DNA of 64,000 nucleotides from Pseudomonadota bacterium. GTDB taxonomy: Bacteria > Desulfobacterota > Binatia > Binatales > Binataceae. Location: contig JAJPHI010000011.1 in assembly GCA_021325355.1 (NCBI GenBank), positions 186,001 to 250,000 of the forward strand. The letters are read 5' to 3'. The notes under the pieces are model-generated. The model was given only the letters and a program-made list of their open reading frames with translations, was not told where the DNA came from and did not search any database. Made by a program: the position numbers and the translations under genes. Position 1 is the stretch's first letter. Every line of letters begins with the position of its first letter. This document shows, piece by piece, positions 1 through 64,000 of this stretch.

Positions 1-1
1 G

Positions 2-283
2 GTGCTGCACGCCCTCGGCTTCGCCGTCGCGCGCGTGCGCTATCACGGCGAGGTCGCGCGGCTCGAAGTCGAAGCCGACCAGCTCGCCCGTCTGCTCGAA
101 CCCGCCGTGCGCGCCCACGTCGATAGCGAGCTCAAGCGCATCGGCTTTCGCTTCGTCACCGTCGACCTCAAGGGCTTTCGCTCGGGCTCCCTCAACGAAG
201 GTCTGACGGTCCCCGCGCCGCCTAGTTCAGCCGCGCAAACGCCCGATGGATCCGGCGCACCGCGCTCGCATAATCCTCGTTGA
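2..283 (+). CDS. larE: LarE-type ATP-dependent sulfur transferase, C-terminal fragment
   Basis: The window opens inside this gene; only the last 93 or so residues are present. The segment RVRYHGEVARLEV followed by FRFVTVDLKGFRSGSLN is the typical C-terminal signature of LarE, the ATP-pyrophosphatase-type sulfur transferase that builds the nickel-pincer cofactor of lactate racemase and related enzymes. About 25 residues rich in Pro, Ser and Ala follow the conserved end, a longer tail than I expect for the family. The 3' end overlaps the convergent LLM oxidoreductase gene by 62 bases. The GTG at position 2 is most likely internal. Family assignment rests on the C-terminal motif alone. Confidence 0.75.
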   Translation: MLHALGFAVARVRYHGEVARLEVEADQLARLLEPAVRAHVDSELKRIGFRFVTVDLKGFRSGSLNEGLTVPAPPSSAAQTPDGSGAPRSHNPR

Positions 284-1184
284 TCGCGTTCGGCGCGAAA
301 ATCAGAATATCGGGATTCTGAAGCCGATACTGTTCGAGCCGCTCGAGACAGCGTGAGGCCGGACCGACCAGCGCCACCGCGTCCGCCAGATCATTGGTGA
401 TCGCCGCCGCCATCGCCTTCGGATCGCGCCGCGCTGCCGCCTGAGCGATCTGCGCCGCCGGTTCCGCGAACCCGCTCTTCGCCAGGATCCGATTGTAAAA
501 CGGCAGCGCCCCGTAAAACGCGAGCCCGCGCCGCGCCGCCTCATAGGCCGTCGCCAGATCATCGTGCAGGAACACCGGGATACCGCAGGTCATCGTCAGA
601 CTCCCCGGCGGACGTTGCCGCTCGCGCGCCACGGCCTCCGCCGCGTCCATCGATTTCCGCATCCGCTCCGGCGAGCACATGTACAGCATCAGACCGTCGG
701 CCAGCTCGCCGCCGAGCCGCGCCGTCTCGAGCGCGAGCGCCGCATAGTAAATCGGCACCGGATGGCGCGGTGAAGGGAATTTCATGCCGAACATGTCGAG
801 CTCGCCGCGCAACGCCTTGCGGATGATCTCGGTGTCGCGCCGCAGCCGCTCGCGCGCATTACCCATCGCGATACCCCGCGCTTCGAGCGCCGGCCGATGG
901 CTTACGCCGAGGCCCAGGACGAACCGGCCCTCCGCCGCATCCTGCACCGTCGCCGTGGCGACCGCGCAGAGCCCCGGCTCGCGCAGATAGATATTCACGA
1001 TCCAGGTGGCGATAGTGATGCGCCGGGTGGCCTGAGCCACCAGCAGCGAACCCATCAGGGCGTCATTGACCGCCTCGGGAATATAAACGCCGCTGAAGCC
1101 CGCATCCTCGGTCTCACGCGCGAGCTGCACGAAGTCGGCAACCCGCACCGACATCGGGGCGACCGTCACGCCATAGCCTTTCAT
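222..1184 (-). CDS. LLM-class flavin-dependent oxidoreductase (F420-type)
   Basis: A 320-residue protein of the luciferase-like monooxygenase superfamily, single TIM-barrel domain. The N-terminus (MKGYGVTVAP, then a helix and DAGFSGVYIPE), the strand ITIATWIVNIYLREP and the segment RFVLGLGVSH follow the F420-dependent LLM subgroup pattern rather than classical FMN luciferases, so the cofactor is inferred to be F420 or FMN. Such enzymes carry out hydride transfers or oxygenations in catabolism; the substrate cannot be read from sequence. Start chosen at ATG 1184 because a strong Shine-Dalgarno (AAAGGAGGAG) lies just upstream on the minus strand. A triple palindromic repeat sits 20-50 bases upstream of the start, suggesting dedicated transcriptional control. 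Confidence 0.85.
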   Translation of the reverse strand: MKGYGVTVAPMSVRVADFVQLARETEDAGFSGVYIPEAVNDALMGSLLVAQATRRITIATWIVNIYLREPGLCAVATATVQDAAEGRFVLGLGVSHRPALEARGIAMGNARERLRRDTEIIRKALRGELDMFGMKFPSPRHPVPIYYAALALETARLGGELADGLMLYMCSPERMRKSMDAAEAVARERQRPPGSLTMTCGIPVFLHDDLATAYEAARRGLAFYGALPFYNRILAKSGFAEPAAQIAQAAARRDPKAMAAAITNDLADAVALVGPASRCLERLEQYRLQNPDILIFAPNAINEDYASAVRRIHRAFARLN

Positions 1185-1204
1185 GCACTCCTCCTTTTAT
1201 CCCG

Positions 1205-1236
1205 ATGATCATCCGAATGATCATCCGGATGATCAT
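1205..1236. promoter_or_regulatory. Triple ATGATCAT operator-like repeat
   Basis: Three copies of the palindrome ATGATCAT start at 1205, 1217 and 1229, spaced exactly 12 bases apart by CCGA and CCGG. The last two copies form a perfect 20-bp palindrome (1217-1236). It lies just upstream of the minus-strand LLM oxidoreductase start (1184), in its leader or promoter. The even spacing is close to one helical turn, which would place bound proteins on one face of the DNA. No binding protein can be named. Confidence 0.55.
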
Positions 1237-1617
1237 GTCCGCTGAATCACGCGCTGAATCATGTGTGATGAATCATGCCGATGACGAGGGCGATGCTAGC
1301 GCAAGCCCGCCGTGCGGCGTTAGCGGCGCCGCTAACCGCCCCTCCCGCGACGCCCTATTATGCGGATGCGGCGAGCCGACCTGCGCCATCAGCCGCTCGA
1401 CGGTGCGCGCCGCCGGCGATGTTTCACGTGAAACGTCGGCAGCGGCGGCTCATACGCGGCAATTTAAGCCATACAATGTTTTTGAAAATTGTATAATCTT
1501 ATAATTACCGTTGAGCTGCGTAATTCCTTCCGCGAACCACTGGACTCGCTTGTCTGCTCCCATCCACAACCCCCAGCCCCCCTGTTAATGGCTGCAACGA
1601 ACTCGCCGCTCCCTCGG
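1237..1617. other. Non-coding region between LLM oxidoreductase and smc promoter
   Basis: About 380 bases with no convincing gene. It contains the parS-like site and an AT-rich patch at 1461-1507. The patch has a 7-bp inverted repeat (ATACAAT 1471-1477, ATTGTAT 1488-1494) overlapping a TATAAT at 1492-1497. This could be an operator or promoter element, but no well-spaced -35 box is visible. Short reading frames here show no family features. Confidence 0.5.
1420..1435. other. parS: parS-like centromere site (ParB box)
   Basis: The 16-mer TGTTTCACGTGAAACG matches the conserved bacterial parS consensus (TGTTTCACGTGAAACA) at 15 of 16 positions and contains the perfect 14-bp palindrome GTTTCACGTGAAAC at 1421-1434. 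ParB loads on parS and recruits SMC. The site lies 250 bp upstream of the smc coding start in non-coding DNA. Known: parS sites cluster near chromosome origins. Inferred: this locus is origin-proximal. No parB or parA gene is in the window. Confidence 0.8.
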
Positions 1618-1645
1618 TTGACCGCATTTGGCTTTACCTTATGCT
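1618..1645 (+). promoter_or_regulatory. Predicted sigma-70-type promoter of smc
   Basis: TTGACC (1618-1623), a 16-base spacer and TATGCT (1640-1645) form a plausible promoter about 40 bases before the smc ATG. The -10 box covers the ATG at 1641, which argues against that upstream in-frame start. Confidence 0.5.
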
Positions 1646-1685
1646 GGATCCGCAGCGGAAAGAGGTTGATTGGGATGGTGGGGGC

Positions 1686-4600
1686 ATGCGTCTTAAAAGT
1701 CTCGACGTCGTAGGCTTCAAGTCTTTCCTCAAGCCAACGGTTATCACTTTCAGCCCCGGACTGACCGCCGTGGTCGGTCCCAATGGCTGTGGCAAGTCCA
1801 ACGTCGTGGACGCCATCCGCTGGGTGCTCGGCGAGCAGGCTCCGACGCGCCTGCGCGGCAAATCGATTGAAGACCTGATCTTTGCCGGCAATGACTCGAA
1901 TCCGGCGGCCGGCATGGCGGAAGTCACCCTGACGCTCGAAGCCGAGGACCAGAAGCCGCTGCCCGAACCCTATGCGGAACTGAGCGAGGTCGCGGTCGCC
2001 CGCCGCGTCTATCGTTCGGGGGAGTCGGAATATCTCATCAATCGGATTCCCTGCCGCCTGAAGGACATCGCGGAGTTTTTCATGGCCGCGCAGATTCACA
2101 GCCGCGGCTATGCGATCGTCGAGCAGGGGCGTATCGACGAGATTATCCAGGCCAAACCGGCCGAGTTGCGCACGATGGTCGAGGAAGCGGCGGGGCTTGC
2201 GCTCTTCAAGGGTCGGCGCGAAATCAGTGAACGCAAGCTCGAGCGCACGCGCGAAAACCTCGCCCGCGTGGCTGACGTCCAGAATGAGATTGAACGCCAA
2301 CTGAACTATGCGCGGCGTCAGGCGAAGCAGGCCGCCGCCTACAAGCTCGCGCGGGCCGAGCTCGACGATCTCGAGCGGCTGGTGGCCGCGCGGCGGCTGC
2401 TCCAGCAGGAGGCTGAGCTCACCGCGCACTCGGCGCGCGTCGCAGAGCTGTCCGGCCGGGTCGAAGCGCAGCGCACCGCGATTGCGGCGGCGCAAGAAGC
2501 GGCCGACCGGGCGGGTCAGGAGCTTGGCGCGGCGCGCGCTGAGCTCGCCACGCTTGCCGCCGAACTGACGAACTTGAAGGCGGCGACCGAGGAGCGCGCG
2601 CGGACGCGCACTTTTCTCGAACGGCGCGTGGCGGACCTTGGGCGCCTGACGCCGGCGCTCGAGCAGAGCGTCGCGCAATTGCGCCATCAGCTCACGATGG
2701 CGCGGGCGGCGCGCGCCTTTGCCGGGGCGCGTCTGGCACGCGAAAAGAATCAGGCGCAGGCCGCGACCGAGGAGCATCTGGCGGATCTGCGCGGGCGCCA
2801 TCGCGCGGCCGAAGCGGCGGTGCGCGCGGCCGAGCTGGCGGTCGAAGAGTCGAAGGACGATTTGGCCGAGACGCTGCGCGAAGTTGCCGTCGTCCGCGGC
2901 CGCCTCGGCGACCTTTCGGGTCAACGCGCGGAAGCCCAGACGCGGCTCGGCGAACTTGCGGTCGAAGCCCCCAGGCTCGACGAATTGCTGGAGGGTCGCC
3001 GCGCGGCGCTCGCCGCCGCCGAGGCTCAGTGCGTCGTCGCCGCCGACGAGCTCGCGCGCAGCGAAGCCGTGCAGCGCGACAGCGAGGCACGTATGCTCGA
3101 CCTTCGCGCGCAACTCGGCCAGAGCGCGCTGCAGCTTGCGGCCTGTCGTCAGGCGCGCGACGAAGCTGCGTCGAGGTCGCGACCGCTGCAGCCGGGCAGC
3201 GCCGCTGACCGACTCCATCGGGTGCTCGAATCACTGAACGGCGACGGGCCGTCGGCGCGCCCGCCGATGCTGCTCGAGGTAATCAAGGCGCCGCCGGCGC
3301 TCGAACCGGCCCTGCGTGCCGTCTTGGGTGATCAGCTCGACGCGGTGGTGACGGACTCGTTCACCTTTGCGCTCCGCGCAATCGATATTCTGAAGGAAAA
3401 GCAGGGCGGCCGCCTGAGCTTCATTTCGAGCGTTCTGGGTACGACCGAGCTTCACGATCAGATCGAGGCGCCGGGGATTGCGGGTCGGCTGCTCGACATG
3501 GTCGAGGTTGAACCGTCCTTCCAGGGTCTCGCCCAGGCCCTCCTCGGTCACGTGATGCTCGCGCGCGACCTGTCGTCGGCGAGCGCGGCGGCGAGTCGCA
3601 ATGGTACCGGTACGGTTTTTGTCACGCCGGAGGGTGACCTGCTCGCGCCGGCCCGCGCGGTGAGCGGCGGCAGCGGCGGCCGTTCGGCGGATGCCGAGGC
3701 GCTGGGGATGCGTGAACGGGCCGCCGCGCTCGATGCCGCGACTTTGGTCTCTGCCACGGCGGAGCAGGCGCATGAGATGCTTCTGCGGACCGAGGAGTGG
3801 GCGCGGCTCGCTGCGATCGATGAGATTGCGGCCTTGCGGGAAGCGCGTGCCCGTCTGAGCACGGCCGAAAGGTCGCGCGCGGAAGCGCGCGCGGCGCTCG
3901 GCGCGATCGAGCAGCGCGCGGCGACGGTGGCAACCGATCTCGGAGCGGCGCGGCGGCGGACCGAGGAACTGAGCCGCCAGCTCGAGCAGGCCAACCATCG
4001 TCTGGAAGAACTGGCTCATGCCGAGCAGGCCAAGCGCGCGCGGCTCGCGGAACAGGCCGCTGCCCTGGCCGATCGCCGCGCGGAGTTCGGCAAGCTGGCG
4101 CAGAATGTCCAGGAGGTCGCGGCGCTGATCGAGGCGCGTAAGGCGGCGCTCGCGGCGCTGGAGCAGGAGTTGCGGCATCAGCGCGCGCTGGTCGAAAATC
4201 TCGAGGCGCAGATTGCCCGCGCCGGCGAAGAGCGCGACCGCGCGCTGAACGAACGCGTCGAATTCGAGCGCGAACTCGCCGCGCTGCACGCTCAGGACCG
4301 CGCCGCGGAGCATCAGGGAGCCGAACTCGAAGCGGCTCGCGAGCGGATCGCGACGGATCTCCAGAAGTATCAACTGGAAGCCGATCGCGCAGGGCAGAAG
4401 CTCAAGGCCGAAACGACCGAGTTGCGCGCGCTCGAGGCGGAGTTTACCGATTGCCGCCTGCAGGGCGAGCGCGCTCGCACCCTCGCGGAAGAGTTGCGGC
4501 GGGCTTTCGATGAAACCTTTCGCGTGAACTTCGACGAGGTTCGCGCCGATCTCGAAGCGCGGCTCGCCGACCGTGACGCCGACGCCGATACCGCGCGGCT

Positions 4601-5231
4601 CGGCGAACTTCGCGCCAAGGTGGAGCGGATCGGACAGGTTAATCTCGCCGCCGAGGCCGAGGTCGCGGAGCTCGAGCAACGGGCGGCCGAGCTCAGCCGT
4701 GAGCGCAACGATCTGCAGAGCGCTGCCGATGACCTCGCGCAGACGATCCAGAAGCTCAACCGCGAGGCGCGCCGGCGTTTTGCCGAAACCTTCGAAGGCG
4801 CGGCGCGGAATTTCGCCGAGCTCTTCCCGAAGCTGATGCGCGGCGGCAAGGCCCGTCTCGAACTGAGCGACGCCGGCGACGTGCTCGAAGCGGGCGTGAA
4901 TATCTTCGTCCAGCCCGCCGGCAAGAAGGTGAAGGAACTGGCGCTGCTCTCGGGCGGGGAGAAGGCGCTGTCGGCGATGGCCCTGATTTTTTCCCTGTTC
5001 CTGCTGAACCCGAGTCCGTTTTGCGTGATGGACGAGGTCGATGCGCCGCTCGATGAATTCAGCCTCGCCGCCTTCACCGGTCTTCTGCGCGAGCTCAAGA
5101 CCGCGTCGCAGTTTATCGTGATTACCCACAATCAGCGGACCATGCAGGCGGCCGATCAGATCCATGGGGTGACCATGGAGCGGCCGGGAATCTCGCGGGT
5201 GATCTCGATGGCGATTCCGCGCGCGGCATGA
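1686..5231 (+). CDS. smc: Chromosome segregation protein SMC
   Basis: A 1181-residue SMC ATPase, full length for the bacterial family. The Walker A motif GPNGCGKSN is at residues 31-39. Two long coiled-coil arms flank a hinge domain at about residues 510-680. The C-terminal head has the ABC signature LLSGGEKALSA and Walker B CVMDEVDAPLD. SMC homodimers with ScpA/ScpB load at ParB-parS complexes and organise the chromosome in the cytoplasm; scpA and scpB are not in this window. ATG 1686 is preferred over the in-frame ATG at 1641 because MRLKSLDVVGFKSF is the canonical N-terminus, GGTGGGGG precedes it, and 1641 lies in the predicted -10 box. A parS-like site lies upstream. Confidence 0.97.
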   Translation: MRLKSLDVVGFKSFLKPTVITFSPGLTAVVGPNGCGKSNVVDAIRWVLGEQAPTRLRGKSIEDLIFAGNDSNPAAGMAEVTLTLEAEDQKPLPEPYAELSEVAVARRVYRSGESEYLINRIPCRLKDIAEFFMAAQIHSRGYAIVEQGRIDEIIQAKPAELRTMVEEAAGLALFKGRREISERKLERTRENLARVADVQNEIERQLNYARRQAKQAAAYKLARAELDDLERLVAARRLLQQEAELTAHSARVAELSGRVEAQRTAIAAAQEAADRAGQELGAARAELATLAAELTNLKAATEERARTRTFLERRVADLGRLTPALEQSVAQLRHQLTMARAARAFAGARLAREKNQAQAATEEHLADLRGRHRAAEAAVRAAELAVEESKDDLAETLREVAVVRGRLGDLSGQRAEAQTRLGELAVEAPRLDELLEGRRAALAAAEAQCVVAADELARSEAVQRDSEARMLDLRAQLGQSALQLAACRQARDEAASRSRPLQPGSAADRLHRVLESLNGDGPSARPPMLLEVIKAPPALEPALRAVLGDQLDAVVTDSFTFALRAIDILKEKQGGRLSFISSVLGTTELHDQIEAPGIAGRLLDMVEVEPSFQGLAQALLGHVMLARDLSSASAAASRNGTGTVFVTPEGDLLAPARAVSGGSGGRSADAEALGMRERAAALDAATLVSATAEQAHEMLLRTEEWARLAAIDEIAALREARARLSTAERSRAEARAALGAIEQRAATVATDLGAARRRTEELSRQLEQANHRLEELAHAEQAKRARLAEQAAALADRRAEFGKLAQNVQEVAALIEARKAALAALEQELRHQRALVENLEAQIARAGEERDRALNERVEFERELAALHAQDRAAEHQGAELEAARERIATDLQKYQLEADRAGQKLKAETTELRALEAEFTDCRLQGERARTLAEELRRAFDETFRVNFDEVRADLEARLADRDADADTARLGELRAKVERIGQVNLAAEAEVAELEQRAAELSRERNDLQSAADDLAQTIQKLNREARRRFAETFEGAARNFAELFPKLMRGGKARLELSDAGDVLEAGVNIFVQPAGKKVKELALLSGGEKALSAMALIFSLFLLNPSPFCVMDEVDAPLDEFSLAAFTGLLRELKTASQFIVITHNQRTMQAADQIHGVTMERPGISRVISMAIPRAA

Positions 5232-5282
5232 GCGAAAACCGCCCGATTGCCGCGGGATTTGCGCGTCGCAGGTCACGCGCGT

Positions 5283-5310
5283 TTGAGCCTGCGGTCGATA
5301 CTGATATGTT
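5283..5310 (+). promoter_or_regulatory. Predicted promoter of ftsY
   Basis: TTGAGC (5283-5288), a 16-base spacer and TATGTT (5305-5310) resemble the promoter in front of smc. Downstream, an imperfect direct repeat GAAACGAYACTG occurs at 5366-5377 and 5384-5395, with an 18-base period, within the presumed leader. Confidence 0.4.
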
Positions 5311-5411
5311 GGTGCGGTTCCGGTTCGCGGCGAAGACGCCCGGACGATGCCGGCCGAGCCGCGAGGAAACGACACTGCGCGAAGAAACGATACTGATCGA
5401 GTTCTAAGTTC

Positions 5412-6767
5412 GTGAATCCGCTGCTTCTCGTTCTGGCGATTGCGCTGGGCGCCCAGCTTCCCCTGCTGGGTCTCGCGATCCTGCTGGAATTCAGCCAACG
5501 TAAGGCGCGCCCGGTCGAGCAGGCGCCGATCGCCGTTCCTCGCGCGCCGACGCCCGAGTCGGCGCCGACCGCGCCTGACCTCACGGCGGCGCCGCCATCG
5601 CTGCCGTCATCGGGCGACGAACCGCCGACCCTCGCACCGCTCCCGCCCGTGGAGGCTGCGGTACCGTCGATCACCGGCGGCGCGGAGCAGGCGGAGCTTC
5701 CGCCGCCGCCCGCGGCGGAGGCGGCTGCGCCGGAGGCTGAAGCGCCGGTACCGACTGCAGAGCCGTCCTTGCCCGAGGTTTCAGTGCCTCCTGCGGAACC
5801 GGTTGAAGCGGCGCCGAAGCCGCGTGAGCCGGCGCGTCTGGGGCTTGGGCTCCGGCGCACGCGCGAGAATTTTCTGGCGCGGATCCGCGCGGCGATTTCG
5901 GGCAGCGCGAAGCTCGATGAAATCTACGAAAACCTCGAGGAGGCCCTGATCGCCGCCGACGTCGGCGTCGAGACCAGCCTCACGATCGTCGAGGCGGTGC
6001 GCAAGCGGCTCAAGAACGACGCGCGCACCGAGGTCATTCGCGACGCTCTCAAGGATGAAATCGAGCGGATCCTGCTCGCGGCGGACCGGCCGCTGGCCGA
6101 CAGCGGTGAGAATCCGACGGTCGTGCTGATGGCGGGCGTCAACGGTGTCGGCAAGACCACCACTGTGGCGAAGCTCGCGGCGATGCTGAAGGCGGAGGGG
6201 CGGGCTGTGATCGTCGCCGCGGCCGACACCTTCCGCGCCGCGGCGATCGAACAGCTCGAGGTCTGGTGCGCGCGCACCGGCGTCGAGCTGATCAAGCAGA
6301 GCTCCGGCTCAGATCCGGCGGCCGTTGCCTTCGACGCGGTCAAGGCGGCGGTTGCGCGCAAGGCCGACGCCGTCATTATCGATACCGCCGGACGTCTGCA
6401 GACCAAGGTGAACCTGATGGAGGAGCTGAAGAAAATCGCGCGCGTCACCGGGCGCGAGATTCCCGGCGCGCCGCACGAAACCTGGCTGGTTCTCGATGCG
6501 ACGACCGGGCAGAACGCGCTCAGTCAGGCCAAGGTCTTCGGCGAAGCGGTCAAGCTTACGGGCGTGGTCCTGGCGAAACTGGACAGCACGGCCAAGGGCG
6601 GGGTGGTGGTGGCGATCGCCGAGCGTCTTGGGCTGCCGGTGAGGTTCGTCGGCCTCGGCGAAGGGCTCGAGGATCTGCGCCGGTTCGATCCGCATGAATT
6701 TGTTGACGCGCTGTTTGCCGACGCCGAGACGAGCGCGGAGTCGGCCAGCGGGACTTATGCAGCTTGA
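5412..6767 (+). CDS. ftsY: Signal recognition particle receptor FtsY
   Basis: A 451-residue SRP receptor GTPase that docks SRP-ribosome complexes at the membrane. Residues 3-25 form a hydrophobic anchor. Residues 30-135 are an acidic linker rich in Pro, Ala and Glu. The rest is the NG domain, with P-loop GVNGVGKTTT near residue 242, DTFRAAA, DTAGRLQTK, the guanine-specificity segment AKLDSTAKGG and the closing FVGLGEGLEDLRRF. A true N-terminal transmembrane segment is found in some lineages and replaces the amphipathic A domain of E. coli FtsY. The start is GTG 5412. It lies between smc and the division genes zapB-like/zapA. Confidence 0.96.
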   Translation: MNPLLLVLAIALGAQLPLLGLAILLEFSQRKARPVEQAPIAVPRAPTPESAPTAPDLTAAPPSLPSSGDEPPTLAPLPPVEAAVPSITGGAEQAELPPPPAAEAAAPEAEAPVPTAEPSLPEVSVPPAEPVEAAPKPREPARLGLGLRRTRENFLARIRAAISGSAKLDEIYENLEEALIAADVGVETSLTIVEAVRKRLKNDARTEVIRDALKDEIERILLAADRPLADSGENPTVVLMAGVNGVGKTTTVAKLAAMLKAEGRAVIVAAADTFRAAAIEQLEVWCARTGVELIKQSSGSDPAAVAFDAVKAAVARKADAVIIDTAGRLQTKVNLMEELKKIARVTGREIPGAPHETWLVLDATTGQNALSQAKVFGEAVKLTGVVLAKLDSTAKGGVVVAIAERLGLPVRFVGLGEGLEDLRRFDPHEFVDALFADAETSAESASGTYAA

Positions 6768-6808
6768 CAGTCGCTTAGACAAAATCTAACGTAAAAGGTG
6801 CAATTTCG

Positions 6809-7045
6809 GTGTCAGTAGAAATCGACGTTCTTCAGGATCTGGAGAACCGTATCCAGGCGGCAGTTACACGAATCCGTCAGTTGGAGCGCGAGAACGAAAC
6901 GCTCGCCCAGCGACTTGCCGAGAGTGAGCAGCGCTTCAATGAGGCGAGCGAGCAGCTTCGCGGTCACGAGGCCGTACGCGGCGAGATTCGCGATCGTCTC
7001 GAGAAGATTCTCTCGCGCTTCGACGGCCTGCAGCTAGGGACCTAA
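6809..7045 (+). CDS. ZapB-like coiled-coil division protein
   Basis: A 78-residue, almost entirely coiled-coil protein (VLQDLENRIQAAVTRIRQLE and heptads to residue 70), GTG start. Size, heptad pattern and position directly before zapA match the small ZapB or DUF904-type proteins that associate with ZapA and the FtsZ ring. The gap to zapA is 6 bases, so the two are probably co-translated. The name is a judgement from size and context, since coiled coils carry little family-specific sequence. Confidence 0.7.
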   Translation: MSVEIDVLQDLENRIQAAVTRIRQLERENETLAQRLAESEQRFNEASEQLRGHEAVRGEIRDRLEKILSRFDGLQLGT

Positions 7046-7051
7046 GCCACG

Positions 7052-7327
7052 ATGCGGCGCGTCACCGTCGAGATCATGGGCCAGCAGTATGAGGTGAATA
7101 CCGACGACGGTGAGGATCGAGTCAAGGCTATCGCGGCGACGGTGGATGCGCGGATTCGTGAGATTCGCGCGCACGGCAAGACCGTGGATTCGCTCAAGGT
7201 GGTGATCCAGGCTGCGCTCAATCTCGCGGAGGAGCTCGATTTGCTGCGCCGCGACCATCAGGCGCTGATGGCGCGCCTGCAGCGGTTAAGTGATCGCCTG
7301 TCGAAGGCCGTGGGCGATTTTGCTTGA
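7052..7327 (+). CDS. zapA: Cell division protein ZapA
   Basis: A 91-residue ZapA: an N-terminal strand (RRVTVEIMGQQYEVNTDDGED), a globular head with KAIAATVDARIREI, and a C-terminal coiled-coil helix (LNLAEELDLLRRDHQ). ZapA tetramers crosslink FtsZ protofilaments at the septum. It is followed immediately by a 6S RNA and ygfA, the zapA-ssrS-ygfA order conserved in many proteobacteria. Confidence 0.92.
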   Translation: MRRVTVEIMGQQYEVNTDDGEDRVKAIAATVDARIREIRAHGKTVDSLKVVIQAALNLAEELDLLRRDHQALMARLQRLSDRLSKAVGDFA

Positions 7328-7563
7328 CCATCAGGGCGCATGAGCACAGTATCGAAGGCAAGAGAGGCGGCAGTAGCGGTGGGGTCACAGGAATAAGCGC
7401 GTGTACCGCGCTCAGATATAAGCGGAACGGTTTGGTGCATGAAGGTCCGGAGGCTGCTTGATTAGCTCGGCGCTGCCCGCTTCCAGTGACAACAGTTCAT
7501 TCGCAGCCGCTTACGCGATGAGCGCGCGAGCCGGTCGTTTCGGCTGCTAACCCGCCCTGATGG
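7328..7563 (+). ncRNA. ssrS: 6S RNA (SsrS)
   Basis: The 260-base gap between zapA and ygfA holds a predicted 6S RNA, the regulator that mimics an open promoter and binds housekeeping RNA polymerase. A perfect 11-bp terminal helix pairs 7328-7338 with 7553-7563. The central part contains GGTTTGGTGCATG, then GGTCCGGAGGC and later CAGTGACAACAGTTCATTC; these resemble in order the conserved segments around the E. coli 6S bubble and 3' half. The gene order is the classical one. The stem-defined length of about 236 nt exceeds the usual 180-200 nt, so the mature ends may lie inside. Confidence 0.78.
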
Positions 7564-7587
7564 CCCGCCCGCGGCCGGAACAGGCGC

Positions 7588-8214
7588 GTGGCGGTTGAGA
7601 AAAGTGAAATCCGCGCAATTCTCCGCGCAACGCGTCGGATGCTGACGGACGCGTGGGCGGCAAGCCATTCGCTGCTGGTCGAACGTCGACTCGTGGCGAG
7701 CGAGGTCTTCGCCGACGCGGCCACGGTTGTGCTGTACGCCTCCAAGGACAAGGAGGTGGCAACCGACTTGATCATGAGCGAGGCACTCGGCTCCGGGCGC
7801 CGCGTTCTTTTTCCGAAGATACTGCGCGAAGCGCATGAGCTCTCTCTGGTCGAAGTGGACGATCCGGCGACACTGGCGCCGGGTGCTTTTGGCCTGCTCG
7901 AGCCGACGGGGTCAGAGACGGTGCCGGTTGGCAGTCTCGGACGGGCGCTTATCTGTGTCCCCGGCCTGGCGTTTTCTCGCGATGGCTATCGTCTCGGCCG
8001 CGGCGGCGGATATTACGACCGTCTGCTGGCCGAGGCCGCGCCGCGGGCACAGAGCGTCGGCCTGGCCTATGCGTTCCAGGTGCTGGATCGCGTGCCACGG
8101 TCGCCGTCCGACGTGCGACTGAATCTAATCGTTTCAGAGTCTGCGCTTTACCGGGTTGACGCGGGTGAACGTGCAACCCGGCCGCAGCCGGACCAGGGAG
8201 GTTCCAGGTGTTGA
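7588..8214 (+). CDS. ygfA: 5-formyltetrahydrofolate cyclo-ligase
   Basis: A 208-residue enzyme converting 5-formyl-THF plus ATP to 5,10-methenyl-THF. The family signature RDGYRLGRGGGYYDRLL lies near residues 131-147, and the upstream FPKI segment contributes to substrate binding. The start is GTG 7588, giving MAVEKSEIRAILRATRR. The stop codon overlaps the GTG start of rny by 7 bases, so translation is probably coupled. Position downstream of 6S RNA is the conserved arrangement. Confidence 0.92.
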   Translation: MAVEKSEIRAILRATRRMLTDAWAASHSLLVERRLVASEVFADAATVVLYASKDKEVATDLIMSEALGSGRRVLFPKILREAHELSLVEVDDPATLAPGAFGLLEPTGSETVPVGSLGRALICVPGLAFSRDGYRLGRGGGYYDRLLAEAAPRAQSVGLAYAFQVLDRVPRSPSDVRLNLIVSESALYRVDAGERATRPQPDQGGSRC

Positions 8215-9773
8215 TTACAATTTTGTGGGTGGCGGTGGCTGCCGCGCTTGCCGTAGCGACGTTTTTGCTCGGCCGCTCGGCCAGCCGTCGTCAACATGCC
8301 CACGACGACCTCGCCGCGCGCACGGAGGCGGAGAGGTTGATCGAAGAGGCGAAGACGCGCAGCGACTTGTTAATCAAGGAGGCGGAACTCAAGGCCAAGG
8401 ATCTCACGGTGCAGGCGCGCGCCGAAGCGGAACAGGAGTTGCGCGAGCGCCGGCGCGAGTTGAACGCGATTGAAGCCAAGCTCGAAGGGCGCGAGGAGAC
8501 GCTCGAGAAACGGCTCGAGGCCTTCGAACGGCGCGAGGCGGACCTGAGCCGTCGCGACCAGGCGCTGCGCAACCGCGAGAAGGCGCTCACCGACAAGGAG
8601 GCGGAGCATCAGGCGCTGATCGACGAGGCGCGCCGGCAACTCGAAGAGGTGGCGGGGCTCACGCGCGAAGAGGCCAAGCGCGCGCTGATGGACGAGATGC
8701 TCAGCCAGGCGCGGCATGACGCTTCGCGTCAGATCCGGGTGATCGAGGAAGAAGCGCGCGAAGAGGCCGATCGGCGCGCCAAGCGGATCATCTCGATCGC
8801 CATCGAACGGCTGGCGGGCGAGTTCGTGGCCGAGCGCACGGTCTCGGTCCTCGCACTGCCGAGTGACGAGATGAAGGGCCGGATTATCGGGCGCGAGGGC
8901 CGCAATATCCGTGCGATCGAGGCCGCGACCGGCGTCGATATCATCATTGACGATACCCCCGAAGCGGTCGTGATTTCGTGTCACAATCCGATTCGCCGCG
9001 AAATCGCCCGCGTCGCGCTCGAGCGCCTGATCTCGGACGGCCGAATCCATCCGGGGCGAATCGAGGAGGTGGTACGACGCGCGGAGACGGAGGTCGAGGA
9101 ATCGATCAAGGAGGCCGGTCAGCGGGCGCTGATCGAAGTGGGCGTCCACGGGGTTCATCCAGAGCTGACCAAGCTGCTCGGGATGCTCAAGTATCGCTAC
9201 AGCTATGCCCAGAACGTGCTGATGCATTCCATCGAAGCGGCCTTTATCTGCGGCGCGATGGCGGCCGAACTCGGCCTGAATGAAAAGCAGGCGCGGCGGG
9301 CGGCGCTGCTGCACGATATCGGCAAGGCGTTGACGCATGAGGTCGAGGGATCGCACGCGTTGATCGGTGGCGAGCTCGCGCGCAAGTACGGCGAATCGGC
9401 GAAGATCGTCAATGCGATCGCGGCCCATCATGAGGAGGTCAAGGCGGAGACCATCCTGGCGCCGCTGGTCGATGCTGCCGACGCGCTGTCCGGCGCGCGG
9501 CCGGGAGCACGGCGCGAGGTGCTCGAGAGTTACGTCAAACGGCTCGAAGACCTTGAAGCGATCGCGAAATCCTTCAAGGGCGTGGATAAGTGCTTCGCCG
9601 TTCAGGCAGGGCGCGAGATGCGACTGATCGTCGAACCGAGCCAGGTGTCGGACGAGGATGCGACGATGCTGGCGCGGGATGTCGCGCGCAAGATCGAGAC
9701 CGACATGACGTATCCGGGTCAGATTCGCGTCACGGTTATCCGCGAAACCCGCGCCACGGAGCTGGCGCGCTGA
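8208..9773 (+). CDS. rny: Ribonuclease Y
   Basis: A 521-residue membrane-anchored endoribonuclease that initiates mRNA decay. Residues 2-22 form the N-terminal transmembrane helix, followed by a long charged coiled coil to about residue 200. A KH domain contains GRIIGREGRNIRAIEAATGV. The HD domain contains ALLHDIGKALTHE (His-Asp near residue 369) and AAHHEE. The GTG start at 8208 has a strong RBS (GGGAGG) upstream. RNase Y is typical of Firmicutes but also occurs in delta-type lineages. A hairpin follows the stop. Confidence 0.96.
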   Translation: MLITILWVAVAAALAVATFLLGRSASRRQHAHDDLAARTEAERLIEEAKTRSDLLIKEAELKAKDLTVQARAEAEQELRERRRELNAIEAKLEGREETLEKRLEAFERREADLSRRDQALRNREKALTDKEAEHQALIDEARRQLEEVAGLTREEAKRALMDEMLSQARHDASRQIRVIEEEAREEADRRAKRIISIAIERLAGEFVAERTVSVLALPSDEMKGRIIGREGRNIRAIEAATGVDIIIDDTPEAVVISCHNPIRREIARVALERLISDGRIHPGRIEEVVRRAETEVEESIKEAGQRALIEVGVHGVHPELTKLLGMLKYRYSYAQNVLMHSIEAAFICGAMAAELGLNEKQARRAALLHDIGKALTHEVEGSHALIGGELARKYGESAKIVNAIAAHHEEVKAETILAPLVDAADALSGARPGARREVLESYVKRLEDLEAIAKSFKGVDKCFAVQAGREMRLIVEPSQVSDEDATMLARDVARKIETDMTYPGQIRVTVIRETRATELAR

Positions 9774-9778
9774 GCGCG

Positions 9779-9813
9779 TAACGGTCGGCGCCGAGTGGCG
9801 GCGCTGACCGTTA
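9779..9813 (+). terminator. Hairpin after rny
   Basis: TAACGGTC (9779-9786) pairs with GACCGTTA (9806-9813), with further GC pairing inside (GCGCC against GGCGGC). No clear T-run follows, so it may act as an mRNA 3' stabiliser or a weak terminator. Confidence 0.45.
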
Positions 9814-9922
9814 ATCCTCGATCAGACCTACGACCCGCAGCTTTCGTCTCCGCCGGGCCGTCGGGAGACGGTCGTGCGCGGCGGCTTGGCGCATCCGATG
9901 CCCAAGGGTTAGAATCGGCCTC

Positions 9923-10456
9923 ATGCCGACGACGCGCGAGGTTCTGACGAGCACCCTGGCGCTGGAGCGCCAGAGCATGGCGCTCTATGCGCGCTTTGCC
10001 AGGATCTTCCGTGATAATCCGCCGTTGCATGAGTTCTGGTTCGGGATGGCGCGAGACGAGGCCCGACACGTCGGCGCCCTCGAACTGGTGGCGACGGTTC
10101 TCGACAACGAAGGGCAGCTCGATGAGCCGAGTCCGGTGCCGATCGGCGCGGATGAAATCGAGCGGCTGCGCGGCGACCTCGAGCGCCATCTGAGGGCGCC
10201 GGCCGCAGAGTTGTCAATCGAGCGGGCGCTGACGATTGCGCTCGAGGTGGAAGAGACGGAACTCGAGGACCTGGTCGGCGATCTGCTCAAGGGTCTGCAA
10301 CAGCGCGACGAATATGAACGCTGTCAGCGTCTGCTGGTCCATGACCTCGGCGAGCTAAGCTACATGATCGAGCAGCATTGTCAGGATCCGACGCTGCTCC
10401 AGCGCTGTGATCGGCTGGTCGATCATCACGCCGCGATTCTGCACGCGACGGAGTAA
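9923..10456 (+). CDS. Ferritin-like/rubrerythrin-type four-helix protein
   Basis: A 177-residue all-helical protein. Helix 1 contains LERQSMALYARFA and helix 2 the ExxH pair in ARDEARHVGALE, the diiron-ligand spacing of ferritin-like domains. Later helices contain ALEVEETELEDL (Glu) and HDLGELSYMIEQH. This suggests a diiron carboxylate protein, possibly in peroxide or iron handling. No C-terminal rubredoxin Cys-X2-Cys domain is present, so it is not a complete rubrerythrin. It stands alone between rny and a minus-strand cluster. Confidence 0.7.
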   Translation: MPTTREVLTSTLALERQSMALYARFARIFRDNPPLHEFWFGMARDEARHVGALELVATVLDNEGQLDEPSPVPIGADEIERLRGDLERHLRAPAAELSIERALTIALEVEETELEDLVGDLLKGLQQRDEYERCQRLLVHDLGELSYMIEQHCQDPTLLQRCDRLVDHHAAILHATE

Positions 10457-10464
10457 TTGCAGGT

Positions 10465-10797
10465 CTAGCTGTCGGGACCCTTGGCGGCGGCCTTGTTCTT
10501 CTGGCGCTCGCGCTCGATAGCGGCATCGATACCGATGACGGTATAGCCCAACTGGTTCAGAAACTTGTAGAGACGGAGCACGAACTCGCGCGGGGTATTG
10601 GCCTCCCACGAGCGCATCGCGTCCTCGGTTTCGAGCAGGTCGGGCAGCCAGCCGTGGCGCTTGCTGATAACCTCGTTGAGCAGCGACGCCATCATATCGG
10701 CGCGTGCCGCGATGCCATTCGAAGAGGGATCGTAGGGTCCGTGGGCCCATCCCATCTTCTGGCCGACTTCCCATACATCTTTGCCGGTCAGCCGCAT
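10465..10797 (-). CDS. Conserved-looking hypothetical protein, 110 aa
   Basis: A soluble protein of 110 residues that I do not recognise. It is helical and charged, begins MRLTGKDVWEVGQKMGW and ends in a Lys/Ala-rich tail. There is no signal peptide or membrane segment. A good RBS (GGGGAGG) precedes ATG 10797 on the minus strand, which supports real expression. It lies 170 bases downstream of the cyclase-family gene on the same strand and may be co-transcribed with it. Confidence 0.6.
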   Translation of the reverse strand: MRLTGKDVWEVGQKMGWAHGPYDPSSNGIAARADMMASLLNEVISKRHGWLPDLLETEDAMRSWEANTPREFVLRLYKFLNQLGYTVIGIDAAIERERQKNKAAAKGPDS

Positions 10798-10968
10798 AAT
10801 CCGAACCTCCCCGAACCGCCGATGCAGCTAGAAGATTTTGCCGTCAAGCGCTTTAACCCAGCGATCTTAAGTCGCGGTTCACGGTTTCGTCAATTCAGTT
10901 GAGCGCTTCGCCAAATGATATGAGGAGCGGCGAGGGCGCGCGATACGCGGCCCTCGCCGGCCCCAAGA

Positions 10969-11934
10969 TTATTTGATCGCGATCGGATTGACCGACGAGC
11001 CGCAGCCATAGACCAACTTGATCGGGGCGCCGGCAAACAGGAAGGTGTACTGCTTGTCGCGGTCGCAATCGTCGGCGAGGTCTTTGAGCCAGACGATCTC
11101 GTTGAAGATGACGCCGAGGTTGCACAGCAGAGCGCCATGCAGCAGGGCCATGCCGCCGGTCTCCTTGTGCACCGCCTGCTCGCAACCGACGTTGTCCGCA
11201 CTGATCGAGACGATCTCCATTTCGTAGAACCAGTCAACGAGCTGGCGGCTGTATTCGAGGCCCGGTTCAACGAACCTGCCGCCGGGGAAGAGCCCGTTGA
11301 CGCCCTCTTCGTAGAAGCGATTCAACCAGCCGGTGTGAAGCACGAGGATATCGTGCTTTTCGATGGTGACGCCCTGTTTTTTGGCGGCGCCCAGCAGGTC
11401 ATCGACGGTGACCCCTTCGCCCTCGTCGAGGTGCTTTTTGCCCTTGTAGCGGGCGGCGTCGATCAGGATGCCGCGACCGACGACGCCTTTGTTGGCGATG
11501 GGCTCGATGGAGCATTTCTGCAGGCCGCCGATCGTGGTCTTCGAATCATAGCCATTATAGATTTTGTCCCCGTACCAGGCGTGACCGAGCGCGTCGTACT
11601 GCGTGGTCGATTGCGGGAACATCGTGATCACGTCGTCGGAGTACTTGAGGCCGCCGGGGAAGGGTTTATCGCGTCCCGAGATATACGATCCCTCGTCGTG
11701 GGTCAGCGTGTGAATCGGCTGCGAGCGGATCGGATGGGTGGGGTCGCCCTGCGGTCGCGCGACCGGCACCCCGAGCATGAAGACCTTGCCCTGCCTGACC
11801 GCGCGCACGCCGCGCAGGACTTCGTCGTTGGTGAGAAAATTGAGGCAGCCGATTTCATCGTTGGCGCCCCATCGACCCCAGTTCTTGGGATGATCCTTGA
11901 GCAGTTCGGTCATTTCGATTGGCTTATCCGGCAC
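10969..11934 (-). CDS. Cyclase-family (kynurenine formamidase-like) hydrolase
   Basis: A 321-residue member of the PF04199 cyclase family of metal-dependent amide or ester hydrolases. Instead of the classical HxGTHxD motif it has TTQYDALGHAW, the variant seen in a subgroup of annotated cyclase proteins; the Asp and second His are kept. Other family segments are GVVGRGILIDAARYKG and DILVLHTGWL. The start is GTG 11934, preceded by AAAAGGAGGACC. It is followed upstream on the same strand by a zinc alcohol dehydrogenase, with a 39-base gap, and both probably serve one degradative pathway. Substrate unknown. Confidence 0.82.
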   Translation of the reverse strand: MPDKPIEMTELLKDHPKNWGRWGANDEIGCLNFLTNDEVLRGVRAVRQGKVFMLGVPVARPQGDPTHPIRSQPIHTLTHDEGSYISGRDKPFPGGLKYSDDVITMFPQSTTQYDALGHAWYGDKIYNGYDSKTTIGGLQKCSIEPIANKGVVGRGILIDAARYKGKKHLDEGEGVTVDDLLGAAKKQGVTIEKHDILVLHTGWLNRFYEEGVNGLFPGGRFVEPGLEYSRQLVDWFYEMEIVSISADNVGCEQAVHKETGGMALLHGALLCNLGVIFNEIVWLKDLADDCDRDKQYTFLFAGAPIKLVYGCGSSVNPIAIK

Positions 11935-11973
11935 GTTGGTCCTCCTTTTTTTCGGGACAGTTGATCAGATGAA

Positions 11974-13083
11974 CTACAGTTTCGGATCCAGGCAGACGGA
12001 GACCGCCTGCACGCCGGGCACGCGACCGGCGAGAGTCAGTATTGCGCGTTCGAGCGCTTCGAGCGCGAACGTATGGGTATGCATCTTTTCGAAAGGATAG
12101 CGGCCCGATTCTATTAGTTTCACGGCCGCCTCAAACGAATCATAATCCGCGTTCTTGACCCCGCGGATGGTCAATTCCTTGGTGAATATGCGGTCGTTGC
12201 GCAGGTTCGGAATCGCCGCCGTCGGGCCTTTGACGCCGGCGAGGATGATGGTACCGCCGGGCCGGGCGATCTCGACCGCTTTGGCGATCGGTTCCATGGT
12301 TTCGGCGGTGACATCGACGACCACGTCGGCGCCGTCGCCGTGCGTCAGTTCGCGCATCCGCGCGACCACGTCGTCCTCGGCGTAGAGCGTCCAATCGGCG
12401 CCGAAGCCTTCGGCCAGTCGGAGACGGTGGGCGCTCGCGCGCCGGGCGATAATCGCGACGTGCGCCGCGCCGGCTTCGCGCGCTGCGGCAACGCAGGCGA
12501 GGCCGCGTTGACCGGCCCCGAAGATCGCGACGGTATCGCCAATCTTGGTGCCGGGCACGCGATGAGCCCAACTGATGCCTGCGGCGATGGGTTGATAGAG
12601 CGCCGCCAGCTCGGGTGAGGTGCTGGCTGAAACCTTGTGCAGGACGGCCTCGGGATCGAGATACATGTATTCGGCCATCCCGCCCCAGAGCGCCGGCGGG
12701 ACCGCCGTCGAGATAAAGCCGCAGGCTGAAATCGAGGCGCCGGGGCGGCCGACGCGGCAGTTGCGATAGTCGCCGCGTTTGCAAGCCGCACAATGACCGC
12801 ATCCGCGGGTCGGCTCGACCGCGACCCGGTCGCCGGCGCTGAGACCCCAGCGGCGCGCCGCTTCGGGGCCGATCTCCTCGATGATGCCGACCGGTTCGTG
12901 ACCGGGAATCATCGGCAGGCTCAGAATGCCGTCAAGCTTGCCGTCGTACTGATCAACGTCGCTGCCGCAGATGCCGCAGGCTTCGACGCGCAGCAGCGCG
13001 TCGTCGGTGCCGATCTTCGGCAGCGCGAAGCGTTGGATCTCGAACCGTTTGGGGGCGACCTGCACGACTGCCCGAGCATTCAT
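11974..13083 (-). CDS. Zinc-dependent alcohol dehydrogenase (MDR family)
   Basis: A 369-residue medium-chain dehydrogenase. Catalytic zinc ligands are visible in CGICGSD and PGHE. The structural zinc loop is CGHCAACKRGDYRNC, with four Cys. The nucleotide-binding segment is GAGQRGLACVAAAREAG. It oxidises an unidentified alcohol or polyol with NAD(P). ATG 13083 is the start. A near-perfect palindrome sits 18 bases upstream (13101-13115) and probably binds a regulator. It is likely in an operon with the cyclase-family hydrolase downstream. Confidence 0.9.
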   Translation of the reverse strand: MNARAVVQVAPKRFEIQRFALPKIGTDDALLRVEACGICGSDVDQYDGKLDGILSLPMIPGHEPVGIIEEIGPEAARRWGLSAGDRVAVEPTRGCGHCAACKRGDYRNCRVGRPGASISACGFISTAVPPALWGGMAEYMYLDPEAVLHKVSASTSPELAALYQPIAAGISWAHRVPGTKIGDTVAIFGAGQRGLACVAAAREAGAAHVAIIARRASAHRLRLAEGFGADWTLYAEDDVVARMRELTHGDGADVVVDVTAETMEPIAKAVEIARPGGTIILAGVKGPTAAIPNLRNDRIFTKELTIRGVKNADYDSFEAAVKLIESGRYPFEKMHTHTFALEALERAILTLAGRVPGVQAVSVCLDPKL

Positions 13084-13100
13084 CGTTCTCGACCGCTTTC

Positions 13101-13115
13101 CCAGTCAGTGACTGG
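13101..13115. promoter_or_regulatory. Palindromic operator candidate upstream of the alcohol dehydrogenase
   Basis: CCAGTCAGTGACTGG is a perfect 7-bp inverted repeat around a central G. It lies between the ADH start (13083, minus) and the divergent membrane-protein gene (13210, plus). Size and symmetry resemble TetR-family operators; no regulator gene is adjacent. Confidence 0.5.
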
Positions 13116-13209
13116 CGTCAGGCGCAACTCTAAAACTTTTCGAACGGAAGTAAAAATCTGGAGGGCGGTTTTTCATTTTTGTTCAGCGGACGGATCGGAG
13201 TAAGGTGGG

Positions 13210-13614
13210 GTGGCGATGGCGAGAGTCGTCGAAATTCGCCGCTACCTGCCGCACGAGCCAACGCCGGCCGCGCTCGCGCAGGCCCGCGAACGCCAGGAGG
13301 CGCTGAGCGTTCGGATCCTGTTGTGGGGCTTCCTGACCACTGCGGTCGTGTTGTGCGCGATCGTGGCCACGGCGCTGGCGAAGACCTGGCTGGAGTTGCT
13401 GATCTTTTCGGGCATCCTGGTGATCTTCGTGCTGACCAAGATCTTTCTCGCCAACGCCCTGTTCTATCTGATGATGCACTACGACACGGACGGTCACGCC
13501 GCGCCGCCGGCGCCCGCGCGACGCAACGTGCTACCGTTCAGAGGCGGGCGGCGCGAGCTTGTCGCCGCGCTGACCCGCCGCGGCGCGCGCCAGTCCGCAG
13601 GTCGCGGCGACTGA
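13210..13614 (+). CDS. Small two-helix membrane protein
   Basis: A 134-residue protein with two transmembrane segments, about residues 36-57 (ILLWGFLTTAVVLCAIVATA) and 62-87, a basic N-terminal region and an Arg-rich C-terminal tail. No family recognised. Start GTG 13210, with ATG 13216 an equal candidate. It diverges from the alcohol dehydrogenase operon. The 256 bases after it hold only the terminator of the convergent gene. Confidence 0.55.
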   Translation: MAMARVVEIRRYLPHEPTPAALAQARERQEALSVRILLWGFLTTAVVLCAIVATALAKTWLELLIFSGILVIFVLTKIFLANALFYLMMHYDTDGHAAPPAPARRNVLPFRGGRRELVAALTRRGARQSAGRGD

Positions 13615-13792
13615 ACCGTCACGCCGTCAGGCAAAAGCCGCGCACGCAAAATAAGTTGGTCATCGTCGGCGATTGCGGGCCTGGTGCTGCGCAGCCGCCG
13701 CGTGTTGTAAGAGCTTCCCGCGACCGCCGGATAGAAGTTTTTTTCGGGGGTCGGGATCTTTGCAACCTGGCGCCCCCGGTCCTCAGAAGAAA

Positions 13793-13818
13793 GGAGGCTG
13801 AGCGGATGCTCAGCCTCC
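13793..13818 (-). terminator. Rho-independent terminator of the D-aminoacylase-like gene
   Basis: A perfect 11-bp stem (13793-13803 with 13808-13818) closes a 4-base loop. Read on the minus strand it is followed by TTTCTTCT. It lies about 50 bases after the stop of the minus-strand amidohydrolase. Confidence 0.75.
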
Positions 13819-13870
13819 CGATTGGTATTTCGGCACGTCCGCCGACGGAAGCGCGCCGAAAGGTTTCAGT

Positions 13871-15589
13871 CTAGGCGCCGCGGCGCAGCAGTTTGCCCGG
13901 CGTCTCGTTCGTGCACTTATTGTCTTCGAACGTCGGCACGCCGTTGACCAGGATTGCGCTGTACCCTTCGGCGCGCTGCACGCGACGCCATTCGCCGCCG
14001 GGGAAGTCATGCACGATTTCGAGCGGCTTGATGGCGAGCTTGTCGAGGTCGTACACGACGATGTCGGCGCAGGCGCCTTCGACCAGCGTGCCGCGATTCT
14101 TGAAGCCGGCGCACATCGCCGGATGCGCGCTCAGGCGGAAATGGATCTCTTCGAGCGGCAGGATGTCGTTGTCGCGCCCCATCTTGATAATCGCTTCGGT
14201 CGAGTAGCGTCCGCCCGAGAAGAACTTGGTATGCGCGCCGCCGTCGGAGACACCGAAGATGGCCATTCCGGGAGAGGTGACCATCTCCTTCAGATAATCG
14301 CTGCGGACGTTGATAGGCGGCGTGTAGAACTCGGTGTTCAGGCCGTCGGCGCAGGCGATATCGAGCATCACATCGACCGGATGCTTGCCTTCCTCATCGG
14401 CGATCTCGCCAATCTTGCGATCCTGGTATTTCTGCAGCGACGGTTCCTTGCAGGTCAGGATGAAGATGTCGCGGACATTGTTGGTGATGAGTCCGGTCAT
14501 CTCGTCGACCTTACGCAGGCCCGGCCGTCGTTCGGGATCGCTCAGCTTCATCAGACGATCTTCAACCGGGCCGGTCGTGACCTCGCGCCATGCCGGCATG
14601 TCGTCCCAGAGGTTCCAGTCCTTGAAGGTGAAGAGGAAGCCGACCTCGAGGGTCGCACTCTGGCCGTAAACGCGGATGCCCCGTTTGGCGCAGCTTTCGA
14701 TCCAGCGCACCTGGCGGCGGAAGCGCTCGGGGTAGCGGTCATTGATCGCGATCGCGTTGTAAAGGATTGGCCGTCCGGCGGCGAGCGCCAGTTCCTCGTA
14801 GTGCTTCTCGGTGTGGTCCTGCGCGTCGCCTTCGTAGCGGCTGGCGTTGGGAATGTAGGACATCTGAATGAAGCCCTCATTGCGCTCGCCCAACACCTTT
14901 GCGAGTTCGATCGCGGTCTCGTCGTGCATCAGGTCGGTGACCATCGGGGTGCCGTCATAATCGGCCTGCACGCTGTTCTCGCCGAAGCGCTGCGCCGACC
15001 ATCCGCACGCGCCATGGTCCATCGCCTCGTTGATGATGCGCTTCATTTCGGCGGTTTCGGCCGGCGTCGGCATCCGCCCCGACTTGGCGTCTTCGAGACC
15101 CATCGCCCAGATCATTACGGGAGCCATCGGCACGAACGGCAGCATGTTGACGCCTTTGGGATGGCGGTCGACGCTGTCGAGGAACTCGGGGTAGGTGACC
15201 CAATCCCACGGCAGCCCGGCCTTCATCGCGGCGTAGGGGATGGCCTCGGTGCGCGTCATCGTGAGCATCGCGCGGTCACGGAACTCGGGCTTGACCGGCG
15301 CGAAACCGAAGCCGCAGTTGCCGATCACGATCGAGGTGACGCCGTGCCAGCTCGAAATCGTGCAATAAGGATCCCAGAACAACTGGGCGTCGTAGTGGGT
15401 GTGAAGATCGACGAAACCGGGGGCGACGAATTGGCCGCCGGCGTCGATCACTTTTTTGCCCTGATGGCTCTTGAGATAGCCGAGCTGGGCGATCTTGCCA
15501 TCCTTGATCCCGACATCACCGCGATAACGCGGCATGCGGGTGCCGTCGATAATCGTGCCGCCTCTGATTATTACATCGAATTCCGCCAT
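13871..15589 (-). CDS. Amidohydrolase, N-acyl-D-amino-acid deacylase-like
   Basis: A 572-residue amidohydrolase of the D-aminoacylase/dihydroorotase-like group. The N-terminal beta segment leads to FVAPGFVDLHTHYDAQ, with the metal-binding HxH and Asp. GNCGFGFAP carries the Cys that is a metal ligand in D-aminoacylases. GAHTKFF and EGACADIVVYD complete the domain. Related enzymes hydrolyse N-acyl-D-amino acids, but many homologues of this length in environmental genomes have no known substrate. ATG 15589 follows the RBS GGAGG. A possible promoter lies at 15668-15696, and a clear terminator follows the gene. Confidence 0.85.
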   Translation of the reverse strand: MAEFDVIIRGGTIIDGTRMPRYRGDVGIKDGKIAQLGYLKSHQGKKVIDAGGQFVAPGFVDLHTHYDAQLFWDPYCTISSWHGVTSIVIGNCGFGFAPVKPEFRDRAMLTMTRTEAIPYAAMKAGLPWDWVTYPEFLDSVDRHPKGVNMLPFVPMAPVMIWAMGLEDAKSGRMPTPAETAEMKRIINEAMDHGACGWSAQRFGENSVQADYDGTPMVTDLMHDETAIELAKVLGERNEGFIQMSYIPNASRYEGDAQDHTEKHYEELALAAGRPILYNAIAINDRYPERFRRQVRWIESCAKRGIRVYGQSATLEVGFLFTFKDWNLWDDMPAWREVTTGPVEDRLMKLSDPERRPGLRKVDEMTGLITNNVRDIFILTCKEPSLQKYQDRKIGEIADEEGKHPVDVMLDIACADGLNTEFYTPPINVRSDYLKEMVTSPGMAIFGVSDGGAHTKFFSGGRYSTEAIIKMGRDNDILPLEEIHFRLSAHPAMCAGFKNRGTLVEGACADIVVYDLDKLAIKPLEIVHDFPGGEWRRVQRAEGYSAILVNGVPTFEDNKCTNETPGKLLRRGA

Positions 15590-15667
15590 GGGTTTTGCCT
15601 CCGTCCGGGGGACCGCGGAAAGCGAGTTGCTGTCCGCCCAAGCCCTAATGCCCCACCGTAGTCTGGC

Positions 15668-15696
15668 TTATAGCGAACCTTGCCGGTCGGCATCAA
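15668..15696 (-). promoter_or_regulatory. Predicted promoter of the D-aminoacylase-like gene
   Basis: On the minus strand TTGATG (15696-15691), a 17-base spacer and TATAAG (15673-15668) lie about 80 bases before the ATG at 15589. Just upstream, ACTTTCT (15710-15716) and AGAAAGT (15720-15726) form an inverted repeat that could be an operator. Confidence 0.4.
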
Positions 15697-15857
15697 GTTC
15701 CGAGGAAATACTTTCTCGCAGAAAGTTTCCGCTCGGCAGTTTAACGAGGGTGAAACATAACCTCGGCGAAGGGTCTTTCCGCTCAGTCGGCGGCGGGTTA
15801 CCATCTGGTCAAGGGGACATCCTCGGGTTGGTCGGGGTAAACTCCGGGAAGCGTGGG

Positions 15858-16607
15858 ATGCCGACGATGTCGCGCGAACGAACGATGAAGGACAAAGCTG
15901 CCGAAGCGCCGCGCGTCGTGATCGATTTCGATCTCATCCGTCGCATCGGCGGGCGCAATTTTCGCGATTTGGGAGGGCGTCCGGCTGCCAGCGGGCGGCG
16001 CGTGCGACCCGGGATGGTTTATCGCTCGGCGCATCTGGCGCATCTCAATGCCGACGGTGAGCATCCGCTGACCGCGATCCAGTTGCGGACACTGGTTACC
16101 CTGCAGAGTCGGCTCGAAGTCCGCCATCTGGGTCCGCCGCGCTCGGAGTTCCTGGCCTCGGGCGTACGCTGGGAGCATATCCCGATCGGCGACACCTGGT
16201 TTCGCGAAGACGGCTTTCACAAGATCGACACGAAGCCCGGCCACGAGCATCTGGTGATTCTGACGGAGTTCATCGAGGACTGGCAGAGCTTCTTCAAGCT
16301 CCTGGCCGAGCGTGACGTCTATCCGCTCGTGTTCCATTGTTCGGCCGGACGCGATCGTACGGGGGTCGGCGCGGCGATGCTGCTCGAATTGCTGGGCGTC
16401 AACCGCGAGCTTATCGTGGCCGACTTCCTGCTCAGCAACGAGGCGTTTCCGCAACTGCCGCTGAGCCCGACCCAGCTCCAGCCGATTTTCGAGATGATCG
16501 ACGAAAACGGCGGTATCGAGGGGTTCATGCACGAAGTGATTGGGCTTGATCGCACCGATCTCGAAGTCATCCGCGAGGACCTGCTGGAGCCCGCATCGCG
16601 GCATTAA
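15858..16607 (+). CDS. Tyrosine-protein phosphatase (Y_phosphatase3 type)
   Basis: A 249-residue dual-specificity-like phosphatase. The P-loop HCSAGRDRTG has the CX5R active site at about residue 159. The N-terminal NFRDLGG and RPGMVYRSAHL motifs are typical of the PF13350 family, which in bacteria dephosphorylates phosphotyrosine or phosphoinositides. The start is ATG 15858, with ATG 15867 possible; longer in-frame extensions run into the promoter region of the divergent amidohydrolase. The stop overlaps the stop of the convergent histidine phosphatase by 3 bases. Confidence 0.88.
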   Translation: MPTMSRERTMKDKAAEAPRVVIDFDLIRRIGGRNFRDLGGRPAASGRRVRPGMVYRSAHLAHLNADGEHPLTAIQLRTLVTLQSRLEVRHLGPPRSEFLASGVRWEHIPIGDTWFREDGFHKIDTKPGHEHLVILTEFIEDWQSFFKLLAERDVYPLVFHCSAGRDRTGVGAAMLLELLGVNRELIVADFLLSNEAFPQLPLSPTQLQPIFEMIDENGGIEGFMHEVIGLDRTDLEVIREDLLEPASRH

Positions 16608-17230
16608 CCGTCAGGCGCGAGATGCGCCTCGAAGTCGACCAGCTCGGCGCGCCAGCCGCCGTCATTCCCGCGGCGAAGGACCTGAATCGAGCCGAGCGCG
16701 ATCTCCGGGCGCACGCCGGTTAGACGATCGCTGATCACGCGGATAACGCCGCGATGAGCGACGATGAGGGACGTGCCCTCCGCCAGCGCCGAGCCGATAC
16801 GGTCGAGACCGCGTTCCACCCTGAGGCGAAACGCGCGACGGTTCTCGCCGTTGGGATAGATATAATCCTCGGCGAGGCGGTCGCGGTTCCAGCGCGCGAA
16901 CTCGGCCGGAAAGCGCCGCGCGATTTCTTCGGCGGTAAGCCCTTCGAAATCGCCGAAGTCGACTTCGGCAAATTCCGGCACCGCGATGATTGAGGGGCCG
17001 CCGCCGGCAACAATCCGCGCGCTCTCGCGCGCCCGCTCAAGCGGGCTGCTGAAGACCCTATCGAAACGAGCGAGATTGAAGCGCGCAAGCAGCGCCGCGC
17101 GCGCCGCCGCCATCTGTGCGCGTCCGGATGCGGCGAGCGCGAGATCGGTTCGACCATAGTAGCGGATGCGCGAGTTGCCGACGGTTTCGCCATGGCGCAC
17201 GAGTATCAGGCGGCCGGCGTCGGCCGTCAT
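16604..17230 (-). CDS. Histidine phosphatase family protein (phosphoglycerate mutase-like)
   Basis: A 208-residue branch-1 histidine phosphatase. LILVRHGETVGNS contains the phosphorylated His (RHGE), and VAHRGVIRV holds the second catalytic His. VFSSPLERARESA and FGDFEGLTAEEI are the remaining conserved segments. Such enzymes include cofactor-dependent mutases, alpha-ribazole phosphatase and sugar phosphatases; the exact role is unclear. ATG 17230 overlaps the TGA of the upstream methyltransferase (ATGA), which fixes this start and indicates translational coupling. Confidence 0.85.
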   Translation of the reverse strand: MTADAGRLILVRHGETVGNSRIRYYGRTDLALAASGRAQMAAARAALLARFNLARFDRVFSSPLERARESARIVAGGGPSIIAVPEFAEVDFGDFEGLTAEEIARRFPAEFARWNRDRLAEDYIYPNGENRRAFRLRVERGLDRIGSALAEGTSLIVAHRGVIRVISDRLTGVRPEIALGSIQVLRRGNDGGWRAELVDFEAHLAPDG

Positions 17231-17970
17231 TGCCGGACGCCGCCGACGATCGCGAAATCCAGATAGCGCCAGTAACAATCGACCGAAGCGAACCCAGCGT
17301 CATTCAACCAGGCCAATTGCCGGGCCAGCGGGGGAATCGACGGATGGGGCGTCGCGGGCGCGCTGCGCATGTGCTCGTCGAGCTCGCGCCGCAGTTCCTC
17401 GAGGGAGCGGCTGCGACCGCGTTTCGCGCGCTCCTGCGCCTGGATTGTCGCCATCGCGGCGCTCTCGAAACGCTCGCGCAGCGCCGGCGGCGAGGCGACG
17501 ATCTCGTTGTTCATGAAAATGCCGCCGGGTTCCAGCAGCTCCCTGATTTCCCGGTACAGCGCGGCCTTGCGCTCGTCGCTCAGATGGTGAATGGCGAGCG
17601 CCGACACGATTGCCGCGAACGGCCCTGCGATGCCCTCGTGCCACTGCGGGTCGGCAAGGTCGCGTAGCTCGAGATGCACGCGCACGGCCCGCGCCCGCAG
17701 ATAATCGCGCGCTGCGGTGAGCGCCGCCGGCGAGCCGTCGACGGCCGTTACCGTCGCCTGCGGATAGGCGTTCAGAACCGCTTCGGTCAGCGCCCCGAAA
17801 CCGCATCCGAGGTCGAGCACCCTGATGGCCTCGTTGCGCGAATACGGAATCAGCTCGACGACCGTGGCGAGCTGTTCGTCACGGCGCGGAATGATGACGT
17901 CGTGATTAGCGGCAAAATAGGCGAGTTTGCGCGCGTCGCCCCATCCGCAGAGCGTGTCCCGATCAGTCAT
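17227..17970 (-). CDS. Class I SAM-dependent methyltransferase
   Basis: A 247-residue methyltransferase. Motif I is VLDLGCGFGALTEAVLN, the acidic residue after strand 2 is in VTAVDGS, and ALAIHHLSDERKAALYREI resembles small-molecule or tRNA-wobble-type methyltransferases. A well-placed RBS (GAGGAAG) precedes ATG 17970. It heads a two-gene unit with the histidine phosphatase. Substrate unknown. Confidence 0.82.
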   Translation of the reverse strand: MTDRDTLCGWGDARKLAYFAANHDVIIPRRDEQLATVVELIPYSRNEAIRVLDLGCGFGALTEAVLNAYPQATVTAVDGSPAALTAARDYLRARAVRVHLELRDLADPQWHEGIAGPFAAIVSALAIHHLSDERKAALYREIRELLEPGGIFMNNEIVASPPALRERFESAAMATIQAQERAKRGRSRSLEELRRELDEHMRSAPATPHPSIPPLARQLAWLNDAGFASVDCYWRYLDFAIVGGVRQ

Positions 17971-18130
17971 CGCGGAGCTTCCTCAAAATTTTATCGCGGA
18001 GAGCGGCGAACGGTGGACCGGTCCGGAGCCGCACGCCGTGCCGAAGGAAGCGGCCGGAGTGCGGTCCGGGTTGACGCGCGCCGTTTTTCGCACGGACCAG
18101 GCCTTCGCCGTCAGGGACCGCTCGAGGACT

Positions 18131-18667
18131 TCAGGCTTTGGTGAAGCTTTTCGCCAGCGGGCCCTTCGGATCCAAACCGAGTTGCTGGACAGAGATCTCG
18201 AAACGGTCCTGCATGGTGGCGTCGTCGGCGGTGAATTCGCGGACGAGACAGCAGTATTCGAGCTGCAGGCCATTGGGATCCTTGAAGTAAATCGATTTCG
18301 CCCACTTGTGATCGACGATATCGGTCACTTCCACGCCTTTGGCGCGCAGTTCATCGCGCTTTTGCGCGAGCCCCGCTTCGCTGCCTGCTTCGAAGGCGAA
18401 GTGATAGAACGCCGACGGCACGCCGAGGCCGCGGTTGATCGACGTATCGTACTCGCGCGGAATGCCGTCCACACCGCGCGCTTCCATGAAGGCGATTAGC
18501 TGGTCACGCCCGGTATCGAAGAAGATGTGGCGGATCGAGCCGCCTTCCTTGACCTTGATGGTGTCGCAGACGACCGGTTTGAAGCCGAGGACGCCTTCGT
18601 AAAAGGCGCGCGTCTTGTCGAGATCAAGGGTGGACAGTCCGAGATGGGAAAAGCCCTTGTGAGACAT
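18131..18667 (-). CDS. VOC-family (glyoxalase/extradiol dioxygenase-like) protein
   Basis: A 178-residue protein with two beta-alpha-beta-beta-beta modules. Possible metal ligands are His in GFSHLGLST, His in AFYHFAFE and Glu in GLQLEYCC, the pattern of glyoxalase and dioxygenase VOC members. Its function may be isomerase, dioxygenase or resistance protein; sequence does not decide. ATG 18667 is preceded by GGAGGAACG on the minus strand. The 160 bases to the downstream methyltransferase suggest separate transcription. Confidence 0.8.
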   Translation of the reverse strand: MSHKGFSHLGLSTLDLDKTRAFYEGVLGFKPVVCDTIKVKEGGSIRHIFFDTGRDQLIAFMEARGVDGIPREYDTSINRGLGVPSAFYHFAFEAGSEAGLAQKRDELRAKGVEVTDIVDHKWAKSIYFKDPNGLQLEYCCLVREFTADDATMQDRFEISVQQLGLDPKGPLAKSFTKA

Positions 18668-18754
18668 AAGCGTCGTTCCTCCATCGCCAGAGCCAAACTT
18701 ATAGCATGATTGTCGCCCTTGTCAGAAATCGGCGGTTTCAGCTACTGATGCGCC

Positions 18755-19225
18755 ATGGAGCGGGAGAGTAGTTATCGCTTCCCCTGGCGGCTGGCGATTT
18801 TCACGCCGCTGATGGTCGTTCTGTTCGCCCTGGCGCTCTACCTCTATAACAGCATGCAACCGCAGCTCGGCCTCGTGCTGTTGGCCGTGACCTTCGCCAT
18901 CCCGATGGGCTGGATGGTGCTGGCGGCGCGTGAGGCCGACTACAACGACTCGCCATTGCGGAATTTCGCGCCTCGGCTGACCATCTGGCTGGTCCTCGGC
19001 GCGATTATCCTCGGCGCGACGCAATGGAACGTCGATCGCCGTATCACCTACATGTGGATCGGCTTTGCTCTGCTGTATGTTGGATGCGGACTGGCGGCGC
19101 TTAGGATCCTCTCGCGGCGCCCCCGGCGACCACAGTTAACCGCGCTCGCGGGCGGCAACCTCGAGCGCCGCAGGACACGACCAAACCCCAACGGAGGAAC
19201 CCATGGCCGACAAGCAAAAGCCTGA
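18755..19225 (+). CDS. Four-helix membrane protein of unknown function
   Basis: A 156-residue protein with about four hydrophobic segments: residues 12-28, 36-56, 72-90 and 98-117. A basic, low-complexity C-terminus overlaps the next gene by 23 bases. No family recognised. An end nearer residue 120 would be expected from hydropathy, so the tail may simply reflect read-through of non-conserved sequence to the stop. Confidence 0.5.
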   Translation: MERESSYRFPWRLAIFTPLMVVLFALALYLYNSMQPQLGLVLLAVTFAIPMGWMVLAAREADYNDSPLRNFAPRLTIWLVLGAIILGATQWNVDRRITYMWIGFALLYVGCGLAALRILSRRPRRPQLTALAGGNLERRRTRPNPNGGTHGRQAKA

Positions 19226-19664
19226 AATCGTCTCGATGTATTTCGATCCCCTCGACGCGGCGCTGGTGCGCTCGAACGATCAGGAATGGATCGACAGCGG
19301 CTCGGGCAACCTGTTCAAGATTCTGCGGGTCAGCAAGGAGACCGGGGCCTGGAGCGCGCTCATCAAGGCGCCGGCGGGGCAGGTCAACCAAGCCCATACC
19401 CATCTCGGACCGGCCGACTTCTACGTGCTCTCGGGCCAGATCGATTACCGCGGCGGTTCGGCGAAGGCCGGCGATTATATCTACGAGCCGGCGGGCGCCG
19501 TTCACGAGGCCACCACCCATCCGGTCGAAACGATCTATCTCGCCAACGTCTACGGGCCGGTGGCGTTTCATGGCAAGGACGGAACGATCGCGGGCGTCCT
19601 CGACTGGCGCGCGGTGAAGGCGATGATGGACGCGCATGCCCAGAAGAAGGGCAAGGCGGCCTGA
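19203..19664 (+). CDS. Cupin-domain protein, 2,4'-dihydroxyacetophenone dioxygenase-like
   Basis: A 153-residue single cupin. The first metal motif is HTHLGPADFYVLSGQ (His, His, Glu-position Asp) and the second PAGAVHEATTH. Length and spacing resemble 2,4'-dihydroxyacetophenone dioxygenase-type proteins, which cleave a C-C bond with iron and oxygen; I call only the family. A good RBS (GGAGGAACCC) precedes ATG 19203. It is followed in the same direction by SnoaL-like and VOC proteins, perhaps one degradative unit. Confidence 0.75.
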   Translation: MADKQKPEIVSMYFDPLDAALVRSNDQEWIDSGSGNLFKILRVSKETGAWSALIKAPAGQVNQAHTHLGPADFYVLSGQIDYRGGSAKAGDYIYEPAGAVHEATTHPVETIYLANVYGPVAFHGKDGTIAGVLDWRAVKAMMDAHAQKKGKAA

Positions 19665-19702
19665 AACGGCGATTGGTTAGCCGATCCGGCGGGAGGTAGC
19701 CA

Positions 19703-20179
19703 ATGGACGAAACCGCATTGCAGAGGCGGATTACCGCGCTCGAGGATATCGAGGCAATCAAGCGGCTGAAGGCCGAATACTGCGACATCTGCGACGATAA
19801 CCACAACCAGGACCGCATCGTCGGCATCTTCGCCGAAGATGGGATCTGGGAGGGCAAGGGCGTCGGTCTGGCCAGGGGTCATGCCGAGCTTCGCAAGCTG
19901 TTCAAGAGCTTTGAAGAACGGATCAGCTTCTCGCAGCACAACGTCTTCAACCCGCGCATTAAGGTTGACGGCGATCGCGCGCACGGCATCTGGTACTTTC
20001 TCGGTCCCTTCACCTTCCGCAAAGGAAATCGCGCGGTATGGCTCGCGGCGCGCTACGAGGATGATTACGTGAAGGTCAACGGCGTGTGGAAGTTTCAGCA
20101 CCTGCGTGCGATCGGGCGGATGACTGCGCCGTACGAGAGCGGATGGGCCGGCGATCGCCCGAAGCTCTTCAGCGAATGA
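19703..20179 (+). CDS. SnoaL-like (NTF2 superfamily) protein
   Basis: A 158-residue alpha+beta cone-fold protein. The first helix has IKRLKAEYCDICDD, typical of SnoaL_4 dehydratase- or isomerase-like proteins, followed by FAEDGIWEG and a later WKFQHLRAIGRMTAPYESGW. These proteins act as small hydrolases, isomerases or ring-hydroxylating-dioxygenase beta-like subunits. ATG 19703 is preceded by GGGAGGTAGCC. It lies between the cupin and VOC genes, consistent with a small catabolic set. Confidence 0.78.
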   Translation: MDETALQRRITALEDIEAIKRLKAEYCDICDDNHNQDRIVGIFAEDGIWEGKGVGLARGHAELRKLFKSFEERISFSQHNVFNPRIKVDGDRAHGIWYFLGPFTFRKGNRAVWLAARYEDDYVKVNGVWKFQHLRAIGRMTAPYESGWAGDRPKLFSE

Positions 20180-20195
20180 AGATGGTGCCGCCTGC

Positions 20196-20576
20196 GTGAT
20201 CGACCATACCGGTATCGGGGTGGCCGACGTCGCCCGCTCGGCGGCCTTCTACGATGCGGCGCTGGCGCCGCTGGGGCTTGGTCGGGTGAGGCAGCTTCCG
20301 CCGGAGAGCGGCGCCGACGCGGTCGGCTACGGCGCCGCTTTTCCGGTCTTCTGGATCGACCGCTTTCATCCGCCGGGAGCGAAGTACCATACGGCTTTTG
20401 CCGCGCCGAGCCGCGCCGCGGTCGAGGCTTTCCACGCTGCCGCGCTCCGCGCCGGCGGAACAGACAACGGCGCTCCCGGGCTTCGCGACCCTGCGCAGGG
20501 TTATCCGCCGGGCTATTACGCGGCGTTCGTGCTCGATCCGGACGGCAACAATATCGAGGCTATTTTCAGAGAATAG
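20196..20576 (+). CDS. VOC-family protein, short form
   Basis: A 126-residue glyoxalase-fold protein starting at GTG 20196. It begins MIDHTGIGVADVARSAAFYDAAL and ends LDPDGNNIEAIFRE, the classic first and last strands of bacterial glyoxalase/bleomycin-resistance proteins. One metal-ligand His (residue 4) and the terminal Glu are present. Specific activity unknown. A small GCCGGC inverted repeat at 20597-20611 after the stop may end the transcript. Confidence 0.8.
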   Translation: MIDHTGIGVADVARSAAFYDAALAPLGLGRVRQLPPESGADAVGYGAAFPVFWIDRFHPPGAKYHTAFAAPSRAAVEAFHAAALRAGGTDNGAPGLRDPAQGYPPGYYAAFVLDPDGNNIEAIFRE

Positions 20577-20669
20577 CGTGCGCCATCCCGGAAGCCGCCG
20601 GCTTAGCCGGCGAGCAGGGCCGCATCCGGACTCCCGGGAGGCAAATCGAGAATGACGCGGACGGCGGCG

Positions 20670-20698
20670 TTGTCGGTTGGCGTTTCGTGATATATTCT
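20670..20698 (+). promoter_or_regulatory. Predicted promoter of ilvB
   Basis: TTGTCG (20670-20675) is followed by overlapping -10 candidates TATATT (20691-20696, 15-base spacer) and TATTCT (20693-20698, 17-base spacer), about 50 bases before the ilvB ATG. The leader is too short for a peptide attenuator, and none is visible. Confidence 0.4.
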
Positions 20699-20749
20699 CT
20701 AGACTCCGCAAAAATTTCTGAAAATTCCGCTAACGGTTAGGAAAGGTCG

Positions 20750-22453
20750 ATGAAAAAACTGTCCGGCGCCCAGATCATTATCGAGAGTCTCATCGCTGAG
20801 GGCGCCGACGTTATTTTCGGCTATCCCGGCGGTGCGATCCTGCCGACCTACGACGCCCTGCTGGATTCCAAACTGCGACACGTGCTCGTCCGCCATGAGC
20901 AGGGCGCGACGCACATGGCCGAAGGCTACGCCCGCGTCAGCGGACGGCCGGGGGTGGTGATGGTGACTTCGGGGCCTGGCGCCACCAATGCGGTAACCGG
21001 AATCGCCGATGCCTTCATGGATTCCACTCCGCTGATTGTCATTTCCGGTCAGGTGGGGACGCAGTTGATCGGTAACGACGCCTTTCAGGAGGCGGATATC
21101 GTCGGGATTACCCGTCCGTGCACGAAGCACAATTACCTGGTCAAGAACGTCGCGGACCTCGCGCGAACCATCAAGGAGGCGTTTTATATCGCCGGCAGCG
21201 GACGACCGGGACCGGTGGTGGTTGACGTGCCGAAGGACGTGCAGCAGGCGGTGCATCCGTTCAGCTATCCGGAGCGGGTTGAGCTGCGCGGCTACAAACC
21301 GACCATCCGCGGCAATCCGCGGCAGATCGAGCGCGCGGTCGATGCGATCGAGAAGAGCGAGCGCCCGCTGTTCTACGTCGGCGGCGGCGTGCAATGGTCG
21401 GGCGCCGCGCCCGAACTGACCCGGCTGGTGCGCGGCCTTGGCATCCCGATCACCGAGACCCTGATGGGGCTCGGCTCGTTCCCGGCCTCGGATCCGCTGT
21501 GTCTCGGGATGCTCGGGATGCACGGCTCGTACGGGACCAATACGGCGGTATGCAATACCGACTGTCTCATCGCGGTCGGCGCGCGTTTCGATGATCGCGT
21601 GACCGGACGGATCGCCGACTTCGCGCCTAAGGCCGAAACCATTATTCACCTCGATATCGATCCGTCGTCCATCGCCAAGAACGTTCGCGTGGATATCCCG
21701 ATTGTCGGTGATATCAAGGCGGTGCTTCAGGACATGCTCGAAGTCGTTCAGGCGCGCGAGAGTATCGGACAGCGGCGGGCGGCGTGGAGCGAATGGCATC
21801 AGCAGATTCTCGCCTGGAAACGTGAAAAGCCGCTCTACCAGAACGGCAATCATCGGGAGCGCGATGCCGTCTCGCCGATGCACGTGATCGAGGAGATGCA
21901 CACGCTCACCAAAGGCGACTGCATCATTGCGACCGATGTCGGGCAGCATCAGATGTGGATTGCGCAGCTTTTCCCGTTCGAGCGTCCGCGCTCGCTGCTG
22001 ACCTCGGGCGGACTTGGCACGATGGGCTACGGGCTGCCGGCCGGAATCGGCGCCAAGTTCGCCGCGCCGGATCGCAAGGTGCTGGTGGTCTCGGGTGACG
22101 GCTCGATCCAGATGAATATCCAGGAGCTCGGCACCGCCGTTCAGTACAACGTCGATATCAAGGTCATCATCCTGAACAACTATTATCTTGGGATGGTGCG
22201 GCAGTGGCAGGAGAAGTTCTACGCCGAGCGTTATTCCTATTCGGCGATGTCGGTGCCGAATTTTGTCAAGCTCGCCGACGCCTACGGGGCTAGGGGCTTC
22301 CGTATCGAGAAATCGAAGGAGCTCGCGGGAACCTTGAAGGAGGCCTTTGCCACGCCGGGTCCGGTGCTGATCGATATCGTTATCCCCAAGGAAGAGGCGG
22401 TCATGCCGATGATGCCTCCGGGCGGAGCGATGTCGGAGATGCTGTTCGCCTAG
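20750..22453 (+). CDS. ilvB: Acetolactate synthase large subunit
   Basis: A 567-residue thiamine-diphosphate enzyme catalysing the first common step of branched-chain amino acid synthesis (two pyruvate to acetolactate). The N-terminus has FGYPGGAILPTYDAL, and the catalytic Glu lies in VRHEQGATHMAEGYARVSG. The C-terminal ThDP-Mg motif is GDGSIQMNIQELGTA to ILNNYYLGMVRQW. The FAD domain is intact and the length is normal. ilvN and ilvC normally follow; here a phosphotransferase follows 19 bases later, so the regulatory subunit must be encoded elsewhere or be absent. Confidence 0.95.
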   Translation: MKKLSGAQIIIESLIAEGADVIFGYPGGAILPTYDALLDSKLRHVLVRHEQGATHMAEGYARVSGRPGVVMVTSGPGATNAVTGIADAFMDSTPLIVISGQVGTQLIGNDAFQEADIVGITRPCTKHNYLVKNVADLARTIKEAFYIAGSGRPGPVVVDVPKDVQQAVHPFSYPERVELRGYKPTIRGNPRQIERAVDAIEKSERPLFYVGGGVQWSGAAPELTRLVRGLGIPITETLMGLGSFPASDPLCLGMLGMHGSYGTNTAVCNTDCLIAVGARFDDRVTGRIADFAPKAETIIHLDIDPSSIAKNVRVDIPIVGDIKAVLQDMLEVVQARESIGQRRAAWSEWHQQILAWKREKPLYQNGNHRERDAVSPMHVIEEMHTLTKGDCIIATDVGQHQMWIAQLFPFERPRSLLTSGGLGTMGYGLPAGIGAKFAAPDRKVLVVSGDGSIQMNIQELGTAVQYNVDIKVIILNNYYLGMVRQWQEKFYAERYSYSAMSVPNFVKLADAYGARGFRIEKSKELAGTLKEAFATPGPVLIDIVIPKEEAVMPMMPPGGAMSEMLFA

Positions 22454-22472
22454 CGAGCGCGCGCCGGGGCCG

Positions 22473-23465
22473 ATGAACGGCGGGGATCTTGCCGCGAAGC
22501 TTGAGGCGGTGGTCGCGAAGAAAATCGGGCGACCCGGCAGTCTTCATGCTCTGGAACAGTTGACTGGTGGGGCGAACCGCTCGACGCTCGCCTTCGAGGC
22601 CGAGATCGATGACCGGCGCGTCCCCCTGATTGTTCAACTGGGCGTCGAAACGCCGGATCCTGTGGCAGGTATCGCGCCCGAGCTCAAGCCCGCCCAGCAG
22701 GCCCATCTGATGATCGAGGCGGCGAAGGTCGGCGTGCCCGCGCCGCCGGTACGCGCCATCCTCGAGCCGGCCGACGGTCTCGGCGAGGGTTACATCACCG
22801 AGCGCATTCCGGGCGAAACGCTGGGTCCGCGGATTCTGCGCGATGCGAAGTACCATGCGGCTCATCGCGTGATGGCGCGGCAGTGCGGCGAGATTCTCGG
22901 CAGGCTTCACGGCCTCGAGCCGGCTCGCGTGCCTTTTCTGGTAAGTCAGAACCCGGCCGAGCACCTGACGGCCCATCGCGCGATCATCGATCGTTACGAC
23001 TTTCGCCATCCGGCTCTCGAGTTGGCGTATCGCTGGCTCGCGGAGCATCTGCCGGCGAAGCCGCGCCATACGGTCGTCCACGGGGACTTTCGCATGGGCA
23101 ACATGATCGTCGGAGAAGACGGTATCCGCTGCATCCTCGACTGGGAGTTGGCGCAGACCGGCGACCCGATGGCCGATCTGGGATGGCTCTGCGTCCGGAC
23201 GTGGCGCTTCGGCGGTAAGAATCCGGTCGGCGGTTTCGGCGCGCGCGAGGATCTGTTTGCGGCTTATGAGCGGACTTCCGGGATCGCCGTCGATCCGGCG
23301 CAGGTGCGCTATTGGGAGGCGTTCGGCAACTTCAAGTGGGCAATCCACTGCCTGCGTTTGGGATCGCGCGGCGTGCTCAATAACGATCTCGAGCGCTGTG
23401 CGATCGGGCGGCGGATCGAAGAACCATTGTGGGACTTTTTTGAGCTCGTCGAGTCAACCAATTGA
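22473..23465 (+). CDS. Phosphotransferase family protein (ACAD10/APH-like kinase fold)
   Basis: A 330-residue aminoglycoside-phosphotransferase-fold protein. The N-lobe contains LTGGANRSTLAFEAE. The catalytic loop is VVHGDFRMGNMIVGED (Brenner motif HGDxxxxN), followed by the metal site ILDWELAQTGDPMADLGWL. Members of this subgroup commonly neighbour acyl-CoA dehydrogenases and DUF6285 proteins and are thought to phosphorylate hydroxyacyl substrates; this is family knowledge, not tested here. The DUF6285 gene lies 126 bases downstream. Confidence 0.85.
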   Translation: MNGGDLAAKLEAVVAKKIGRPGSLHALEQLTGGANRSTLAFEAEIDDRRVPLIVQLGVETPDPVAGIAPELKPAQQAHLMIEAAKVGVPAPPVRAILEPADGLGEGYITERIPGETLGPRILRDAKYHAAHRVMARQCGEILGRLHGLEPARVPFLVSQNPAEHLTAHRAIIDRYDFRHPALELAYRWLAEHLPAKPRHTVVHGDFRMGNMIVGEDGIRCILDWELAQTGDPMADLGWLCVRTWRFGGKNPVGGFGAREDLFAAYERTSGIAVDPAQVRYWEAFGNFKWAIHCLRLGSRGVLNNDLERCAIGRRIEEPLWDFFELVESTN

Positions 23466-23591
23466 CGCGCTCCGTTGGCCGGATCACGCAATCGTCGTGC
23501 GGCTTCAGAGAACCACTGTCACCAGGCCGAAGCCGCCGCTCCGCACGATGAAGATCGGCGAGCCGCGTCCGGTTCGCGTCGAGGAGTGTTT

Positions 23592-23945
23592 ATGCCGAGC
23601 AGCATGCCCGATGCCGCAACCCTGCTGAAGGCGGCAATTCAGTATCTCGAGGGAGAGTTGCTTCCCGAACTGTCGGGGTACCATCGCTTCAAGGTGCGGG
23701 TGATGGCCAATGTGCTCGCGACGATCAAACGCGAGTTCGAGTTGGCGGCGAAGCATCAGGAACTTGAAGGGCGACGGCTGACCGAGCTGCTCGGCCACGG
23801 CGGCGAGCTTACCGCGCTCAATCGCGAACTGACGGAAAAAATCCGGAACGGTGCGATCCCGCCCGACGCGCGCTTACGCGAGCATACGCGCGAATCGTTG
23901 CGGGAGGCGCTGGCAATCAACAATCCGAAATGGATCGGCGGTTAA
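23592..23945 (+). CDS. DUF6285-type helical protein
   Basis: A 117-residue helical protein (PDAATLLKAAIQYLEGELLP, RFKVRVMANVLATIKREFEL, ESLREALAINNPKWIGG). This is the pattern of the DUF6285 proteins usually found next to APH-like phosphotransferases of acyl-CoA degradation. ATG 23592 was chosen for its RBS (GAGGAG) and because the family begins near this Met; an in-frame ATG at 23475 would add 39 residues with no RBS. Function unknown, likely a partner of the preceding kinase-fold protein. Confidence 0.75.
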   Translation: MPSSMPDAATLLKAAIQYLEGELLPELSGYHRFKVRVMANVLATIKREFELAAKHQELEGRRLTELLGHGGELTALNRELTEKIRNGAIPPDARLREHTRESLREALAINNPKWIGG

Positions 23946-23978
23946 CCCGAAGCAAACATCAAGCGAATTAAAAGCAAC

Positions 23979-24007
23979 TTGACTAAAGGTTAGCGCATAC
24001 CGATTCT
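23979..24007 (+). promoter_or_regulatory. Possible promoter of the polysaccharide module
   Basis: TTGACT (23979-23984), a 17-base spacer and GATTCT (24002-24007) precede the WecA-like fusion gene by about 85 bases, in a locally AT-rich gap. The -35 box is good and the -10 box is weak. Confidence 0.3.
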
Positions 24008-24092
24008 AGGGTTGTCGTTATCAGTTCGAGATCGACACGGGGGATTCAATTGCTGAAAGATTTGGCGCTGCACGCGGACGACAGCGCGTGAT

Positions 24093-25994
24093 GTGAACCT
24101 GCCTGATTCCTATCGGCTGGCAACCGCGCTCTGGCATCTGCCGTGGGTGCGGGAGATCGCGGGCGCGGGTCTTGCCCTCGGGCTGGCGGCTGCGGCCATG
24201 CCGCCGGTGATCGGCGTCGCGCGCTACTTCGGTATCGACGCGCAACGTTCGTTCGATCCAAATGCCAGTGATACCGCGCCGCTCCTGGGTGGCGCTCCGG
24301 TGGTGTTTGCGGTCCTGGTAACGTGCGCGATGGTCGGCGTGCTGCCGATTTGGTTCGGCGTCGGCGCCGTCGGGCTGCTGCTGCTCGGAGTTATCGATGA
24401 CGTCGTTGCGCTCGAGCCGGCGCGCAAATTGTTGTGGGAGGCGATCATCGTTGTTGCGGCCGTATGGTTATGGCCGGCACCGTCGTTGCTGCCGTGGCCG
24501 TTGCTCAACCGCGCATTCCTGGTCTGCTGGCTTCTCGCCACGGTCAATGCCTTCAACCTGATCGACGGCCTCGATGGGCTCGCCGGCGGGATCGGCATAC
24601 TGGCGGCGCTCGCCGCGGCGGCGATCGCGGCAATTTTCAACGGCGGCGATCTGACCTATCGAGGTTTCGCGATTGCCGGCGCGCTCGCCGGCTTCCTGTG
24701 GTTCAATCTGCCTCCGGCGACCGTCTTTATGGGTGATACCGGCGCGCTGCCGATGGGCCTGATGCTGGGTGCGCTCGCGATCGAAGCGGGGACTTTCGTG
24801 CGCAGCGGCGCATTGCTGACGCGGCTCATGATCCCGGGCTTGATCCTGTTCGTGCCCCTGATGGATATGGCGGTCGTGAGCGTGTGCCGCTATCTGAGTG
24901 AGCGGCCGATGGCGCGGCGCGGCCGCGATCATTCGCATCATAAGCTCGTCTCACTGGGGCTGGACGATCGCACGGCGATGTTGATTTGCTGGAGCCTGGG
25001 AGCGCTGGCCGGCGGCTTGGCCGTCGCGATTGCGGCAATGAGTCGGGCCTACGTGCTGATGATGACGCCCTTGGTTGTCGCGTTGCTCGGCCCGATCACG
25101 TTTTTTGTAATCGACCTGACATTCGACGCGCTGGAACCGGGACTCGAATATGAGCGCGCGCACGGTCCGCGGCGGTGGCTGCTGGGTTTCGGCTACAAAC
25201 GCCGGCTGGCGGAGGTGGTGCTCGACTGCGCGCTTATCACGGCGGCCTACTTCGGCGCCTTCCTGCTGCGCTTCGACTTCGTGATGACCGATCAACGCCT
25301 GGCCGAATTGTTGCCCAATCTGCGCTGGGTTTTGCCGGTAACGTACGGGGTTCTGCTGGTTGGCGGCCTTTACCGCGGGATGTGGCGGTATGCGGGGCTG
25401 ACCGACCTCGCGCGCTTTACCGGGCTGGCGGTGTGCGCCGGCTCAGTGCTGTTGCTGTTCAGCACCGCGATTGCGCCGATCATGGTGTCGGGTTCGATCG
25501 CCGTCCTGTTCACCTTGCTGCTGTTCAATCTGATTGCTGCCAGTCGGCTGTCGTTTCGCGCGTTCCGCGCCGGCATCGCCGCGATCGCCCGAGAGACCCG
25601 GCGCGTGTTGATTATCGGCACCGGCGCCGACGCCGAAACGGCGTTGCGTTACCTGGCGGCCCAGTCACGCCGCGGGACGCAGGCGGCGGGCTTCGTTACC
25701 AATGACCTGCTGATGGTGGGCAAGACGATACACGGTCTCAAGGTGCTCGGAACGATCGGGCATTTGGATGAAATCCAGCGCATGGTAGGTTTTAGCGAAC
25801 TCATGCTAGCGACGGACGCGACGCCGGCCGAAATTGAGCTGATCCATGGGTGGGCATCGGCTCATGGGATACCGGTGACGCATCTCGCGGTCATCGTAAA
25901 GGAAATTGCGACAGGCGGTAACAATTTGGCATTAGATAGACCAGAAGAAAAAGTTTTTGCCGAGAGCATCACGTCAAAAAACCTTCTGGTCTGA
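24093..25994 (+). CDS. WecA/MraY-type glycosyl-1-phosphate transferase fused to a FlaA1/CapD-type N-terminal domain
   Basis: A 633-residue polytopic membrane protein with two parts. Residues 1 to about 345 are a polyprenyl-phosphate N-acetylhexosamine-1-phosphate transferase: [32 protein letters not shown] and the HSHHKL equivalent of the WecA His motif. From about residue 355, [28 protein letters not shown] and [15 protein letters not shown] match the membrane region of FlaA1/CapD/PglF dehydratases. A Rossmann-like [11 protein letters not shown] segment follows, ending without the catalytic SDR epimerase domain. It probably initiates a lipid-linked glycan; the second half could bind a nucleotide sugar. 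GTG 24093 is the likely start. A cupin and gmd follow. Confidence 0.85.
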
Positions 25995-26014
25995 CATCGC
26001 GGCTCTCTGGTAGT

Positions 26015-26449
26015 ATGCAGGCCATGCAGTTAAGCGAGTCCAATGGCGACAAGCCGCTCCACACGCGATTGCGCTCGAAGACCGTTGCGACGAAAGCGCG
26101 GGGGCCGGTTAATCACGTTAAAAAAGGATGGGGTAGCGAAGTTTGGATTGCCAACGGCCCCCTATATTGCGGCAAGATCCTCAACCTGAAGCGCGGCAAG
26201 CGATGCTCGCTGCATTTTCATAAGCTTAAGACAGAGTCGTTTTATCTGCATCGCGGACGTTTGCTGATGCGGCTGATGGAATCGATCGACGCCGACACTA
26301 TCGAGGAATTCGAGCTCGAGGCCGGCCAGTGCATGGATATTCCGCCGGGCCTGGTTCATCAGATGGTTGCGCTCGAGGATTCGGAATTGTTCGAATTCTC
26401 GACGCAGCATTTTGATTCCGACTCGCATCGCCTCGCGCGCGGCGACTAG
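26015..26449 (+). CDS. Cupin protein, sugar-isomerase-like
   Basis: A 144-residue single-domain cupin. VKKGWGSEVWIANGPLYCGK, then GKRCSLHFHKLKTESFYLHR (His, His, Glu ligand set) and IPPGLVHQMVAL (last His) resemble the mannose-6-phosphate isomerase type II or sugar-epimerase cupins of surface polysaccharide clusters. It sits between the WecA-like fusion and gmd, so a role in nucleotide-sugar or glycan supply is inferred. ATG 26015 or ATG 26024 may start it. Confidence 0.78.
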   Translation: MQAMQLSESNGDKPLHTRLRSKTVATKARGPVNHVKKGWGSEVWIANGPLYCGKILNLKRGKRCSLHFHKLKTESFYLHRGRLLMRLMESIDADTIEEFELEAGQCMDIPPGLVHQMVALEDSELFEFSTQHFDSDSHRLARGD

Positions 26450-26551
26450 AGCCCATCGCTCAGCTTTCGGTTGAGCTGACACGCCTTTATCCGACGCGGT
26501 CCGGCGGCCATAATCGTCGGCACGCCGCACCTGCGGTCAGTCGGAGGCCGG

Positions 26552-27568
26552 ATGCCGAAAGTTGCGCTGATCACCGGAGTCACGGGCCAGGATGGCTCGT
26601 ATCTGGCCGAGTTGCTGTTGCACAAGGGCTACGAGGTTCATGGCGTCGTGCGCCGTTCCTCGAGCTTCGCCACCGGCCGCATCGACCATCTGCGGCGCGG
26701 CTACGGCGGTAGTGCGACGGGCCTGCAACTCCACTATGGCGACCTGGGCGACGCCACAGGTCTGCGGCGGATTATCGAGCAGACGCTGCCGGATGAAGTT
26801 TATAATCTGGCCGCCCAGTCGCACGTGCGCATCTCGTTTGACCAGCCGGAATATACTGCCGACGTCGTCGGCCTCGGCGCGCTGCGTCTGCTCGAGGCGA
26901 TCCGTGATCATAATCAGCGTCACGGGCGGGCCGTGCGCTTCTATCAGGCGGGTTCCTCGGAGATGTTCGGCAAAGTCGCCGAGGTCCCGCAGCGCGAGAC
27001 CACCCCGTTTCATCCGCGCAGTCCCTACGGCTGCGCCAAGTGTTATGCGCATTGGCAGACGGTCAACTATCGCGAAGCTTACGGGATGTTTGCCGTCAAC
27101 GGCATCCTGTTCAATCACGAGTCGCCGCGACGCGGCGAAAATTTCGTGACGCGAAAAATCACGCGCAGCGCCACCCGGATCAAGCTTGGTCTGCAGGACA
27201 AGCTCGGTCTCGGCAACCTCGACGCTCTGCGCGACTGGGGCTTTGCCGGCGACTACGTCGAAGCGATGTGGCTGATGATGCAGCAGCCGGCTCCCGACGA
27301 CTACGTCGTGGCGACGGGCGAGAATCACTCCGTGCGGGAGTTCCTCGAGCTGACCTTCGAGCAGGTTGGACTCGACTGGAAGAAGTACGTCACGCTCGAT
27401 GAGACCTACCTGCGTCCGACCGAAGTCGATGTTCTGATTGGCGATGCCAGCAAGGCGCGCCGGCTGCTTGGCTGGAGTCCGCGCGTCAACTTCAAGGGTT
27501 TGGTTCAGATGATGGTCGCGGCGGACCTCGAACTCGCCGAGCGCGAAAAGCGCAGTCTCGGTCATTAG
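26552..27568 (+). CDS. gmd: GDP-mannose 4,6-dehydratase
   Basis: A 338-residue SDR enzyme making GDP-4-keto-6-deoxymannose, precursor of fucose, rhamnose and perosamine in surface glycans. The NADP-binding [19 protein letters not shown], the VVRRSSSF segment, [17 protein letters not shown] (YxxxK) and [17 protein letters not shown] are family hallmarks. ATG 26552 follows RBS GGAGG. No GDP-fucose synthase or reductase lies beside it. The gene ends 23 bases before the convergent tldE stop. Confidence 0.95.
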
Positions 27569-27591
27569 AAGTCTGAGGCGCGCCGAGCGCT

Positions 27592-29112
27592 TCAGGCCGG
27601 ATTCACCGAGGTCAGCGTGAGGCTTGTGATCGCAAGCGCCGGAACCCAATAGGCCTCCGGCGCGCCCCATACGATCGCCGGCTCTGACTTCCGCCCGACG
27701 GCGAGCGGAGCCTTGAAGACCTGTTCGATATGCGCGTTGATCCGCAGGCAGTTCGGGGCGAGCGGAGCCGCCAGCCGGCCGTCGCGGATGACGTAGGAAT
27801 CGCCGCTGATGGTGCAGGTGAAATCGCCGGCACGCTGGCCGTTGATCGGATAGGTGTACCAGACCCGTCCCACATAGATGCCGTTGCGGACGGCCGCGAT
27901 CAACTCCCGGTCGCTGACCCCGCCGGTGGCGCTCATGATGACGTTGGTGCCGACCGATGCCGGATGACCGTCGAAGCGCCGCACGGCGCCATCGCCGAGG
28001 CGATAGCCGCTGTTGGCCTGAAGGTTCAACGCCGCGGGCGCCGCAGGCCCGAGCTTTTCGTCGCGCCGCTCGTCGTTCAGCAGGCGATGGAGGTCGTAAT
28101 GGTTCGACAGCAGGCCGACCAGCTTGCCGCGATCAATCAGGACCGTGCGACGGGCGGGCAGGCCTTCGCAGGTGATGGTGCGGCGGACGCATCCTTGCGC
28201 CGCCAGCGGATCATCGCTCAGAGTCAGCCGCGCATCCATCACGGTATCACCAAACCGTCCGGTGTAGGCGGAGCCGGCAGTCTGAAAGGCGCCGGTGGTC
28301 AATGATCCCATCACCATATAATTGAGAATTTCGGCGATGGGCTGGGGCCCGAGCACCACGCGATAATCGCCGGCGGGGGGGCGCTCGCCGTGGCGCAGTT
28401 CGAGCGCGCGCAGGACCGCGTCGCGGCCGAGGCGTTGGGCGCGTTCGAGCTCGCTGCGCGAGGTCCCGATAGCGGTCGCGGTGCCCTTCGCATCGAGCGC
28501 TTCGATCAACGCCGTGACCGACGCGCTGAAGTATGCATTCTCGTCGGTGCGCACCTCGGGAAGGGCGGAGCTGGCGATGGCGACGCGGTCGCGGATCAGC
28601 GAAAAATCGCCGCCGATTATCAATCCGGGATGGGCGAGTTTGAGCGGTGTCCTTTTCGCGAAGGCGGTGCCGGCGGAACTCAGCGCCGCCCACGCGCTGT
28701 CGATCACCTGCTGATCGGAGGCCGTGAGCAGATCGTGTGCGGGGTCGGACCGCCTTTCGGCGAGCGGCTGGGGGTCGGCAGGCAGGCCGGGAAAGTGCGG
28801 ATCGCGCACGACTGCGGCGCGGGCGGCGGCGAGCGCTTCACGCAAGGCACCCGACCTGAAGTCGCCGGCGACATGGGCGTAGCCGGTCTGATGAGGATCG
28901 GCGCGCATCACGATGCGTAGAGCGAAGCCGGCAGCGTTCAGTGATTTGCATTCCTCGAGCCCGCGCGAGGGGAGGTCGGAGGTGTAATTGAGCCGCGCGA
29001 CCAGGTGATCGGCGCTCGAGCAGTAAAGTTCGAAGGCCCCAATATCGCGGGTGCGCGCCAATTGGGCGTGGGCCGCGCGGGCGAACTGACGGAGGGTCTC
29101 GAGACTGATCAT
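27592..29112 (-). CDS. tldE: TldD/PmbA-family protein, TldE-like subunit
   Basis: A 506-residue protein of the U62/PmbA family. It lacks the HExxxH metal motif found in its partner, as expected for the non-catalytic TldE subunit. Conserved parts include DYRVVLGPQPIAEILNYMV, GLLSNHYDLHRL and GYRLGDGAVRRFDGHP. TldD-TldE heterodimers are metalloproteases that cut unstructured peptides, mature microcin B17 and degrade CcdA. ATG 29112 overlaps the tldD stop (ATGA). The protein is somewhat longer than the usual 450 residues. Last gene of the TonB operon. Confidence 0.88.
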   Translation of the reverse strand: MISLETLRQFARAAHAQLARTRDIGAFELYCSSADHLVARLNYTSDLPSRGLEECKSLNAAGFALRIVMRADPHQTGYAHVAGDFRSGALREALAAARAAVVRDPHFPGLPADPQPLAERRSDPAHDLLTASDQQVIDSAWAALSSAGTAFAKRTPLKLAHPGLIIGGDFSLIRDRVAIASSALPEVRTDENAYFSASVTALIEALDAKGTATAIGTSRSELERAQRLGRDAVLRALELRHGERPPAGDYRVVLGPQPIAEILNYMVMGSLTTGAFQTAGSAYTGRFGDTVMDARLTLSDDPLAAQGCVRRTITCEGLPARRTVLIDRGKLVGLLSNHYDLHRLLNDERRDEKLGPAAPAALNLQANSGYRLGDGAVRRFDGHPASVGTNVIMSATGGVSDRELIAAVRNGIYVGRVWYTYPINGQRAGDFTCTISGDSYVIRDGRLAAPLAPNCLRINAHIEQVFKAPLAVGRKSEPAIVWGAPEAYWVPALAITSLTLTSVNPA

Positions 29113-30707
29113 CGGTCGCCGCCGACGAGCCGCGCGCGCGAGCGGAGGGTCGGTCCGCCGTTGGACATCCGCTTCACCTGCATCGGCTGGCCTTTGCCAC
29201 AGTTGGGAATCGCGAAGAGACGCAGGTCGTTGCCGATAGCGTCGATGTTGGTGAAGAATTTTTTTGAGTCGCTCAGCACGCTGCCGGCACGATAAAGGCG
29301 TCCGATCCGCCCATGATCGATTTCATAGACGCGGCGCGCGGAGATGCGGAAATTCTCGCGCGATTCGGCGATCGACGGGATGTTGTTGCCGCAGACCAGG
29401 TAGCCGCGCTCGACTTCGCTGACTATCGCGGCCGGATCGCTCGCCCCGGGCATGAAGAAGGTGTTCGACATGCGCACGAGCGGCAGGTGCCATGCTTCAC
29501 TCGCTCGCGCCGACCCGTTGGGCTTGACGCCGAGTGCGGCCGCCGTCGCGCGCGAGTTGATGAAGCCGCGGAATACCCCGCCCTCGATATGTATCGTGCG
29601 GCGCGCGGGCGTGCCCTCGTGGTCGTAGAGATAGTGCCCGTAGCCGTCCAGGGTGGGATCGGAGCAGGCGGAGAGCAATGGCGAGCCGATTGGCCTGCCG
29701 AGTTGATTTTCCCGGGTCGAGCGCAACAGCCAACTGCGCCCGGCATAGGCGGCTTCCATTTTAAGGGCGCGATCGGCCTCGCACGGATGCCCGATAATCT
29801 CGTGGGCGACGAGCGCGTTAAAGTGCGGATCGGTCACCACGACCACTTCGTGATCGGGGGGCTTGAGCGGCGGCGCCGCGGCGAGCGCCCGGGTTTCACC
29901 GGCCAGCTCGAGGGCGAACGAGTGCAGGTCCGGATGGGCGGACAGCTCGAGCCGCGAGCCTTCGCGCAGACACTCGAAGCCCCGCTGATCGCCGATCACG
30001 TCCCAGGTCTCCTGATGGCCGTCGGCGGTCTGCGCGACGACGTAGACGTCGCCCTGCGAATAGGCGAAGGCCTGGGAAATTGCGGCGCCGGCGCTGTTGA
30101 TGAAGAGTTCATGGCGGAGCTCGCTCAGCGCGCTCACCGCATTAAAGACGATGTCCTGGCCAAGGCCCGCGATGGCGCTCGAGGCTTCACGACAAAGTTG
30201 CTGCATTTCCGCGCCCAGCGCGTCGCGCGGATCGCGCTGGAAGGTTGCGGGAATGGTGGCCCGCTCGTTCGACGGTTCGACGCCGAGGGCGCGCGCCAAA
30301 GCCGGCGCCGTGGTGCCCAAGGTTTTGAGCGCGGCGATTTTCTGGCGCACGTTCCAGCGGGCGCGGCGCAGAGCTTCGTTCAGCGCCGCCTCGAGCTCGA
30401 CCATCAGCCGGCCTTTGCGCAAGGCCAATCGACCCACTTCGACGCCGGTAAAGCCCTCGGCGGTCACCCCGCCGGTGCCGCCGCAGGTGACCTTGACGCC
30501 GAAGGCGGCCGTTTCGCTGACGGCGCTGTCGCGCGGGTCGCCATCGTGGGCAGAAGCCGAGCGGGCGAGCATCACCTCGAAGCGCATCTCGGCGTCAAGC
30601 GCGCCGCGATGGGTCGCCACGAAACGGCGCATCGCCGGTGGCGCCGCCTCAAGCAGATAATCTATGGCGCGGAACGGATCCGGGCGTGACGACGGGACTT
30701 TGCTCAC
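29109..30707 (-). CDS. tldD: Metallopeptidase TldD-like subunit
   Basis: A 532-residue TldD, the metal-bearing half of the TldD-TldE protease. LVAHEIIGHPCEADRAL contains HExxxH, and the Cys in GYLVCGNN is a candidate third ligand. SRATAAALGVKPNGSARASE and GRPIGSPLLS are further family segments. GTG 30707 overlaps the tonB TGA (GTGA), fixing the start; an upstream ATG at 30785 would run back into tonB. Longer than the E. coli protein (481 residues), mainly at the N-terminus. Translational coupling to tonB is striking. Confidence 0.9.
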   Translation of the reverse strand: MSKVPSSRPDPFRAIDYLLEAAPPAMRRFVATHRGALDAEMRFEVMLARSASAHDGDPRDSAVSETAAFGVKVTCGGTGGVTAEGFTGVEVGRLALRKGRLMVELEAALNEALRRARWNVRQKIAALKTLGTTAPALARALGVEPSNERATIPATFQRDPRDALGAEMQQLCREASSAIAGLGQDIVFNAVSALSELRHELFINSAGAAISQAFAYSQGDVYVVAQTADGHQETWDVIGDQRGFECLREGSRLELSAHPDLHSFALELAGETRALAAAPPLKPPDHEVVVVTDPHFNALVAHEIIGHPCEADRALKMEAAYAGRSWLLRSTRENQLGRPIGSPLLSACSDPTLDGYGHYLYDHEGTPARRTIHIEGGVFRGFINSRATAAALGVKPNGSARASEAWHLPLVRMSNTFFMPGASDPAAIVSEVERGYLVCGNNIPSIAESRENFRISARRVYEIDHGRIGRLYRAGSVLSDSKKFFTNIDAIGNDLRLFAIPNCGKGQPMQVKRMSNGGPTLRSRARLVGGDR

Positions 30708-31459
30708 TCGATATCCACCGGAATGCGTACATCGAACTGGGAGTCGATAGCAACCCCGTGCCTGATAGCCGGGGCGAAGCGCCACTGTTTCAGCGTGTCA
30801 AGCAGAACCTGGTTGAGGCGCGGATTGTCGGTTGGCTGAACGAGCGTGACCGTGACCGCGCCGTCACTGGCGACGACGAAATGCGCGACGGCGACGGCCT
30901 GCAGGGGCTGGTCGCGCAGGTCGTCGGGGATTTCCGGCGTCGGCGCATAAAGCGCGCGCGCACCGCTCTGATCGCTGCCGAGGCCACCGCCGGTTGCGGC
31001 GCCGGCCGCAGAACCTGCGGCCCCGGCGCGATTGCCCGCAGCCGCGTTGGTCGCGGGTGCGGACGATGGTGCGGGCGTCGCGGAGGCTTGGGGCGGCGTC
31101 TTCGCGGTTCCTTCTTCGGACGGGGGCGTGAAGGCGCGCTCGTGATGGACCGCGCGCATACGGGGATGCGGTTGCGGAGGGACGTGCAACGGCGCGGCCG
31201 CGCGGCGCGGTTGCGCATGGGCCAGGGGCTTCGCCCCCGCTGGCGCGGCCGGACCCTCGGCGGCGGGCTCGGGTGGCAACTCGACGATGCGTGCTTCGAG
31301 CGGGGAGGCCTCGGGCGGCGGCGCTGCGGTCCGCCATAGCAGCACGCCGAACACAGTCAGCATCGAGGTCCATAGGAGGAGGGCGAGCGGCGTGATCCAG
31401 AGGAGGCGCCGTGCATCATCGTAGCGCACCGGCGGCATCGCCCGCGAGGTTTCGTTCAT
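30704..31459 (-). CDS. tonB: TonB-family energy transducer
   Basis: A 251-residue TonB: an N-terminal cytoplasmic stretch, one transmembrane helix (about residues 20-43), a long Pro/Ala-rich periplasmic linker to residue 155, and a C-terminal TonB domain with AVAHFVVASDGAVTVTLVQP and LLDTLKQWRFAPAIRHG. It transmits proton-motive energy from ExbB/ExbD to outer-membrane receptors. Its ATG overlaps the exbD stop (ATGA) and its stop overlaps the tldD GTG. It probably serves the receptor encoded first in this operon. Confidence 0.92.
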   Translation of the reverse strand: MNETSRAMPPVRYDDARRLLWITPLALLLWTSMLTVFGVLLWRTAAPPPEASPLEARIVELPPEPAAEGPAAPAGAKPLAHAQPRRAAAPLHVPPQPHPRMRAVHHERAFTPPSEEGTAKTPPQASATPAPSSAPATNAAAGNRAGAAGSAAGAATGGGLGSDQSGARALYAPTPEIPDDLRDQPLQAVAVAHFVVASDGAVTVTLVQPTDNPRLNQVLLDTLKQWRFAPAIRHGVAIDSQFDVRIPVDIE

Positions 31460-31857
31460 TGGCGTTTTACCGCAATGAGAAAATGGGTGACCCCCGCCCG
31501 GCGCGCCTGCAGCATCGCTTCGACCACGGTTCCTTCGGGAGCGGCGCTGTCGGCGTTAACCACCAGGCCGCGGTCGCTGGTCGGCAGTATCCGCTGCAGC
31601 ACGACGGCGATTGTCTCGAGCGTCGTCGGCGTCCGATCGACAAAGATTTTGCCGTCTTTGGTGACCGTCAGAGTGACCGGCTCCTTGTGCGAAAGATTGG
31701 GAGCGTCACCCTCGGGCAGGTTAACGGTCAGCGAGTTAAGGGTCTGCATCGAGAGCGAAGCCAGCATGAAGGTGACGAGCAGGAAGAACATCACGTCGAT
31801 CATGGGGATGATCTCGATACGGCCGCGGCGGTAGCCGCGCGAGCGCCGGAGCTTCAT
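31456..31857 (-). CDS. exbD: Biopolymer transport protein ExbD
   Basis: A 133-residue ExbD with one N-terminal transmembrane helix. IEIIPMIDVMFFLLVTFML contains the essential membrane Asp. The periplasmic domain includes VTLTVTKDGKIFVDRTP and GLVVNADSAAPEGTVVEAM. It forms the proton channel with ExbB. ATG 31857 overlaps the exbB stop and is followed by the canonical N-terminus MKLRRSRGYRRGRIEIIP. Confidence 0.94.
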   Translation of the reverse strand: MKLRRSRGYRRGRIEIIPMIDVMFFLLVTFMLASLSMQTLNSLTVNLPEGDAPNLSHKEPVTLTVTKDGKIFVDRTPTTLETIAVVLQRILPTSDRGLVVNADSAAPEGTVVEAMLQARRAGVTHFLIAVKRQ

Positions 31858-32543
31858 CGCACGCGCACTCCCTCTTTGGCTGGCAGCGGCACGACGCGGG
31901 CTTCGCTTTCGGCGCCGCCTTCCTGGTCGAGGCGAATGTGGTCGGTCAGCCGCGAGCCGAGTCGTTCCATCTGATCGAGGGCATGGGATTGCGTGCGCGA
32001 GAAGAAGTTGAAGGCGAACAGCGCGATAATCGCGATAAACAGGCCGAGCGCGGTCGCGATCAGCGCCTGCGCGACACCGGCAGTGACCTGGGTTGGCGCG
32101 ACGAGACTCGAGGCGCCGATAACCTTGAACGATTGCATCATGCCGGTGATCGTGCCGAGCAGGCCGAGGAGCGGCGCGGCGGTAACGATCGTTTCGAGGA
32201 TCCAGAGTCCGCGGCCGAGGTGGCGTTCGATCCGTCCGGCTTCGTCGCCGGCGCGAGATTCGACCCACCAGGCCGGTTTTTCGCGATTTGCCGCGATCAC
32301 GCCGAAGAAGCCGGCGTAGCAGTTCGCCGACGACAATTTCGCGAGCTCGCGTTCAAGGTCGTCCCAGCGAAAGCCGTAGGTTTCGATGAGCGCGGTGAGA
32401 CTGCGAGGGAGGACGAGCGCGCGCCGATAGGTCACGGCGCGGTCGAGAATTATGATTATCGCGAGAGCGCCGAGAGCGAGCAGCGGATAGACCATCGCGC
32501 CGCCGAATTTCAGCGCTTCCCAGGCGCCCGTCAGTTCATTCAT
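31854..32543 (-). CDS. exbB: MotA/TolQ/ExbB-family proton channel protein
   Basis: A 229-residue ExbB with three membrane helices: residues 16-35, then WILETIVTAAPLLGLLGTITGMMQSF and ALIATALGLFIAIIALFAFNFF. The cytoplasmic loop lies between the first two. It is the structural core of the Ton energising complex. ATG 32543 is preferred to the TTG at 32549 because AAGGTGG lies at normal spacing. It is 45 bases downstream of the receptor gene, in the same operon. Confidence 0.93.
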   Translation of the reverse strand: MNELTGAWEALKFGGAMVYPLLALGALAIIIILDRAVTYRRALVLPRSLTALIETYGFRWDDLERELAKLSSANCYAGFFGVIAANREKPAWWVESRAGDEAGRIERHLGRGLWILETIVTAAPLLGLLGTITGMMQSFKVIGASSLVAPTQVTAGVAQALIATALGLFIAIIALFAFNFFSRTQSHALDQMERLGSRLTDHIRLDQEGGAESEARVVPLPAKEGVRVR

Positions 32544-32588
32544 CGTCAACCACCTTAAACGTTTTTATGGACCAGGACTCACGCCCGG

Positions 32589-35021
32589 CTAGGGAGTCTG
32601 CGCCGACCCGCCAAGGGCCGGGAGCGGTACATTAACGCCTCCGTAAACCGCGCGGCGCGGCCCGTAGCCGGGTTGGAAGATGCCGATACCGGTGCCGTTG
32701 CGCAGTTCGTTGATATTGTCGGTGGCGTTGATCAATACCACCCGGGTTTTGACATCGCCGAAAGGCGGCAGGCGCCAGGTCTTCTCTGTCGCCAGGTCAA
32801 GCTGAAAGTTCTCGCCCAGTTCATCGGTATTGGCAAAACCGGCGCGCAGGCCGCTGCCATAGACGCCGTCAATACTGAAAAGGTAACTGCGCCAGTTGTA
32901 GGTGATTCCACCGGAGGCCGTGTACTGCTGATTGTGATCGAGGAAGACGTAGTGTTTCTTGATATACAGCACTTCGGCGGGAGTAAAGTTGAATTGGCCG
33001 CTGGCAAGATCGTGACCCTGCGCGGACGAGTAGGTAAAATTGCCGCGCACACTAAGATTTTCCCACTGGAAAGTCGCGCTGGTCTTCGCCCCGTAGAGGC
33101 GTCCGCTGGAGTAGTTGAAGGGTGCGAAGATCGGCACTGCGCCGAACTGTCCGAGGTCAATCAGGTCCTGCGACAGCCGGAAGTAGGCATCCTCCTCGAC
33201 GGTGAGATGACGGCCCAGGCGACGGAGTGCGCCCGCGTCCCAGTAGTAATCCTTTTCGGGGTAGAGTGTCAGTCCGCCAGGCTGAACTGCCGCGGTGGTG
33301 TCCTTGAAAAGGGCGAAGCTGCGGGGTGAGATACCGAGGAAATCCGGCGTCTGAAAATACCGTGCAAAGCCGGCGTGAAGGTCAGTCTCGCGGTTGAGCC
33401 GATAGAGGAGGTTGATGCGCGGGCTTAGCATGTTGTTGTTGACCAGACCCGTTACGGCATCCCAGCGCAGCCCCGAAATCAGCGTCAGCTTTTCGGTGAT
33501 TTGCCAGCGATCCAACAGATAGACGCCATAGAGCATGTTGATGTTGTTCGAGTTCTCAACGATCGTGACCGGGATATCGCTGGTCTGGACGCCCGCGCTG
33601 GCGGGAAAGGTGCGCGACGAGTCATCGCTGTTGGTGCCGTACTCGCCGACGTAGAAGCCCGCGCCGAGGTTGTGCCGGCCCCAATTGTCGAGATCGAAAT
33701 CGCGCGACAGATCGGTCTGCAGGGTATTGTCGAGTTCACTGTGCGACGCCGTCGAGGCGACGCCCTGGTAGATCAGATCGCCGATCGCATCCGGGTTGAA
33801 CTTGAGATAACTGTAGGCCCCGGTATAGGCCACCTGGTAGTCGATTGCGGGACCGACGACGCCGTGCAGCGCGAGGATGCCGAAGTAATAATCCTGGTTC
33901 AGGCTTTCGGCGATTTTGGTCGAAGGATAGGCCGTGCGGGCGAGACCGACGTCGGGCAGGGGATTGACCCCGACGAGACCGTAGAGCGGGATTAGACCCG
34001 GTGACGTCGGCAGTTCACTGTTGTTGACCGAGACTCCGGTGGTGAGGCTCAGTTGGGTGGATGAGCTCAACTTGTAGTTCAGATAGCCGAAGCCTTCGCC
34101 CTGGTTCGTGATGTTGTGAAGGGGGGTCATGCCGGGGGTGGCGGAACTGAAAGCCAGGTTGTTGTGCAGAAAACTGCCGGTATAGAAATAACTGAATTTG
34201 CCCGCGCATCCGCCGTACTCGAAACTGGGTTGCAGCCATTCGCGCTGGCCGCCGTAAAATCCGATCTCCCCACCCGGATTCGCGCAGCCGTCCTTGGTCA
34301 CCAGGTCGAGCACGCCGGCGTCGCGATAGCCGTAGGAAACCGGCAGGACCCCGTCGATAAGGCTCATGCGCTTGATGAAGAAGCTGTTGAAGATTTGGCC
34401 GAAGCCGGTGAAGCTGTCCATCGGCATCATGACGCCGTTGACGCGCCACTGCAGGTCCTCGTGCTCGCCGTCGATGTGGACCTGTGACTGATCGTCCTGA
34501 ACCACTCCCGGCATCTGCAGCAGCACCTGGTTGATCGGGGTATTCGCGCCTTGCGGCAGCGAGCCGATGTTGTGCTCCGTCAGCGTGTATTGGCTGTTGC
34601 CGGTTGGTGAGACGCTGGTCGCCGGGGGGATAATCCGGGTGGTTGCCACCCTGAGGCTGAGGACGGTCTCGGATTGCAGCGCGATGGTGACGTTGGATGT
34701 CCCCGTACGCGCGACCGTGACGGTCGAAGCGGCCAGGGCAAATCCCGGCTTGCTGGCGACCACTTCGTAAGTGCCCGGCGGTACGTCGACGAAACGGAAG
34801 TTCCCTTTGGCGTCGCTCAGGGTTTTGCGCAGGACTTGCCCCGCGGAATTCTCCAGGGTGAGTTGGGTTGCGGGCAGCGATCGCCCCAGGGCGTCGTTGA
34901 CCGTTCCGGCGATCGCGTAACCCCGGTTAGTATCGGCGACGCTTATCGAAGCGCACGCGAAATTTACGATCATCGCCAGACCGAAAGCGGTCAAGGCGAC
35001 CGATCCTCTGCGGACGCGCAT
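32589..35021 (-). CDS. TonB-dependent outer-membrane receptor with N-terminal carboxypeptidase-regulatory-like domain
   Basis: An 810-residue receptor. Residues 1-29 are a signal peptide (VALTAFGLAMIVNFACASIS). Residues 34-115 form a CarboxypepD_reg-like beta sandwich (AGTVNDALGRSLPATQLTLE to PPGTYEVVASKPGF). A plug follows, with INQVLLQMPGVVQDD and YGYRDAGVLDLVTKDG, then a beta-barrel. The C-terminus does not end in an aromatic residue, unlike many barrels. Ligand unknown; the neighbouring DUF2946-like gene hints at a metal. First of a run with dedicated exbB, exbD and tonB, followed by tldD and tldE. Confidence 0.9.
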   Translation of the reverse strand: MRVRRGSVALTAFGLAMIVNFACASISVADTNRGYAIAGTVNDALGRSLPATQLTLENSAGQVLRKTLSDAKGNFRFVDVPPGTYEVVASKPGFALAASTVTVARTGTSNVTIALQSETVLSLRVATTRIIPPATSVSPTGNSQYTLTEHNIGSLPQGANTPINQVLLQMPGVVQDDQSQVHIDGEHEDLQWRVNGVMMPMDSFTGFGQIFNSFFIKRMSLIDGVLPVSYGYRDAGVLDLVTKDGCANPGGEIGFYGGQREWLQPSFEYGGCAGKFSYFYTGSFLHNNLAFSSATPGMTPLHNITNQGEGFGYLNYKLSSSTQLSLTTGVSVNNSELPTSPGLIPLYGLVGVNPLPDVGLARTAYPSTKIAESLNQDYYFGILALHGVVGPAIDYQVAYTGAYSYLKFNPDAIGDLIYQGVASTASHSELDNTLQTDLSRDFDLDNWGRHNLGAGFYVGEYGTNSDDSSRTFPASAGVQTSDIPVTIVENSNNINMLYGVYLLDRWQITEKLTLISGLRWDAVTGLVNNNMLSPRINLLYRLNRETDLHAGFARYFQTPDFLGISPRSFALFKDTTAAVQPGGLTLYPEKDYYWDAGALRRLGRHLTVEEDAYFRLSQDLIDLGQFGAVPIFAPFNYSSGRLYGAKTSATFQWENLSVRGNFTYSSAQGHDLASGQFNFTPAEVLYIKKHYVFLDHNQQYTASGGITYNWRSYLFSIDGVYGSGLRAGFANTDELGENFQLDLATEKTWRLPPFGDVKTRVVLINATDNINELRNGTGIGIFQPGYGPRRAVYGGVNVPLPALGGSAQTP

Positions 35022-35122
35022 GAGTCGGCACCATCCCCAAATGTTTGCCGGCGGCGCGGGTCAGGCAGTGGCCGACGCCGGCCGGAAGCCTCGTGAAATT
35101 GCTGATTCGCGACTCGAAGAGA

Positions 35123-35449
35123 TCAGCTCAGGGCGGGTGGGGCGCGCGTCGCGCTGAAGTCGTAGGAGCTATTACGCTGGAACAGCGTTTTTCGGACAAA
35201 GACAAAAGTCGGCGCGATGAACGGCCGAACGATCGTCGGCCGAGGCGGAGGGTTAAGCGGCGCATAAAACTCAAGCAGGCACAGTTCGCAGAGGTCGCCG
35301 GCGGCGGCGCTCTGCGTTTGCGACGCGAAGCGCCGCGGACCGTCAATCTTGTGGGTATGCACCAGCGCGGCCAGTTGCGCCGCGACAACTATCGCAACGC
35401 ACAGCCTCGCGAGGAACGCTGCAACGCCGGTCCTGATCTTAAAACTCAC
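35123..35449 (-). CDS. DUF2946-like small protein upstream of the TonB receptor
   Basis: A 108-residue protein with an N-terminal hydrophobic segment (residues 8-29), a HTH dipeptide-flanked His pair, CELC (Cys-x2-Cys) near residue 53 and the ending SATRAPPALS. This combination of membrane anchor, His/Cys-rich middle and terminal RAPP or RGPP resembles DUF2946 proteins that often neighbour metal-related TonB receptors. GTG 35449 is the only upstream start and has a weak RBS. It lies 101 bases ahead of the receptor gene. Assignment is tentative. Confidence 0.55.
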   Translation of the reverse strand: MSFKIRTGVAAFLARLCVAIVVAAQLAALVHTHKIDGPRRFASQTQSAAAGDLCELCLLEFYAPLNPPPRPTIVRPFIAPTFVFVRKTLFQRNSSYDFSATRAPPALS

Positions 35450-35486
35450 CCACGACCGTCCGCCGCCGGCTTGACCGGCGAAGCGC

Positions 35487-36683
35487 TCAGATTACACCCT
35501 GCTGCTTAAGCTGCTCAAGATCACCCGCGCCGAGACCCAGCATCTGCCCGTAGACCTCGAGATTATGCTGGCCCAGCAGAGGAGCGCTTTTAACCTCGAC
35601 GGGTGAATGCTCGAGGCGGACGGGGCATCCGGGCATGGTGAACTTGCCCCTCACCGGATGCTCGATCGTAACGACCATCCCGCGCTCCTTCATATGCGGA
35701 TCGTTTAGCAGCTCGACGCTATCCTGGACGGCGCCGCACGGCACGCCCGCTTCGCCCATCAGGCGCATCACCTCGTGCTTGGTGTGCCTGGAGGTCCAGC
35801 TTTCGATAAGCGCGGTCATCTCGTCCATGTGGTCGGCGCGATTCTTCCGTTCGAAGCGCGGGTCAGTCAGAATTTCCGGTTTACCGATGGTCTTCCACAT
35901 CGCCTCCCACATCTCGGGTGAGGTGCAGATCATGTACACGTAGTCGTTGGGGCCGCCGGGGGCGCATTTGAAGATATCGCCGACGACGCCCGCGCCCACC
36001 CGATTACCGCGGCGGGGAGTCGGCTCGCCGGAGATATGGGTATCCATCGTGGCGACGCGGCAGAAGTTGAACACCGCCTCCTGCATCGCGAGTTCCACCT
36101 TCTGCCCCTTGCCGGTCTGCTGCCGCTGGATATACGCGGCTAAAACGCCGATCACGGCGTGCATCCCGGTGCCCGTATCACCGATCGTAGGTCCCGGTCG
36201 CAGCGGCGGCGATCCGGGAAAGCCGGTTACCGAGAAGGCTCCGCCGGTAGCCTGCGCGATCATGTCGAAGCTTTTGAACTTGCTGTACGGTCCAAAGGTG
36301 CCGAAGCCCTTGATGGTCAGGTAGATGAGGCGCGGGTTAACCTCGCGCAGACGGTCGTAGCCGAGGCCCCAGCTTTCAAGCGTGCCGAGACTGTAATTCT
36401 CCGAGACGATATCGACCTTTTTCACCAGGTCGAGGAAGATTTCGCGTCCGCGATCGGACTTGAGGTTGAGCGTGATACTGCGCTTGTTGGCGTTGAGCAG
36501 CAGAAAGTAAACCGAATCGACTCCCGGCTTCTCGGTGACCATCCAGCGGCCCTGTTCGCCGACCTTGGGCGGCTCGACCTTGATAACGTCGGCCCCGAGC
36601 CACGCCAGCATCTCGGTGCATGACGTGCCGGCCTCGAATTGAGTGAGGTCCAGGACCTTAACGCCCGCCAGTGCCTTATCCAT
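35487..36683 (-). CDS. CaiB/BaiF (family III) CoA-transferase
   Basis: A 398-residue family III CoA-transferase. The N-terminus MDKALAGVKVLDLTQFEAG and LTIKGFGTFGPYSKFKSFDMIAQA are typical; the Asp in FDMIAQA is the expected catalytic residue that carries the acyl-CoA intermediate. It moves CoA between carboxylic acids in degradation; the acid is unknown. ATG 36683 has a strong RBS (GGAGGAAATC). The receptor operon follows 37 bases after the stop on the same strand, so some read-through is possible. Confidence 0.92.
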   Translation of the reverse strand: MDKALAGVKVLDLTQFEAGTSCTEMLAWLGADVIKVEPPKVGEQGRWMVTEKPGVDSVYFLLLNANKRSITLNLKSDRGREIFLDLVKKVDIVSENYSLGTLESWGLGYDRLREVNPRLIYLTIKGFGTFGPYSKFKSFDMIAQATGGAFSVTGFPGSPPLRPGPTIGDTGTGMHAVIGVLAAYIQRQQTGKGQKVELAMQEAVFNFCRVATMDTHISGEPTPRRGNRVGAGVVGDIFKCAPGGPNDYVYMICTSPEMWEAMWKTIGKPEILTDPRFERKNRADHMDEMTALIESWTSRHTKHEVMRLMGEAGVPCGAVQDSVELLNDPHMKERGMVVTIEHPVRGKFTMPGCPVRLEHSPVEVKSAPLLGQHNLEVYGQMLGLGAGDLEQLKQQGVI

Positions 36684-36804
36684 GATTTCCTCCGGCCCGG
36701 GTTCGGAATGTGATCCGTTGTAGCGCCATCGATGGCGGCCGGGCAAGGCAAAGCGCCGGGTCATCCTTAAACCTTAAGATGGCGTTTGATAAATTCCTTT
36801 TACA

Positions 36805-37944
36805 ATGACCGATTTTTCCGCAGCGCCGGCGCTCGCCAAGCTCAGCGCGATCCGCGATGAGCTGAATCACCTCTTCCTCGAACGCGCCGAGCTGATTGAT
36901 GGTGCCCTCTGCGCTCTGCTGTCGGCGAGTCACATCCTCGTCATCGGACCGCCGGGGACGGCCAAATCGATGCTCGCCGACGAGCTCTGCCGGCGGATCG
37001 ACGGCGCCAATTATTTTCAATGGCTGCTGACGCGTTTCAGCACGCCGGAGGAGCTGTTCGGTGCGGTCAGTCTCAAGAGCCTCGAACAGGACGACTATCG
37101 ACGGGTCACCGATCACAAGCTGCCGGAGGCGCACATTGCGTTCCTCGACGAAATCTTCAAGGCGAATTCATCGATTCTGAACGCGCTGCTGACCCTGGTT
37201 AACGAGCGCATCTATCACAACGGGCGCGCACGGGTTACCGTGCCGCTCATCACCATGTTCGGCGCGTCGAACGAGCTGCCGGATGAAGAGGAGCTGACCG
37301 CGCTGTTCGACCGTTTCATGCTGCGCTTCACGGTTGATTATATCGGCGAGGAGTTCCGCTTTCTTAAGATGCTCGAAGGGCAGAGTGCGGCGGAGCGCAC
37401 GACGCTCACCCTCACTGAGCTTGACGAGCTGCGCGCCGCGCTCGGCAGGGTGCGGGTGCCGGGCGAGATCCTGCACGCGATCGCGGAGCTGCGCCGGAAC
37501 CTTGCAACGCAGCAGATCATCGTTTCGGATCGGCGATGGCGCAACGCCGTCGCGATCCTGCGGGCGCATGCGATGCTCTTCCGGCGCGACCGCGTCGGTG
37601 AAGAGGATCTCACGTTTCTCGAGCATGTGCTGTGGAAAGACCCCGAGGAGATTCCGAAGGTGCGCGAGACCATCCGCCACCTGGTCAAAGGCTTCGAGGA
37701 TGAAGCGCGCGAGCTGCTGATCCAGGGGCAGGAGCTGCGCGAGTATGCGAATCGCGGATGGGAAAACGAGGAGATGCGCCAGCGGGCGGTGATCGAAGCT
37801 CAGGCCAAGCTCGCCAATATCCTGCTGAAGTTCGAGAACCTGATTCGTGAAGCGGCTGAGAGCGGCCGCGACGTCGGCGGTATCGAGGCGATGCGCTCGA
37901 CCGTGAAGCAGATTCAGCAAGCGATATTGCGGGCTGCGCTGTGA
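36805..37944 (+). CDS. MoxR-family AAA+ ATPase (RavA-like)
   Basis: A 379-residue AAA+ protein. Walker A is GPPGTAKS near residue 50, with RFSTPEELFG, Walker B IAFLDEIFKAN and sensor 1 GASNELPDEEEL. The C-terminal third is helical and matches the RavA extension. MoxR ATPases act as chaperones with a VWA-domain partner, usually encoded next door; here the next gene is recO and no VWA gene is in view. ATG 36805 follows an AT-rich leader between divergent genes. Confidence 0.88.
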   Translation: MTDFSAAPALAKLSAIRDELNHLFLERAELIDGALCALLSASHILVIGPPGTAKSMLADELCRRIDGANYFQWLLTRFSTPEELFGAVSLKSLEQDDYRRVTDHKLPEAHIAFLDEIFKANSSILNALLTLVNERIYHNGRARVTVPLITMFGASNELPDEEELTALFDRFMLRFTVDYIGEEFRFLKMLEGQSAAERTTLTLTELDELRAALGRVRVPGEILHAIAELRRNLATQQIIVSDRRWRNAVAILRAHAMLFRRDRVGEEDLTFLEHVLWKDPEEIPKVRETIRHLVKGFEDEARELLIQGQELREYANRGWENEEMRQRAVIEAQAKLANILLKFENLIREAAESGRDVGGIEAMRSTVKQIQQAILRAAL

Positions 37945-37947
37945 CTC

Positions 37948-38703
37948 GTGCCGGCTGAGGAGTCATCGCCGGCGATCGTGCTGCGCGCGCGCGACTACGC
38001 CGAGGCCGATCGCATCGTTACGCTGCTGACGCGCGATTTCGGCAAACTGAGCGGCATCGCCAAGGGCGCCAAGGCTTCGCGCAAACGCTTCGAGCGCAAG
38101 CTCGAACCGCTGTCCTGCGTCACGCTGTTCTTTCGCCGGCGGCCGCACGGTCAGTTGGTCTTCATCACGCGCGCCGAGCCGGGCGAAACGCTTCATCCTC
38201 CGCTCGACGACGAGCTGACCAAGCTTGCGCTCGGCGCCTACATGGTCGAACTGGCCGACGCCCTGATGCGCGAGGAGGGCGAAGCCGCCCGCGCGTTTCG
38301 CGTTCTCGAAGATGCCCTCGCCGCGGCCGGGCAGGGGCCGCCGACCCTCGCGTTACGGCAGGCCTACGAGCTGCAGATGATGGAGGCGACCGGCTACGGG
38401 CTTGATTTCGCGCGCTGCCGCCTCTGCGGCAATCGCGTCGAGACGCTGACCGGCGCGCTTTATTTCGTCGTGGCGCGCGGCGGTATCGTTTGCGGGCGAT
38501 GCCGTCCGGAAGCGCCGGAGGGCGCGGTGCGGCTGGAGGGGCAAAGCGCGCTCGTGCTCGCCCATCTGGCGGTTACCCCGCTCGAATTGATCGCCTCCGC
38601 CACCGCGGCCGGGCGCGACGGCGCAGCGGCGCTCAACCGTTTCCTGATGACCATCCTTGATCGCCGCCTGCGGTCGGCCGACTTTCTGGACGGTGTACTG
38701 TGA
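37948..38703 (+). CDS. recO: DNA repair protein RecO
   Basis: A 251-residue RecO. The N-terminal OB fold begins ESSPAIVLRARDYAEADRIV and continues with FGKLSGIAKGAKASRKRF. The C-terminal zinc site has CRLCG and CGRC. RecO helps load RecA onto SSB-coated single-stranded DNA with RecR and RecF. Start GTG 37948, four bases after the upstream ATPase stop, so the two genes are co-transcribed. Confidence 0.9.
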   Translation: MPAEESSPAIVLRARDYAEADRIVTLLTRDFGKLSGIAKGAKASRKRFERKLEPLSCVTLFFRRRPHGQLVFITRAEPGETLHPPLDDELTKLALGAYMVELADALMREEGEAARAFRVLEDALAAAGQGPPTLALRQAYELQMMEATGYGLDFARCRLCGNRVETLTGALYFVVARGGIVCGRCRPEAPEGAVRLEGQSALVLAHLAVTPLELIASATAAGRDGAAALNRFLMTILDRRLRSADFLDGVL

Positions 38704-38704
38704 A

Positions 38705-39097
38705 TCACCACCAGAAGGGTCCGAAGACCCCCATCTGCATCGCCGCATCCTGATTCAGCTCGGCGGCCTGGCGTTCCTCGTCGGCGAGGTGCGCCTGGAA
38801 CTTCATCTGCTGAAACTGCTGGTAGGCCTTGCTGTCGCCGAGATAGAGGCAATTGCAGTCGTAGGGATCGGCGAACCAATAAACGGGTTGGCCCTCTTTG
38901 TTGAAATGATAGGTCAGTTTGAGCGGCGTGAGCGAGCTGAAGATCGCCTGCTTGCGTGGCGTGTCAACGGGCACCATCCGGAAGCCCGCCGCCGCGAGCA
39001 TCGGTTCGAGCCGATCGGCCTTCTCCTGTGGCGTTTCGGCGCATCCCGCGAGCAGGATCAGCGCAGCGAGCAAAGATAATTGGAGGATGTGGCGCAT
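38705..39097 (-). CDS. Small lipoprotein of unknown function
   Basis: A 130-residue predicted lipoprotein. MRHILQLSLLAALILLAGC forms a signal with lipobox LAGC, Cys at residue 19. The mature part has YWFADPYDCNCLYLGD and an Ala/Gln-rich helix ending GVFGPFWW. ATG 39097 was chosen because the signal peptide begins there; an upstream ATG at 39127 would add ten polar residues. It converges on recO with one base between stops. No family recognised. Confidence 0.72.
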   Translation of the reverse strand: MRHILQLSLLAALILLAGCAETPQEKADRLEPMLAAAGFRMVPVDTPRKQAIFSSLTPLKLTYHFNKEGQPVYWFADPYDCNCLYLGDSKAYQQFQQMKFQAHLADEERQAAELNQDAAMQMGVFGPFWW

Positions 39098-39289
39098 GGG
39101 CGGGTTACCGGCCGAGTACGCTACCACGGCACGAAATTGACGGCGAGCCGCGGTGACAGGTCGCGGCCGCGGGCGGCCGCGCGACCCTTTGACAAGCGGG
39201 CGGAAGCTCGCAAACTTGGCGATCGAGGGAATGATCGCGGATTGCGCGAGGCTGGCAATCGACGGGGCGGATGGGCTAGGATTTAAAAT

Positions 39290-39301
39290 GTAAGCGCTTA
39301 C
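39290..39301. promoter_or_regulatory. Palindromic operator candidate before the amidohydrolase
   Basis: GTAAGCGCTTAC is a perfect 12-bp palindrome in an AT-rich stretch 27 bases upstream of the amidohydrolase ATG (39328), overlapping the likely core promoter. Symmetry and length suit a TetR- or LacI-type repressor. The surrounding 39098-39289 has no gene. Confidence 0.5.
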
Positions 39302-39327
39302 TATTTATTCTTTTGGAGGAACCAGTC

Positions 39328-40455
39328 ATGCCGGAAGCCGAATACACCCAGCGGCTGCTGTCCGCTGACTCCCACGTGATGGAGCCGCGCGATTTATGGG
39401 AAACGCGCATGGACGCCAAATGGCGCGACAAGGCGCCGCGGATCCGCGCGCTCGACGAGAGCGGCGACTATATCGTGATCGAGGGGATGCGCCCGCGACC
39501 GCTCGCTTTCGAGGGGCCGATGGCCGACCTCAAGGCGCAGGGGATGGATATCCCGGTGCCCAAGGGCTACCGCTACGAGCAGAATCGCGCCGGGTCATGG
39601 GAGCCGAACGCGCGGCTCAAGGATCAGGATCTCGACGGCGTGTCCGGCGAAGTCATCTATCCCGGCGTCGGCCTGCATATCGTGCGCGCACCGGACGGCG
39701 AGTACATCTATGCGGCCTGCCGCGCCTACAACGATTGGCTGGCCGAGTACTGCTCGGTCCATCCGCAGCGCCTGAAGGGTGCCGCGATGCTGCCGAATCG
39801 CGGGCCGATTGAGTGGGCCGTCAAGGAAGCGGAACGCGCCGCAAAAATGGGCTTCGCGACAATCATGTTGCCCGCCTGGGTCGATGATCGCGCCTACAAC
39901 CTGCCCGAATGGGACAAGCTGTGGGCCGCGCTGCAGGATCTCAACCTGGTCGCCAGCATGCATCTGAGCGGCCGCGAGCCGTACGGGATCGCGCACGGGC
40001 CGGGCGCCGGCGGAATCAACGTCGGGGTGGTCAAGTTCGGCATGTACGACACCGTGATGCGGATTATCTGGGGCGGCGCGCCGGTGCGCTTTCCCAAGCT
40101 CAAGTGGTCGATGGTCGAGGGTGGTATCGGCTGGATCGCCTCGGTGCTGCAGTTCATGGATCACTGGTGGGACGACCATCATGGCTGGATGGAGCCAAAG
40201 CTGCCGGAGAAGCCAAGCTTCTATTTTCATCGGCAGTTCTTCGCGACCTTCGAGGAGGATCGGGCGGGCGTGCTGACGCGGGACATGATCGGGGTCGAGA
40301 ACCTGATGTGGGGCTCGGACTATCCGCATACCGAAGGGGTATGGCCGTTTTCGCGCAAAAAGGTCGGCCGCGACTTCGCCGATATCCCCGAGGCGGATAC
40401 GCGCAAGATGGTGCATGACAACGTCGCGCGCGTGTTCGGCTTCCCCACGAACTAG
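39328..40455 (+). CDS. Amidohydrolase-2 family protein (decarboxylase/hydrolase-like)
   Basis: A 375-residue metal-dependent hydrolase of the amidohydrolase-2 group, which includes ACMS and gamma-resorcylate decarboxylases. The N-terminal SADSHVMEP replaces the canonical HxH with DSH, as is common in this subgroup. Later motifs are ASMHLSGREPYG, the long KWSMVEGGIGWIAS segment and MWGSDYPHTEGVWP. ATG 39328 has RBS TTGGAGGAACC; a GTG at 39313 is in frame but less likely. A palindrome in the promoter suggests control by a repressor. Substrate unknown. Confidence 0.88.
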   Translation: MPEAEYTQRLLSADSHVMEPRDLWETRMDAKWRDKAPRIRALDESGDYIVIEGMRPRPLAFEGPMADLKAQGMDIPVPKGYRYEQNRAGSWEPNARLKDQDLDGVSGEVIYPGVGLHIVRAPDGEYIYAACRAYNDWLAEYCSVHPQRLKGAAMLPNRGPIEWAVKEAERAAKMGFATIMLPAWVDDRAYNLPEWDKLWAALQDLNLVASMHLSGREPYGIAHGPGAGGINVGVVKFGMYDTVMRIIWGGAPVRFPKLKWSMVEGGIGWIASVLQFMDHWWDDHHGWMEPKLPEKPSFYFHRQFFATFEEDRAGVLTRDMIGVENLMWGSDYPHTEGVWPFSRKKVGRDFADIPEADTRKMVHDNVARVFGFPTN

Positions 40456-40615
40456 CGATCGCGGTGCGATGGCCGTGGCGGAAGTACGGCTCAACTGTGA
40501 CGACGCTCAGGCGCCGCCCGGCGCGCGCCGGCGCAGTTGCGTATCCCGCCGCGGCCTTCCGCACTGCCGTTTTGTCTGCCACGCGCCCGCTCATCAGACG
40601 GCGCATCGAAGAGCG

Positions 40616-40937
40616 ATGAAGCAGGCGGACGAAAAATTCTGTCACGAATGCGGAGCGGTGATCCGCGCCAACGCGGAGATTTTGTCCCAAGTGCGGAGTT
40701 CGCCAGATGCTGCCGTCCGCCAGCACGAATTTTGCCAGGAGTGATAGGCTCGTTGGGGCGCTGCTGGCCCTGCTGCTGGGCGGACTCGGCGCGCACAAGT
40801 TTTACCTGGGTCGCATCACCTGGGGCGTGGTGTAGCCGCTGTTTTGCTGGACGCTCATCTCTGCGCTATTGGGAATCATCGAAGGAATCTCTTACCTGGC
40901 GATGGATGAGGAATGCTTTCAAGCGAAATACGGCTAG
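40616..40937 (+). pseudogene. Broken TM2-domain protein with zinc-ribbon N-terminus
   Basis: Reading from ATG 40616 gives KFCHECGAVIRANAEI. One extra T in the run at 40680-40683 then shifts the frame; removing it restores ICPKCGVRQ, completing a CxxC/CxxC zinc ribbon. The +1 frame continues with LLALLLGGLGAHKFYLGRI, the canonical TM2 helix. It then meets TAG at 40833-40835 and resumes PLFCWTLISALLGIIEGISY to a stop at 40935-40937. Both lesions would need repair to give a complete roughly 106-residue TM2 protein. The first could be a sequencing indel in a homopolymer; the second looks like genuine decay. Confidence 0.8.
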
Positions 40938-40976
40938 ATCTATTCGCGAAAAATCCGTGAGGCCGCCGGAGGTCAG

Positions 40977-42143
40977 GTGTCTCTTAAAAATCAGGTTGCA
41001 ATCGTAGGAGTGGGCGATACCAAGGTCGGCGTCGTGCCCGGGATGAGTGCGACACAGCTTTACGTGCAGGCGGCGAAGCTCGCGCTCGACGACGCCGGAC
41101 TGACCAAGAACGATATCGACGGACTGATTACCTCGAACTCGTTCGTCGAGCCGTACATGTACCACGCGGAGATGATCGCCGAGTACATGCAGATTTTCCC
41201 GCGCTACTGCATCACGGTGCCGACCGGGGGCGGCACGACCGGCGCCGCGCTGCATCATGCCGCCTCGGCGATTGTCACCGGCATGGCCGATACCGTGTTA
41301 GTCACCAAGGCCGACAGCCAGATCACCGGGATGTCGCGGGCGAAGGCAATCGAGGCGATGGCGACGGCTGGACACGCGCAGTTCGAGCGTCCTTATGGGC
41401 TGCCGATTCCGGGCTACTATGCGCTGCTCGCGCGCGCGCACGAACACGCCTACGGCACGACCGCCGAGCAGCGGGCGGCGGTGGCGGTGGCGTGTCGCAA
41501 GCACGCCTCGATGAATCCTGCGGCGCAGATGCGCGATCCGATCACGATCGATGACGTGCTCAAGTCGCGCATGATCTGCGATCCGCTGCATCTGCTCGAT
41601 TGTTCGCTGGTGAGCGACGGCGGCGCGGCGTTTATCCTGACCTCCGCCGAGCGCGCGCGTGATTTCCCGAAAAAACCGGTTTACCTGCTCGGCGTGGGCG
41701 AGGGCCATACGCACGAGCACGTCAGCCAGGCGCTGAGCCTCACCAGTTCGGCCGCGCGGGAAGCGGGCGAGCGCGCCTATAAGATGGCGGGGCTCGGACC
41801 GCAGGATATCGACTTCGCCGAGCTTTACGACTGCTTCACGCCGGTCGTGATAATCGAACTCGAAGATCTGGGCTTCTGTCCCAAGGGCGAGGGCGGTCGC
41901 TTCGTCGAAGGCGGACGGATCGAGTTGGGCGGCGAACTTCCGATCAACACTCACGGCGGCCTGCTCTCGCATTGTCATCCGGGGCAGCCCGGGTCGATGT
42001 TCGCGATTACCGAGGCCGTTCGGCAGTTGCGCGGCGAATGCGGTCAGCGTCAGGTCAGGGATGCGCGAACCGCGCTGGTCCATTGCCAGGGCGGCATCAT
42101 GTCCACCCATTGCACGTTGATTTTCGGGGCGGAGCAAATCTGA
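40977..42143 (+). CDS. Thiolase-like protein (SCP-x/lipid-transfer thiolase type)
   Basis: A 388-residue thiolase-fold protein starting at GTG 40977 behind GGAGGTCAG. Family segments are VAIVGVGDTKVG, GLITSNSF, DFAELYDCFTP and the C-terminal NTHGGLLSHCHPGQPG. In the position where true thiolases carry the first catalytic Cys it has ITVPTGGGTTGAALHHA, so it may not do classical Claisen chemistry; the same is true of thiolases that act with DUF35 partners in steroid side-chain cleavage. The DUF35 gene follows with a one-base overlap, supporting a retro-aldolase-like pair. Confidence 0.88.
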   Translation: MSLKNQVAIVGVGDTKVGVVPGMSATQLYVQAAKLALDDAGLTKNDIDGLITSNSFVEPYMYHAEMIAEYMQIFPRYCITVPTGGGTTGAALHHAASAIVTGMADTVLVTKADSQITGMSRAKAIEAMATAGHAQFERPYGLPIPGYYALLARAHEHAYGTTAEQRAAVAVACRKHASMNPAAQMRDPITIDDVLKSRMICDPLHLLDCSLVSDGGAAFILTSAERARDFPKKPVYLLGVGEGHTHEHVSQALSLTSSAAREAGERAYKMAGLGPQDIDFAELYDCFTPVVIIELEDLGFCPKGEGGRFVEGGRIELGGELPINTHGGLLSHCHPGQPGSMFAITEAVRQLRGECGQRQVRDARTALVHCQGGIMSTHCTLIFGAEQI

Positions 42144-42553
42144 TGGCGACTGGCAGCGATAAACCGATTCCGACGGCGACCTTCGAGACCCGCCCGTATT
42201 GGGAAGGGTGCAAGCGACGTGAACTGCGTATCCAGCGCTGCGCCGCCTGCGGCCATAATCAGTTCTTCCCACGCCTCTACTGCACGCGGTGCTTCAGTGA
42301 CCGGATCGAATGGATCAAAGCGTCGGGGCGCGCGACGGTAAGCACCTTCACGATCGTTCGCCGTCCGGTATCGCCGGCGTTTGCCGACGACGTGCCTTAC
42401 GTCGTCGCCCTGGTGAAGCTCGACGAAGGGCCGACGATGATGACCAACATTGTCGGCTGCGCGCCCGAGCAGGTCGCGATCGGGATGGCGGTGCGGGTTA
42501 CGTTCGAGGACTGGAGCGAGGAGATCGCGATTCCGAAGTTCGAACCCGCGTAA
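42143..42553 (+). CDS. DUF35 OB-fold protein with rubredoxin-like zinc ribbon
   Basis: A 136-residue protein. The N-terminal zinc ribbon CAACGHNQFFPRLYCTRC is followed by an OB fold with GRATVSTFTIVRRPVSPAF and VPYVVALVKLDEGP. DUF35 proteins bind thiolase-like partners and acyl-CoA substrates, forming retro-aldolases in steroid degradation. ATG 42143 overlaps the thiolase stop TGA by one base, so the two are coupled. Substrate class inferred only. Confidence 0.92.
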   Translation: MATGSDKPIPTATFETRPYWEGCKRRELRIQRCAACGHNQFFPRLYCTRCFSDRIEWIKASGRATVSTFTIVRRPVSPAFADDVPYVVALVKLDEGPTMMTNIVGCAPEQVAIGMAVRVTFEDWSEEIAIPKFEPA

Positions 42554-42570
42554 ATCGGGACGGATTGGAG

Positions 42571-42634
42571 GTCGAGCGCGGCTCGTCAAGCGCGGCCCTC
42601 CAGGTCCGCGGGACCATAAAAATCCGCGCTCGAC
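42571..42634. terminator. Large inverted repeat between convergent genes
   Basis: An 11-bp arm at 42571-42581 pairs perfectly with 42624-42634. A smaller stem, GGTCC/GGACC, nests inside (42604-42615). It lies between the stops of DUF35 (plus) and the cupin (minus) and could terminate both transcripts. Confidence 0.45.
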
Positions 42635-42646
42635 GTGCGGCCGCGA

Positions 42647-43093
42647 TCAGCCCTCTTCGGGGGGCGAGAACACCGTCAAGCCGAAGAGCGGCTCAGCGTC
42701 GGTGCGCAACGTGTGCATCGCGCCGGCCGGAATGGTCAGGATGTCGCCCGCCTTGATCTGCTGCTCCCGGCCGGCGACCCGGGCGGTCGCGGAACCCTCG
42801 ATGACGAAAATGATCTGATCGCCGCGATGGCTGTTCTCGCGGTCATTGTGGAAGCCGGGCGGGATCGTGAATGTCATCGTCTCGCTGTGTGCGGTCCGCT
42901 GCAGGCGCTTGCCACGCGCGCGGGTGCCGTCGCCGCGAAACGCGGCGACGTTGGCCACGTTGAGCGGGTTCTCGGCGCCTGCCGCGTTGGTCCCTGTGAG
43001 CTCGTTCATCTGCTGCTCGAACAGGGCTTCAGAAATGATGCCCTTGCGGTAGGCCTTGAGTAGCTGGCTGAACTCAAAATCCCTGGTCGCCAT
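42647..43093 (-). CDS. Cupin-domain protein
   Basis: A 148-residue protein: about 60 helical residues, then a cupin with FHNDRENSHRGDQIIFVIEG (His ligands and Asp/Glu), AGREQQIKAGDILTIPAG and AMHTLR. Its activity cannot be assigned; single cupins of this type serve as isomerases, dioxygenases or sensors. ATG 43093 was chosen because GGAGAAGG precedes it at proper spacing; an upstream start at 43141 would add 16 residues of unlikely sequence. Confidence 0.75.
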   Translation of the reverse strand: MATRDFEFSQLLKAYRKGIISEALFEQQMNELTGTNAAGAENPLNVANVAAFRGDGTRARGKRLQRTAHSETMTFTIPPGFHNDRENSHRGDQIIFVIEGSATARVAGREQQIKAGDILTIPAGAMHTLRTDAEPLFGLTVFSPPEEG

Positions 43094-43183
43094 AAGCCTT
43101 CTCCCTGGGAGCGCGCCGTTCAGATGTCGCGACCGTAGCACACTCGAAGAACCGGCGTAAAAGGTGGTGCGCCGCCCCGCCGT

Positions 43184-43387
43184 TTACCACAGACCGACGG
43201 TCGCGCTGCCCTTTATCGTGAATAGAAACAAGCCGAAGGCAAAGGCGAAGATTATCACGGCGCTGAAGCTCAGCAGGGTGTCGAGGTCGCCGAACCAGCG
43301 AATCTCCTGCCGGCGCCGCCGCTTCGGGATGGCAACTTTAAGCAGCATGATCAGCAAAAATAGCCAGAGGAATGGATTGCGGAGCAT
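43184..43387 (-). CDS. Small two-helix membrane protein
   Basis: A 67-residue protein with two hydrophobic helices (residues 6-20, LWLFLLIMLLKVA, and 38-58, LSFSAVIIFAFAFGLFLF) joined by a strongly basic loop (PKRRRRQ). It is located 60 bases downstream of gshB on the same strand. No family recognised and the RBS is weak, so it is only a probable gene. Confidence 0.45.
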   Translation of the reverse strand: MLRNPFLWLFLLIMLLKVAIPKRRRRQEIRWFGDLDTLLSFSAVIIFAFAFGLFLFTIKGSATVGLW

Positions 43388-43447
43388 ATGACTCAGAGGG
43401 GTTGCGAGCCTTTCTGAATTTGCCGGTGTGCCGCAGCGCTCAGGCGC

Positions 43448-44407
43448 TCATCGCGACAGGGAAGAGACGCGTGACTCGACAAAATCGATAACGCGAGCCT
43501 CCAGGTTGGCGTCGTCCAACCGGTCAATCTCCTGGACGCCGGTCGGGCTCGTGACATTTATCTCGGTCACGTAGTCGCCGATGATGTCGAGACCCACGAA
43601 ATAGAGCCCATCACGCTGCAGACGCGGCCGCAGCATCCGACAGATCTCGCGGTCACGCGGTGTGATCTCCGCTTTCACGCAAAAGCCACCGACATGAATG
43701 TTCCCGCGATGCTCATCCTCGCGCGGCACGCGGAACGTCGCGCCGAGGGGTTCGCCGTCGAGCATAATCAGACGCTTGTCACCGTTACGAACTTCCGGGA
43801 TGTAGCGCTGGGCCATGATCGGACGCGTTTCGAAGCGGGTCACAGTCTCGAGGATGGCATTGAGATTGCGGTCGCGCGCGTGGGCATGAAAGACCCCTTC
43901 GCCGCCGTGACCGTCGAGCGGCTTCACGATCATTTCGCCGCCCTGCTCGTCGAGAAACTGTTTGAGACGTGCGATCTCATAGGTGACGACGGTCGGAGGA
44001 ATGGCGCCGGGAAAATTGAGGGAGTAGAGTTTTTCATTCGCTTCACGCAAACCCGCGGGCTCGTTCAGGACGAAGGTGCGGCTCCGATCGGCGAGACTGA
44101 GCAGCATCGTGGCGAACAGGTAGTTGGCATCGGCCGGCGGATCCTTGCGCATGAAGATGGCCGCGAAATGCTCCAGCGGATGGTCATGCGGATCATCGAG
44201 GTAACGGAAGCAGGGGACGGCGCGCATCACTTCGCATCGACGGCTGCGGATGAAGCCGCGGGGTCCGCGACTGTAAAGGTCCTTCAAGCCGGCAAAGTGC
44301 ACCTCGTGGCCCCGTGCCTGCGCCTCGAGCATGAAGGTGAACGTGGTGTCCTTGTCGGGCAGAACGTTCTCCAGCGGATCCATCACAAAAGCGAACTTGT
44401 AGCTCAC
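43448..44407 (-). CDS. gshB: Glutathione synthetase
   Basis: A 319-residue ATP-grasp enzyme joining gamma-glutamylcysteine and glycine. KFAFVMDPLENVLPDKDTTF is the classical N-terminus. MIVKPLDGHGGEGVF is the ATP-grasp loop and EINVTSPTGVQEIDRL the metal-site end. GTG 44407 overlaps the rsmE stop (GTGA), matching the family N-terminus, whereas an upstream ATG at 44431 would lie inside rsmE. No gshA in view. Confidence 0.94.
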   Translation of the reverse strand: MSYKFAFVMDPLENVLPDKDTTFTFMLEAQARGHEVHFAGLKDLYSRGPRGFIRSRRCEVMRAVPCFRYLDDPHDHPLEHFAAIFMRKDPPADANYLFATMLLSLADRSRTFVLNEPAGLREANEKLYSLNFPGAIPPTVVTYEIARLKQFLDEQGGEMIVKPLDGHGGEGVFHAHARDRNLNAILETVTRFETRPIMAQRYIPEVRNGDKRLIMLDGEPLGATFRVPREDEHRGNIHVGGFCVKAEITPRDREICRMLRPRLQRDGLYFVGLDIIGDYVTEINVTSPTGVQEIDRLDDANLEARVIDFVESRVSSLSR

Positions 44408-45144
44408 GCTTGATCTCTCGCAGCCTCCCATAGCTGCGCGACAACGATACTGGCGGCGGCGATCACCGCCGTTTCGGCGCGCAGGCGATTCGGCGCCAGG
44501 CCGACCGGAATAAAGCCCGCGGCGCGCATCATCGCGCCTTCCTCAGCATTGAAACCGCCCTCCGGCCCACACGCAAGCAGGATATCGCGCGTGGCGCGCA
44601 ATTGGCGAAGGCCGATCAATGGCGCGCCGCCAATCTCGCAAACCAGCCTGAGCCCGGTCGCGGGCGCTTCGTTCAGCTCGGCGAGCGTCGTTGGCGGGCG
44701 GATGATCATCTGTCGCGCGCCCAGCGATTGTTTGGCGGCGGCCGCGGCCAGCCGTTCCCATCGCGCGAGTCGCTCGCGGCCCGGATCGTGGAGGACGCTG
44801 CGGGCCGTCATCAGGGGGACGAGCTCGTGAACACCCAGTTCAGCGGCTTTTTCGACCAGGAAATCCATGCGCGGGCCTTTGATAAGCGCGGCGGCGATCG
44901 TCAGGCGATAGGGAATGACGGCTTGGCAGGCGTCGCCGAGCAGCCGGACGAAGGCCGCGTCGCCACTGAAACGTTCGATGCGTCCGACATATTCGCGGTT
45001 GAATTGATCAAGCAGCCGGATCGCGGAGCCGGGCCGCAGCCGCGCCGCATCGCGCAGATGACGCATTTCGTCGCCATCGATGCGCGCAACGTGGTTCTCG
45101 TCGATATCCTCGCGTCGGATGATGAAACGAGGGAGCTGCTTCAT
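44404..45144 (-). CDS. rsmE: 16S rRNA (uracil1498-N3)-methyltransferase RsmE
   Basis: A 246-residue SPOUT methyltransferase modifying U1498 of 16S rRNA. The N-terminal PUA-like part has MRHLRDAARLRPG. The knot domain has KAAELGVHELVPLMTARS, AAAAAKQSLGARQMII, LACGPEGGFNAEE and the closing NRLRAETAV. ATG 45144 overlaps the prmA stop (ATGA). The prmA-rsmE order is common in bacteria. Confidence 0.93.
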   Translation of the reverse strand: MKQLPRFIIRREDIDENHVARIDGDEMRHLRDAARLRPGSAIRLLDQFNREYVGRIERFSGDAAFVRLLGDACQAVIPYRLTIAAALIKGPRMDFLVEKAAELGVHELVPLMTARSVLHDPGRERLARWERLAAAAAKQSLGARQMIIRPPTTLAELNEAPATGLRLVCEIGGAPLIGLRQLRATRDILLACGPEGGFNAEEGAMMRAAGFIPVGLAPNRLRAETAVIAAASIVVAQLWEAARDQA

Positions 45145-46043
45145 CGCTCGAAAAGCAGCGCGCGCCACGTCCGTTCGGCCCTGATGCGGATCAATTTCAA
45201 CTCCGGGGCGTAAGCGGCGGCGACGGTATCGACCTCGCGCGCCAGAATGCCGGCCAGCACCAGAAAGCCGCCCGGCCGAAGGCGTTGCTTCAACGCCGCC
45301 GCCATCGGCACCAAAACCGAACTCAGGATATTGGCGGCAATCAGATCGAAACGACCGCGGATCGACGCGACGGGGGCGGCGGAAAAGCGAATGCTCTTGT
45401 TCAAATGGTTGAGTCGGGCATTTTCGCCGGCGTTTTCGAGCGCGACCGGATCGATATCGATGGCGATTACCTCCTGGGCGCCCCACTTACGCATCGCAAT
45501 TGCGAGAATACCGGAACCGGTGCCCACGTCGAGCACGCGGCGGAAGCGATGGCTTTGGAAAAGCTCTTCGATCAGCCGGAGCGCGCCGCGCGTGGAACCG
45601 TGATGGCCGGTGCCGAAAGCCTGCCCGGGCTGAATCACAATCGATTCCCGGCCCTTCATCGAGGCGGGCTTCCAGGGCGGGACAATGAGGCAGCGCCGGC
45701 CGAGGCGCAGGGGCTCGAAGCGCTTCTGCCACATGGTCGCCCATCCGGGATCGACCAGGCGGTTGATGCGCACCTCGTGGTCGCCGCTCAGCAGACCGGC
45801 GCCGGTGAGCACCCGCGTGATCCGCCGGGCCGCGGAGGGCGACAGGCGATGGAAGTACGCGCGCAGTTCGCTCAGCGCGGGCTTGCCGGCGGAGCGGCCG
45901 CGCAGATTTCGCGTTTCGCAGCCGAGCGCTCCGAAGGCGCTCACCATACCGGCAGCCTCGTCGGCGAGAGCGCGGGGCAAGGTCATCTCCAACGAAATGT
46001 AAGCTGCCGACTTCACGCGTGCCGTCAAGGGACTCCTCGCCAA
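45141..46043 (-). CDS. prmA: Ribosomal protein L11 methyltransferase
   Basis: A protein of about 300 residues. The N-terminal substrate-binding domain is followed by GQAFGTGHHGSTRGALRLIE and the SAM site VLDVGTGSGILAIAMRKWGA. DLIAANILSSVLVPMA carries the (N/D)PPY-like catalytic stretch seen as NIL in PrmA. It trimethylates ribosomal protein L11. The start is uncertain: TTG 46043, TTG 46028 (behind AGGAG) and GTG 46016 are all in frame, the last giving the most family-like N-terminus. It diverges from dnaG. Confidence 0.92.
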   Translation of the reverse strand: MARSPLTARVKSAAYISLEMTLPRALADEAAGMVSAFGALGCETRNLRGRSAGKPALSELRAYFHRLSPSAARRITRVLTGAGLLSGDHEVRINRLVDPGWATMWQKRFEPLRLGRRCLIVPPWKPASMKGRESIVIQPGQAFGTGHHGSTRGALRLIEELFQSHRFRRVLDVGTGSGILAIAMRKWGAQEVIAIDIDPVALENAGENARLNHLNKSIRFSAAPVASIRGRFDLIAANILSSVLVPMAAALKQRLRPGGFLVLAGILAREVDTVAAAYAPELKLIRIRAERTWRALLFER

Positions 46044-46101
46044 GAGGATAGGGCAAGGCTCGTGATCGGTTAAGGGCTGTCGAAAGTCCGCGCCGGACGA
46101 T

Positions 46102-47892
46102 TTGCGGCACGCGGCGCCGCGTGGTTTGCTGAAGAGGTTGCGCTATCCCGCTGATAAAATCGAAGAGGTTCGCTCCCGCGCCGATATCGTTGAGGTTATC
46201 GGCGCGCACGTGAGACTGCGGCGCAGCGGGCGAAACTTTCTCGGGCTATGTCCCTTCCATGACGAGAAGACGCCCTCGTTTACGGTCAATGCCGAGCGCG
46301 GCTTTTTCCATTGCTTCGGCTGCGGCGTTGGCGGGACGGTCTTTGACTTCGTGATGCGTCAGGAGGGGTTGACGTTTCCGGAGGCGCTGGTGTCTCTGGC
46401 GCGGCGTTTCGGTATCAACCTGCCGCAACCGCAGGCCGGCGGCGACGGCGCGTCGGGGCAGGAGCGCGAGAAGCTGTTTGCGGCCAATCAGGCGGCGGCT
46501 GAATTCTATGGTCATCTGCTGTGGAACGCGCCCGAGGGTGCGGCGGCGCGCGCTTACCTCAAGACGCGCGCCATCGCCGTGGAGACGGGCCGCGCCTTCA
46601 TGCTCGGCTTCGCTCCCGGCCGCGCCAATGCGCTAGTGGAAACGCTGGGCAGGCGCGGGTTGATCGATGCGGCGGTCAAGCTCGGTCTCGTGCGCAAGGA
46701 TCAGCGCGGCGCGCTCTACGATACGTTTCGGGCGCGCCTGATGTTTCCGATTCGCGATCCGCAGGGACGAGTGATTGCTTTCGGCGGCCGCGTGCTCGAT
46801 GAGCGCCTGCCGAAATATATCAATTCGTCCGAGTCGCCGCTCTATTCCAAATCGCGCACCGTCTATGGCCTGCACGAGGCGCGCGCGGCTATCGCGAAAG
46901 CCGACCGCGCCATCATCGTCGAAGGGTATATCGATGCGATCGCGCTGTGGCAGGCGGGTTTCAAGGAGACCGTCGCCGGCCTGGGGACCGCATTGACGGT
47001 CGAACAGTTTCGCCTGCTGTCGCGTCATACGAAAAACCTGATTGCCTGTTTTGACGGCGACGCGGCGGGACGCAAGGCCTCGATGCGCGCGCTCGAGATC
47101 TTCCTGCAGGCGGGGCTGCTGGGTCGCGCAGCCTTTCTGCCGCCGGGCTTCGATCCGGATACGCTCATTCGGCAGCGCGGCGCCGAGGCGTTCAAGGAAA
47201 CGCTTGACGGCGCGGAATTGCTAATCGACTACTTTCTGCGCGGCCAGCAGGACGCCGCTGGCGGATCGACCGAGGGCCGCGCACGGGCCGCCGCCGCAGT
47301 TGCTGACGTGCTCAGCCGAATCGCCGATCCCTTCGAGTTTGATCTGCTCGCGCGCAAGGCAGCCTCGATGCTCGGGGTTGCCGAGGAGGTGTTGCGGCGT
47401 GAAGCCCGCAAAGCCACGGGGACGAGACGACCACCGCCGGCGCCGCGGCCCGAGAAGTCGGTGAAGCCGACGCCGCTGGAGGATGCTCAGATCGGGCTGC
47501 TCGCCTTGGTGGTCCATTTTCCGCAATTGCGCGCCGAGTTACAGGAACGGTTCACAGCGCTGGCCGGCGGTGAGCTCGGCGAAGCCCTGGGCGAGGTCTG
47601 CCGGTCGGACCAGCCGGCATCGGTGCTGGCGCCGCTCATCAGTAATCGCTTGAGCGAAGGGATTCGGCGCCGCTTCAGTGAATGGATGGTCGCGGGGCTC
47701 CCGCCCGACGAAACGCAGGCGCGAACCTTGAGTCAGGATTATTGTGCGGCGCTCGAACGGAAGCTTCGGCTGCAGCGGGTGGCGGAGCTGCGCACGGCCG
47801 CGGCGAACCGCACCGGCGCCGCGGCGGCCGCCGCGGCACAGGAGCTGATCGAGCTGCGACGCCGCCAGAGGGAAGGAGCCTCGAAAGCCTAG
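46102..47892 (+). CDS. dnaG: DNA primase
   Basis: A 596-residue primase that makes RNA primers for replication. The N-terminal zinc finger is [16 protein letters not shown] with HCFGCGVGG (C/H/C/C). The TOPRIM core has [17 protein letters not shown] and [14 protein letters not shown]-terminal helicase-binding region follows. The first codon is uncertain: TTG 46102 gives the full frame, but homologues begin near [18 protein letters not shown], so TTG 46138 is possible. In many bacteria rpoD follows; here a tRNA gene and a zinc-ribbon gene follow instead. Confidence 0.94.
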
Positions 47893-47944
47893 TGGCATTA
47901 GTGCCGCTTAAATTGTCATCGCAAAAAAGGTAGTATCTCTTCAG

Positions 47945-47950
47945 TACAAT
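47945..47950 (+). promoter_or_regulatory. Possible -10 box of the tRNA gene
   Basis: TACAAT at 47945-47950 lies 19 bases before the tRNA 5' end, in the only AT-rich part of the dnaG-tRNA gap. No consensus -35 is visible at normal spacing. Confidence 0.3.
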
Positions 47951-47968
47951 GTGGACATGAACAGCCAC

Positions 47969-48043
47969 GGGCCCATAGCTCAGCCCGGTCAGAGCTGCCG
48001 GCTCATAACCGGCTGGTCCCAGGTTCGAATCCTGGTGGGCCCA
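47969..48043 (+). tRNA. tRNA with CAT anticodon (Met or lysidine-Ile)
   Basis: A 75-nt cloverleaf. The acceptor stem GGGCCCA (47969-47975) pairs with TGGGCCC (48036-48042), with discriminator A. The D-arm is AGCTC/GAGC. The anticodon stem GCCGG/CCGGC closes loop CTCATAA. The T-arm is CCAGG/CCTGG with TTCGAAT. No CCA is encoded. CAT can be elongator Met or the AUA-reading Ile2 tRNA; the CTCATAACC loop and GGGCCC acceptor resemble Ile2-type genes, so identity is open. Confidence 0.93.
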
Positions 48044-48145
48044 TCGACCCGCGCAACCACAACGCCTGATTCGCTTCGCGTGCGGCCTGTGGTAGGCCCG
48101 CGGATCAGGACGAATTCAGTCGGTGCGCGATGATGGAGAAGGCTT

Positions 48146-48865
48146 TTGCGTGAAGAAATAGCGCGACTGATGAGTTTGCAGGCAATTGATCGCGAGCTGC
48201 GGGAGCTCGAGGGCTCGTTGTCGTCGATCGCAGGGCGCATCGATCAGTTGCGGCGTGAGGTGGACGCCCATCAGAGCGAACTCGACCGGCTGCAACAGGA
48301 GGAAGAGGAAAGCGGCGTTAATCGGCGGCGCCTCGAGAAGGAACTGGCCGAGGGCGAAGCCCGCATCCGCAACAAACGGATGCGGCTGAACCAGGCGCGC
48401 AATGACAAGGAGCTGCAGGCCCTCGGTATCGAAGTCGATACGCTCAAGGAGAACAACCAGCGGCTCGAGGCGGAGCTGCTGGCCGCGATGGAAGCGGCCG
48501 AAGCGCGCGGTCCGCGAATCGTCACGCTGCGGGGGACCCTGGACGAAAAGCGCAAGGAACTGGAGACCGCCGAGAAGGAGATCGCGGCGCAGCTCGAAGA
48601 CCTCAAGGTCTCTATCGCGAAGCAGCGCGCCGACCGCGATCTGATGGCCCGTGATATCCCGGCCTCGCTGCTGCAGCGCTACGAAGTTATTTTCAGCAAG
48701 CGCGCCGGTCTCGCCGTCGCCGAGGCCAAAGGCGGGACGTGTCAGGGCTGCCGGATGCGTTTGCCGCCGCAGCTCTACAACGAGCTGCAGAAGCATCTGC
48801 AAATCCACTTCTGTCCCGCCTGCCAGCGGATCCTCTACTTCGAATCGGCGACCGAGCGCGAGTAG
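48146..48865 (+). CDS. Coiled-coil protein with C4-type zinc ribbon
   Basis: A 239-residue protein. Residues 5-170 form a long coiled coil (LMSLQAIDRELRELEGSLSS onward, then RNKRMRLNQARNDKELQALG). A C-terminal zinc ribbon has GTCQGCRMRLPP and HFCPACQRILYF. This is the PF02591 architecture, widespread in bacteria next to core genes, and proposed to bind nucleic acid. The TTG start at 48146 is supported by GGAGAAGG just upstream. It follows the tRNA and converges on gpmI. Confidence 0.88.
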   Translation: MREEIARLMSLQAIDRELRELEGSLSSIAGRIDQLRREVDAHQSELDRLQQEEEESGVNRRRLEKELAEGEARIRNKRMRLNQARNDKELQALGIEVDTLKENNQRLEAELLAAMEAAEARGPRIVTLRGTLDEKRKELETAEKEIAAQLEDLKVSIAKQRADRDLMARDIPASLLQRYEVIFSKRAGLAVAEAKGGTCQGCRMRLPPQLYNELQKHLQIHFCPACQRILYFESATERE

Positions 48866-48877
48866 ACCCGGCAGCGG

Positions 48878-51762
<2,885 letters not shown>

Positions 51763-53325
51763 TCAGTGTCGGAAGTGTCGGACACCGGTGAATACCATCG
51801 CGAGGCCGAGTCGGTCGGCCGCCGCGATGACCTCTTCATCGCGGGTGGACCCGCCCGGCTGCGCGATCGCGGTTGCCCCGGCTTCGGCCGCCAGCGTCGG
51901 GCCGTCAGGAAAGGGAAACAGCGCCTCGGAGACCAGGACCGAACCTTTGAGCGAAATACCGAGACGCGCGGCCTTCTCGCGCGCCGCATAGACCGGATCG
52001 ATACGCGAAGTCGCGCCGCCACCGACCGCGAGCGTGCGGTCCGAGGCGACGAAGCTGATGGCATTCGACTTGACATGCTTGCATACGCGGATCCCGAAGG
52101 CCATCGCGTCCAACTCGGCGGCAGTCGGCGCGCGGCGCGTGACCACGCGCCCGGTCCGCGGATCTTCGAGGCTTAAATCAGGCGTCTGCACCAGCGCGCC
52201 GCCGATCACGCTGCGGATATCGAGCCGTTGGCGAGTCGCGCGAGCCGCGTGAAAGCGCATCAGGCGGCGATTCTTCTTTTTGCGCAGGAACTCCAGCACC
52301 GGCGCGGGAAAATCGGGACCAATCAGCACTTCGGTGAAGAGTTCGTCCACGGCGCGCGCCAAATCGAGGTCCCAACTGCGATTGGTGATGATGATGCCGC
52401 CGAAGGGCGAGTCGGGATCGGTCGCCAAAGCCTTCTGCCAGGCCTCTTTGAGCGTCGCGCCCACGCCCACTCCGCACGGCGTGTTGTGTTTGAGGATGGC
52501 GACGACGGGCGCGCCATAATCGGCAAAATCGAGCATCAGGTTGATAGCCGAGCTGATGTCGAGGACGTTATTGAACGAGAGCTCGCGGCCGTGCAACTGC
52601 TCGGCGATCTCGAGGAAATCTCCATAAAGTGCGGCCCGCTGATGGGGATTCTCACCGTAGCGAAGGGCCTGCGCGCGCGGCAGCACCAGACCGAAATCAG
52701 AACCCAGCGGAGCCGACTCGTCGTTGATGGCTCCGAGATAGTTGGCGATCGCAACGTCGTAGGCGGCCACGCGGGCGAACGCCTTCCGCATCAGACGCCA
52801 TCGTGTGGCGGCCGAGAGCGCGCCGGCCTCCTGATCCAATTCCTCGATGAGCGCGGGATAATCAGCGCTATCCACTACGACGGCGACGTCGGCATAGTTC
52901 TTCGCCGCGGCGCGCACGAGGGCGGGTCCGCCGATATCGATATTTTCCACGGCATCTTCAAGCCGCACCGCGGGGTCGGCGACGGTGCGCTCGAACGGAT
53001 AAAAATTGACCACCACCAGGTCAATCGGCTGAATCTCGTGCGATCTTAGCTGCTCCCGATGGGTCGCGAGGTCCCGTCGCGCGAGGATACCGCCGTGGAT
53101 TCGCGGATGCAGGGTTTTGACGCGACCATCGAGCATTTCCGGAAAGCCGGTGACCGCCTCGACCGCGGTGACCTCGATACCGGCGGCCTCCAAGGCCGCT
53201 TTGGTGCCGCCGGTGGAGATCAATTCGACGCCGTGGCGCCTGAGCGCGCGCGCCAGCTCAGCCAATCCGCTTTTATCGGAGACCCCAAGCAGGGCGCGGG
53301 TTATTCTGACCTTGTCCGCAGACAC
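51763..53325 (-). CDS. purH: Bifunctional AICAR formyltransferase/IMP cyclohydrolase
   Basis: A 520-residue PurH catalysing the last two steps of IMP synthesis. The N-terminal cyclohydrolase has [18 protein letters not shown] and [14 protein letters not shown], with [15 protein letters not shown]. The C-terminal formyltransferase has [14 protein letters not shown], the catalytic [11 protein letters not shown] and [16 protein letters not shown] 53325 starts it 12 bases after the alr stop. It shares one direction with eno and gpmI. Confidence 0.96.
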
Positions 53326-53337
53326 TCGCGTATTTTT

Positions 53338-54474
53338 TCAATTCCGGTACACGCGTGCAACGCGACGCCCGACCGTGCACAGCATCTCGTAGGAAATCGT
53401 CTGGGCGATGCGCGCGACATCATTGATACTGATCTGTTGATCATCGGCGCTGCCCCAGAGAATCACTTCGTCGCCCGCCCGCGCCTCCGGCACGTCGGTC
53501 AGATCGACCATCGTCAGATCCATGCAGACCGCGCCGACCACCGGCGCGCGACGGCCGCGGACGAGCACCTCGCCCCCGTGCTGCATCCCTCGCCGATAGC
53601 CGTCAGCGTAACCCACGCCGAGGACGCCGATCACACTCTCGCGCGGCGTGATGAAGGTATGGCCGTAGCTGACGCCGGTTCCGGCCGGCACTCGCTTGAG
53701 CTGCAGCAGCCGCGTCTTGAAGGTCATCGCCGGACGCAGGTCAATGCGGTCGCGGACGGCATGAACGGGGGGCAGGCCATACAGGGCGAGCCCCGGACGC
53801 ATCAGCCGCAGATGGGTGTCGGGGCGGAGGATCAAAGCGGCCGAATTCGCCACGTGGGTGACGGGCAACTCGAAGGCGGCTGCGCGCAGCCGCGCGATCA
53901 CCTCGGCAAACACCCGCAACTGACTGTCGGTGACGGGACTGGACGGATCGGCCGCATTGGCCAGAAGCGTAAAAGCGCCTTCAAACACCAGTGCGGTGCA
54001 CGATCGCATCAGTTCGATGGTGCTGTCGATATCGTGCGGCAGGATACCCAGGCGGGTGGCGCCGGTGTCGAGCTTGAGATGCACGGGGAAACGCTCGCGC
54101 CCCGCCCGCCGCGCGGCCTGCTCGAGCGGCGGAATGAGCGACGGGTCGAAAATCGCCGGCGTCAGATCGAGCGCGACGATGCGATCGGCCTGAAACGGCT
54201 GATAGCCGCCGAGCAGATACAGACGCTCGCGAATCCCGGCGGCGCGCAGCTCCTGACCTTCCTCGACCGTGGCGATGCCGAAATGGCGGCAGCCCTCGTC
54301 GCTCAGGGTGCGTGCAATCATGACCGCCCCATGCCCGTAGGCGTCGGCTTTGACCACGCTCATGATCTTCGCGCCGTTCGCATACTGGCTGAGCGCGCGA
54401 TAATTCGCGCGCACCGCGCTCAGATCGATCTCCGCAATCGCGCGCCAATCCTCGTCAGCCCCCCGTTGAACCAC
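53338..54474 (-). CDS. alr: Alanine racemase
   Basis: A 378-residue PLP enzyme supplying D-alanine for peptidoglycan. AEIDLSAVRANYRAL starts the barrel. SVVKADAYGHGAV holds the PLP Lys, and GTGVSYGHTF the second catalytic Tyr. RGRRAPVVGAVCMDLTMVD is conserved in the C-terminal domain. GTG 54474 with GGAG seven bases upstream is preferred; an ATG at 54588 would add 38 unrelated residues and run into the antisense strand of the TPP riboswitch. First gene of the alr-purH-eno-gpmI run. Confidence 0.93.
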   Translation of the reverse strand: MVQRGADEDWRAIAEIDLSAVRANYRALSQYANGAKIMSVVKADAYGHGAVMIARTLSDEGCRHFGIATVEEGQELRAAGIRERLYLLGGYQPFQADRIVALDLTPAIFDPSLIPPLEQAARRAGRERFPVHLKLDTGATRLGILPHDIDSTIELMRSCTALVFEGAFTLLANAADPSSPVTDSQLRVFAEVIARLRAAAFELPVTHVANSAALILRPDTHLRLMRPGLALYGLPPVHAVRDRIDLRPAMTFKTRLLQLKRVPAGTGVSYGHTFITPRESVIGVLGVGYADGYRRGMQHGGEVLVRGRRAPVVGAVCMDLTMVDLTDVPEARAGDEVILWGSADDQQISINDVARIAQTISYEMLCTVGRRVARVYRN

Positions 54475-54549
54475 GCCCCGCTCCGGCAGATACTCGTAAG
54501 AACGTTGAGGTTCATTTTTGACAAAAAACTCGGCGCGGTGATATAGAAA

Positions 54550-54637
54550 TCGAAGCTGGGGGTGTGCGCAAGCACTGAGAACTCGCAAGAGAACCCCTTG
54601 AACCTGATCCGGGTAATGCCGGCGTAGGGAAGCGCAA
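54550..54637 (+). promoter_or_regulatory. Thiamine pyrophosphate riboswitch
   Basis: Canonical TPP (THI) aptamer elements appear in order: GGGGGTGTGC, then CACTGAGA, then ACCCCTTGAACCTGATC (54593-54609), GGGTAATGCC and GGCGTAGGGAAG (54621-54632). TPP binding should repress the thiSGE genes just downstream. Exact ends are approximate. Confidence 0.95.
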
Positions 54638-54695
54638 AGCGGAGCGTTCGGGCTCCGCTGAAAGCCGCTTTCTCGGCGCCGGGGATGCGGCTTTC
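54638..54695 (+). promoter_or_regulatory. Tandem hairpins of the TPP riboswitch expression platform
   Basis: A perfect 8-bp stem (54638-54645 with 54652-54659, loop GTTCGG) is followed by a perfect 9-bp stem (54660-54668 with 54687-54695) whose 3' arm ends three bases before the thiS ATG. No T-run follows either, so control is probably at translation, the second stem hiding the ribosome-binding region. Confidence 0.6.
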
Positions 54696-54698
54696 ATC

Positions 54699-54923
54699 AT
54701 GTCCACCCAGGCTCTGCCCCCCTTTCAAATCGAACTTAACGGCGAACCGCACACCATCGCCGACGACGCGCGGCTGAGCGCGCTCGTGCAGCGGCTCAAA
54801 CTGCGCAAGGGCCGGATTGCGATCGAGATCAATCGCGCGGTCATCGCCAAAAGCGAATGGGAGAGCAGGCTGCTGCATCCGGGCGACCGGGTGGAGATAG
54901 TAAACTTTGTCGGCGGCGGCTAG
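54699..54923 (+). CDS. thiS: Sulfur-carrier protein ThiS
   Basis: A 74-residue ubiquitin-like protein. FQIELNGEPHTIADDARLSA and GDRVEIVNFVGGG show the beta-grasp fold and the C-terminal Gly-Gly used for thiocarboxylate formation. It donates sulfur to ThiG for the thiazole of thiamine. First gene of thiSGE, 18 bases before thiG and directly under the TPP riboswitch. No clear Shine-Dalgarno is visible, consistent with sequestration by the upstream hairpin. Confidence 0.93.
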   Translation: MSTQALPPFQIELNGEPHTIADDARLSALVQRLKLRKGRIAIEINRAVIAKSEWESRLLHPGDRVEIVNFVGGG

Positions 54924-54941
54924 CCGCGGCTGGAGCACATC

Positions 54942-55721
54942 ATGATCGAAGACGATGCCTTTCAACTGGCGGGGCGAACTTTCCGCTCGCGCCTGATCGT
55001 CGGAACGGGCAAATATCGCGATTTCGCCGAGACTCGCGCGGCCGTGGAGGCGAGCGGCGCGGAGATTGTCACGGTCGCCGTGCGGCGGGTGAATATCACC
55101 GATGCGACCAGGGAAAACCTGCTCGATTATATCGATCCGAAGCGCTACCAGATCCTGCCGAATACCGCCGGCTGTTTTACCGTCGAAGACGCCGTGCGCA
55201 CCTGCCGCCTGGCCCGCGAGGCGGGCGTCGGCGACATGGTCAAGCTCGAAGTGATCGGCGATCAACAGACACTCTTCCCCGATGTTCCGGCAACGCTCGA
55301 AGCGGCGAAGATTCTCGTCAAAGAGGGCTTCAAGGTCCTGCCGTACATCACCGACGATCCAGTCGCCTGTCTGAAGCTGGCCGAGATGGGTTGCGCGGCC
55401 GTCATGCCGCTGGCGGCGCCGATAGGCTCCGGCATGGGCATCCGCAATCCCTACAATCTGCGCATAATCCTCGAACAGGCCAAGGTGCCGGTAATCGTCG
55501 ATGCTGGTGTCGGCGGTGCTGCCGATGCTGCTGAGGCGATGGAGCTCGGGTGCGACGGACTGCTCATCAATTCGGCGATCGCGGGGGCGCGCGATCCGGT
55601 GGCGATGGCGCGGGCGATGAAGCTGGCGGTCGAGGCTGGACGCCTCGCTTATCGCGCCGGGCGGATCGGCATGAAGCTCTATGCGACCGCGTCGAGTCCG
55701 CTCAACGGTCTGATTCGCTAG
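54942..55721 (+). CDS. thiG: Thiazole synthase ThiG
   Basis: A 259-residue TIM-barrel enzyme making the thiazole phosphate from deoxyxylulose phosphate, dehydroglycine and ThiS thiocarboxylate. [15 protein letters not shown] starts the barrel. VAVRRVNI and the Schiff-base Lys in [11 protein letters not shown] are conserved. [20 protein letters not shown] and [20 protein letters not shown] form the phosphate site. The stop is directly followed by the thiE GTG. Confidence 0.96.
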
Positions 55722-56435
55722 GTGGGATCGGGCGCCGACAGGGTCGCCTTCCGGCTGTATCTCATTACTGATCGCAAGCTGGCGGCGGCGCACGGCGGCT
55801 TGTCGCAGATGGTCGCGGCTGCGCTCGACGCGGCGCACAGCATGGTCGGAGCGGGAGCCGTTGCGCTGCAGGTGCGTGAGAAGGACCTCGCGGGGGGCGA
55901 GCTCTATGCCCTGGCGCGCGAGCTCCGCGCTATCTGCCGGCGTTACGGCGCGCCGATACTGATCAATGAGCGGCTTGATATCGCGCTGGCGGTGGAAGCC
56001 GACGGAGTGCATCTGCCGGCAGATTCGTTTGCGATCGCGGATGCGCGTCGGCTGCTGGGCGCGTCGCGGCTGATCGGTGTATCGACGCACAGTGCCGGCG
56101 AAGTCAGCGCCGCCCGGGAGGGCGGCGCTGACTTCGCCGTCTGCGGCCCGCTGTTCGCGTCGTTGTCCAAGCCCGGTTACGGCCGCGCGGAGGGCGGCGC
56201 CGAGTTTCTCGGCGCCGCCCTCCGCGCAGCCGGCGCGATGCCGCTCTATGCGCTCGGCGGGCTAACCGCGGAGCGCGTGCACGGGCTCGCGCGGGGGTGG
56301 CGCGCCATCGGCGCGCCACCCCCGCGCGGCCTCGCCGTCATTGGCGCCGTCCTTGCCGCAGACCGCCCCGCCGACGCCGTCCGCGATCTCCTCCGCGCTA
56401 TGAACGAGTGGCAGCGGAGCGCGGACCCTCTTTGA
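55722..56435 (+). CDS. thiE: Thiamine-phosphate synthase ThiE
   Basis: A 237-residue TIM-barrel enzyme joining the pyrimidine and thiazole moieties. RLYLITDRKLA, ALQVREKDLAGGEL, LINERLDIALAVEADGVHLP, GVSTHSAGEV, CGPLFASLSKPGYGRA and YALGGLTAERV are family motifs; VIGAVLAADRPADAV closes the barrel. GTG 55722 abuts the thiG stop. The 3' half contains three perfect hairpins (56096-56139, 56185-56227, 56288-56328) that remain in frame and keep the conserved motifs. The third encodes an unusual Pro-rich segment (GWRAIGAPPPRG) between conserved strands. The 3' end overlaps the convergent hydrolase by 38 bases. Confidence 0.93.
   Translation: MGSGADRVAFRLYLITDRKLAAAHGGLSQMVAAALDAAHSMVGAGAVALQVREKDLAGGELYALARELRAICRRYGAPILINERLDIALAVEADGVHLPADSFAIADARRLLGASRLIGVSTHSAGEVSAAREGGADFAVCGPLFASLSKPGYGRAEGGAEFLGAALRAAGAMPLYALGGLTAERVHGLARGWRAIGAPPPRGLAVIGAVLAADRPADAVRDLLRAMNEWQRSADPL
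56096..56139. repeat. Perfect 20-bp inverted repeat in thiE (hairpin 1)
   Basis: Arm 56096-56115 is the exact reverse complement of 56120-56139, with loop GGGA. It covers about residues 125-139 of ThiE. Confidence 0.95.
56185..56227. repeat. Perfect 20-bp inverted repeat in thiE (hairpin 2)
   Basis: Arm 56185-56204 is the exact reverse complement of 56208-56227, with loop TTT. It covers about residues 155-169 of ThiE, just after the KPGYG motif. Confidence 0.95.
56288..56328. repeat. Perfect 19-bp inverted repeat in thiE (hairpin 3)
   Basis: Arm 56288-56306 is the exact reverse complement of 56310-56328, with loop ATC. It covers about residues 189-203 of ThiE, between the GGLTAERV and VIGAVL strands. 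Confidence 0.95.
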
Positions 56436-57066
56436 GGCGCGCCTTCAGTTCCGCCACCGTCAGCAGATGAATCCCGGCGTTCTGCCATTGACGACGGTAA
56501 ATCGCACCGTCAGTCCCGATATCGGCCGTGGCGTCGGTCACCAGATGCAGGCGAAGGTTGGTTTTGGTTTTCAGCAACCCCGCAAGCGCGTCACGGACGC
56601 AGACCTCCGTGTAAACTCCATAGACTACGACGTCCGCATAGTTCTGGAGGAGCCGGGGCAGGAGAAAATTGGCGTTGACGTTGCCGGCGAAGACGTCGAA
56701 CTGCTGCTTTTCAAAAACGATCTCGCCGCGATGGGCGAGGATCGCATCGATCTCGTCGGAGGTCAGTCGACGGTTGGGAACATAAATCGGCTTCAAGGGA
56801 GCAGTTTCATCGATTTTGCGCTGTCCCGCCGTTGCCACCATGCAGTGATCCGGATACTGGCCGCCGTTGCGCTGGAGCTCCGGATCGGTTGCTTGATGGC
56901 AGTCGGTGGAGGCGATGATGCGAAGTTTGAGACGCCGCGCCAACTGTGTCAGTTCGGCAAGGCGCGGAATTATCCGCTCGGCGCCCGGGACCGAAAGGGC
57001 GCCCTCAGGCAGCAGGAAGTCCCGCTGCGTATCGACATCGTAAAAGACCGTCAATTCGGGATCCAT
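56398..57066 (-). CDS. Isochorismatase-family cysteine hydrolase
   Basis: A 222-residue hydrolase with the Asp-Lys-Cys triad: Asp in FYDVDTQRDF, Lys in VFEKQQFDVF and Cys in YTEVCVRDA. ASTDCHQATDPE and GQYPDHCM align with the nicotinamidase/isochorismatase metal and substrate loops. Nicotinamidase, giving NAD salvage, is possible, but the family is broad. It starts at ATG 57066, 41 bases from the CDF transporter stop upstream. Confidence 0.85.
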   Translation of the reverse strand: MDPELTVFYDVDTQRDFLLPEGALSVPGAERIIPRLAELTQLARRLKLRIIASTDCHQATDPELQRNGGQYPDHCMVATAGQRKIDETAPLKPIYVPNRRLTSDEIDAILAHRGEIVFEKQQFDVFAGNVNANFLLPRLLQNYADVVVYGVYTEVCVRDALAGLLKTKTNLRLHLVTDATADIGTDGAIYRRQWQNAGIHLLTVAELKARLKEGPRSAATRS

Positions 57067-57107
57067 GTCCGCGAGGCCTCCGCGAACCCAGTCCGCATGG
57101 CGTCAGG

Positions 57108-58010
57108 CTAGAAGTGATCATGCTCCTGCGCCTTGCGATTGTCACCTTCGAGTTGCACGGTGATATGCCGGATATTGAACTTCTGCTCGATCCTTGCCGA
57201 CATATCTGACAGTACCCGGTCATGATCGACCCCGGGCGCGACGACGGCATGGGCTGACAGCGCGAATTGATGGCTGGCGAGACACCACACGTGTAAATCG
57301 TGTACCTCCTGGGTGCCCGCTACGGCAAGCAGATCGGTGCGCAGATCATCCAGATCGATATGCGCCGGCGTCGATTCCATCAGGATATCGACGCCTTCGC
57401 GTATCAGGCCCCACGATCCATAGATAATCAGCGCCCCAATCAGAAAACTCACTATCGGGTCGGCGGCCTGCCAGTGGCTCAGCGAGGTGATGATCCCCGC
57501 GATCAAAAGACCTGTGCTGCCGACGAGATCGGACACGACATGAAGAAAAACCGCCCGCCGTGCCATACTGGTACCGGAAGAACTGGCTTCGTTCGCCGTC
57601 AACCATGCGAGAAAGCCGTTGATCAGGATTCCGATACTCGCAACCGCCGTCATGACATGGCCGTTGACCGCGGCCGGTCGATGCAGGCGGCCGGCGGCTT
57701 CGAACCAGATAAAGGCCACGAGCGCCCACAGAAACAAACCGTTGAACAGCGCCCCCAGGATCTCGGCGCGCAGATAGCCGTAGGTCTTGCCGGCAGTGGC
57801 TGGACGACTCGAGATCCATAGCGTGAACAGACCGAGCGACAGCGCGGCGAGGTCGGTCAGCATGTGCACGGCGTCGGTCAGCAGGGCGAGGCTGTTGGCA
57901 TAAAAGCCGGCGATGAGTTCTGTCGCAAAGTAGATTACGGTGATGGCGAGGACGAGCGTCAGGCGCCGCCGATCGCGCGCGAGCTGGGCCTTGGCTGCGA
58001 TAGATTCCAC
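57108..58010 (-). CDS. Cation diffusion facilitator (zinc/cobalt-type efflux)
   Basis: A 300-residue CDF protein with six membrane helices and a cytoplasmic C-terminal domain. The A-site motifs are LLTDAVHMLTDLAALSLGL (helix 2, His-x3-Asp) and FLHVVSDLVGSTGLL (helix 5). The C-terminal VHDLHVWCLASHQFALSAH is the metal-binding regulatory domain. Likely exports Zn2+ or related ions by proton antiport. The end EGDNRKAQEHDHF has possible extra ligands. Confidence 0.93.
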   Translation of the reverse strand: MESIAAKAQLARDRRRLTLVLAITVIYFATELIAGFYANSLALLTDAVHMLTDLAALSLGLFTLWISSRPATAGKTYGYLRAEILGALFNGLFLWALVAFIWFEAAGRLHRPAAVNGHVMTAVASIGILINGFLAWLTANEASSSGTSMARRAVFLHVVSDLVGSTGLLIAGIITSLSHWQAADPIVSFLIGALIIYGSWGLIREGVDILMESTPAHIDLDDLRTDLLAVAGTQEVHDLHVWCLASHQFALSAHAVVAPGVDHDRVLSDMSARIEQKFNIRHITVQLEGDNRKAQEHDHF

Positions 58011-58070
58011 GGACGCTAGCGATCGCGCGATCCAGAGATTAGGCGCCGCCCTTGAGCGGAAGAGCGTTGA

Positions 58071-58595
58071 CTAGTCGTATTCCACCAGCGCGGTGCATGG
58101 GACCGGATTCAGCCGCTCACGACCTCGCAGGGCTTTCAACTCGATCACGAAGGCGCATCCGGCGACCTCGCCGCCGAGTTTTTGCGCCAGTCGCACTGCG
58201 GCCATCGCGGTCCCCCCGGTAGCGAGCAGATCGTCGACGATCAGCACGCGTGAGGCGCCCGCGAGATTGTCCTCGTGCATATGCAGCTCGGCGCGGCCGT
58301 ATTCGAGCTCATAGCTTTCAGCGACCGTGTTGAAGGGTAGCTTGCCCGGCTTGCGGGCGATCGAGAGCCCAACGCCAAGACGGTAGGCGACCGGGGCGCC
58401 GATAATAAAGCCGCGCGACTCGATGCCCAAAACCCGATCGACCTTGCCGAGCCAGGGTTCCGCCACTTGATCGACCACCGCGGCCAATCCGTGCGGGTCG
58501 GCCAGGAGCGGCGTGATATCGCGAAACAGGATACCGGGCTGTGGAAAATCGGGAATATCGCGAATAAGTCGCCTTAAGTTCTCGGCTGAGAACAT
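58071..58595 (-). CDS. apt: Adenine phosphoribosyltransferase
   Basis: A 174-residue type I phosphoribosyltransferase salvaging adenine to AMP. IPDFPQPGILFRDITPLL is the typical N-terminus, IESRGFIIGAPVA binds adenine, and VLIVDDLLATGGTAMAA is the PRPP loop. ATG 58595 has RBS AAAGGAAAA. It lies between the nlpD-like gene and the CDF gene on the same strand. Confidence 0.96.
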   Translation of the reverse strand: MFSAENLRRLIRDIPDFPQPGILFRDITPLLADPHGLAAVVDQVAEPWLGKVDRVLGIESRGFIIGAPVAYRLGVGLSIARKPGKLPFNTVAESYELEYGRAELHMHEDNLAGASRVLIVDDLLATGGTAMAAVRLAQKLGGEVAGCAFVIELKALRGRERLNPVPCTALVEYD

Positions 58596-58651
58596 GATTT
58601 TCCTTTCTCGAGCTCGACGGCGCAGCCGAGCTGAATTCGCGGCTAAGAATA

Positions 58652-59413
58652 CTAGTCCGCTGAATTGCGGGCAAAGGTGATACCGGGAGAAATGCCTGGA
58701 TCAGGCAGGTACGAAATCGGATTCTGCGGCCGATTGTTGTAACGCACCTCGAAGTGGAGATTGGGACCGCTGGCGCGTCCGGTCGCGCCCATCTGCGCGA
58801 TCGTTTCACCGCGCGCGACCGTCTCCCCCTGCCGCACGAGATTGCGTTCGTTGTGTCCATACACCGTGACGTAACCGTCGCGATGCTCGAGGATGACGAG
58901 GTTGCCGTAACCGCGCTGCCGCCCGGCAAAAATGACCGTTCCGGCATCCGCCGCCCGAATCGGCGTACCTTCGGGCGCGTCGATATCGATGCCGTCGTGC
59001 ATCACGCCGTTGCGCATCCCGAAGGGTGAGGACAGTTGCCCGGCAGCCACGGGCCAACTGAACTGGCGTGCGGCTTTCGGGGCGAACCAACCTTCGGCGA
59101 TTGGCGCGGCCGTGTACGCCCCACGTCCGGCTCCGGGAATTAGGAGCACCTGGCCGACGCGCAGTTCGCGCGGGTCGCTCAGATGGTTAACCGCCATCAG
59201 CCGCTCGGAGCTTATCCCATAGACATGGGCGATATGGTAGATCGTCTCGCCCGGCGCCACTGTATGGGTCAGGGCGGCCTGATTGCCGGAGCTTGACGGG
59301 CCGAGGACCCGTGCCGACTCCGATCGCTGGCCACACGCCGACAATACGACCAGCGCGCCGAGCATGCCGATAAGTCTCAGTCGGATCGGCCGAGATTGCC
59401 CTGGTCTTGCCAC
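58652..59413 (-). CDS. nlpD: NlpD-like LysM/M23 lipoprotein
   Basis: A 253-residue predicted lipoprotein with lipobox LSAC (Cys near residue 27). A LysM domain follows (HTVAPGETIYHIAHVYGISS), then an M23/LytM domain. The zinc-site start HDGID (His-x3-Asp) is present, but the expected HxH appears as SGPNLHFEV, with Asn for the first His, so the peptidase site is probably not functional; E. coli NlpD is also degenerate and activates amidases. The gene follows pcm with a 33-base gap, the order seen in surE-pcm-nlpD-rpoS clusters. Confidence 0.85.
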   Translation of the reverse strand: MARPGQSRPIRLRLIGMLGALVVLSACGQRSESARVLGPSSSGNQAALTHTVAPGETIYHIAHVYGISSERLMAVNHLSDPRELRVGQVLLIPGAGRGAYTAAPIAEGWFAPKAARQFSWPVAAGQLSSPFGMRNGVMHDGIDIDAPEGTPIRAADAGTVIFAGRQRGYGNLVILEHRDGYVTVYGHNERNLVRQGETVARGETIAQMGATGRASGPNLHFEVRYNNRPQNPISYLPDPGISPGITFARNSAD

Positions 59414-59446
59414 ACCACCGCCACAACCCTTTCAGCCCCGCTTAGG

Positions 59447-60094
59447 TCATGCGCTGAAGCCCTGTTTGCCGATCAGCCGCACAAAGCGGCATTCTCCGAA
59501 ATATTCCTCGTGCCAACGTCCGTCAAGCCGGCTTATCCGCACGAGGCTCTGCAGCTCGGCTTCGCCGACGGGCGCGATAAGGCGTCCCTCGGGCGTTAAT
59601 TGATCGAGCAGGGCGCGCGGAATTCCGGGCGTCGCGGCGGTGACGAGGATCACGTCGAAGGGCGCCATTTCCGGCCATCCGAGGGAGCCGTCGCTCAGGC
59701 AGAGATTGACATTGCTGATCCCGCACTCGCCAAGCAAGCGCCGGGCGCGCTCGTGTAGTTCCGGGACGCTCTCGATTGAAAAGACCGCGCGAACCAGCCA
59801 CGCCAGAACGGCCGCCTGATAACCCGATCCGGTGCCGACTTCGAGCACGCGATCCTGACCGCGCAAGGCCGCGACCTCGCTCATCAGGGCGACCATGTAG
59901 GGTTGCGAGATGGTCTGGCCAAAGCCGATCGGCAGCGGCGCGTCGTCGTAGGCGTGGTCGATCAACTCCGCCGGGACGAAGCGATGGCGCGGCACTTCGC
60001 CCATCGCCGCCAGCACTCGCGCGTCGGTGATTCCGCGTGCTTCAAGCTGCTCAGCGACCATCCGGCGGCGCGCTTCGATCAAATCGATGGTCAT
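59447..60094 (-). CDS. pcm: Protein-L-isoaspartate O-methyltransferase
   Basis: A 215-residue PCMT repairing isoaspartyl residues by SAM-dependent methylation. ARRRMVAEQLEARGITD, FGQTISQPYMVALMSE, VLEVGTGSGYQAAVLAWL (motif I) and VTAATPGIPRALLDQL are characteristic. ATG 60094. It is followed by the nlpD-like gene; surE, usually upstream, is not present here. Confidence 0.95.
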   Translation of the reverse strand: MTIDLIEARRRMVAEQLEARGITDARVLAAMGEVPRHRFVPAELIDHAYDDAPLPIGFGQTISQPYMVALMSEVAALRGQDRVLEVGTGSGYQAAVLAWLVRAVFSIESVPELHERARRLLGECGISNVNLCLSDGSLGWPEMAPFDVILVTAATPGIPRALLDQLTPEGRLIAPVGEAELQSLVRISRLDGRWHEEYFGECRFVRLIGKQGFSA

Positions 60095-60156
60095 CGCTTA
60101 AGCCTAGTACGCGAAGCCGCGCAAAACCATGTGACCATAGGGAAACGGAGTTCGGC

Positions 60157-60600
60157 TCAGAGCCGTCGTTCCATCAGACGATGCGCGATGCCGGCTTCCT
60201 CGAATGGCTCACCAAGCGGCTCATAACCGCATTTCCGATAGAACTCCTCGGCGTGTAACTGCGCGTGGAGAATGGCTTTGCGAAACCCCTCCGCCCGGGC
60301 AGCTTCCTGCAGGGCTTCGAGGATGAGTCGCCCGACGCCGCGCCGGCGCCAGTCGGCAAGGACCGCCATCCGTCCGATCTTGACCGCGTCACCATGGGGC
60401 ACCATCCGGCCGCACCCGATCGCGTGACCATCGACGGTGGCGAGGACGTGCCGGGCCCGCGCGTCGTCTTCGTCAAGTTCGATTTCTTCGGGCACGCCCT
60501 GCTCCTCAATAAAAACCTTGCGGCGGAGCTCCCAGCACCGCGCCATCGCCGCGCGGTCGCGCACCTCGGCGACAACTACCGGAGGACTCGAGGCGGCCAT
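60157..60600 (-). CDS. GNAT-family N-acetyltransferase (ElaA-like)
   Basis: A 147-residue GNAT protein. ELRRKVFIEEQGVPEEIELDE is typical of ElaA-type members. The acetyl-CoA loop is IGRMAVLADWRRRGVGRLIL (RRRGVG), and the end is EFYRKCGYEPLGEPFEEAGI. Substrate unknown. ATG 60600. It lies 62 bases upstream of pcm on the same strand. Confidence 0.88.
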   Translation of the reverse strand: MAASSPPVVVAEVRDRAAMARCWELRRKVFIEEQGVPEEIELDEDDARARHVLATVDGHAIGCGRMVPHGDAVKIGRMAVLADWRRRGVGRLILEALQEAARAEGFRKAILHAQLHAEEFYRKCGYEPLGEPFEEAGIAHRLMERRL

Positions 60601-60615
60601 AAACCGAGGTTAGGA

Positions 60616-60651
60616 CGTGCTGCCCGGCCCGCGGCCGGGCCGGGCAGCACG
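60616..60651. terminator. GC-rich 16-bp perfect hairpin
   Basis: Arm 60616-60631 pairs perfectly with 60636-60651, loop CGGC. It lies 8 bases after the stop of the minus-strand TPP-dependent enzyme and before the GNAT gene. No T-run follows, so it may be a factor-assisted terminator or an mRNA stabiliser. Confidence 0.6.
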
Positions 60652-60658
60652 CTGATGG

Positions 60659-62350
60659 CTAGTTGGAGCCGGTGGAACCGAGCAGATTGCCGCCGAGCGT
60701 TGGATGGCCGACGCTCTTGTCACCGACGATACTCACCATCGCCGGCTTGCCGGAATTGAACGCGCGTTCCAATGCCGGCCGGATCTCGTCGGGATTGGTC
60801 ACGTGCTCGCCGTGGCAGCCCATCTCCTCGAAGATCTTGTCGTACCGGATGTCCTGGAGCATGTTAAACGGGTCCGTGCGATCCTTCAGCATCGGCATCG
60901 ATTCGAAGCTCGGACCCCAGGAGCTGTTGTTCCACAGCACGCACACGATCGGCAGTTTGTAGCGCGCGGCGGTTTCCATATCGAAGCCGCCGATACCCAG
61001 TCCGCCGTCGCCCATGATCAGCGCCACCTGCGCACTGGGGCGGGCGAGTTGCACGCCGATACCCATCCCGAAGCCGTGGCCGACCGGCGCGAGCGGACCC
61101 GCGTCGATTACCGCGCCCGGGAAACGGCAGACGAAATTCTGCGACATCCATCCGGAGAGCGTGAAACTGTCGATGACGACGGTGGCGTTTTTATCCAGAA
61201 CGTTGACCAGCTCGCGCGTAAGGCGCGCCGGATGGATGGGCCGATTGTCCTGGAATTTCTTGGCGTTCTCGACCACCTGACGCTCGAAATTCGCGCGCAC
61301 CTCGGCCAGCTCTTTAATCCAGGTCGAGCTGCGATTTTTCGAGAAATCGAGCTTCGCCTCCTTGATCCGGTTGATCATCTGGCGGAGCACCAGCTTGGGA
61401 TCGCCGACGATGGGGATTTCCGCCGGCACCTGCCAGCCGATCCGATCCGGCGTCGGATCGACCTGGATATACTTGGCCTTGTCGTTCCATGTCGGCGGAC
61501 GGCCGAAATGCTCGCCGCTCCAGAAGCGGAAACCGAGGGTCAGGACGACATCGGCGCGGCCGGTGAACGGTTTTTTGAAGGCGCCGCGGATTGCCAGCGG
61601 ATGCTCCTCGGAGACCGATCCCTGGCCGGCGCGCCGCGCATAGACCGGGATATTGGTCAGTTCAACGAATTCCTTGAGCTCGGGCGCCGCCTGTGACCAG
61701 AAAAGCCCGTCACCGCCGGCGATTAACGGCCGTTCGGCGCGATGCAGCAGGTCGACCGCCTTGTCGATCTTGGCCGGATCGCCGGCCGCGCGCACGTCAT
61801 CGAGCGAGAACGGCATCCCGCCTGCGCGTTGTTTGCTGTCGTCACCGCCGGCATAAAGGATATTTTGTGGAATCTCGACCAGCGCCACGCCCTGCGGCGG
61901 CGTCAAGGCCTCGCGGAATGCCAGCCGCATGTCGAATTCGATGGTGCTCCAGTCGGTGACCCGCTTGGTATATTTGGCGAAGCTGCGCACGACCTCGGAG
62001 CCGTACGCTTCCTGGAACGAGCCCTGATGGTCTTCGGTGTTAGGATGCTGTCCGGACACGCACACGACCGCACTGTTGGTCATCGCGGCGAGACAGAGAC
62101 CGGTTACGGCGTTGGTCAGGCCGCATCCCGCTGTCACCATGCACACCCCGGGCTCGCTGGTCATCCGGGCATAGCCGTCGGCGGCATACGCCGTCGCCTG
62201 CTCATGACGCATGTGAATCAGCTTGATCTCATGGCTGCGCAGTTGGGCGAGAATCGGGAACAGATGTCCACCGTTAATCGCAAAACAATAGCGCGTCCGA
62301 TTTTCGCGCATGATCCGAGCGACCAGTTCGCCACCGTCCGCTTTGCCCAT
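60659..62350 (-). CDS. Thiamine-diphosphate-dependent enzyme (acetolactate synthase/oxalyl-CoA decarboxylase-like)
   Basis: A 563-residue ThDP enzyme with all three domains. The PYR domain has MRHEQATAYAADGYARMTSE, with the catalytic Glu. The PP domain has LIMGDGGLGIGGFDMETA and CVLWNNSSWG. It clearly differs from the ilvB product in this window (INGGHLFPILAQL instead of GYPGGAI). Possible activities are 2-hydroxyacyl-CoA lyase, oxalyl-CoA decarboxylase or an acyloin synthase; sequence alone does not decide. ATG 62350 has RBS AAGGAGGATT. Confidence 0.85.
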   Translation of the reverse strand: MGKADGGELVARIMRENRTRYCFAINGGHLFPILAQLRSHEIKLIHMRHEQATAYAADGYARMTSEPGVCMVTAGCGLTNAVTGLCLAAMTNSAVVCVSGQHPNTEDHQGSFQEAYGSEVVRSFAKYTKRVTDWSTIEFDMRLAFREALTPPQGVALVEIPQNILYAGGDDSKQRAGGMPFSLDDVRAAGDPAKIDKAVDLLHRAERPLIAGGDGLFWSQAAPELKEFVELTNIPVYARRAGQGSVSEEHPLAIRGAFKKPFTGRADVVLTLGFRFWSGEHFGRPPTWNDKAKYIQVDPTPDRIGWQVPAEIPIVGDPKLVLRQMINRIKEAKLDFSKNRSSTWIKELAEVRANFERQVVENAKKFQDNRPIHPARLTRELVNVLDKNATVVIDSFTLSGWMSQNFVCRFPGAVIDAGPLAPVGHGFGMGIGVQLARPSAQVALIMGDGGLGIGGFDMETAARYKLPIVCVLWNNSSWGPSFESMPMLKDRTDPFNMLQDIRYDKIFEEMGCHGEHVTNPDEIRPALERAFNSGKPAMVSIVGDKSVGHPTLGGNLLGSTGSN

Positions 62351-62477
62351 CGCAATCCTCCTTCAGAAAGCGGTCGCCGGGATCCTCCGGAAGCAGTTTC
62401 AAGAGGAATCTTTGCGCCGCCTTGGATAAGCCGAATCCTGACACATTTCGACCATCGGCGAAAACCGCGCGGCCGGC

Positions 62478-62509
62478 CTTGCGGAGCTCTGCCGACAAAG
62501 CTCCGCGAG
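62478..62509. promoter_or_regulatory. Hairpin in the divergent gap before the outer-membrane barrel gene
   Basis: GCGGAGCT (62481-62488) pairs with AGCTCCGC (62499-62506), extended to 62478/62509 with one G-T pair. The 229-base gap also has TATGTT at 62536-62541, resembling the smc and ftsY -10 boxes, but lacks a clear -35. Confidence 0.35.
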
Positions 62510-62579
62510 GGGATGGTTTCGGCGTCAATTACCGGTATGTTACAAGCGGTCTGGATTTAACTCCTTGGTAGTTCTGCTG

Positions 62580-63839
62580 ATGAAGCGAGTGACGCGATGG
62601 TTGATGCTGGCGCTGGTTCTGATCACTTGTGCGTCCCGCGGGGAGGCTTTCTCGCTGCTCGATCGCTCCACCTGGCCGGGCTGGATGAATCCGAGCAACT
62701 GGCCGTTCACGCTGATCCCGATTCCCGAGGTGGCGACCGATCCCAATGCCGGCACGACCTACGGCCTGCTGATGGTGGCGCTCTTCGAGGATAGCCACAA
62801 ACAGATCAGCAGTATCTTCGCGCCGGACCTCAACAACAATACCAAGCTCGGTTTCGGCGGCGGCCTGCGCTACTTCGCCTATCCCTCGGAAGACACCGAA
62901 TGGTACGCGCTGACCGAGTTTCACGAGAATATCGAGCGACGGGTCGATCTCGACTACTCAACCGGCCGTCAGCATCAGTCGCAGTGGTCCTTTGAAGGAC
63001 GACTGTTCTTCGAACGCGATCCGACCGAGCGCTTTTTCGGTATCGGCAACAACACCGGCGAAGGCGGCGAGAGCAACTATACGACGGAGCAGGTCTATGT
63101 GCGCGGCCTGATTGGCTGGAACGCCACCGAGAATTTCCAGATGGCGCTCGTGTCGCGGCCGCGCTTTGTGCGTATCCAGGAGGGCGCGTTCAACACGATC
63201 CCGCAGACCATCGACCTGTACAGGAACGTGAAAGGTATCAACGGCGGCAGCGAGATCTATAACGAGGCTCGCGCGACCTACGATACGCGCGATTCGGTGG
63301 ATATCCCGCACTCGGGCGGGCTGATTATCGCCTACTATGGACTCGCCGACCGCCGCTTCATGAGTTCGGTGTCGTATAATCGCACCGGGGTCGATTTTCA
63401 TCATTACTGGACGGTTTTCCCCCGCCTGACCATCGCCACCCACGCCTATCTGCAGTATATCCCGGCGGGCAACGAGACGCCGTTCTGGGCGATGGCTCGG
63501 CTGGGCGGCGATGAGAGCCAGCTTTACGATCAGCAGACCCTGCGCGGCTATGGGGTCGGCCGATGGGTCGATAACAACCTCTCGGTCGGCAACGTTGAGT
63601 TTCGCACCAAGGTCTATGAAGCCGACCTCTTCGGGACGCACGGGGTGGCGCAGGTAGCCCCGTTTCTCGAGGCGGGACGGGTTTTTCACAGCCCTTCGAC
63701 CGACCCGCTCGAATCGCTGCATCCGGTGGGCGGGGTCGGCTTTCGCGCGATCGCCGAGCCGTTCGTCGTGGGCTATGTCGACGTTGGCTGGGGAGGCGAG
63801 GGCGCCGCGGTCTTTTCCGGCGTCAACTATCCGTTCTGA
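62580..63839 (+). CDS. BamA/TamA-family outer-membrane beta-barrel protein
   Basis: A 419-residue outer-membrane protein. Residues 1-23 form a signal peptide (MKRVTRWLMLALVLITCASR). Most of the rest is beta-barrel with alternating aromatic strands, such as GFGGGLRYFAYPS, WSFEGRLFFERDPTERFFG, IYNEARATYDTRDSVDIPHS and the surface-antigen-like GYVDVGWGGEGAAVFSG. It ends NYPF with a C-terminal Phe, the barrel-assembly signal. No POTRA repeats are evident, so it resembles stand-alone D15/bacterial surface antigen barrels. ATG 62580 was chosen for the signal peptide; a TTG at 62565 is in frame. Confidence 0.85.
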   Translation: MKRVTRWLMLALVLITCASRGEAFSLLDRSTWPGWMNPSNWPFTLIPIPEVATDPNAGTTYGLLMVALFEDSHKQISSIFAPDLNNNTKLGFGGGLRYFAYPSEDTEWYALTEFHENIERRVDLDYSTGRQHQSQWSFEGRLFFERDPTERFFGIGNNTGEGGESNYTTEQVYVRGLIGWNATENFQMALVSRPRFVRIQEGAFNTIPQTIDLYRNVKGINGGSEIYNEARATYDTRDSVDIPHSGGLIIAYYGLADRRFMSSVSYNRTGVDFHHYWTVFPRLTIATHAYLQYIPAGNETPFWAMARLGGDESQLYDQQTLRGYGVGRWVDNNLSVGNVEFRTKVYEADLFGTHGVAQVAPFLEAGRVFHSPSTDPLESLHPVGGVGFRAIAEPFVVGYVDVGWGGEGAAVFSGVNYPF

Positions 63840-63910
63840 CGGCCGTCCGACCGCTTATCGTCCCGATTCTGCTTATCATCCCGGTTCCGAGGCTTTGATC
63901 GCGGAATCGG

Positions 63911-64000
63911 TTACGACTCCCTGCGGAAGCGCGACGGATAGTCCTCGGCAAAGGTGACTTCCGGATGCAGTTCGCGGGCCCGCGCAATCAGCACCTCTTC
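63911..64000 (-). CDS. Unidentified gene, C-terminal fragment cut by window end
   Basis: On the minus strand an open frame runs from the window edge to TAA at 63913-63911, encoding EEVLIARARELHPEVTFAED and then YPSRFRRES. Composition fits a real coding end, but the last 29 residues are too few to name a family. The stop-to-stop gap to the converging barrel gene is 71 bases, without a clear terminator. Confidence 0.5.
   Translation of the reverse strand, partial: EEVLIARARELHPEVTFAEDYPSRFRRES

Follow-up and report, generated by a model that had tools for sequence, protein, structure and literature searches.

Palindromic DNA inside bacterial coding sequence is known from Rickettsia, where palindromic elements form dispersed repeat families. 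Inverted repeats in proteobacteria were reportedly treated by Lavi and others in 2018, and a review places template switching among bacterial mutation biases. The palindromic amphipathic repeat coding sequences of bacteria are a dispersed repeat as well, as described in the available part of the source (PMC2996958).

Judged by analogy, the closest precedent for the locus described here is provided by the mitochondrial genes of Nematomorpha (hairworms). These carry perfect inverted repeats in protein genes, with both arms coding; the authors, in the available part of their paper, leave the function of the palindromes open and consider a conversion process (PMC6649704). Quasipalindrome template switching has been described in E. 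coli (PMC7202029) and in yeast genes (PMC8604942), and template switching can create and maintain RNA hairpins, which explains how stems come to be perfect and how several bases change in compensation without passing through G-U pairs (PMC8794818), these statements being limited to the accessible portions of the three papers. Within the partly accessible literature, our search returned no bacterial example of a gene whose coding palindromes recur and covary, and no paper linking thiE to coding hairpins, and the texts found for Binatota and thiamine merely mentioned the words.

The palindromes analyzed in this study lie in thiE of a member of the Binataceae (genome G000). The window, i.e. the whole stretch of DNA that was analyzed, comprises 64,000 nucleotides (contig JAJPHI010000011.1, positions 186,001 to 250,000) and contains the following features:

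54548-54647, plus strand: TPP riboswitch (RF00059, 68.3 bits), upstream of the thi genes
54942-55721, plus strand: thiG, directly upstream of thiE
55722-56435, plus strand: thiE (thiamine phosphate synthase), 237 aa, GTG start, Pfam TMP-TENI match at 3.8e-43
56096-56139: hairpin H1, arms 56096-56115 and 56120-56139, 20/20 pairs, loop 4
56180-56232: hairpin H2, arms 56180-56204 and 56208-56232, 24/25 pairs, loop 3
56288-56328: hairpin H3, arms 56288-56306 and 56310-56328, 19/19 pairs, loop 3
56398-57066, minus strand: convergent open frame, isochorismatase-type hydrolase-like (by eye), overlapping the end of thiE by 38 nt

As in Nematomorpha, both arms of the thiE stems are coding, stems are gained and lost between species, and arm identity is apparently kept by a conversion-like process. 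The two systems differ in that the thiE stems measure 11-26 bp, lie on a bacterial chromosome and are concentrated, within our sample, in one gene, whereas the hairworm repeats reach 284 bp, are mitochondrial and occur in several genes. The codon register differs too: position 2 stands opposite position 2 in 17 of the 18 thiE stems scoring at least 11 (+1 per match, −2 per mismatch), the exception being a stem of genome G001 at codon column 34, whereas the long hairworm repeats favor position 1 opposite 1, according to the available part of the paper (PMC6649704).

The thiE stems resemble quasipalindrome mutations, as these are presented in the accessible portions of the sources, in that one arm of a short inverted repeat may have been overwritten by the complement of the other, with clustered coding changes and perfect arms as the outcome. 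The near-perfect arms and short spacer by which quasipalindromes are recognized were found in all 18 stems. The yeast cases, as far as the accessible text goes, are single-species events with arms of about 7-16 bp (PMC8604942), whereas thiE can carry several stems per gene, with differing arms, across genera. The template-switch hairpins reported for RNA lie in RNA genes (PMC8794818, available in part), in contrast to the thiE stems, which lie inside a protein gene.

The three perfect hairpins of 19-20 bp that the original prediction had placed in thiE are indeed present, at the very positions given, and H2 has a perfect core of 20 bp (loop 3) that extends outward to 25 pairs with a single A-C mismatch. 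The window has four perfect stems of at least 12 bp (loop of at most 12), and these hairpins are the longest three among them. A genome scan for strong stems, of the kind the prediction had envisaged, covered 1,135,382 bp of G000 in 62 stretches, among them the window, or 34% of a genome of 3.36 Mb in 35 contigs (the window belongs to contig 14), and yielded 49 stems scoring at least 12 and four scoring at least 19; three of the latter are H1-H3, and the fourth is a doubled GTTTCACGTGAAAC site. The claim that such stems exceed chance at this GC content also held, since in 200 synonymous-codon shuffles of the window gene the best stem scored 18 (observed best, 22), and the summed stem score of the gene was reached in none.

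The doubled site (locus L174 of G000, 6097-6140) is a palindrome of 44 bp, perfect throughout, in which two GTTTCACGTGAAAC sites are joined; we take these to be parS-like. Two other stems of this genome were noted: a perfect 16/4 stem (bp/loop) at window positions 60616-60651, a few bases beyond the end of the minus-strand frame 60659-62350 and without an obvious T run, and a perfect 18/1 stem (L190, 5995-6031) under long open frames, one of which is radical-SAM-like by eye.

The locus consists, in order, of purH and alr (minus strand), the TPP riboswitch, a short thiS-like frame (by eye), thiG, thiE and the convergent frame. As had been anticipated, the thiE reading frame survives the palindromes; it is open and retains its TMP-TENI match. 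The best match of the protein to solved thiamine phosphate synthases was 3.4e-20, and strands and helices alternate in its AlphaFold2 model (mean pLDDT 89.2), with locally lower values at residues 151-160 (59) and at 141-150 and 191-200 (76-77). Going by these matches and the model, the window ThiE is probably functional as an enzyme. The Pro-rich stretch noticed at the third hairpin is real (WRAIGAPPPRG) and lies in a protein loop of family-variable length.

Relatives were drawn from 41 genomes of the order, all of one family, of which 40 had a match at 1e-40, giving 41 thiE genes (two copies in G023, none in G029). Strong stems, with best scores of 16-22, were present in seven of these genes, belonging to five genera (G000 and G001; G006; G025 and G013; G002; G012), and the seven genes together hold 11 stems scoring at least 16 and 18 scoring at least 11. 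In the remaining genes, including that of G031, which is truncated by a contig end, the best stem scored at most 10; strong stems are absent from 33 of the 40 complete genes. The hairpins thus recur in five genera, and a view confined to a single copy of the gene was too narrow.

When placed on the protein alignment, several stems share their centers. The H1 center is common to G000 and G006 (a 16/8 stem in the latter), the H2 center to G000, G006, G025 and G013, and the H3 center to G000, G006 and G025, with that of G001 one codon column further on. A center at the motif ALGGxTAER (Hx) is found in G002 and G012 and, in weaker form, in G001, G013 and G025; another at VIGAxxGADD (H4) is found in G006 and G013, and G001 has an additional perfect 19/3 stem, at codon column 34. 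Stem positions differ inside one genus (G000 versus G001), and there is turnover within another, the 19/9 stem of G002 having no stem at its place in the congener G017. Stem presence and absence required four state changes on the thiE tree and four on the neighbor-gene tree, the backbones of both being weakly supported.

Stems at the thiE stop codon were observed in G006 (21/2; L137, 4102-4145) and G002 (13/0; L140, 11599-11624). The contig of G031 (L147, last 90 bases) ends inside thiE, with the H2 segment skipped and the frame lost, which points either to a genuine deletion or to a stem having been skipped. Gene context was dropped as a cause of the stems: no neighbor arrangement (purH, alr, thiG, convergent frame, CDF, apt) separated carriers from non-carriers in 26 loci, many of them short.

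We compared the arms of shared stems pair by pair, outward from the loop, distinguishing pairs changed on both sides (both Watson-Crick) from those changed on one side or unpaired; the comparisons are not independent of each other. For H3, counted without G001 (its center being half a step off), both-sided and one-sided changes numbered 11 and 1 (of 19 pairs) between G000 and G006, 8 and 2 between G000 and G025, and 4 and 3 between G006 and G025. For H2 the counts were 4 and 2 (G000-G006), 5 and 3 (G000-G025) and 4 and 3 (G000-G013), with an excess of one-sided changes in G006-G025 (1 and 3), G006-G013 (1 and 3) and G025-G013 (2 and 4). The H1 arms of G000 and G006 gave 1 and 0, H4 gave 0 and 0, and Hx gave 2 and 0 between G002 and G012 and at most 1 and 1 in its other nine comparisons.

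Changes in length and frame were also seen. In G000, the 5′ arm of H2 contains an additional codon that the other 39 genes extending to this column all lack (G031 ends short); even so, 24 of 25 pairs form, in a new register. At H3, the string GCGGGGGTGGC is common to G000 and G001, in which it is read in different frames. H3 of G025 includes 12 codons that are absent from its congener G013 and read as the complement of the family motif RPAGVA; because other stemless genes carry residues there, these codons may be an old loop and not a new insertion.

Among the 321 pairs of the 18 stems (loops of 1-9), 309 are Watson-Crick; the other 12, read as plus-strand RNA, comprise three G-U, seven A-C and two of other kinds, the G-U and A-C counts being small (P = 0.17). 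The departure of the arms from the 33 hairpin-free genes ranged from −0.14 to +0.12 relative to baseline, with no consistent side, so that we claim no direction of copying. By eye, the template appears to be the motif with the better conservation, and at five of six sites the palindrome joins a segment of higher conservation to a neighbor that varies more (baseline identities), as would be the case if overwriting were survivable only on the tolerant side. Less used codons stand where the partner arm demands them, namely ATA in G001 (6.8% of Ile codons) and GTA in G002 and G012 (9.7% and 12.3% of Val codons), usage being taken from mechanically called frames.

With 200 synonymous shuffles per gene, the best score was attained a single time for G013 and in no case for the other six carrier genes, and the summed score a single time for G012 and in no case for the remaining six. 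A score of at least 16 appeared in four of 8,200 shuffles of the 41 genes, one of them in G013, whose own best is 16. The best stem scored 12 in 80 matched loci of other taxa, including 29 with a GC3 of at least 0.7, and 14 in 20 loci of the same class (20 of 22 other-family genomes, without G043 and G047, and with G037 represented by the weaker of two matches); the controls include some second, TenI-like matches and overlap in at least two genomes. GC content was rejected as the cause, as thiE or thiE-like regions elsewhere with similar or higher GC lack such stems.

In sampled DNA of three carriers (1.14 Mb of G000, 0.42 Mb of G013 and 0.38 Mb of G001), stems scoring at least 12 were paired within 400 bp only in thiE of G000 and G013; in G001 the top-scoring stem of the sample also lies in thiE, which there lacks such a pair. 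Single stems elsewhere scored 15 to 18 in the G000 sample and 15 to 16 in that of G001, and two single stems outside thiE in G013 (18 and 17) exceed its best thiE stem (16). The latter two are perfect, 18/3 (L203, 1401-1439) and 17/1 (L214, 4375-4409), and both lie in long open frames. In an 8.5 kb stretch of G012, two stems scoring 12 are separated by 84 bp within a purH match (L141, 4957-4991 and 5075-5110). The strong G013 stems and this purH pair contradict the notion of thiE as the exclusive site; strong stems outside thiE mean that a background process exists, and thiE is therefore distinguished by density, not by exclusivity.

Even in hairpin-free genes the stem columns are partly complementary (0.35-0.48, compared with 0.28-0.34 for partners slid by whole codons), and this partial complementarity may supply seeds. 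In each of three genomes, shuffling the codons of thiE produced longer stems than all 60 slices taken from ordinary genes, a test that is partly circular, because the shuffles retain the codons that the stems chose.

Our preferred reading, to which we give a probability of roughly 0.6, is that quasipalindrome template switching or local arm conversion both creates these coding palindromes and maintains their near-perfect pairing, with selection on ThiE as the filter. A short imperfect inverted repeat in thiE would act as the seed on which the nascent strand folds back, and copying during replication or repair would replace a segment, in a single step, by the reverse complement of its neighbor, in some events with an in-frame change of length. 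In a long stem, each new mismatch would offer a fresh substrate for the same correction, and the stem would therefore persist while both arms drift together; selection for working ThiE would filter the products. The stems, their shared centers, the two-arm changes, the turnover and the concentration in thiE within the sample are direct observations. The copying step itself, its direction and the lack of a role for the stems are inferences from these. Templated copying accounts, with few assumptions, for the pairing, the joint change, the in-register codon and the near all-or-none presence.

Several points count against copying: a general mutational mechanism leaves the concentration in thiE of five genera unaccounted for, three of the H2 comparisons have an excess of one-sided changes, the departure of the arms favors neither side, the G-U and A-C counts are small, and two-arm changes are also expected from selection on structure. 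Such selection could act on mRNA or on a DNA cruciform in the last gene of a TPP-controlled operon (double-strand RNase sites, decay, translation), with template switching perhaps supplying the variants, and the concentration in five genera, the shared centers, the covarying arms and a strong predicted RNA fold of 56080-56340 (−211 kcal/mol, z −11.6) would agree with it. We nevertheless regard it as unlikely, since 33 of 40 complete genes do without strong stems, neighbor arrangement does not track the stems in the 26 loci compared, their positions differ within a genus while loops range from 1 to 9, G-U pairs are fewer than A-C mismatches, and no terminator-like site (GC-rich stem plus T run) was found on the plus strand between 54400 and 57200. 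Selection on structure fits the turnover, the absence from 33 of 40 genes and the lack of wobble less well than copying does, although the two are not mutually exclusive. Of the two explanations offered originally, template switching thus gained from the joint change of arms, the lack of preference for G-U, the turnover and the codon confined to G000, whereas mRNA termination or structure lost ground for want of terminator-like sites and of wobble.

Chance would require GC-rich codon usage combined with complementary peptide motifs (EVxAA/GADF, ALGG/TAER, VIGA/GADD). The complementarity of stem columns in hairpin-free genes and the advantage of shuffled thiE over gene slices, obtained with codons of hairpin genes, lend it something, but the four shuffles in 8,200 that reach 16, set against 11 such stems in seven genes, refute chance as the sole cause; the 29 high-GC3 regions, which top out at 12, also speak against it, and we consider it very unlikely. 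The original prediction had warned of an assembly or foldback artifact, and the contig break in G031 indicates that such sites may disturb sequencing or assembly. The open frame, the Pfam match and the finding that genomes of several genera, each assembled on its own, have stems of differing sequence at the same sites dispel this concern, making an artifact extremely unlikely. In-frame insertion of mobile palindromic elements, as in Rickettsia, would suit the position of H3 in a length-variable loop; against it, no common sequence was found among the thiE stems, whereas the Rickettsia elements are one sequence family at many loci. H1-H3 are not copies of one sequence, and the best string common to two of them (16 of 18 nt identical) is ordinary, as repeats of at least 14 of 15 nt occur in 10 of 41 thiE genes, G000 included; for the same reason we dropped a copying of H1 into H2 as evidence. 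Compared with most thiE genes, H1 adds no residue and H2 adds one, and by eye the other strong stems in 1.14 Mb of G000 look unrelated. Mobile insertion therefore receives almost no credence here.

Beyond templated copying as such, we tentatively consider that thiE of this order, a chromosomal housekeeping gene, may be a standing palindrome trap, in which several coding palindromes arise again and again, stay near-perfect through conversion between their arms and persist across genera, at a density unmatched by any other gene sampled. The driver could be foldback copying promoted by the locus (TPP-controlled transcription, the convergent neighbor, a stalled fork) or an acquired mRNA role.

The locus is a bacterial parallel to the coding palindromes of hairworms and lies in a gene whose function can be measured and for which many relatives have been sequenced. 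It would allow a test of whether long stems in coding DNA owe their persistence to mutation alone or to selection. It also carries a warning: covariation at shared positions, the usual evidence for functional RNA, may arise from templated mutation in a protein gene. In addition, template switching could plausibly give rise to changes of several residues at once in a conserved enzyme.

At least two ThiE/TenI-like matches were present in 53 of the 57 genomes compared; in G000, the second, distant match (G000:C6:148619-149089, L002) has no stem scoring at least 12. Within window positions 54548-54695, an inverted repeat (GAAAGCCGC/GCGGCTTTC) follows the TPP riboswitch just 5′ of the first thi start codon, and similar stems (AAAGCCGCTTCCC/GGGAAGCGGCTTT) lie upstream of thiG in G013, G009 and G024. 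These inverted repeats are perhaps the expression platform.
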